Shown here one piece after another: positions 1 to 64,000 of a DNA stretch of 64,000 nucleotides (its first letter is position 1; every line of letters starts with the position of its first letter). A program made the translations under genes and the position numbers. The notes under the pieces are model-generated. The model saw nothing but the letters and a program-made list of their open reading frames with translations, had not been told where the DNA came from and searched no databases. Source of the DNA: Liolophura sinensis. Taxonomy: Eukaryota > Mollusca > Polyplacophora > Chitonida > Chitonidae. The stretch covers positions 36,775,501 through 36,839,500 of the forward strand of contig NC_088303.1 in NCBI RefSeq assembly GCF_032854445.1. Reading direction: 5' to 3'.

Positions 1-170
1 ACCACTGCCTCAATTTTGTGCTCGAACTCACCACAATAGGGTCTTTACCACCACAACACTTTACAACTTTTATCTTTATTCTGATTCCATTGTCTAGTGG
101 ACTGCTATAACAGGTGAGCTGGTAGGATTCTCTGAATGCTTGTTCTCTGTTTAATGTTATGTATAATTAT
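1..170. repeat. Right-end fragment of an intronic TIR-type repeat
   Basis: The segment around 111-165 (CAGGTGAGCTGGTAGGATTC and the following Ttct/gaatgc/ttgttct motifs) resembles the right ends of the two large intronic elements at about 20520 and 25757 in ANKS6. The stretch before it also has the same general order of motifs. It is probably the 3' end of a third copy whose body lies outside the window. No coding signal was seen. Confidence 0.4.
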
Positions 171-303
171 GCATAATTTATCTTCAGTTTGATGTATATA
201 GTTAAAGGGTAATCAGTCAAACCATTTGCATTTGCAACTTGAATAAAACATATAATTTTTTGAGTGAAAAAAAAATAGCTTTTTTTTGGTACATTTTTTA
301 CAG

Positions 304-3300
304 GTAAACCCAACGGAGTGCTTTTGGATAATTTCCCTGAGCTGAACAAGTCTCTGGAATACCAAACCCGTATGCCTTCAGTGTCCCCGCACGCCCATGA
401 TGTAGAAGGTGATGCCGAGCTCTCCAATTGTCACATGGTATTAAGGAAAAAAAATTCTGCCCTGAAGATTCAGGAGCAGCCCGGGAGAGATGAGCTGGAG
501 AAGACAGATAATTTCTTCTTGTCTTTGGAGCTGCAAAGTAAGGCAGGACAGAAATCCCCTGATCCGGGCCAGGCTTTAGACTCAGCAGGTGACAAGGAAC
601 TGCCGATATCCAATATCCTGAGTAACCTGGAGTTCAGCAGTGAGGAGGAGGAGGGGGAGGATGAATCCTATGAAGAGAATGAGGATGGAGAGTGGGTGCC
701 TCCTCAGTCCCACACGGGGGGCAAGTGGCGTCCAGGTCAGAGGCCGCACAGACGAGCCTCCACCCTCACCCCAGCCACACGGGAGGCAAGTGGAGACCAG
801 GAGAATCACCGCCGGGCAAACGGAAGCGAGGAAGACCTCGGAAGATGGAGAGATCGTCTTTAATGCTGACAGACGAGGACATCCCTGGACTGGACGAGGA
901 GGTGTGCAGTGGATTTGCATGTGATGAATGCCCAGAGATGTTCTCCACTATTGAAGCTTATGCTCAGCATATAGCAGCTGGGCACGATTGGGAAACAGGG
1001 CTAGAACAGGACCCAGTGCTCGACTGCAGACCTCGGTCAACGCAAAAGAGAAAGCTGTGTCTGCACTTAACGATGTTCAGTTTCCTGGTAAAGAAGGGGA
1101 GAAATCTTTTGTTCATGTGTGTACGGTTTGTGATAAGAAATATCAGAACAAGTACAATATTGCCAGACATATATTAACTCCACTTCACAAACGTCGAGCA
1201 CAAAATCACCCAGATCAGTTTTAAAATGATACAAGACTATTTAACAACCTCTGATGTATTTAAGTCCGTACCAGTGCATGATTTGTAGATATTACTTCAA
1301 CACCCACGAACATCAGTGTGCACATGTGCAGACTGAGGAACATAAATCCAAAGTAGGTAAACTGTTCTGTCCAGTTATGTGCTCAATATGTAATTTCTGC
1401 ACAGATGACCGCAAAGAAGAGATGATAGCTCATCTCAGAAGCCCACAGCACCTTGAAAACATGAAAAAGTCACAAAAACCTTGTGTTATTAAGAAGAAGA
1501 TTGACTGTCACCTTCGGTGTCCCTTTTGCAAGACGACGTGGAAGTCTTATTACATGTTGCGTCGTCACATGGAGCAGAGACATGCTGATGGCCAAACTGC
1601 AACAGTCATTTTCCAGAGGTCATGGCCGTACCAGACCAAAGTGTCCATTTTGTCTGACAGTTTGTCACTCTGTTGCAGCTTTAACAATTCACGTGGACGA
1701 CGGCACACGAAACAACGCCCTTTCAAGTGTACCAGCTGCAATGCCACTTTCTGTGATAAACATTCCTTGTCGATGCATTTCAAGAGTGTGAGACACAAAC
1801 GGAAAGCCATGAATCCTGCAGCCACATCCCACATTCGCTCAAGCCTTAGCAAACCCTCGGGCCCGCGGGGCTACAAGTCCCACAAGTGTCCACAGTGTGA
1901 CTTTGTGGCTTCAAACTACCGAGCATTACGTCCACATTTCCTGAAGGTCCACAGTCGAGACAAGGTGTATTGCTTCTCGTGCAAGCGTGAGTTTGTGAGC
2001 AGCAAAGGGTTAGAGATTCACCAGAGAGCGACTGGGCACAGCAATAACCCTGTGGCTGAGGGGAGTCCAGCAGCACTCAGATGTATGACATGCAGGAAAA
2101 ACCTTCCAAGACCCCAAGTGGTTTGAATTTCACGTGGTGACTCCACTCACACATTTTCAGCGAAACAGACTTGTTTGATAAGTTCAAAGGGCAAGACAAG
2201 ACAAGCTTGCATTACAGTGATTTCTTGAGTCAGATGGAGTGCTCAGGAAGAACCCAGGTTCTGCTCTGCCCTGAAGTGGACTGCGGTAAAAAGGTCATCA
2301 AACAACACATGATTGAACACCTTCGTATTCACACTAATGACCGCATTTTCCAGTGCCCATACTGCGAACAGGGTTTCTATTCCTCCAGTGTGCTAAAGAA
2401 GCATGTCCATAAGCACATTGGTTTGACATACAGAAAATGTGAAACATGTGGTCGAGAGTTTACTAAAGTCTCCACGTATAAGAACCACCTCCTGACTCAT
2501 AACAAGGCTTTGCAAAAGCAGCATGTCTGCAGCATTTGTGGCATGGCGTTCACGCTGCTAGAATGCTTGCGCGTTCACGAGAGGCGCCATGGCGAGAAGA
2601 TACACAAGTGCATTCATCCAGGATGTCGTCAGAAGTTCGTGTTTAAGAGCGAGTTGACAGAACATGCTCGCATTCATACTGGCGAGAAACCCTTTCTGTG
2701 CGATTCGTGTGGTTATAAGGCGAGGACAAAGAATCACATGCTGAGGCATTCCAGGACGCACACAGGAGAGCGCAAGTACCATTGCGAATACTGTACTTAC
2801 AAGGCAGGTAACAAAACTCACCTAAGGCGCCATAATGCGCATTCATATTGGCTCAAAGCCGTACAAGTGCCCCTACTGTAGCTACTGTTGCAATACCCAT
2901 GAAAACATTAGAAAACACATTATGAAGACTAAAAAGCATGAGGGTTTGAAGATTTACCCGTGTAAATATTGTTCATTTGGAACAAATGTTGCCAAAGAAT
3001 ATCGACACCATCTGGAAGACTTTCATTTGCAGCTGTTGAAGCAGGAGAACACCGATGTGTTGTCTGTGGTGGCAGGTATATATGACAAAGGTTGTGATTT
3101 GTCTGAGCCTGCTGAGGGAAACCTCATCCTCCCTGTGAAGGAGAGAAAACGCACCTCAAGGCGACCGAAGGCCAAACCGATCTTGGTTAAAATGTGGCAG
3201 TCCAATGAGAAAGGTCCCATTACCAACACAGAGATGGTAGAGAATGCGGAGGAAGAGCTGCGAAATTCTCTGGCTGAGTCATCCGTGATACAGTATTCTG

Positions 3301-3791
3301 GTTCTGAGGATCGCTGGTACAGCCAGAGTGCTGCTGCAGCTGCTTACGTATCAGCAGAGCACAAGGACCAATCCTCGAGTCCTGTAAACTACTCCGACCC
3401 AAGGAGCCATGATTCCCTCTACGATCAACCTCACACGACCACCACCTCTCCTACACCCATACCCAGTTTCCGGAACTTCTCCACCCACCACCCAACTGTC
3501 TACAATCACCCCTCCCAGTTTTACTGCTCCACTGTATACAAGTACTCCACGCCTCATCACGGGGTCTTCATCCCCAGTAGTGCTGATGGGTATGTCCCCC
3601 AAACCACTGAAGCCATCTTCCATTCTGCCAGTGAGCCAGTGTACCAGGGAGAGCGTCATTCCCCGTACACTGCCGGCCATGGGAGACTGGAGGAACTGCA
3701 GGACATGACTCGAATGTCCGAGAGGACAAGTGCTGACCAGCCCACCACGACGAGTATACCTATGGTCACAAACTCTGTTGACATATACTGA
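304..3791 (+). CDS. ZNF407: ZNF407-like C2H2 zinc-finger protein, 3' large exon, frame interrupted
   Basis: Nuclear DNA-binding protein by family. An acceptor (TTTTTTACAG) at 294-303 opens the exon, so upstream exons lie outside the window. In order: an acidic region (about 640-690, E/D-rich), an AT-hook-like KRKRGRPRK (about 820-846), then about 19 C2H2 fingers from about 910 to 3030, then a Ser/Thr/Pro/Tyr-rich tail of about 250 residues ending at the TGA of 3789-3791. Finger spacing, irregular linkers and the last two fingers (THENIRKH and a YPCKYCSF-type finger) recall ZNF407; ZFAT was considered and fits less well. The protein is not one open frame: coherent finger sequence moves between frames near 700-790, 980-1060, 1212, 1278, 1600-1630, 1690, 2095, 2165 and 2832. 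All Cys/His pairs survive, so this is either a recently broken gene or consensus indel errors. The ZNF407 name is moderate confidence. Confidence 0.6.
2171..2833 (+). CDS. Intact zinc-finger block of the ZNF407-like gene (fingers 11-17)
   Basis: One open frame carries seven consecutive fingers. The first and fifth have the longer C-x4-C spacing (CPEVDC and CIHPGC), and the fifth to seventh are joined by TGEKP-like linkers (HTGEKPF, HTGERKY). The frame is lost just after THLRRH, where a single extra A (CAT-A-ATG) puts the next finger, beginning MRIHIGSKPY, into another frame. Removing that base would join this block to the following one without loss. Confidence 0.75.
2834..3791 (+). CDS. Last two zinc fingers and Ser/Pro-rich tail of the ZNF407-like gene
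   Basis: An open frame of about 318 codons. It has two fingers (YKCPYCSYCCNTHENIRKH and YPCKYCSFGTNVAKEYRHH) and a basic patch (KERKRTSRRPKAK). The rest is a low-complexity tail rich in Ser, Thr, Pro, His and Tyr, with an Ala run (SAAAAAY). A tail this long without a stop, next to a much-interrupted 5' half, argues against an old pseudogene. Confidence 0.7.
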
Positions 3792-5340
3792 AGTGCTATT
3801 TTCTTCATCGTTCTTATCTCATAAGGCTTACTTTAATTGTAAAGTTTGATCATATGAACTGTGTCCTGATTAAGAATTTTGCTTGAAGAAGAAAATTTAT
3901 TATTACATTTTTAAATGTTCTTATTTTCTTTAAGAAATCCAAGAAAACTGATTTATACATATATGTACTTGTATACCCGGATATATACCTGAACATTCAT
4001 TGGGAATTCAAACTTTTTTCTGGTATTTTATTGATACCCTGGTTAATTTGACTATACATATTTCATTCTCATTCGTCATGTCCCTTTTATTAAAATTTTT
4101 GTGCACACTTTTTTTCTCCCTCTGCATGTAATTAATCATCATTATATCCAATAATCCACACTTACAGTGTATATATGATTCACATGGTTATCTCTGGCTT
4201 TTATGTTGTTCCTTGAGAAATTTGTGAAATCTGATGCTTATATAGAAAATCATCTATTCATAGGCATATTTTAACATCAATTACATGTATATGTTATTTT
4301 TTTCAAACCCATGCAAACGGTGACTGAAATTTAGCAGATGCAAAGGGAAATGCATCTTACATATTTCATTTAGGATAAGAATTTAAAATTTAATTTGGAA
4401 TCAAGTGGAAATTGTTTTTCAATTACATTTTTTTATACATTATAAATGTATAGAGAAGAAATGATACTAAAAGCGTTCTTCAGCTTTGGTCTTGTCTAAA
4501 AATGTTCAACTTTTCCTTGATTTTAAGATTGAAGGAAAGTGTAAGCTTCTAGAAGAGAAGTTTCATGTATGCATGTTTTTGGAAAGGGTCTAATTTTTAG
4601 CAACCTAATATTTCTGAACCGAAGAGGAGTAGAGCAATTGGAATTTCTGAAAAATGAATTTGATGCTAGATTAAGTATCATTCCATGAAACAGATTATAA
4701 TACACAAGTGTATGATGTACTTCACTTATATTTTACTAATTAGTAGTATTTTGTGTACAAGCTTTGTTTTGCAGATTATGTTTTGTATGTATTGAGGAAA
4801 CTGTTGATTCTTTGTCAAGGGAAATAGTAATATTATATTTCACTTAAAGTTTGGTATGCAACAGTGCACTTTCAAAAGCACCTTTAAAATTATACCTTTG
4901 TTGCAAAGTTTTCAGTTTTTCTGATAAAAAATCAAACTTTACAAAATTCTCTTAAGTGGCCATGCAAGGTTGATGAATCCATGAGAATCAAGCAAAATGT
5001 GTCATTTGAAGTGCTTAACTTCAGGTGAGATAAAGTAATTCAAATGATTTGGAAGCAATTCAAATATTTCAAAATGCCCTTTGCTTGAAATACCTGTAAT
5101 CTTGTTGAACATAACATCATCAGTTTAGATATACATGTACATGTGGCATATTCTATGGATGCTTATGCAGCCCCCTACCACGCTCCACCTCCCCAAAAAC
5201 ATGTTTCAAATCTGCCTTATTCTTTGAAAATCGGAATAAAACAGATTAATTGGCTTTTTAGTCCAGTTTTCCACCCTAATTGTTTTGCTCAGAAAAATTT
5301 ACAAGTTAATACCTGTACATGCACAAGTGCATACTCAGCA
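3792..5340. other. AT-rich 3' flank of the zinc-finger gene, probable 3' UTR in part
   Basis: No coding signal on either strand. The composition is AT-rich with short homopolymers, as expected of a long 3' UTR. An AATAAA within GGAATAAAACAG near 5231-5242 is a possible polyadenylation signal, but it could be fortuitous. Confidence 0.4.
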
Positions 5341-5508
5341 GCATGTGGGCTTCCTCTCAGGTCATATGTAGGAAGGTCTGTCAGCAACCTGCAGATCTTT
5401 GTGGGTTTCCTCTGGGCTATGTCCGATTTCCTCCCAAAATAATGCTAGTCGCCTTCTCGTAGGGAAGTATTCATGAGAACAGCTGAAATACCAGTCAAGA
5501 AATTAAAT
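5341..5508 (+). mobile_element. SINE family 1, 5'-truncated and diverged copy
   Basis: Shares the body of the main SINE family of this window: GGAAGGTCTGTCAGCAACCT, then a TGGGTTTCCTC-like block, then CCCAAAATAATGCTAGTCGCC, then a degenerate copy of the usual AAAACACCAATCAAATAAAT tail. Confidence 0.75.
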
Positions 5509-6442
5509 TAATCATACTCAATGACTACATTGGGGTCACACATGGTATAGGCTCAAACCTGGCTTCGACACAGAATTTGTACATTTCTGTGCCCTCATTG
5601 TTCGTGGGGACACTAAGTGGACTCGGGGGGCTCATTGGACAGTGTAACATTCAGTGAAGACCTATCAATATTCTGTGCATATCTACATGTCAGTTTGGGC
5701 AACTTTGTCAGTAACTTGCGAAAATTTGTAGTTTACCAGTTTTGCCCCACCCATAAAACTGATCGCCATAGTATAAGTTTAAAAGTTTGATTACAGTGTA
5801 AACAACAATCGCATGAATAAAATAAATAATGAAGCAGGAGAGGAGGAGCAAGCCATTTCTGTCTATGTTTATACGCCAGTAATTAGCCAGTCGATTTCTT
5901 TGCCTCTTGCCATACTTGGGACCATCCCGAACAGTCGTCCACACGCTGCGTCTTGTAGAATCGACTCATCGAATGGATTTGAATGAAAGTTGGACGAGTA
6001 TATTTTATAAACCACATTCAGATATGGGTTTGTCAAATGCTTCAGGCATCTTAAATAATGCGTGCCCTATTTTTATTTCACAGATTGACTTGACCATTGC
6101 ACCATGTGAACGCAAAGCCACTTATTTGCCGGCTGCTTTGTTTCTGTATATTGGTGTAAGAGCAGTGGTGGTTTGCGTAAGCCTTGCTGATATTGTCTGA
6201 AACTGAAATATGTTTAAGCACGCTGTAAAAGCCAAAAATAATGAATAAATCCTGATTTACTAATCTATAGGTCCACCATAATGAACGTTCTGGGTGAATA
6301 ACTGGGACCAATTTCCAAACCAAGGCTCAAAACAAAGCACCAACGAATTACGAAAGTGTTTGTAAAGTGAGAAATCAAGATGGATTGATGCAGACAGAAG
6401 CAGTCAACGGTTTTTAATAATGAAGAAAAGACGCACATAATG

Positions 6443-6444
<2 letters not shown>
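5509..6444. other. Intergenic stretch with SINE family 2 fragments
   Basis: About 5525-5650 and 5735-5770 resemble pieces of the second SINE family (GGCTCAAACCTGGCTTCGAC-like B-box region and a CCCACCCATAAAACTGAT tail motif). The remainder holds only short chance ORFs. Confidence 0.4.

Positions 6445-6493
<49 letters not shown>
6445..6493. repeat. (AT)n microsatellite
   Basis: About 24 perfect AT dinucleotides. Confidence 0.95.
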
Positions 6494-6495
<2 letters not shown>

Positions 6496-7350
6496 ACTAG
6501 AGGCAAGTTGTTCAAAAGAGTAAAAAAGTTTAGTTAATACCAGTCTTGGCCTAATACAAAACTAATGGCACTTTAGTTCTGATTAAAGTTAATATCGGGC
6601 TTAACTGCTAATACATTTTTCAACAACTGTACCCAGATGCATTAGCGAAAAAAAGGTAGGTTACTCTGGGCCCTCAGGTTTTTCCTCTATATGCACCAAT
6701 AAAACTCATTGCTTTGTAAAATAAATTACGCTGGTATGAAAGTCATAATTACATTTGTGGTGAAAATTCCAGTAAGATGAACAGCCAGTATAAAGGAAGA
6801 ACGTCCTAAAAAAGAATCTTTATGTATTTTTGCACTGATTGTGGAAAATTAAATTTACCACTTGTAACGTGTTAACCTTATAACCTTAAAAGGTACATGA
6901 AAAGTAACTCTAACTCAAACATTATGTTTCTCTGCCATATGAAAAAAAATTCATTTTAAGGGTATTTTATACCTGTTAAATATTTCTCTATATTATGCAT
7001 ATTTTCCGTCAATGGTTTGATGCTTTCTGAAATACCGTCATCGTTTACCCTGCTTGGAACTTGGCGAACACCCCCAAAGTGCCCCGAGCCCAATGGAACC
7101 GTGTCGCTGCAGTGTGGGCAAGGTGACGTACACAGATACTGCATGGCTTCTTCCGGCCAGCTTAGCGCTCCTCCACATCAGTACACCCGCCCCAATTCAA
7201 TCTGTTCACCACACTACCGTCCCCATTCGGCCAGACCCATTAAGCCTGTCTGCCAAACTTATTTCTAAAGAAGGATCATCGTTGACGACACCACTGCAAA
7301 CTTAATTTCCGGACTGACTGCTGGGGCCCTAAGAAAGGTGTACTTTGATC
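6494..7350. other. Intergenic; GC-richer island at about 7010-7320
   Basis: Mostly AT-rich with no supported gene. The interval 7015-7270 is clearly richer in G+C and is open in two + frames (83 codons each), but neither frame shows a known domain or a convincing pair of splice sites. Confidence 0.3.
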
Positions 7351-7622
7351 TATTTATTTATTTATTTGATTGTTGTTTTATGCCGTACCCAAGAATATTT
7401 CACTTATACGACGGCAGCCAGCATTATGGTGGTGGTGGTGGTGGTGGGGTGGGGGGGGGGGGATGGGCAGAGCCCAAGGAAACCCACGACCATCCGCAGG
7501 TTTCAGGAAGACCTTCCCACGTACGGCCGTAAACGAAGCCAGCATAGGCTGGATTTGAACTCACAGCAACCGCATTGGCGAGAGGCTCCTGGGTCATTAC
7601 GCTGCACTTGCGCGCTAACCTC
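7351..7622 (-). mobile_element. SINE family 1, near full-length, minus strand
   Basis: On the + strand it reads tail-first: the ATTTATTTATTTGATTG tail, AAGAATATTTCACTTATACG, CAGCCAGCATTATGGTGG, then the body and the tRNA-like 5' region with a B-box (GGATTTGAACTCACAG). It ends at GCGCTAACC, before the first tRNA-like bases. An impure GGT/G-run (7425-7461) has expanded inside it. Confidence 0.9.
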
Positions 7623-7734
7623 CTGCTGTACTTTAAAACCATTTTCACACCCCAAAGCAAATGTTGAAAAATTTGTTATTACACATTATAATCTGCACAT
7701 TAAGAAACAAAGAAACAAAATGTATCCTGTAACA

Positions 7735-7854
7735 AACCTGCGGATTGTCTTTCTCCCGGGCGCTGCCTGGTTTCCTCCCACCATAATGCTGGCCGTCGTC
7801 GTATAAGTGAAATGTTCTTGAGTACGTCGTAAAACACCAATCAAATAAATAAAT
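7735..7854 (+). mobile_element. SINE family 1, 3' half
   Basis: Begins at AACCTGCGGATTGTC and ends in CGTAAAACACCAATCAAATAAATAAAT. It lies about 110 bp from a minus-strand copy, so the two form an inverted pair. Confidence 0.9.
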
Positions 7855-8137
7855 ATCCTCTAACAATCACTGACTATTTATTCCTAACTTTGGCCGCTGA
7901 TCTGTTTTCTAAGTTGTTGATTACAATCTTACATGCTAATGATGAAGGAATTTATTAAGCTACCTAGAGATGTAAAAACGCAAACCCACTGACTGATAAA
8001 CTGTATATTTATTTTATTGGCGTTTAACATCCTGCTCTGGGATATTTCAATCACTTATAACAGGCTGCAGGTTCATGGTGTGGAGGAATACTATCACAGC
8101 CCTGTCTTGTTCCGTAAGCTTACCTTGAACACCTTGG

Positions 8138-8390
8138 GAGCCTCCGTGGCTCAGCTGGTTAGCGCACTAGCGCAGTGTAATGACCCAGGAGCCTCTCGCC
8201 AATGCGATCGCTGTGAGTCAAGTCCAGCCTTGCTAACTTCTTCTCCGTCTGTACGTGGGAAGGTTTTCCAACCTGCGGATGGTCGTGATTTTCCCAAGGA
8301 CTCTGCCCGGTTCCCTCCTAACATGATGCTGGCCACCGTCATACAATTGAAATATTCTTGAGCACGGTATAAAACATCAATCAAATAAAT
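8138..8390 (+). mobile_element. SINE family 1, full-length
   Basis: Has the complete tRNA-derived head (GCCTCCGTGGCTCAGCTGG with an A-box, then GTTAGCGC), a degraded B-box (TGAGTCAAGTCCAG), the body (ACGTGGGAAGGT, CCTGCGGATGGTCGTG, CTCTGCCCGGTTCC) and the tail CATCAATCAAATAAAT. It is one of two copies that show the family's full structure. Confidence 0.92.
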
Positions 8391-9019
8391 TAACAACCAT
8401 GAACACCTCTGTACTTCCCTTGCTGGCTTTAATATACTACAGCTGGGCACCGAATGATTTGTCCTGTCCGTAGACCTAGTCGTCTCAGCTATCAATTCCA
8501 GGAAGGCGTTACCACGTGTCATCACAAATAAATCCACACAAGCATGAAACTGTTGGATACTGGATAAATTCTAACTCTAACCGCCATGTTTGAATACCAT
8601 ACTCCTCCAACACAGGGTATACGTCAATATATAGTATATTTATAGTATACATGATCGCAGCCCTACAGAGCTAGGAGGAAAACCGCGGAGATCGCAGGGA
8701 AACGGACAGAGCCCATGAAATCTCACCAGCATTTCAACAATTTAAGCCATTTTCAAACTTCTGGAAACATAAACTGACTGGTTAACCCAAGGCTAAGATG
8801 GACGTTTCCTACCGTAGCACCCATCTTCGGTCATATAGACGTCCACGCAGACAATTTCACGAAAATACCGGCTACCTTATTTTTGCTATCTACCGATTCC
8901 CTAAAACGCCTGAAATGTCAATGCCAGCATTGGTAAACCATCTTTTCAACAGTAATCTACTTTCGAATTGGAGAACTCAAACCAACGCCTGTCATGTTAG
9001 GAATTTTTTTTTTCAAAGG

Positions 9020-9136
9020 ACAAGCTGATGGGCCGCGAAAATTTTATCCCTACCCAACATTCTCTTTAAGAATTGCATTCCCTTTAAACATAATGTTGGG
9101 TGGGATAAACTTTTGGTGGTCCGTCACCCTGCTGAG
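9020..9136. repeat. Fold-back (hairpin) element, about 117 bp
   Basis: Left arm 9021-9061 and right arm about 9091-9134 are imperfect reverse complements (for example TATCCCTACCCAACATT against AATGTTGGGTGGGATA). A loop of about 30 nt lies between them. It resembles a small MITE or solo fold-back element, about 600 bp upstream of the ANKS6 start codon. Confidence 0.7.
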
Positions 9137-9308
9137 CCGGCTTTTTTAAAGTGAAATTGTCCACGTGGAAGTCTACACGACGGAAGCTGGGTGTTACCGT
9201 AGGACTTTTGGCTTTGGGGAACGGATCGGTATGCATACTTATACTCGTGCGCAATTCATGCAATTGGCGCCATATTTTTGTTTCCTCTTTTTCTTTCTTC
9301 CTATTCTT

Positions 9309-9330
9309 CTTTGTGTGTGTGTGTGTGTGC
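9309..9330. repeat. Short (GT)n tract
   Basis: TTTGTGTGTGTGTGTGTGTG between pyrimidine-rich runs in the ANKS6 upstream region. Confidence 0.8.
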
Positions 9331-9728
9331 TTCTTTTTTTTTCTTCGTTACGCAACACATAACTTTCCGTGTTACGAAACACTCAAAGTTTTTTCGGGAA
9401 CACAAAAACCACGTGGATTTGTTGACCGCGGTGGCTTATGGGTACATGACGTCACAGCCGTCAATCTCCCAAGATGGCATCCCATGAAAGTTTACACTGA
9501 ACTTTGATCATTTTTTTCCCGATGCGATAGATGTAAAATTTGGTGAATATCACACCTTTCCGTCTCTCCGAAGTTCCCGGGAGCTATGGAAAACTACGGT
9601 TGTGATAACAGACCTCTCTGTTGAACGTGTTACTGTACAAGTATTACTTTCGAAGTCCGGCATTAGCGGGGAAAAGTTTGTGTTGTTGTTGTTGGAATTG
9701 AAGTTACTCCGGAGTCCATCGGCAAAAA

Positions 9729-12700
9729 ATGGACTCGCGGATCCGACAGCTGCTTAGTGCTTGTGAGCACGGGGATCTTCAGACGGTAGAGACGTTGTTA
9801 GATCAGGGGCTAGCGGTGGATGTGTGTGATGATGACGATGTGACACCGCTTCAGGTAGCCTGTGCAAACGGGCACGAAAGTGTGGTACGGTTACTGCTGA
9901 TGAGAGGCGCTGCCTTAGACACTACCAACAGTATGGGGTGGACACCGCTCATGCAGGCGGCCAGATACGGCCATACTGCCGCCGTGGCTCTTCTCTTACA
10001 AAACAAAGCTGATATCAATGCCAAAAACAGGCTGTATGCTTCAGCCCTAACCTTAGCTTCTCGGGGTGGCCATATTCAAACTGTTAGACTGCTCCTAGAA
10101 GCTGGCATAGATCATGACAATCTTGGGGCGTCCTGTGAATTTACGCCTCTTCTGGCTGCAGCGCAGCATGGCCATGATGCAGTCCTTCGCTTACTGCTAG
10201 ACAAAGGTGCTGATGTGAACTACAGGACTAGCTCAGGTGCCGTCACACCACTGATGCTAGCAGCTTTGAATGGTCATATGACAACTGCACAGATTTTAAT
10301 TGACAGATGCGGAGATGCAAATGCCATGACAGTTGATGGGAAAACTGCACTGGAAATAGCATCACTGAGAGGAAAGAGAGAAGTGATGGGATATTTGGAC
10401 AGAAAAACTACTAATAAACCTATATTAGGTGTGTTCAGTTTGCTTTATAAATTTATTTATGTGATAAGTTTCCAATTCCCTGCCTAAGGCAGATTTGACC
10501 CCATACCACGTGTGACCAAAAATGTAGCTATTGTGTATGATGTATTGATTTAATTGACTGGTATCTATGCAATATTCAAGAAAACTTCACTTACACAATC
10601 GCAGTCCACATTGTGGAGGGAGAAAACCAGCTCGGCCATCTGCAGGTTGCTGCTAGACCTCCCCACATATGAACAGGCCGGTATGAGCAGAACTGAATTC
10701 AACAGTATTATTTTTAAATGCAACAAATTGTAAAAATATATCACTTAATACTATGCATTATTGCACAGTAGAATGTTCAGCCAGTAAAAAAGCTTGTAGT
10801 AATTATCTGTATAAGTTTAAAATTATAACATTTGAAAAAGAAATACAGATTATGGATTTCAAAAATACCAAGAGCACATTCATCAAAGATGGATTTCATT
10901 GTGCATGATAAACTTTAAAGGCCTGTTTTGTCAGGTTATTTATTAAAAATGTCTGTCTGAAAAGCTACATTGTTTTTTTACCAACAGCACCAGAAGACAT
11001 TAAACCAGATATAATTGAGGCAGCAAAACACAGTAAGTATGATGGTTTGAAGTTGGAATTTTCAGTTTTTAGTTGCTACATGTATGTTAATTGAACGGTC
11101 AGGGAGTGTTTGACAAGTTATATATAGTAGTTACAGCATGTCACAAGGCAAATTAGGATTTACCCTAATTTTTTAACCTTTTCAGCCTCTTATGAAAACA
11201 ATATTTTGAAAGATTCTGAGAGAATTATGAAGTGTAGAGAAATAATATGCACAGAAACATTCACAATTCACAATCTTAAACATGTAAGAGGTTCAGGAAA
11301 TAATACCTGTATGGACTGACTCCTCTAAGAAAAAGAATGGTTGCCAAATAGACAATATACATGGGCTGTAACCATGTTGTGCCTGTGTTACAAAATACAG
11401 TGTATCCTGTGTTAGCACAATGTACATGTATATGGGCCATTTTTAGGAAAAAACATATATGATGTCATCATGAGAAGGGGTTTGGGACATGATGCGTGAG
11501 ATCCATCTAAAGAAAGACTGACAGCAGATGTTTAAGGAAACTACAATGGAGAGTTTGGGCAAAATATTGATCAGTGAAATTCTGTCTATCTTTTGCTTTT
11601 AGTGTAGAATATCCCAAATTGTTACGTCTTAAAAAATATTAGCCTCTATTTGTGCACATTTCATTCAAAATCGGTAATAAAGTTCCTAAAATTTTAAAAC
11701 TTGTTGTTTTACAAACTTTGGAATTACTTTAACACTATCAGTTGTGTAAAGGCAACATTTTTAGCAATACTTGGTTAGTGCACAAAATGTGATTTGATTT
11801 GATTTCATTTGATTAGTGGATATAGATTTTTGGGGGAAAACCTCATCAAGACTGCTCAAAGACCCACTCAAATGCTCATAAAGTAAATTGGCGCAGCCCT
11901 CCTTTCATTACCGTCATATCCATAATCACCTCTATATACATGTATAATTAGTCGAATGTAGTTATGTGGAAAATGTTCACAACCATTTCATTTGTTAACT
12001 TTCCTAAGGTGTGTTATAAGTGGGTCTAATTTGTCAAACTATCATTTGTCAAACAGGCAATGCATTTTTTTTCTGTAGTACATATGTGCACTAATTGGTA
12101 CGTTACTATTACAACCTCTTTTGTGAATTTATACAAATGTATAAATGAATTTATCAGTGGATGTCCAATCAGTTTGTGATTGGTAACCTAATAGACCTTC
12201 AGACATATATGACTATACTTTTCGTTTTGCTTCTCAGGTAATTTGGTGAGAATAAGGGAAATTTTAGCAAGAGATATCAGCCAAAGGGATGCATGTTCTC
12301 CACAAGATGGCGCCACCCCTCTGATGTTTGCTGCCATGACAGGCCGTTTGGACATCGCTCAGCTGTTAATAGAGAATGGTTGTGACATGAACAAGCAGGA
12401 TGTGATCAGTGGCTGGACAGCTCTAATGCAGGCTATATACCATGGGTGAGATCAAGGCCCCCATAAACCTGAAGTTAGGAGTTCGTTGTATGAAATTAGA
12501 GATTTTGCAGTGAATACCCAATTTCTTTACCCAAATATTTCACCCATGTAGCAGCTAATGTTTGAAATATTCTCAGGAATGTGTAAACCAGAAAATGTGT
12601 GATGTTTTATAAAGCTTACCTCTTCAGTGAGCCAAACAAATCATTTTAACTCCGTTTTGACAATATTGATTGTATGCATAGAAGCCAGAAGGTCTAGCTT

Positions 12701-15230
12701 CTGGAAGAAAATAGCTTTCGAGTTCAAAAAGGCGGGGAATTTACAGGATTTTTAATTTTGTGGGATTGTATAGTGCTACAGATAATTTTTTTGTCAGAAG
12801 GATTACTGTACTCTGGACTTTGAAAGAGAGATAGTATGGTACTCCCGACTTTCCAGATATACTGCAGAACACATATTTTTTTCAAATAGTCAACACTTCA
12901 CTATTATTGGTCATCAGTAATACACCTGGAAAGTGTGGAGTTGATCGAGTGAAATGGGATGAAGACATAGGCTTACATGTGCATACATGTACATATCCAT
13001 AGGTCGACATGTACAGAGATTTTTTCCTTTGTAATTAGGACTAGGGTATATAAAGTAGATGTAGACCTACATATAAACTGCCCAAAAATACATTTTAGAA
13101 TAAAGTAGTTATTTCCGCTCTTCTGCAAGAGGAATGAATTTGAATGAAATTAAGACATTTATTTCAATTCAATTGACATGTGTGGGCTTTATTTCAATAA
13201 CTCACTCACTGACATTTTTATTCTCTACTTTTCATTCCTTGTGCTTTGATAGCAGGGGTTGCAGTATTATGTTTTTTCTATGGCAACCTGCCTGATGCAT
13301 GTGCCAGGAACTGCACCCTCGATGATACTTTAACGCTGCAGACTGATGATTCGTGGGGAATTGAAATCATACATTTGGCAGTGATATTAGGATGATTTGT
13401 GCAAAATAGAGCAGAACTTGCAGTATTGTAAGCAAAAAGACCATTTGTAACCCTTTGCTACATCTTCTTTATGGCAAACACTCGAGAATGTCACGGTGAC
13501 AAATATCACCGTAGGCATTCTCCATGGCTTTTGCTGTAGCCCAGAGTGTCTGAAAACTAACACATGGTGGAGAGCGTCGAGCACATGGTTGACTGTAGAG
13601 TTTTACTTTTGATTTTGGCAGGGCTTTCGTAGACTCAGCAAGAGTCAACTTGAAGTTCAGCCATGTTGAGTAGTGTGGACGGGTTCTTCAACTCGGTTGA
13701 ACAACACTCAACACCATCCAACTTGGTTGAATCGGAAATGTGCATGCGTATTTTTTGTCAACAAATTGAGTCAAGTTGAGTGAAAATAGCCATTCAGCGG
13801 GTGTGTAGAAATAACGTGACCGTCTTAAGGCACATGACCAGGGCAAAATGAAGGAACCAACCAAAGGCGAAGTTGAGAATCTGGTCTCGTTGATACAGGA
13901 GTATGAAAAATACCCCTGTGTGTACAACACTCTCTCCAAACATTACAAAGACAGGGACAAAATAAAATCCTTTTGTCTCATGCATTGGAGAGAAAGATGG
14001 AGATTTCACTCCACTATCGAAATTTTGGTAAAAAAAAAAACAGAGCTCAACACATGACGACAGAGTTGGACAATGTTGCATACCTGATTTGTAGTGTGAA
14101 CGGACACTCAACTTACCTCAACAGCATTCAACTTGCTGTTGAGTCAACAAAAGTTGAACGATGTTGGATGGTCGGGATGGGGCTTTAGATGTACACACAA
14201 ATCTTCGGGCGTATACAGTACGCTCTGTTTTAACTCTTCTGTTCAACTTCATAACTATATCCAATGTTTTAACTGTTCTGTTCAACTTCATAACTATATC
14301 CAATGTTTTTTTTTCACCTTACATAACAATGCCATGCCATCCCAAATATAAAACTGATGTGCATTTTGTATATGGTGTGGAAGTAGACGATTTCTTTGTC
14401 AGGTAAACTGCTGCTACTGGTTCCTTATGTAGTCATTGTGTTTATGTTGCAGGAAAAAAAATGTGGCGATGTGTCTTATCCAGTCTGGCGCAGATGTTAC
14501 CGTTCAAGCCAAGAATGGCTGTACAGCATTTGACATGGCATCTTTGATAGGCATGTATCTTTTGATGAAACAATTTTTCATTGGGCTTTCATGAACTCTC
14601 ATAATCCTGCAGGCTTTTTTCGTTCTCTTTGTGGTAGACTTGACATGAGCTAGTCTTGTAGTCATGCATAATAAACATCATATGTGGTCTTTGTTTACAT
14701 GGATAATACTATGAACTTCTATTAGTATGGAAATGAAAATCCTTAAGGTGAGTCGCAATTTTAAATTTGAATGAACTTGTGATGGGTGCAGTCCATCTTT
14801 GGTGAGCTAAGATTAGATTATAGGGCTAAACAGTGTGTGGATAGGTCTTCCAGCAACCTGCGGATGGTCCTGGGTTTCCCCACGCTCTGCTCGGTTTTCT
14901 CCCACCATATTGCTGGCCGCTGTCGTATAAGTGAAAATCCTTAAGGTGAGTCGCAATTTTAAATTTGAATGTGGGTTTCCCCACGCTCTGCTCGGTTTCC
15001 TTCCACCTTATTGCTGGCCGTTGTCATATAAGTGAAATATTCCTGAATGCGGCGTAAAACACCAGTCAGAGAAATAAGTAAATAAGGCTAAACGCTGTTC
15101 ATGTTCCTACAGACGATGACACAGAGCTGTTACGACTGCTAGCAGCGCGTATGCTCCATGTAAACAAAGTGGATAAACAGCGTCCTAAGAGGTCAGGTCG
15201 AAACAGTGGAGCTGTTACTCCTCATAATGG
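9729..15230 (+). CDS. ANKS6: ANKS6 exons 1-5: ankyrin-repeat region
   Basis: Exon 1 (residues 1-233) holds about seven repeats with [55 protein letters not shown] and [11 protein letters not shown] cores. Exon 2 is a 45-nt microexon (residues 234-248) linking to exon 3 ([25 protein letters not shown]). Exon 4 has [17 protein letters not shown], and exon 5 has [11 protein letters not shown] followed by a basic linker. The inserted linker between repeats 7 and 8 matches the vertebrate ANKS6 layout. Confidence 0.93.
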
Positions 15231-18200
15231 GTGAGAGATGAACTTTAACTGCATAGTCCATAAGAGTCTCAGTTTATATTCACAACTCCGTCTGCCCTGC
15301 TTCATTTGTCGATGGCATTAGATGGGGAAAAAGGCTTAATTGTGAATGTAATTTTTTTCTTTAACATGCATTCAAAGTTAATTAAAACAGATTTACAGTA
15401 GAAGATAGCATATAAAAACTTTGTAATGCTTGATACTGGCATTGTAATTGACATACACATATCTATACATCTATGTGTATCTATATCTGTGTGCGTGTAT
15501 ATACGTAATATGCATCATTGGAGCAGTAAATTGAAGGTATAGTACATACATGCATATGGTATAATCAGGTGCAAGTATTTAGGATGAGTAAATGAGCGAT
15601 CAGAGCTGAAGTCCACATTGATCAGCTGTACATGTATTAACCATATCAGAAAATTAGATAGTTATGTCACATTTATAATTAAAGCTACATTTAGAATCTT
15701 TGACTGTGTAAGTACAAGTATGGTACTTTGTTTTCTTTATTTCAGAGAGGATCACCCAAAAAGCGGTTTAAAGGTAAATGAAAATGCATCGAAAAAAAAA
15801 AAAAAATTTTGAATTACCCTCATTGTATCAATACAATATGATATATTCTGTGTTTCATCACGATTGAGGAATATTGCATTACCTACAGTATTTGTGTGGA
15901 ACACTTCTTAAAGTGAACATCAGGTCAGTCACTAAATTTGAATTAATCCCCATCAATGTTTTCCAGAGGCATTGCTAACATGTGTAAAGATGCTTATCAA
16001 TCAGAATAAATGGGAAATGATCATCACAACCTAGACCATCATTTGGTAATGCCATTTTGCCATGTTGGATAGAAAGTGTGATGTCACAAAACTTAGGAGC
16101 TCTCCTGTCTCATCGGTACTAAACAACGTTGATCATTTGCAGTGTACGTGATTGAGCAAGTTTGATAGAGAAAAAATACAAAAAAAAAAACAAAAAATGA
16201 GATATACAACTCAAGAGTTGTATATCTTCAGATTTGTTCCATTTTCAGATGGTGGAAATGTCTGATATCTAATCTAATATCTTGTTCTAATATCTTGAGT
16301 TCAGCATTGACTTCCAGCGGTTCTTTTCATCATAATCCGCCTGCATGGATGTCAGTAGCATCTGGCAGTATTTAAAACTCCTACTTTGTAATATCTAGAT
16401 CTGTGCATCAGGTTTTTGGTCTACTGACATCAGGGAATAAACCGAACATTCAATTTGGAACAGATTCTTCCCTGCTTATGATAGGAAGATGCTTCCTTAA
16501 TAAATCTGGCTTTGCCAAGGAAAAATTATGCAAAGAAATCTTCTAATTCTTAGGCAGTGGTTGACCCGAGTCGTTTGGTTGTCAGCTCACCTGACAAATT
16601 ACTGACGCCTTCTGCCTAACATGTAGGCGTTGTGACATGCGTAAAGCCGATTTCAGTGAAACATAAATGTATCAATGTGTAGTTGGACCAAAATACTTTA
16701 GTACATTACTTACAGGTAAAAATAATCCCCAAAGCTGATTTATTGCACAAGTGTTTGTGAGGAACTGATAACTGTTTTGACATCACAGCCAAATTTCAGT
16801 GCCATTGATTGGCCAAGTCCATAAGGGATTCTACAACATGGCTTCTTGGAGCGAAATGATCGTCAGTGCAATATCCACAATGTTGAATTCTCACTTCTCA
16901 CCTTTTAAAACATTGTAGAGTTTTAAAAATATGTTTCTGTTGCACCAGTGGTCTGCTTCTGTTTTCTGTGTAGTTATAGTGGCAGACTTTATGTACACTT
17001 TAAGATTTCACTTTAAATTGATTGCTTCGTAGTTTTATATGGTACCCTTTTGAGATAAAAAAATTCTTGATTCTTTTTAATGTAACTATAATACCCTATG
17101 GCTGTATTTATTTCGTGCATATCAGGCTTGGTGGAGTCGTATGTCCAATAGATTTAGGAACCTCAAGCTGGGACGGACGTTCAATCTCTCCTCCAATCGT
17201 CTGGCTCCAATGGATTTGCATGGTGTTGGTAGCGATCCAAATGCCACAATTCGGAGCCACTCCAGTTCCATCAAGGTAACATAAAGTCTCCAAATCACAC
17301 TCAAAAATGGACAGTTACACATTTATTTTATATATAACATGTCTTGCTTTGTCACCATTTTGTAAGAATTTAGGGAAAGCAGAAGCATTGTGGTATTTTG
17401 ATATTAGAGGTTAATGGTTAATCTTATGATGAACAATGAATTGACAATAAAGTACTATTGCAGTGTTCATATTGTAAATAAAAAGTCTATTGTTTTTGTG
17501 TTAAAAATTGCACCCTTTTTGGTTATATTTGTTCTTCTTGTTAGCTAAGTCCAGGAGTTAAACATTTTATGCCCTAAACATGCCATGAAAGTAGGAGTTT
17601 TGGATGATTTATGACCCTTTGTAGAGCTCTCCAGCAGATATAAAGGCACCGCTGCGTGCTACCTCCATGCTCAATCTGAACACAGTATCCAGCACTACGT
17701 CGATCACAAGTTATGAAACCATGCTTCTGGAGACGAAGAAAAGCGCTGCCATGTACACGCTGGTAACTCCCTTTGAGATCATTTGCCTGGTTCCTGGAAC
17801 ATCTACTAATCCCATGCTTGCCTCATTGTTTCAACAGCATGATGCAATTAACACTACAAGGTGCTTTGTATGAAGACTACACCTGGAGGTCTATACATTA
17901 GAATATCAGCTGTGCTTGACTGATAGTGGTTTTCTTAGTTTGTGAACATACATATATTTCACCTAAATAGCATTTTTCAGTAGCACATTTTGCTTGATTC
18001 TGGTTAATTCATCCACTGTATAGGGCAACAGTTTTAATGATTAAGTTTGATTAATTCTTATAAGTAATAGGTATGTCTTGGCAACAGAACAGCACCTTTT
18101 TTTTAAGGCCTTTAAGTGCTCCTGAAAATGCAGTTTTACGGTCTGGAGTTCAGGTGAAATACAGTACATTTAATTGATGTAAGCTTAAGATATTATTTAG

Positions 18201-21200
18201 CTCTATGTCAGTGTTGGTGGTGGTGAGTGAAAGTCTGGGTGAAGAAAGCTATGAGCGAACTGAAAGTATCCACCATTAACTAGCCTGCATATTTATGTTT
18301 TACCTAAAACAAAATGTAGCACCATGGCAGAAAGAGCACTGCTTGTTGTTGCCATCTTGGCTACCTTGAGCTTTGAGTATATACATGAAACATGTCAGCA
18401 TGCTGTCCAGTAATGCCTGCTGCCCTTGTTTTACAGTTTATCACATGACATGACATGTGCATTGTAAGAGACTTGAAAAACTGAGTATACAATAATATTT
18501 TAAAAATTAGAAACGTGATATTTTATGTGGCAAGCTGTCTTCAGTCACCCATTGCCAGTATGTGACTCTCAAATTACCTGTACATGTACTAATACTGGCT
18601 GTACAGAATTCCAAAAACACATTCTCTCTCTAGGAAGCCAGGTTCCTGAACTTTTCAATCCTTTTTAGCTCACCTGTATAAAGGTTGTATACAGGCCTGT
18701 ATAATAGGAGGTCATACACTCGGTTGAGTCTAAGGTACATGTATATTGTGTAAATATACATGCTGGAATGGAAGGTTAAGCTTTTTTACCTCCTGTATAA
18801 TGGGCTCTTGTACATGGTTCGAAGGTTCAGCATTTTTGAGCTCCCTAGTCTAAGGTATGGTGTGTAAATGTACATATTACTAGTATGGAAGGTTAAGGTT
18901 TTTTAAGCCCCTGTATAATGGGCACTTATCCAAAGATTTAAGGTTTTTGTCTCTAACATATAATGGTAGAAAATGCTGTTTTGTTTCTTTTCATGTATAT
19001 AGGTCAAACTGACAGAAGGTTGAACTTTATTTTATTGGCTTCATGAATGTTTTTTTTCAAGTTGTTTTGGTTAATAGGCTTTAATGTAAAAATTTATCAT
19101 TTTGATAACTTACTTTATTTTCTGTTGTAAACACATCTTCTCTACAAATCATCCATGCAGCTGTACAATTTCTTGTATGCTATGTCTCTTTTTTTTTTAG
19201 ATTTATAGACCTACTTTTAACCTATTTTGTGGACTTTCATTCTTTGCAGAATTTTTGAAAAATCTGAATATTTCAGTTTTCTCGAATCAATTATATTATG
19301 TGCAGAAGACTTTCATGTAGGGCTGCAGTTTTTTTGCACAGGCCTACCTACATGTGGGAGAACAAGAAGGATATTGATATTACCAGATTTATCATCATTC
19401 AGTCTGTTTTCTCCTGCAAACACAGATATCCATAAGGCTTTCATTTAGGGCTACAGTTTTTGTGCACAGGCCTACCTACATGTGGGAGAACAAGAAGGAT
19501 GTTGATATTACCAGATTTATCATCATTCAGTCTGTTTTCTCCTGTAAACACAGATATCCATAAGGCTTTCATGTAGGGCTACAGTTTTTTGCACAGGCCT
19601 ACCTACAGGTGGGAGAACAAGAGGGATATTGATATTACCAGATTTATCATCATTCAGTCTGTTTTCTCCTGCAAACACAGATATCTATAAGGTTTTTATG
19701 TAGGGCTACAGTTTTTTTGCACAGGCCTACCTACATGTGGGAGAACAAGAGGGATATTGATATTACCAGATTTATCATCATTCAGTCTGTTTTCTCCTGC
19801 AAACACAGATATCTATAAGGCTTTCATGTAGGGCTACAATTTCTTATGCAAACATCTATCTAGAGAAGTTTATTGCCTCTCCAGCTATTTTACCAGATTC
19901 ATGAACTGTCAAAATTTACCTAATTTCTGTATTTGAGTATTCACATTGATTATCTGTGGAAAGCTTTCCACATCTGTATTAACACAAGAGGCGTATGACA
20001 CTGACTGATGTTTATGCCTTCCTAAAGACTGCGACAGAATGTTGACACCATCCAAAGACAGAGCGACTGTTGTCAGCTCAGTATTTGCTTCACCAATCGT
20101 AGGATTTCAGTGGCCACTCGTAGTACATGGATAGCCAGTGGAAGGCTATCACAATTACATTTTTTAGTACCATACCTCCGCATTTGCTCAGGCATGCACA
20201 CAATTACTGTTGCCATCTAAAGTACCTGGCGATTTGCTTATCAAAGATCACGTCAGCAAGTTTGTGCACAAACTCCTTGCAGTGAAGTCTTTTGCCACTG
20301 TATCACTGCAGTCTTTATGGTTATGATAAACAGTCATATTAGGGACATTATAATAATGTTGGCCTTACTTTCTTGATTGAAAGGCAAGATTCTAGCACTA
20401 TCTAACTAGAGAATACTGTCTGTGTATGACAGTGCCATTTACTTTACTCAAGTGTAGAGGTCAGTGTTTGAACATATCACGACACCTGACTTGAACATTA
20501 CACGGTTTTGAACTGGTCAATCAGGTGAGCTAGCAGTACTCTTGAATGCCTTGTTCTTTAATGTTTGTTCAAAACTGCATTCTCATGTCATCTTCTGAAT
20601 GCGTTTTCAAATCTTTAGTGCAGCCATAGGCACAAGTAAATAGTCTTAATTCTGATCGAAATGATTGTCCAATGAGAAACTCAAGAACAAGCTACACACG
20701 AGTCCAAGTCCAAATGACAGTAGAACACATTGTTTTCTCCTGTGATGTTGCAGTGCATGTGTACTTCATATATGATTTATTAGCACTCGTACACCGATAA
20801 TTGTGACGTAAAGAAAAAAAGCAAATGAGTTTACAGTTATGGGCCGTCATGATACATACGGAAAGGAATTTCATGAGTTTTCCCATCTCAAATGTATCTC
20901 ATGTTCAAGCAGTACCTTACAGAACACCTGTTTTTGTACACATCTCTGTTTTATGTATAGTACTTTTATAGCAGAAGAGCACTACGAAAGCTAGGAAGTT
21001 ATTTATGTATTGACAAAGACATATTGCTTGTCAGCCATCTTTGAAGGAAAGTTCTATGATGTTTTACTTATGGCATTTCTAAACTTAATTATGGTGGCTA
21101 ATTTAAGGTGACTGGTAGAAAGACTTGGTTGCTATGTAAAAGTTGTTTAACCGCTCATGTATAACCTGAAATGTGTTATATTATGATCATTTTGAAGTTT

Positions 21201-24200
21201 TAATGCAAACTTTGGCTTGTCTGAAATAACTGATGGAATATTGACATGCAATTGTATGGATATGCAGTGGTCTTGTATTTTGACAAGCTGTGAATTTGGA
21301 TCATTAAAACTGTGCATCAAGAAAACTGATTCATCTGCTTGAATAACCTGTGCAGTTACATAGTGTTCAGTTAGCATATAATGGCTTTGTTTCTAGTCCA
21401 GCCTTTTATTGTAACATGTATTAGGTAGAATATGTATTGTTCGGCTGCATGTAAGTGTTCATATGGCCTGTAGGGAATTATTTACACCAGAGTCTGCACT
21501 ACATTGCTGTTAGAAAGGACAGGTTTTGATCTATATGAATAACAGAGAATTGTATTCTGAAAACTTAATTGGTGCCCCTCTCATTTACAGGGTGAAATTT
21601 CTTGAAATAGGTGCATGGAGTTAGTTAGTCTGTTGTTTCCTGTTCTTAAGTTTGCTTTTACTAACAAATGTATGTACTAACTCCTTCTTTGTGTACTTTG
21701 CATCTTGTAAACCTAAGAGAAGTTCCTTTTGCCTTTTGCATGGAAATACATTAAGGTCAGGTTAATATAATTAGTATTCAATTTGCTTAATTTTCTTCGA
21801 AAACTCAAAACTGACAGTAATGGGTCAAGAGACTGGCAGCTTAATTTTGCAGAATCTTGCACTCCAGCAGTTGAAATCCTATGTAAAATGTACACTAATG
21901 TATAAGTTAACATCGAAAAAGCTCAATTGTACGTTGTGCCCAGTTTTGGATGTGTACGTAATAAAGCTATTAAATCTTACTGGTTTATACATTAGCTACA
22001 ATATTGACTATATGAGATTGACTTTTTAAAATGTAATTTGAGTACATGTAACAAAGTGGGTTAAAGACATGTATTACAACTGTTTGTTTTATGTGGTTTT
22101 TTAGTCACCAATTCTTAATTCTCTTTGTCTGTATGATTTCAGGACATCAACCCACCACATTCTAACATGACAGGAACTGAGACCCTGAAGCCAGTTGTAC
22201 CCCCATTCCTGCCACTGCCAACCTTTGACCTTGACAACAATGAAAGGACACGCATATCATTTGGAGGTCGAAGGGCAGATTTTCTGGATAGTTCATCAAC
22301 CATGGTAAGGCTCATTGATCCTTTCCGGTTTTCTCACACTATAATGCTGACTGCTGTCGTATAAGTGAAATATTCTTGATTGTGGACTAAAACACCAATT
22401 GAATAAATAAATAAATGAAAACAGAGCAGCCTCGCTATAGCATGCCGCTTTGGGGACAGGTTATTGAGCATGTTACAGGCTACCTTGCCCTGTAATGAAA
22501 TGGTTGACCTTGGGATCCAGGATATACAGATGCAGTATATAGGGCTACAATCTATCTAACAGGTCATGATTTTGACATTGATTGAAGTTTTATCGATGCA
22601 AAATCTGTTTTGTCAAATGATTTCTTATTGTTAGTTTATTATGAACGCATGAGATTTTTTGTTACCTAAGGATTCAAGCTTTCCAGCAGCGTCCTATGAG
22701 TCATATCCTTGAAGCTAGCCTTGTAACGTAATCATAGGCCTTAGCTCAGCTACAGAACTCATGTCATACATTCCCACAAGCTGAGTTCTACTAATGTAGT
22801 TTGATCCACTTTATTTTTAAATAAAAAAAAAAAATACAGCACATTTGGTATCTAATTCATTCATGTCTGGTCATATCAGAAGTAACTACTTGAACTTAGA
22901 TGCCTCAGATTTAAAATGGCGGACTGCAGACAACTGTCAACCAGATCACATGACTGCGTTACAGCCACTGCACAGACAAAAAAAAAAAAAGTGATGTGCA
23001 CCTTTTTAATGTATATCATGCTAAATCAGTGTATTAAAAGAAGGAAAGAGGAAAAAAATTAAGAAGCCGTTCTCAAACTTTTGAGTTTGTTCATCTCAAC
23101 TCTCACATGTCAGTAAGCCGTTAAGCCAAATCTCACTCCCTGCAGTTTTACACCTTGCTTTATACCCATTCAGTGATCTAATTAACGTTTTCACCATTTG
23201 CTGAAAGTGTGCAAACATTAATCCCTTTATGAGAAATGCCTGTCACAGTGAGCAAAATGTCTTCCGCATTGCTGACGAGGCCACACACACGCGTAAGAAA
23301 TGCTGCGTGATATATCGAGGCGTCTTATAGCGAGGATAGACTGTAAATAAATAATCTGGCACTGGTTTGACTGAATGGTCATTTGTCAACATTTAACTCA
23401 GCTACTACAGTGACCCTGTCCACGTTTACAAACTGCATGTAACTGGAGGTTATAACAATACATCAAAGTTTCAGTTTGATCATGTTTTCCTTATTAATAT
23501 GTAAGCTACTTCTAACTAAAAGAAATCAAAGTATAGTGTAATGTGTCAGTCAAATTAACGTGTATACAGTGTCTTTTTTATCTTGCCTGTATATAAAGTA
23601 AGGAAAGGTATTGTGAGAGGGGTGAAAATGTCTGTGTCCAGTTAAGCTCTTTTCCTTTTTTTTTTAGCTCCTGTATAATGAGCTCACATACGTGGATTGA
23701 AGGTTAAGCTTTTTTTAACTCCCTAAGCAAAGGTATAGTGTGTAAATACTTGGACGGAAGGTTAAGCGTTTTTATTAGCTCCTGAATATTGGACTCTCAT
23801 ACATGGATTGAAGCTTAGGTTTTTGTTTTTTTGGGCCAAAGTCAAAGGTATGGTGTGTAAATGTACATACTCGGATGGAAGGTTAAGCTTTTTTTATTAG
23901 CTCCTGATTATTGGCCTCTCATACATGGATTAAAGGCTAAGCTTTTTTTTGTGACCTAAGTCGAAGGTTTGGTGTGTAAATGTACATCGGATGAAAGGTT
24001 AAGCTTCTTTAGTAGCTCATGTTTATTGAGCTGTAATACATGGATTAAAGGTCAAGCTTTTTTTATTTCCCAACATACAGCTATAGAAAGTTATTGTTTC
24101 TTTTTTTATTATAGGGGGTATATTGGATATCTGAATTCTAGTATTTTTTTTAGCTGTCCTGTATATAGTACAGGCGTAGCTTATGTTGTACCCTGAGTGT

Positions 24201-24538
24201 TGGCGTTGGCGTCCAATAATAGAGAAAGTAATGTTAAACAAAATGTTAGAGGTGGTATCTTAAACAGGACTGCTGGTATTGGGCTCAGGGGTTGCTCACA
24301 TGTAGGGCTGAATAGCGTGAGGGGAATATTCTGTTGTTGATTTGATGTATGCATTTTAAATACTGTAAATTACTGAATTCCTGACTTAGTGCATTGTGTA
24401 TTTGATTTACTGTTAAACAAAATGTTAGTGTTGGTGCCTTAAAAAGTATTATATCTATTGACGTGAAGTTTTATATGCATACAATTTCAAGGACTACAAT
24501 TTCTTGTATACTTTTCTTTTTTTTCTGTTCTTTATACT

Positions 24539-24570
<32 letters not shown>

Positions 24571-27500
24571 AAAGTTTATTGACAAATTTACCTTTTTCTT
24601 GTAATGAAGAAAACTTTCATGTAGTGCTCCAGTTTTTGTGCACAGGCCTACATGTAGGAGAACAAGAAGAGTATTGATAACCAGGTTCCTCTGGTGATTT
24701 TACCAGATTTGTCATCGCCCCAAGCACTCACTCACTCACTCACTATAAGCCTTTCACGTAGGATTACAGTATCTTATGTAAACACCTATCTGGAGAAGCT
24801 CATTGTTTCTCTAGCCACTTTTATGCTACATTTATGGAGCATTAAATTTTACCTACTATAATTCTTCAACCTTTTTGCATGGTTGCAAGGTGTTTATTCA
24901 AGCATATTCTGAAGGCATTGTGAAGGCCAGAAATTGACCAATCCAACCAGTTGACTCCAAAATCATATTAAAATGTGGCATAAATTGCACTGAAAGTTTG
25001 GGACTTCATTTACTCTGATATACTCATAGTCTGTAAAAAGCTTTCCACATCCATATTAGTACTAGGAACCTGTGACACTGGCTGATGCATGTGTCATCCT
25101 AGACTGTCGCAGAATGTAAACTATGCACACACACAGTGACTGTTGATATCTGAATATTTGCTCAACCAGAGGATTGCTGTGACCACACATATTACATGGA
25201 TAGCCAATGGTGGGTAGAGATTTACATGGAAAAGACCACTACAGCAAGTTGGAGCTCAAAATCCCCACAGGAAAGTTTTTTTACTACCATACCTAAACAA
25301 TTGCCGAGCCATTCACAGAATTGCTGTTTCCAACCATACTGCAGTAGTACACTGATTGCCAAATGCAGTTTATGATTTTCATATAAAGGACCTTTGCTCA
25401 CAATGATGTCTTTTACCATGGCAATGATTTACAAACTCTGTAACATATAAAAATCTTTGTGCATACAATCAACAGTCATATCTCATGATTTTCATGTAAA
25501 GGACCACTGCCCACAATGATGTCTTTTACCACGGCAATGATTTACAAACTCTGTAACAAATAAAAATCTTTGTGCTTACAATAAACAGTCTTTTCTGTAA
25601 TAATTTTGGCCTGTATCATAGCAAGATCTAAGTACTGTCTAATTAGAGAATAATATCTTTGTATAACAGTGTCATTCTAGGTTATTTTGGTGTAGAGGTC
25701 AGTCATTTGAAAGTATCACTTCACTTGAACATGATGCAGGTTTATCATCTCCTCAATCAGGTGAACTACCAGTGATCTCTGAGTGCCTTGTTTTTTCATA
25801 AATCTGAACTTTTATCAGCCACTAAGAATTCACTGTAACAGAAATTAACATACTCTGAAACTAGTAAAGTAAGTGTACCTGTACTTACATGTATGTAATA
25901 AGGAGTCCTGTAGGCAATGATTGACACAAGTTATGTTTTCATCAGACTTTGCAGCATCCAATGAAACTTTTACGCGCTCGTCCATCAGTGTCAACCATTG
26001 GCTCCACACCTGTCACCCCTCTCACCACCCACCGTTATCTCCATGGCAACATTAGTCCTGCCTCTTCAGGAGGATCAAGTGGTGTCAAGCTAGTCAACAA
26101 GTCAACCCCTGGTAAGTGGTTTGGGTGACTAAGCATATAAAATTGTCTTTTGTTTGGTTTTTTCCATCATTTAACCTGTCTGCTGTTCTGTATACATGCA
26201 AGTAAAATCTTGAATAAGGTGTAACACACCAATCAAATAAATATTTGGTTGCTAAAAATGAATTTTGGCCCAGAAATTCAAAATTTTTATTAAAAAAATT
26301 AGTCAATTTAGTTGCTGAAAACTGAGTGTTGAAAAAAATGTGAGAAAATTGAATTCTTAGAGCTAACTTTTCTAGAGCAAACTAAAAACGTTTCTCCAGG
26401 CAATTAGCTGTTATGATATTGTACATGGTCCAATTACCTTTACATAGCCACGTCACATCCACATGAGTTACTGTGTCATTAGATATGGAACAGAGATGGT
26501 GAACAGCATGCAGTGTTTTACTTATTCAGTTAAAAACAAAGGTGGGGGATGGGTGGGTTAAAACACAGTTAATGATTGGTCCCTCATTGCTAAGATCTAG
26601 CTGTGTCACGTTTCAGTAGGCATAATATTGTAAAAGTGTTAAAATTAGCATTCCATTCTGATCAGAACTTAGAATTTCATTCAGTTAGGGAGAAAAAGTA
26701 AGGCAAGCAATCTATCGAAGCAAAGATCTTATTATACATTTCTACTATTTTTTCTGTCAAATAAACAGCCGTACTTTGAAAGAAGCCTAATGTAATGTGC
26801 CTGTCTCTCAAAGTGGACAAGAAATAAATACAGAAGTGAGAAAGTTAAGCTAAACAAAATGCCATTTTCTCATGGGAAATAAAGCAGAAAAAGTATATTT
26901 AAAAGTAAGCTGTAGTATTAAACTAACAGTATTTTCAATCTGTAAAATGGATGTTATCAGAAATGCATAGGTAATTTTACCATACAGTATAAAATTTAGC
27001 TTGTGTAAAGTATAATTCAGCTCAATACTGACACCAAATTGGCCTGTAATTTTTTTTTAACTCAATTTGGGCATCTATGAATCCCTGTCCTAACTGCAAA
27101 TAAAGGGACAAAACTCATTTGGCAGTAATGAAGAAGCATTGAAATAATTCTTCTATCTGGATCCAGATCCAAATGTAGAGGACTAGAGCTTGGCCTATGG
27201 CGCAAAGCCAAACTGTGCCCAATTTTGTCCGTACAGTTGCTGACCTCTCTAGCAGAGGTATTTTAAACCTTTCAAGAAAAAAACATCTTGTGTTTTGTGC
27301 TTTTCAGACCTCACGTCTGACCCCCTGTTTGCTGCTGGCCCTCACACTCCCCACTCCACCCGTCTCTTCATGCCCAGGTAAGTTCACCTCACGTCTGTTC
27401 CCCTGTTTACTGATGTCCCTCAGACTCCACACTCCACAGGTAAGCTCACTTCTCATTTGTCACGTCACGTCATGCCCTGGTACGCTCACCTCACGTTTGT

Positions 27501-30500
27501 TTTGTCTCTTCATGCCAAGGTAAGCTCACCTCACATCTCTTCATGCACACTTCTGGTCAGGTCATGTCTGTCACGTCCCTTCATACCCAGTTCTGTCATG
27601 TCTCTTTATGCCCAGGTACGCTCACCTCATGTCTGTCACGTCTCTTCATGCTAAGGTAAGCTCACTTCACGTCTGTCATGTCTCTTTATGCCCAGGTTCG
27701 CTTACCTCATGTCTGTCATGTCTCTTCATACCCAGGTAAGCTCACTTCACCTTTCTTTTATGGTGTTCACTGTTCACCCTGAACTCCCCACTCCACATGT
27801 TTCTTCGTCAAGATTCAGATGTGTTTACAGGATTTGAAGAGGTGAAATGTGCACCTACAGTGCAGTTTGTGTACACATACTACATATAACATCTTATGCT
27901 TTAGTGTGTTTGTGTAAATATGCATGATTGCACTGGACTCTATGGACAATCAGTGTTCTGACTGAGAAGGTAGGTAACCCTTTCTATATGTGGTGACATC
28001 AATCTACAGACATTGCTTATAGGTGTTGATTTTTTGGGCAGTGAGAGTCTTTTGCAGTTAGGATCTAGGTTGCAAATAGTCCAAAAATAGCTGAGTGTAA
28101 TGTAAACTGAAAGTGTTTTAGACAAGCTTATGAAGTATATGATTTTTGTAGTGTATAATCTCCGTCTTTAATATTGATTTTGGCAAGTTTACATAAGAAT
28201 CAGGGAAGGTGCAGGTAATTTTTGTGTAATCATCTCTTTCTATGACCACTGTTCAACACCTTTTCTAAAAGCTCCCAACACCTTGATACAATCTCTCTGT
28301 TAAACTATCCTAGGCAAAAGGGACCTGCATCCCCTCGTATGCTGTAACTCCTTGGGCACACCTCAGTGTTAAAGACAAAGGAAAGCTCTAAAATGAAGTA
28401 TAGTCAAATGAAAGACCAATGAACACTGAACAGGAAAATGGTTTACTTTCTAAAATTTTTCAACCGAATGAAATGGCTTTAAAGTTTCAGATTTAGCAGT
28501 GGTCTGTAGTTACCCAAAGGTTATCATGTTTTTCATTTTTGTTTTTTTGCTTCAAGTAGTTTGATTCAGGGTCCATTCAGCGAAGGCATTCATAGAACCA
28601 TATGTTTATGAATTTTGGATGATGAAATTTAACTGTCTGTGGCAAAAATGTGATGTAACCTAGCTGGTCCCAGTAGGATTAGAAAAGGCCACTGTAGAAC
28701 CCAAAATTGTTTTTCACTAGGTTGAAACAATTCTAACAAAATAAATTGTACCATTTGTATGCACAGTGTTTAATGGTCTTTTATCTGCCATATACTTCAG
28801 GTTAGTGTTTTCACTGTCGTGTTTAATTCCTTTCTTTGACATGAACATTTGGTTGTCTTTGCAGAAACCGTGGAGTTGCCCCAACGTTCAAAGCCAAATC
28901 CAATACAACGTCACCAAACAGTTCCACAAGCTCCTCTATAACCCCACAGAGATCTTCACAAGGGAGAAGTACATCATCCAAGGAGAGCACAGCTTCCACC
29001 CTCACACCTTCTCCTTCCCCTGTGCCAAAGGTGAAATTCTCCTTCTTTTACCTTATCTAAGGAGAGAGCACAGCTTCCACCCACACACCTTCTCTTTCCC
29101 TGTGCCAAAGGTGAAATTCTGCCTCTTTTACCTTATCTAAGGAGAGCACAGGTTCCACCTTCACACCTTCTCCTTCCCGTGTGCCAAAGGTGAAATTCTC
29201 CTTCTTTTACCTTATCTAAGGAGAGCACAGCTTCCACCCTCACACCTTCTCCTTCCCTGTGCCAAAGGTAAGATCTCCCATGTTTCACCTTATCAAAGGA
29301 GAGCAAACCTCCCTTCCCTGTGCCAGAGGTAAGATCTATACCAGTATATACCAGTAGTGCAATCAGTGCACTCCACAAATGGCTCATGGTACAATCTATG
29401 TGAACCCAAATTAAGCAGCATGACATCCTGTTGTTTCTTTTAGGGTTTTCTTAGTTTCCTTTAATTTCTGGGAATGTTGGGGGAGGGAAGGGGGATATTT
29501 CGAACATCCGGATTCTAGTTTTATTCTGAGTACCCAAGGAGAACACAACTTCCATCCTCACACCTTCTCCTTCCCTGTGCCAAAGGTGAAATTCTCCTTC
29601 TTTTACCTTATCTAAGGAGAACACAGCTTCCACCATCACACCTTCTCCTTCCCCTGTGCCGAAGGTGAAATTCTCCTTCTTTTACCTTATCTAAGGAGAG
29701 CACAGCTTCCACCCTCACACCTTCTCCTTCCCTGTGCCAAAGGTGAAATTCTCCTTTTACCTTATCTAAGGAGAGCACAGCTTCCACCCTCACACCTTCT
29801 CTTTCCCCTGTGCCAAAGGTGAAATTCTCCTTTTACCTTATCTAAGGAGAGCACAGCTTCCACCCTCACACCTTCTCCTTCCCTGTGCCAAAGGTGAAAT
29901 TCTCCTTTTACCTTATCTAAGGAGAGAGCACAGCTTCCACCTTCACACCTTCTCCTTCCCCTGTGCCAAAGGTGAAATTCTCCTTCTTTTACCTTATCTA
30001 AAGAGAGCACAGCTTCCACCCTCACACCTTCTCCTTCCCTGTGCCAAATGTGAAATTCTCCTTTTACCTTATCTAAGGAGAGCACAGCTTCCACCCTCAC
30101 ACCTTCTCTTTCCCCTGTGCCAAAGGTGAAATTCTCGTTTTACCTTATCCAAGGAGAACACAGCTTCCACCCTCACACCTTCTCCTTCCCCTGTGCCGAA
30201 GGTGCAATTCTCCTTCTTTTACCTTATCTAAGGAGAGCACAGCTTCCACCCTCACACCTTCTCCTTCCCCTGTGCCGAAGGTGAAATTCTCCTTCTTTTA
30301 CCTTATCTAAGGAGAGCACAGCTTCCACCCTCACACCTTCTCTTTCCCCTGTGCCAAAGGTGAAATTCTCCTTCTTTTACCTTATCTAAGGAGAGCACAG
30401 CTTCCACCCTCACACCTTCTCCTTCCCTGTGCCAAAGGTAAGATCTCCCATGTTTTACCTTATCAAAGGAGAGCAAACCTCCCTTCCCTGTGCCAGAGGT

Positions 30501-33500
30501 AAGATCTATACCAGTATATACCAGTAGTGCAATCAATGCACGCCACAAATGGCCCATGGTACAATCTATGTGAACCCAAATTAAGCAGCATGACATCCTG
30601 TCGTTTCTTTTAGGGTTTTCTTAGTTTCCTTTAATTTCTGGGAATGTTGGGGGAGGGAAGGGGGGTATTTCGAACATCCGGATTCTAGTTTTATTCTGAG
30701 TACCCAAGGAGAACACAACTTCCACCCTCACACCTTCTCCTTCCCTGTGCCAAAGGTGAAATTCTCCTTCTTTTACCTTATCTAAGGAGAACACAGCTTC
30801 CACCATCACACCTTCTCCTTCCCCTGTGCCAAAGGAAAGATCTCCTCTGTTTAACCTGATCCAAGGAGAGTCCATCTTTCACCCTCACACTGTGAGGTGA
30901 ACCCTGTTGTACCTGATTGAGTTGCTTCTTTTCTCTCATTTCAGTTAACCCCTTTTTCCACATAATGTTTTTCTAAGTTTAATATAGGCTGGAATATGCA
31001 GTAGTATAAAATATTATTTAAAAAAAAGCGAAAGACCAGATAAATGGAAAGTTTATTAATTTAATTAATAATTTTTAATGTTTTGTTATTTTTTTTTTGT
31101 TGTGTACAGAATATCTGGTATAAAAATAATCATGTTTTTCTCCCAGTAGACTACATGTTAATGTTTTTGTTTTTTCTACAGAATGGTAACAAGATGGAAT
31201 CTGCAGATGAAAACACAGAATCTCATGACGGTATGTACAAGTACATGTATGAGGGGTGTTTGCTTTTAGGATGAACCCTGTCTGTAGGAATAAAGCACTA
31301 GATGTAACCTTTGACAGATCCACAAAAGTTAAGAGATAAATAAGAAGATTTGTGCAAGGTAATTTTAGAAATCGTTGTATAGGTACAGTACATGTATGTG
31401 CCATTGTGCAGTTCTGATAATGGAAGATCGAACAGAATGGTCAACAGCTGGTTGTGTTACAAAATGTACCCTGATCAGTTTTCATTCAGTCATTAAGCCC
31501 CAGAATAATCATATAGGCTACAAAAATTATTTGGTTTTCATCCACAGATGAACTAGCGGACATCCTCAAGAAACTATCCTTGGAGAAATACAACCCAATC
31601 TTTGAAGAGCAAGAGGTAAGTTTAATTACTTTCATAGAAAAGCTGATAAGTTTAAATTCATTTAAATTCATATGATAATTTGAGGAGGTGTTTTCCAAAT
31701 TTGTAAGGTGTTTTCCAAATTTGGAACGTACAATCAAATGACAACAGCAATGGTATTTTAGTTGAATGTCACCTCCTGCTGTGCAGTTATAAATTTCTGT
31801 TAAATCATAGTGTGTTAATGAGTCTTTGTGCTGTAAACTCCAGCTGTGTTTGTCCTGTCTTCATTCCACATTGAAGCCATGATTCCAAGTTGCCATGAGA
31901 AAAGTCTTCACACAGATCCTAGAAAACCTGGAAAGTACTTGATTTTTTTTTTTGTGGAAATTCTAGGCCTTAAAAGTGCTTGAAAGTGAGTGTTTTTGAG
32001 TAAAGGTGCTTCAATTTCAGGAAGCTTAGTGAAGTAAGTGTCACAGATGTGAAAAAATAAAACAGTATAAAGTCTTTCACATTTTATCACATTTGTGCCT
32101 TGTTAACTTTCCAAGCGGTCTTCTGTGTCCTCTCCAGATCGCATGTTGGTTGACTCATATCTTACAGCATGTTAGTATTACTGTTCCAGGGTTGCGTAAC
32201 TAATTCGAATTTGCAGCCCTGGAGTATGGATACTAATAGCATAGCAGCATGCGTTACCATCAGGACTGGTACTTCCACCAACTCGGCTGTGTGTGATACT
32301 GGATTATGTTGACAATTCTTAGGGCCTGTACATGAAAAAATGCCTGGTAAATGAGTTGCCATTAATGCCAGAATTAATGGCCACTCATAGGTTGAAGAGG
32401 GGCACAGATAAATACAAGGCATACCTTACGAACTAGAGTTTAACCTGTTAGAATATAGATGATAGGGGATGGAACTCTTGACAAACGGCCCAACTTGCCA
32501 GGACCAAAATTGCGGGAGCGTACATAATCTTTTATTGCGAGAAGTTAGAGGACACATTCATTACTGGATGTGGTTACATCATGTCCATCTGGGACTGGGG
32601 GCCTGTGTGTGAGGATGACGTGCAACATATAGTGCTTTGATTTTAAATTCTGATAGGTGCATTAAGTCCTGGAATTGTCCTGGAATTTATTTTCTTATCA
32701 CCTGTGCAAACCCTGTGAGTCTGAATGCGAGCTTTATGTTTCACTCGACAGGTTGACATGGAAGCATTCCTGACTTTGACGGACACAGACTTGACGGAGC
32801 TGGGTATTGGCAGTTTGGACTCTCGTAAGCAAATACTGACTGCTATCACCGAGCTCAACTCTGGAAAGGTAATGTGTTACATTTCTGCTGAACAGTGAAC
32901 TATGGCAACAAGGGTAAAAATTTGGACCGAAAACGTGAACAGACAAATAAAATTTATAACTTGTGCAAAGAAGGTCAACTTAACCTTTATTTAATACATT
33001 ATTATTGAACAACTTCCATGTGCTGCATATGTTTCATATTGCATGTCGCCGTTAGCAACTTTCATCTTGTATGTTGGCACTACCAACATCACATTCAGTG
33101 GTGTCCCTCTATAACACTGCGTCATTTCTCAGGATATATTCTTGCGCTATTCACAGAAAATTGCAACAAGTTTTTTTTGGTCAAATTTTCATTTTTGGCA
33201 AAAAAAGTGAAAAATTATTGAGTACATGGTTAAACACCAGTGAAGTAAATGAATAAATACTATTGCAAGTTATGTGAGTTTTGATGTTGTTTGGCTACTG
33301 TAGGGTAGAGAGAGACAACACTTCCATGATACTATGACATCATTCCAGTCCACCCTCACTTCCAAGTTACCTCTCACCCCAGGTAAGTCTGACATCCCTC
33401 GTCAGCTGTTTCTGTGATGAGGGAGCAGGAAGTTGTCTATTGGTTAAAAATGTGCTTGTCTTTAATGCCATGAGGTTAGAGTTTAATTCTTGCATTGGGT

Positions 33501-34411
33501 GTAGAATTTGTAGATTCGGCTTGTGGGGTCTTGATGACAATAAATGCTCCCTGATGACCTTGTGGCAATCAAAGCATTCTAAAGTTAATTGAAAACCACT
33601 TGTCTTCGACTAATATGGTGTGCCTATCTCTATGTCACATATGTAATCTTCCCAAAGGTTGGTGGTTTACACTCCGGTTTCCGGTTTCCTCCAAGAGTTC
33701 CTCCACCCATAATACTGACCACCATTGTATGAGTGAAGAATTTTTCAATATTGTCTTAGAATGGCAAAGTTTTAACGATGAAAGGAAATTGCTGAAAGTC
33801 ACGCTTACAAATGATGTGCTTTTAAACGTTAAACTGTAATATCAAAGTTTCTACGTGTACATTTGACTCATTTTAGGGGAATGTGATACTGTGAATTTCA
33901 TGTCAACTGTCATGTCAACTGTCAACACCACTGACACTGAGCTACCAGTTTTGTTTCTGTCATGTCTGTGAAAAAGACAAATGTTTCACACAGGTTCTGC
34001 CTGGTTTCCTCCCACAGTAATGCTGGCCAGGGTCGTATAAGTAAAATATTCTTAAGTAATACGTAAAACACCAATCAAATAAATAAAGACACACATGATA
34101 TGTACATTTGTAGAGTGCTATTTTTCTTCTTCTATTCAGTTTGAGATTTTTACTTTGTAACAAACTGACATATCTTTTTCTCTGACAAACTCATTGGCGT
34201 TTTGTAGCAAGCTCAGATATTGGTCTAGTAACAATCTCGGAATTGTGTTTTATAAAAAACTTGAGACTAAACTCTAATGTTTCATTCAGCCTAAAATTTT
34301 TTGTATATTTTAGGCTCTGAAGCTCACAATCAGCTGATGATGGCCCTGAATTCGAAAAGAGAGAGCACGGAAAACAGCATGATGCCCAGTGCCAAGTCAC
34401 GCTCTTCTTAA
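9729..34411 (+). CDS. ANKS6: ANKS6 orthologue (ankyrin repeat and SAM domain protein 6), 17 exons
   Basis: By family, ANKS6 (SamCystin) is a scaffold of the ciliary inversin compartment that works with NEK8, INVS and ANKS3. Model exons: 9729-10428, 10988-11032, 12238-12445, 14453-14550, 15113-15230, 15746-15773, 17126-17275, 17625-17762, 22143-22304, 25946-26111, 27308-27377, 28865-29030, 31182-31230, 31548-31615, 32752-32868, 33304-33382, 34314-34411. Phases join without a stop to give 819 aa (vertebrate ANKS6 is about 870). About ten ankyrin repeats are followed by a conserved [14 protein letters not shown] block, a Ser/Pro-rich linker, a SAM domain and a short tail. All junctions are GT-AG except the donor after exon 4, which is GC. 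The start is the first ATG of the frame, directly before the first repeat. Exons 11 and 12 are followed by arrays made of their own ends. Confidence 0.94.
10543..10690 (-). mobile_element. SINE family 1, partial, minus strand, ANKS6 intron 1
   Basis: Diverged copy reading ATATTCAAGAAAACTTCACT, then GGAGGGAGAAAACCAGCTCG, then CCATCTGCAGGTTGCTG. These are the reverse-strand landmarks of the family. It is truncated at its 5' end. Confidence 0.7.
13630..14190. mobile_element. PIF/Harbinger-like remnant with MADF-domain fragment, ANKS6 intron 3
   Basis: The + strand frame from 13848 begins [20 protein letters not shown] and continues with [18 protein letters not shown]. This is the N-terminal part of a MADF (Myb/SANT-like) DNA-binding domain, as found in the second protein of PIF/Harbinger transposons. 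It is flanked by inverted, motif-rich ends: left has TTGAGTAGTGTGGACGGG and repeated CAACTT/TTGAGT words, right has AGTGTGAACGGACACTCAAC. No transposase is present. Boundaries are approximate; a degenerate non-autonomous element is the likeliest reading. Confidence 0.6.
14227..14310. repeat. Tandem duplication, about 40 bp x 2
   Basis: TTAACTCTTCTGTTCAACTT and TTAACTGTTCTGTTCAACTT each begin a near-identical copy. They lie just outside the MADF-bearing element. Confidence 0.85.
14551..14556 (+). other. ANKS6: Non-canonical GC splice donor of ANKS6 intron 4
   Basis: The sequence is ATAG|GCATGT. Only a cut after 14550 keeps the frame: the split codon G+AC gives [13 protein letters not shown] across the junction, as in the ANKS6 family. 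The nearest GT (14555) would bring a TGA into frame two codons into exon 5. Confidence 0.8.
14838..15085 (+). mobile_element. SINE family 1 copy with internal duplication, ANKS6 intron 4
   Basis: The body (CAGCAACCTGCGGATGGTCC) and tail region are present, but the GGGTTTCCCCACGCTCTGCT to TATAAGTGAAA segment occurs twice. Between the copies is a 34-bp block (ATCCTTAAGGTGAGTCGCAA and following) that also stands just upstream of the SINE at about 14741. It ends about 25 bp before the exon 5 acceptor. Confidence 0.85.
15746..31230 (+). CDS. ANKS6: ANKS6 exons 6-13: conserved WW block and Ser/Pro-rich linker
   Basis: Exon 6 is only 28 nt. Exon 7 encodes [19 protein letters not shown], a segment conserved in vertebrate ANKS6. 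Exon 9 includes [16 protein letters not shown], also family-conserved. Exons 10-13 encode the low-complexity linker, including SSGGSSG and, at the end of exon 12, [16 protein letters not shown]. Exon 13 (49 nt) leads into the SAM domain. Introns 8 and 9 are the longest and hold two diverged copies of a large repeat. Confidence 0.9.
18660..20545. mobile_element. Large intronic repeat element, copy A (ANKS6 intron 8)
   Basis: It opens with TTTTTAGCTCACCTGTATAA and closes with AATCAGGTGAGCTAGCAGT, so the ends carry the inverted pair AGCTCACCTG/CAGGTGAGCT. Inside are about three units of a ~115-bp minisatellite (CTCCTGTATAATGGGCTC motif), then four to five units of a ~127-bp minisatellite, then a unique right module. 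No protein was seen. It resembles the non-autonomous elements with internal satellites known from bivalve genomes (inference). Confidence 0.6.
19305..19840. repeat. Tandem repeat, ~127 bp x 4 plus partial
   Basis: Each unit runs from TTTCATGTAGGGCTACAGTT through GCACAGGCCTACCTACATG and ATTGATATTACCAGATTT to AACACAGATATCCATAAGG. Units differ by only a few substitutions, so the array is young. Confidence 0.95.
22325..22416 (+). mobile_element. SINE family 1, 3' fragment, ANKS6 intron 9
   Basis: CACTATAATGCTGACTGCTG, GTCGTATAAGTGAAATATTC and an AATAAATAAATAAAT tail. It begins about 20 bp after the exon 9 donor. Confidence 0.85.
23660..24075. repeat. Tandem repeat, ~115 bp x 4
   Basis: Each unit has TAGCTCCTG-AT-TTGG/GAG, then ACATGGATTGAAGGTTAAGC, then a T-run, then AAGGTATGGTGTGTAAATGT. 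It is related to the shorter array at about 18670-18960. Confidence 0.85.
25370..25590. repeat. Tandem duplication, ~119 bp x 2
   Basis: ATGATTTTCATATAAAGGAC and ATGATTTTCATGTAAAGGAC open two near-identical copies, each ending in AAAATCTTTGTGC and AACAGTC. Confidence 0.9.
27341..27745 (+). repeat. Exon-derived minisatellite after ANKS6 exon 11
   Basis: The last bases of exon 11 with its donor (CGTCTCTTCATGCCCAG|GTAAG) are repeated about eight times in variants such as CTTCATGCTAAGGTAAGCTC and CTTTATGCCCAGGTACGCTC, separated by TCACCTCACGTCTGTCA-like spacers. The first downstream unit (27382-27439) also repeats the body of exon 11 (CACCTCACGTCTGTTCCCCT). Most units keep an apparent 5' splice site. 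Confidence 0.85.
28983..30890 (+). repeat. Exon-derived minisatellite after ANKS6 exon 12 (about 20 extra units)
   Basis: The unit is about 75-79 bp: the last 48 nt of exon 12 (GAGAGCACAGCTTCCACCCT to TGTGCCAAAG), then 28-31 nt beginning GTGAAATTCTCC and ending TTTTACCTTATCTAAG. The real copy is 28983-29030; about 20 more follow, at about 29060, 29140, 29219, 29536, 29614, 29693, 29768, 29844, 29919, 30001, 30076, 30152, 30228, 30308, 30387, 30706 and 30785, plus degenerate ones. Each unit has a pyrimidine tract and AG before it and AAG|GTGAAA after it, so each resembles a small exon. About eight units are exactly 48 nt (in frame); others are 47, 49 or 50. Confidence 0.9.
31548..33382 (+). 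CDS. ANKS6: ANKS6 exons 14-16: SAM domain
   Basis: Exon 14 encodes [20 protein letters not shown], exon 15 [20 protein letters not shown] and the rest to ELNSGK, and exon 16 [15 protein letters not shown]. This is a complete SAM domain of about 60 residues (about 700-761 of the protein) plus the conserved helix after it. In ANKS6 this domain mediates the SAM-SAM contact with ANKS3. Identity to the vertebrate domain is high and anchors the gene call. Confidence 0.96.
33430..33790 (+). mobile_element. SINE family 2 copy, ANKS6 intron 16
   Basis: tRNA-like start (TATTGGTTAAAAATGTGCTT), a B-box-like GAGTTTAATTCTTGC, the landmark GTAGAATTTGTAGATTCGGC, GGGGTCTTGATGACAATAAA, and a 3' end with CCACCCATAATACTGACCAC. 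A different family from the main SINE. Confidence 0.6.
33996..34088 (+). mobile_element. SINE family 1, 3' fragment, ANKS6 intron 16
   Basis: CTGCCTGGTTTCCTCCCACA through GTCGTATAAGTAAAATATTC to CACCAATCAAATAAATAAA. Confidence 0.9.
34314..34411 (+). CDS. ANKS6: ANKS6 exon 17: C-terminal tail and stop
   Basis: Follows a TATTTTAG acceptor and encodes [18 protein letters not shown] and a short Ser-rich end (KSRSS), stop TAA at 34409-34411. The tail is lineage-specific compared with vertebrate ANKS6, so this exon is less certain than the SAM exons. Confidence 0.75.
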
Positions 34412-35199
34412 GACTGTGCAGAGAAAAGCGCTGTTTCACTGTGGAACATCGCACACATTTCAGCTGATAGTAGTGAGAAACCTGCCCTTTGGCACCAGGT
34501 GACTCTCAATGCTGGATAATGCCCAGCCTGTCCCTATCAAGTAAATATGTGTGCTTTCTGTGTAGTAGGTGATCATCAGTATTGCCTGTATGTGATGATT
34601 GAACCACAATGGTTGAATTAGAAACAAATTATGGGTGCACTGCATGCTTTCCAGAGTCACAAAATGGGTGCATTGGTAAACCTTTTTGGGTGCACGAGCT
34701 AAAAGGTGGGGGCATCTACATGTGCTGCCATGCACCCTCAATTTCAAAGTCTTTACTGTCTCATCTGGAATTCAGATTTGTTACATTGTTAAAACCAAGT
34801 GCAATTAACCGTTAAGAAAAATCAAACCTCAACAGTAGTTGTTTTTTTATTAAATCTATATGTATTGTATTGATACATGTATGTTACAATCTTTTCAGTA
34901 CATTATGTACTTTGTGTGTCTCAGTGCTTGTTTTCATGTATCATATTGTACATCTTGTCTATCTTAAGTATTGCATCATTCAATTGTATTTCAGAGCCAT
35001 AATTTTGCATATGTGTTTAGGTGCCAGTCAGAAATATATATTTCCTTTGGGCGAGGTTGATACTTTTCAATCTCATGCTTGGGTCAGTTGCTATTAGGGT
35101 TTTTTTTTTTTTAATATTGTTGGTGGATAAATATGGACCATGGTGTTCATAATTGAATCTCTGGTGTATGATTACAAAAAGTAATTGAAAAGACAGTCA

Positions 35200-35378
35200 T
35201 GGTCCAGCTCATGCTGGCTTCCTCTCTGGCTGTATGTGGTAAGGTCTGCCAGCAACCTGCAGATGGTCATGGGTTCCCCCCTGGCTCTGCCCGGTTTCCT
35301 CTCACCATAATGCTGGCCGCTGTTGTATAAGTGAAATATTCTTGAGTACGGCGTAAAACCAATCAAATAAAATAAATA
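35200..35378 (+). mobile_element. SINE family 1, 5'-truncated
   Basis: Starts at TGGTCCAGCTCATGCTGGCT and runs through GGTCTGCCAGCAACCTGCAG and CCATAATGCTGGCCGCTG to AACCAATCAAATAAAATAAA. Confidence 0.92.
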
Positions 35379-35450
35379 CATAAAGAAAAGACAGTAGTTA
35401 GACAGGCAGCCGTGGTGTACATGTATCTATTAAATTGATGTTTCATTTGG

Positions 35451-35552
35451 ACTCAAGAGTATTTCACTTATGCGATGGCGGCCAGCATTATGCTGGGAGG
35501 AAACTGAGCAGAGCGCGGGAGACTCACGACTGTCTACAGGTTGCTGTCAGAC
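35451..35552 (-). mobile_element. SINE family 1, partial, minus strand
   Basis: ACTCAAGAGTATTTCACTTA, GGCGGCCAGCATTATGCTGG and GTCTACAGGTTGCTGTCAGA. It faces the copy about 75 bp upstream, giving an inverted pair. Confidence 0.88.
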
Positions 35553-37676
35553 CCGAAGATAGAAATTAGCTGAATAAATGTACCAGACTCAGCCCTTCAA
35601 TTGTGACAGTTTTTATATGTTAGGTATATTTTCATCATTATCATCTGAATGGTCAGGAATCTTATCTGAACCATTATTACAAGGACGATGTAAATTTTGG
35701 AAGTTACAATCGTGATAGTTAGCCAGATTGTGGCCAGTGTAAATGGACAATGCACCGGTCCAAAATTTTTCTTGCCTTCATTTCAGAAGAGTTCTACATC
35801 ATAATGATTCTGCAGCTAACAACAACAGATACATAGCACATCTTTTTGCAAGCTGAGTGTAAAAGTGCTAAATTACATCCTCAACCCAATTCCTCATAAC
35901 TAAAACTTCAGTAGCCAGTTGTTACATATATGTATATTCGGCTGTTTATTGTGCTTGCAGCAGGTGGCAAGTGGATTTATGTTTACTAGCAGTTAGGAAA
36001 AAAATTACTGCCTGGTGCCAGGTAGGCAGGTCTTTTGGCCCTTTATAATCTGAATTGGTTACATGTAGATGCTATATGAAACAAGCCTGCAGATAACTGC
36101 CTCTTGCTTTGAAAAACATCCGTTTTATAGAAAGTGGTATGATCCAAGTGTTAGGATTGGTACTTTGTAGAAAAATACATTTGACATAGACATACATGTA
36201 GCTGGCCTTACGACTCTCTCTAGAGGTGCTCTTAGAAAATGTGAAGCGAATATGCACATGTACTCCAAATATTTTGGGAGTATTTTTAGAAAATGTGTGA
36301 AAGGAAATGCTGCCAATACATCTCAGAGTCTCATTTTCAATTATTACTTGTAAATTGATCATTTTTCATACATTTCATAGCCTGCTTTTCAGGTAACCAA
36401 AATTTTCCCTGTTGTTATAAATGTTAAAAACTTTGTTTGATAATTCTTTAGAAAAGTAAAGTCTCAGAAATCTTTTCCCTCAGATTTATGTGTGTTCGGT
36501 AAATTCCGTCCGCAAAAAGGGCCTACTCTCAGGGCATGTTTTGCCCTACATGTCTACATGTGAATGTATAGTAATGTGTAACTGGATGGTGATGATTTTA
36601 CCTTGTGATATGGTTGTATAGATATGTAAGTTCTATGCACTTGTACCATTGATAATTTAAGAGATCACAAAGCATTGTTTTACTTAATTGTAAGATGGTT
36701 ATTGATGAGTAGAATTTTCCTGATAAACAAAAAAATCATCGATAAGTACACCATCAAATCAGCTTATGTTGTGATATTAGATTTTTATTCTTTGTTAAAT
36801 TAGACTAGTTGAATGATGCTTATTTCCAAAATTTCTGTAAAATCTTAGTTTTTGATTTTCTTGGAATAATTTTTCATTTTTAAAATTTTTCTTGCACGTT
36901 CAAGGATAGGCCCAAAAACCAACTGCCAGACTACATAATGCACAGTTTGCAATTTGTGAAAATCGAATACGAACATGACTCAAGGTTTACAGGATTTTAT
37001 TTTTCAACCTTTTTAATTATAAGGTTCTATCTTAATTTTAACATGGGTTTTCAGTCAAGTTTTGGACACTCTGTCTTTTAACATTTGCCTTTCACTTTAT
37101 AATCAGGGAAGTGAATGCTTTGATGTCATTGACGTTTTGTATGGTATACCAACTATTGTAAATTTCCAATTGTTTATATTTTGAGGTTTCCTCATGAAAA
37201 AGAAAATGCCACAATTCAGATTCTTCAACATTTCCTTGGGTGCCATTGAGGAATGTTAGGCCCAAAGTTAACATTTCAGCTTTTGATATTTTTCTCATGC
37301 CTACTGGAATGTTAACCGTGAACCTTGCAGAAAATATAAAGTTTGCTAAGAGCTAAAACCAGGTAATAAATTAGATTACATGTTTGCAATTCTGTGTGGA
37401 TTGCAAGATATCACTTCTTCAGGACTTACAGTTATAACAGTCTCCCGATTTGTTTTTATAGTTATTTGGTCATATTGAGTTATTGGAATCCCACAAATTG
37501 GAAAGCATACATTGTTGTTTGTTTTCAAGTGTGTTATGCACTATACAATTCATGTACATGTATTGTCCAAATCAAGTTTTAGAGTATGCAAATGTACATT
37601 TTTATATTCATTCATTTGTAATATTAACATTATTTGCTATGGGGCATATTCAGTGTTGACTATCTGATTTAGTCAC

Positions 37677-37715
37677 AATAAACTCACTCTTAAACATGAA
37701 TTTTGTGGTGTTTTC
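37677..37715 (+). terminator. Candidate polyadenylation signal
   Basis: AATAAA at 37677-37682 is followed within 20-30 nt by a GT-rich stretch (TTTTGTGGTGTTTTCTTG). This is the best-formed poly(A) site in the ANKS6 3' flank by eye. Confidence 0.35.
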
Positions 37716-37966
37716 TTGTATATCTTATGCCAATTTGCTTTGCTCTTAAATTGGTAAGAGGCCTTGTGGGTTTAGTGGAAAAGTAAAGGTGTAGTACCAC
37801 TATAACAGTTAGTGGAATTTCATATTTTGTACAGGCTGTACATACCCTGAATAACCTAAAATTTTGCTCACTAGGTGCACTTTTGGGTAAGTAAATGTCA
37901 CAAAATATTAATTTCGGCACTAAAACTGACAAGTTTCCAGGAGAATGTCATCACATCTTCCAAGCA

Positions 37967-39065
37967 AACCTCAAACATCTGTCTAAACTCTATAGAACAA
38001 TGAGAATCAGGAAAAACAGACAGTCATGGACGAAATTTATGGTCGTTTAGGGTATATATTTACTATTATAGTGCAAGAATATTTCACTGCTGTCCGGCTG
38101 TTTTGTATATTCTTTGTGTAAGCAGGCTTAGGGTTCACCCAGGGCCTTGAAAACCACACAAAAGCAGTGTTATGTGAAGTTGCTGGAGTAAACCACTGAC
38201 CTTTGTTAACTTACTAGCAAACTTTCCAACGTGTGGCATAGGTCATATGGGTGTAAGCCAATCTGGTGGTCTACCAAACTGCATGTCAGACCACACGAAT
38301 GTAAAATAGACCACTTATTGCCACCTTGAGAAATGCACAAAATTCCTTGTTGAAGTGTGGGACAGAACACATGCTTATACACATGACCTACATTGAACAT
38401 GATGAAAGGCAAGTACCTTAACCTGACTGAGTCACAGCATGCTCCCCTTAAAAGTTGGTCCTTTCGTCTGAGCCAGCAGAAACTGGATTTGAACATTGGT
38501 TAAGGGTGCTTGTGTGGTCGGAACTAAAGCTGCCTCATTCTACTGTATGACCTGATTATGTATATTGTTGAACCCATCTGAAGGATTTTGGGGTCAGAAA
38601 TTTGGGATCCCAGATGAAAAATTTTTATACTCTTGTGTTACATGGATGTGTACGTGCATGTAAAAGTAGAGAAACTGTGCCAATAAAAATTGTGTTGGGC
38701 AAAAAACTGTTCAGCTAGATTGACCCCTGCCAGTACATTGACTTAAAGTGAAAATGACAGGCTATATGTTTGGATGACTTTTCACACCATCCTGACTAGC
38801 TAGGTCATCTCATGATACTGCGGGGGAGAGCCATAGGTGCAGCCTCTCATAGCTGAAATTGCACATGTATGACTCAAGTAAAGAATAGTTTCTAATTTAT
38901 CATGTCTTCACTCTTTCATTAAGTGCTATAACATACACTACAGTATATCATCCTATGTTCCAGGAAAACCTCAAAACACCTTCTAAAATTAATACAATTC
39001 TCAGAATCAGGATAAATGTGAAAATTAGTCACGGACGAAATTTAGGAGGGTCATTTAGGGTAAGT
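37967..39065. repeat. Diverged direct repeat, two ~90-bp copies about 1 kb apart
   Basis: Copies at about 37967-38055 and 38965-39065 share AAACCTCAAA, AGAATCAGGA, GTCATGGACGAAATTTA/GTCACGGACGAAATTTA and TTTAGGGTA in the same order. The 900 bp between them shows no gene. Confidence 0.6.
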
Positions 39066-39754
39066 TTGATGCAAGATAAGGTAATTTTTCTTACCTTGGG
39101 AATAGAAATTCAGACTGCTACGTTCTAGCCCGTTCTCATGCCTTGACTGGTTTTTAATATTAGAAAATCACATGCACCTATGAAAGTGTTCTTTTTTAAT
39201 TAAAAATTTTCTGTTCCTACGATATAGCTGAAGCATTGCCAAGCATTGAAGTTATCATTTATTCACAACTTTTATACCACTTTGGCAGCAGAGCTTCATA
39301 GTTTTACATAAATCCAGGTGGTTACATATAAATAAAAATTTTGAATCTGCATATTTTTTTTTAAAATAACCGTTTGTTTTAATGACCAGCCGAAGTAGCA
39401 GATGGTTATATGTACTGTAATTGTTTATATTATGAGCGAATAATTATGTAGACTTTCTGCCTGTGTTTGAACAAGACCGCGTTATTGCCGCCCTGCTGTA
39501 TTCACCATGTGAATGATATCCAGGCTGTCTAGGCTTGGCAATTTTGCTTAGGGTTGGCAATTATTCCATTTACCTTATTGTTATCTGTGTCGTAATGGTT
39601 TTAATAGTCCTCTTAGCGTATCCCCCCCCCCCCACCCCCACCCCCACCATCCCATATCCCCTGACCCACACATTCCTATCATTTTACTCCGCAATGAAAC
39701 AAAGGCAGAAAAACTCTGGGCTTGAATTTCACTGTGATTGTTTTGCTCCTCTAG

Positions 39755-41458
39755 TTTGACAGCGAAGAGAGTGAAACTCACACCGTCACTTCACAGTATT
39801 ACGGGCGGCGAAGGACAAGGGATGCTGGGATTCAAGCTATTAACATACAGCAGGTTAATCTACAGAACTCCAGGCTCCACAAGGCTCTGGTTACACACTG
39901 CTTTGGTTTAGGGTTTAGGGGTACTAATTAAAATAGTGTCAACAGTTTCGAGTTTGTGATGGGAATAGTTTGGGATGTTGAGTTTTTAGACCAAGGAAAT
40001 ACCATCTTTTTCTCCTAAAATATAAGCAAAAGATTTATTGAACTTTACCATACATCAATATCTGTGGTATCAGACAATAAAGGATACAGACGGGACACTA
40101 TCAGAGCTGGAATTCACCATGGAAATGGAGCAGAATTTTATCAACATGGAAACAATTCGTACATGTAAGGTCAGTGTTTCATTTTTTAAAGTTGGATTTC
40201 ATGCATAAATGTGGTTTAAGTCTTTTTTCAAGGTCATCATGTGAATATTGCACTTAGTGATGGAATGGAGTTCATATTCCAATATAATAAATGCATATCT
40301 TAAAAAATACATGTATGTTTAAGTCTGTGTAAAACAGACATACTGCTAATCGTTTTCAGTGGAAATCAATTTGAAGTGTAGGAACAACAGATCAATTTAT
40401 CAAGAACATTATTATCCAAGAGTTATATATGACCATTATGGGCGTAATTTAATGAAATGTGAAATCACAGCAGTTAAAGTATCAATGACATAATTAAAAC
40501 AACATGTAGAAAGAAAATGATACTTCAGTGTTTAACCCTTTCAGCTTTAGTTTGCACCTTTTGTGAATTGGATTGATGGTTTTTGTTAGGACTTTGTGAT
40601 GACATGGTTAATATTTACATACTTCTGGTCAAGAATCATATAGTGTCCCACATGTATTAAGCGAACAGCATTTTATACGTTATATATGCCGACAAATTTT
40701 GTTTGCTATACGTAACTGTGTACCCCTTTACATTTATCACCCACATGTTGTAATTCCAGTGGCATTCAGTTTTGTGTTCAGAAAAAAAAAAGAAATTCTG
40801 TCATCAAGGTTTTTGGGCAGAGTATTAAATGAAGTCCATAATTACGGTACTTTTCATCTTTTTGTTGATTTGATAATTGTTGACATCCTCTCTGATGGAG
40901 GTATCATCTCCAATTATCCTGATAAACTACACCTGTGCTGACGAATCAGTGGGTAATTCAGATGTGGCCTATTTAATGTCTGGGATATCTGCGTAATTTT
41001 AGCCACACATTAAACTTAATCACTCATTTCCTGAAATGCGAGTTCTCTCTCACTCTCACTGCTTGCTCATTGATAAATCCACCCATTATAATATTTTGAT
41101 ACACCTTCTTATGGTATAGATATAATCGTCTGCAATTTTTACATCATTATGCTCGCATGTATTTACACTGGATTATTAAACATCATTTTCTGGAATTTTT
41201 TTAGATGTCACTTAGAAAGAACCAAGCAATACAAGTCATTGAACATACAGAAAGTGCATGTTTCCATGGAAACAATCCATTTATTATTATTATTTAATTA
41301 TTTATTATTATTTAATTAAGGTGGACTAACAAGTCTGAAAAGACTTAATTTTGTAAAAGTTTACTGAATGGCTTTGATTTTCTTGATTACTTGTTTTTCA
41401 GATAAAAGAGAAACCTGAAGAAGTAATATATGATGAAAAACAACCTTCGATTTTGTAA
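39755..41458 (+). CDS. Unrecognised protein, last three exons
   Basis: Three phase-0 exons join without a stop: 39755-39853 (33 codons, FDSEESETHTVTSQYYGRRR onward), 40074-40169 (32 codons, including LSELEFTMEMEQNFINMET) and 41402-41458 (18 codons plus TAA, including KEKPEEVIYDEKQPS). Acceptors are CTCCTCTAG, GTGGTATCAG and TTTTTCAG. The peptide is acidic and charged, with no known domain and no membrane segment. The first exon is not identified: TAG stands in frame at the acceptor, so something upstream is needed (a four-codon ATG exon at 39069-39080 is one speculative option). The stop is 12 nt before the SVEP1-like start codon. It could be a small gene, or 5' exons of the SVEP1 transcript with an upstream ORF. 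Confidence 0.4.
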
Positions 41459-41470
41459 GATTCAATTATC

Positions 41471-63399
<21,929 letters not shown>

Positions 63400-63775
63400 G
63401 TACAGCCTCTGTCAAAGTTAAGAGTTTTCAAACTTACGTCTTATAATATTTATTTATTTATTTATTGCATTGATGTTGAATGAGATGCTCATAAATTGTT
63501 CACTTGATGATGGCAGTGAGGTTTACAGGTGGCCACCATTTACCTGCAGATACCAGATAGTGAGCAAAGGCTTTATTCATCTGAGCCAGGGATGGCCACC
63601 TTCAGTAAACAATATTCATAATTATGAAATTAATGCATTGGAAATGCCTTCCTTTGTCATCTGCAGATTTTCATAAAGTGGGACCAAAAAATGTTAATAC
63701 TGAAGTAACCAGCATGAGCACAACTGTAATATGACTTTACAGTGTTGAGGTCATTAATGTACTGAACAGGGCACT

Positions 63776-64000
63776 TATTGGCTAAGCAGTCCAGAATGCT
63801 CATTGGCCAAGCAGTCCAGAATGCTCATTGGCCAAGCAGTCCAGAATGCTCATTGGCCAAGCAGTCCAGAATGCTCATTGGCCAAACAGTCCAGAATGCT
63901 CATTGGCCAAGCAGTCCAGAATGCTCATTGGCCAAGCAGTCCAGAATGCTCATTGGCCAAACAGTCCAGAATGCTCATTGGCCAAGCAGCCCAGAATGCT
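63776..64000. repeat. 25-bp minisatellite, nine units to the window edge
   Basis: Unit CATTGGCCAAGCAGTCCAGA+ATGCT, repeated exactly nine times in register and running off the right edge. Units 5 and 8 have GCCAAACAG in place of GCCAAGCAG, giving a three-unit (75-bp) sub-period. Each full unit has the palindrome TTGGCCAA. Confidence 0.97.

What the first reader, a model, noticed from the sequence alone, without database searches (positions are those of the whole stretch)
28983..30890. Array of about 20 exon-like copies of the ANKS6 exon 12 tail, each with its own splice-site-like edges
Seen: the last 48 nt of exon 12 plus the first ~30 nt of the intron are repeated about 20 times. The intronic part ends in a pyrimidine-rich stretch and AG (TTTTACCTTATCTAAG), so each 48-nt block sits between an acceptor-like and a donor-like site. 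About eight blocks are exactly 48 nt, encoding [16 protein letters not shown] or variants in phase 0, the phase at which exon 12 joins exon 13. Inference: the array could supply alternative in-frame cassettes that lengthen the Ser/Thr/Pro linker before the SAM domain, or act as splicing decoys that retain intron 12. The 47-, 49- and 50-nt blocks would shift frame.
Basis: partly seen in the sequence, partly recalled or inferred. Interest (0 to 1): 0.85.

Follow-up and report, generated by a model that had tools for sequence, protein, structure and literature searches.

The report
Splice-site minisatellite ("mirage") in chiton ANKS6
A short stretch at the edge of a protein-coding exon has been copied about twenty times in tandem inside the neighbouring intron of a chiton gene, giving a row of exon look-alikes that most likely does nothing; the same kind of structure has been described before in lancelets.

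Summary
Seventeen of 19 have an AG before and a GT after. Best reading: a "mirage", a minisatellite whose unit spans an exon-intron boundary, as described in amphioxus.

The unit is best read as 61 nt of exon tail plus 18 nt of intron start. The acceptor-like edge is then an accident of the junction: pyrimidine-rich intron start fused to exonic ...TCCAAG. Nine of 19 blocks are out of frame; distinct changes are 10 nonsynonymous to 1 synonymous. A dispersed ~180-bp repeat interrupts the array, and a stretch of at least 440 bp including it recurs 1170 bp downstream.

The genome is the chiton assembly published as Liolophura japonica, since corrected to L. sinensis: a mollusc, not an amphioxus. 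Two more mirages lie in the window and one on another contig. Exon edges are not enriched for local copies.

Cassette or decoy functions are not supported but not excluded: no transcripts could be examined. New member of a known kind, in a phylum where my limited searches of one open-access library found none reported.

The parts
29031..29048 (+). start of the intron (GTGAAATTCTCCTTCTTT), the intronic part of the unit, pyrimidine-rich
29062..29328 (+). first sub-array, 4 blocks: 29062-29110 (49 nt), 29142-29189 (48), 29221-29267 (47, strong donor GTAAGATCT 10.4), 29299-29328 (30, donor 10.1)
29346..29525 (.). dispersed ~180-bp repeat interrupting the array (limits approximate); 38 of 40 scored genome matches lie elsewhere, at 74-81% identity
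29539..30498 (+). second sub-array of 13 blocks: 29539-29585, 29617-29664, 29696-29742, 29771-29818, 29847-29893, 29922-29971, 30003-30049, 30078-30125, 30154-30201, 30233-30280, 30312-30359, 30391-30437, 30469-30498
30516..30695 (.). second copy of the dispersed repeat, carried by the large duplication (offset 1170; 98.4% identity of 29221-29660 with 30391-30830)
30709..30890 (+). last units: 30709-30755 (47), 30787-30834 (48, no GT after it), and the decayed unit from 30866
31182..31230 (+). next exon ([16 protein letters not shown]), acceptor PWM 11.5, stronger than any array acceptor (at most 7.0)
27308..27377 (+). preceding ANKS6 exon ([22 protein letters not shown]), donor PWM 12.7
27378..27750 (+). 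second donor-side mirage in the preceding intron: seven places that match the exon-end/donor edge at 28-34 of 40 positions (period ~40 bp); the stretch from 27386 matches 51 of the 70 nt of the exon
56283..56678 (+). acceptor-side mirage in the downstream EGF gene: genuine exon 56562-56678, copies of its 5' edge at 56331 and 56449 (the latter without AG) and a fragment near 56002 next to a 200-N gap
31548..32868 (+). SAM-domain exons 31548-31615 and 32752-32868 that identify the gene as ANKS6

Best explanation
The array is a 'mirage', a minisatellite whose unit straddles an exon-intron boundary. Shown by sequence: a segment of about 79 bp (61 nt of exon tail plus the first 18 nt of the intron) is repeated in tandem behind the exon; a dispersed ~180-bp repeat interrupts the array, and a stretch that includes it recurs with an offset of 1170 bp. 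Inferred: it began with one local tandem duplication and grew, often several units at a time, by unequal exchange or replication slippage. Each unit inherits the real donor site by descent. The acceptor-like edge is a by-product of the junction: pyrimidine-rich intron start, then exonic TACATCATCCAAG, which changed to TACCTTATCTAAG. Inferred: the whole array is removed as part of the intron, from the genuine donor at 29030/29031 to the strong acceptor at 31181/31182, and has no selected function. It may leak low levels of aberrant transcripts and is likely variable in copy number.
For: Unit dissection and frame counts. Exon upstream of the 48-nt block matches the unit at 10 of 13 positions and at 0 of the 7 beyond; outside the array region only 10 of 61,968 13-mers, or 3 of 1,108 that end in AAG, match as well. 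The birth junction alone already scores 5.3 as an acceptor; of 5,568 simulated duplications across this donor, 29% give an acceptor of 5 or more and 12% one of 6.9 or more within 25 nt. Changes in the block are 10 N to 1 S. Large duplication with offset 1170 at 98.4%, units identical in pairs (U04 = U17, U08 = U10), carried repeat. The same kind of structure occurs three more times: 27378-27750, 56283-56678, and L061 on C4. Local copies are not commoner at exon edges than elsewhere: 3 of 49 edges against 302 of 2000 positions; 0 of 33 against 176 of 1056; 1 of 45 against 181 of 1110. Published amphioxus mirages have the same anatomy and were reported not to interfere with regular splicing.
Against: Four array donors (GTAAGATCT, 10.1-10.4) outscore the genuine one (6.5) and twelve equal it, so complete silence in splicing is not self-evident. 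Nine blocks are in frame with both AG and GT. Over 18 units the 48-nt block has fewer distinct changes (11 in 48 columns) than the intron-like 18 columns (14) or the 13 before the block (9), which constraint on the block could also give; among the 12 core units this difference goes (9 in 48 against 5 in 18 and 2 in 13). The N/S test rests on 11 changes (p=0.19) and cannot exclude weak selection. No transcript was examined. The exonic origin of the acceptor side rests on a 13-nt match.
Confidence: 0.86

Rival explanations
1. The blocks are alternative cassette exons: single blocks are spliced between exon 12 and exon 13 and lengthen the Ser/Thr/Pro linker before the SAM domain.
For: Nine of 19 blocks are in frame, free of stops and flanked by AG and GT; acceptors near 7 and donors of 6.5-10.4 lie in the range of inferred real sites in the window. 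Over 18 units the block has changed less than its flanks.
Against: Nine of 19 blocks are out of frame; 10 N to 1 S changes; most neighbouring blocks are 28-31 nt apart; the acceptor of the next exon (11.5) is much stronger; the two blocks with the 10.4 donor are 47 nt and out of frame; the lower change of the block is not seen among the 12 core units.
Confidence: 0.06
2. The array is a selected splicing decoy that slows or retains the intron, or lowers ANKS6 output by feeding transcripts to decay.
For: Up to 18 donor-like sites compete with a moderate genuine donor, and four are stronger. An exon 12 extended to any of them meets a stop after nine codons and loses the SAM domain.
Against: Nothing points to selection. 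The same kind of array occurs in unrelated genes and local copies are no commoner at exon edges than elsewhere. One unit has lost its AG and another its GT.
Confidence: 0.06
3. Assembly artefact: a shorter array inflated by misassembly or by haplotype stacking.
For: The assembly rests on 14x HiFi data and has 1,110 gaps, and the 1170-bp offset copies are 98.4% alike.
Against: Units differ from each other in register, and the two large copies differ at several sites. The array (1.9 kb) is shorter than the mean HiFi read, 8.3 kb. Unit number could still be off.
Confidence: 0.02

Closest known systems
Amphioxus 'mirages' (globin genes BflGb6 and BflGb9, Adh3, troponin C, PGBD5); PMC3087553 and PMC3902484, passages read
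   Same: Minisatellite-like tandem duplications spanning an exon-intron boundary, on the donor or the acceptor side; many units with AG/GT signals; units homogenised within the cluster, with cluster boundaries excluded from it.
   Different: Mollusc, not cephalochordate. About 20 units here against 3 and 6 in the two BflGb6 haplotypes. Interrupted by a dispersed repeat and partly duplicated as a large stretch. Length instability between individuals and absence of aberrant splicing were not testable here.
Human internal tandem repeats at exon-intron boundaries in segmental duplications; PMC2812944, passages read
   Same: Minisatellite units at exon-intron boundaries that can supply cryptic splice sites.
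   Different: There the repeats are supported by transcripts, vary between recent paralogs and sometimes form new introns; here there is one gene and no transcript evidence.
Intron gain by tandem genomic duplication (e.g. the potato RdRp gene, PMC4974935; only title and start of abstract seen, in the listing)
   Same: Tandem copies can bring extra donor and acceptor signals (recalled).
   Different: Here the copies lie inside an existing intron; no new intron is shown.

Membership tests
mirage (minisatellite at an exon-intron boundary) | tandem repeat unit contains both exon and intron sequence of one boundary | tested here: met
   61 nt exon plus 18 nt intron per unit
mirage (minisatellite at an exon-intron boundary) | array adjoins the genuine exon and continues into the intron | tested here: met
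   first copy of the block 31 nt behind the genuine donor
mirage (minisatellite at an exon-intron boundary) | many but not all units carry AG/GT signals | tested here: met
   17 of 19 complete blocks carry both; one lacks AG, one lacks GT
mirage (minisatellite at an exon-intron boundary) | homogenised inside, divergent at the edges of the cluster | tested here: met
   inner units up to 100% alike; last unit 45% to the genuine copy
mirage (minisatellite at an exon-intron boundary) | regular splicing not disturbed | not testable with these tools
   no transcripts held
mirage (minisatellite at an exon-intron boundary) | length instability between haplotypes or individuals | not testable with these tools
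   one assembly only
alternative cassette exons | reading frame kept across the blocks | tested here: not met
   9 of 19 blocks out of frame
alternative cassette exons | protein sequence constrained | tested here: inconclusive
   10 N to 1 S, p=0.19, no sign of constraint; block less changed than flanks over 18 units but not among 12 core units
ANKS6 gene | ankyrin repeats followed by a SAM domain closest to ANKS6 | tested here: met
   Ank families in 9702-10484 and 12213-12446; SAM_1 E=1.5e-11; best PDB match ANKS6 SAM 4nl9_C E=2e-24

The most novel reading that the evidence does not exclude
A genuine splice donor evolves in concert with some twenty intronic copies. The array serves as a reservoir from which exchange can rewrite the exon's tail and donor, and from which single blocks are sometimes spliced in, so that the ANKS6 linker differs in length between individuals.
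Probability: 0.07. Interest if true: 0.7.

Novelty: new member of a known kind. Interest (0 to 1): 0.36.

Why it matters
Mirages have been discussed as possibly a general phenomenon in cephalochordates and proposed as a source of new introns (PMC3087553). Finding four in a chiton suggests that they can arise wherever introns are rich in local duplications. With about 20 near-identical donors behind one exon, the locus is a natural test of how the spliceosome picks the genuine donor among equal or stronger copies.

Tried and rejected
Amphioxus as the source was my first guess, because mirages are known there. It was rejected: an eight-unit haemocyanin of a family that I recall as molluscan lies on C8, and contig C9 has exactly the published N50 length of the chiton assembly, 37,343,639, with 632 scaffolds in both. 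The total differs slightly: 609,464,459 here against 609,495,693 published.

A mobile satellite was considered: the exon query gave no match outside this locus (best candidates only), while the spacer holds a dispersed repeat. An RNA element or tRNA: no Rfam family at gathering score and no tRNA (bacterial settings) in the window. A Pfam scan of two forward frames of 9700-24691 with stops read as X gave nothing; single open frames were used instead. Sequence words of the SINE-like repeat found no paper. Enrichment of local copies at exon edges was tested and not found. Which donor type (GTGAAATTC or GTAAGATCT) is ancestral was left open: there is no outgroup.

Rows left out of counts. One search used 18 of 21 units (U05, U18, U21 left out). 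One search used 25 exons picked by hand from PWM and open frames, so its PWM ranges are not independent of the choice; the first exon's acceptor and some exons (near 14.45 kb and the LamG-like ones) were left out. One search used 30 of 81 listed myosin places, and 33 of 60 edges passed PWM 4. One search used 30 of 150 listed LDLa places, and 45 of 60 edges passed. Local copies were sought within 2.5 kb and 1.5 kb, ungapped, at 26 of 40.
Full report
What is there. The stretch 28983-30890 holds the tail of one exon and a tandem array made from it. Tandem Repeats Finder reports period 79 in three pieces, and 307 (about four units) in the middle one. By anchoring on the block edges I find 21 units: the genuine tail 28983-29030, 19 complete blocks in the intron and one decayed unit at 30866. 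Block lengths are 48 nt (8 of 19), 47 (7), 49 (1), 50 (1) and 30 (2). Starts are 75-81 bp apart, except two gaps of 240. Eighteen of 19 blocks follow AG and 18 of 19 precede GT; 17 have both. This is far beyond chance.

Gene and organism. Exons 31548-31615 and 32752-32868 joined give a SAM domain whose best solved relative is that of ANKS6 (4nl9_C, E=2e-24; SAM_1). Ankyrin repeats lie in open frames at 9702-10484 and 12213-12446. The window is C9:36775501-36839500 of a genome of 609,464,459 bases in 632 contigs. A haemocyanin with eight units of PF14830, a family I recall as molluscan, lies on C8; the family rings in none of the 14 control genomes, but those that names are prokaryotes, so this control says little. 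The firm evidence is that contig C9 is 37,343,639 long, exactly the scaffold N50 of the chiton assembly of PMC11068029, which also has 632 scaffolds (passages read). The authors have since corrected the species to Liolophura sinensis (PMC12441733, whole text read). The window lies about 0.5 Mb from the end of that scaffold.

Anatomy of the unit. The 13 nt before the block in the genuine exon (TACATCATCCAAG) match the unit's TACCTTATCTAAG at 10 of 13 positions, and at 0 of the 7 before that. Outside the array region 10 of 61,968 13-mers match as well, or 3 of 1,108 of those that end in AAG. So the unit is best read as 61 nt of exon and 18 nt of intron. The acceptor-like edge then needs no design: the intron happens to start with a pyrimidine-rich stretch, which after duplication comes to lie before the exonic ...CCAAG. 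That junction alone scores 5.3 by my weight matrix, against -1.3 for the same AG inside the genuine exon. In 5,568 simulated duplications across this donor, 29% give an acceptor of at least 5 and 12% one of at least 6.9 within 25 nt of the junction.

History. Inner units are up to identical (U08 = U10), U04 equals U17, and the last unit is only 45% like the genuine copy. Positions 29221-29660 recur 1170 bp downstream at 98.4%. The two spacers (29329-29538 and its copy) hold a repeat of about 180 bp that is dispersed in the genome: 40 scored matches of 178 candidates, 38 of them elsewhere at 74-81%. So the dispersed repeat was in the array before the large duplication copied both. This is ordinary minisatellite growth.

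Function. The reading frame of exon 12 is fixed by the SAM frame through exon 13, though a second frame of it is open too. Ten of 19 blocks have a length divisible by three, one of which lacks its GT, so nine could in principle serve as in-frame cassettes. Against use: nine of 19 are out of frame; 11 distinct changes among 18 units are 10 nonsynonymous and 1 synonymous, with 70% nonsynonymous expected (p=0.19); gaps between adjacent blocks are 28-31 nt, apart from the two 210-nt spacers, and an extended exon 12 meets a stop after nine codons. Results that cut the other way: four donors score 10.1-10.4 against 6.5 for the genuine donor, and twelve equal it, so leakage into the array is plausible. 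Over 18 units the block carries 11 distinct changes in 48 columns against 14 in the 18 intron-like columns and 9 in the 13 before the block; this would fit constraint, but it stems from the units at the edges of the sub-arrays and is gone among the 12 core units (9 in 48, 5 in 18, 2 in 13). No transcript could be consulted.

Is it special? Two more boundary arrays lie in the window. In the preceding ANKS6 intron, seven places match the edge of exon 27308-27377 at 28-34 of 40 positions. In the EGF gene, the acceptor edge of exon 56562-56678 is repeated upstream, beside a 200-N gap. A survey of other genes found none at 33 edges of myosin-head exons and one at 45 edges of LDLa exons: locus L061 on C4, with four copies of its acceptor edge (one without AG) and a partial one upstream of the exon. 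Away from exon edges local copies are more frequent: 302 of 2000, 176 of 1056 and 181 of 1110 positions, against 3 of 49, 0 of 33 and 1 of 45 edges; for the window alone the difference is not significant (p=0.10). Introns of this genome are rich in local repeats, and some of these catch an exon edge. Nothing suggests that edges are targeted.

What is known. Such structures are called mirages. They were described in amphioxus Adh3, globin, troponin C and PGBD5 genes (PMC3087553 and PMC3902484, passages read), where the authors saw no disturbance of regular splicing; in the globin paper they were proposed as a source of new introns. Human internal tandem repeats at exon-intron boundaries can form novel introns (PMC2812944, passages read). 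Seven searches of the open-access library bear on mirages; I saw none reported in a mollusc in their listings, but only searches used a term for molluscs, and most subscription papers are not held. The original Adh3 paper was not read.

Verdict. A real, large and well-preserved mirage, new for this phylum as far as these limited searches go, most likely neutral. The cassette and decoy ideas remain possible at low probability and can be settled with existing RNA-seq.

Noticed in passing
window 27378-27750: A second donor-side mirage in the ANKS6 intron just before; the stretch from 27386 matches 51 of the 70 nt of the exon.
   Followed up: yes
window 56002-56678: An acceptor-side mirage in an EGF-domain gene, next to a 200-N assembly gap, so the array may be incompletely assembled.
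   Followed up: partly
L061:1210-1500: An acceptor-side mirage (four copies and a partial one) before an LDLa exon on contig C4.
   Followed up: yes
window, 14 places between 7384 and 63219: Fourteen copies of a SINE-like repeat on both strands; it reminded me of SINEs of molluscs, from memory only.
   Followed up: partly
G000:C99 (L011-L014): COX1 recurs seven times, about every 15.5 kb, on one contig and once on C632, with TGA inside the frame: probably a mitochondrial genome assembled as a concatemer.
   Followed up: no
window 63777-64000: A 25-bp tandem repeat, 9 copies at 96%, running to the window's end.
   Followed up: no
window 19306-19850: A 128-bp tandem repeat, 4.3 copies at 94%, in the ANKS6 region; I recognised no exon in the 1 kb read around it.
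   Followed up: no
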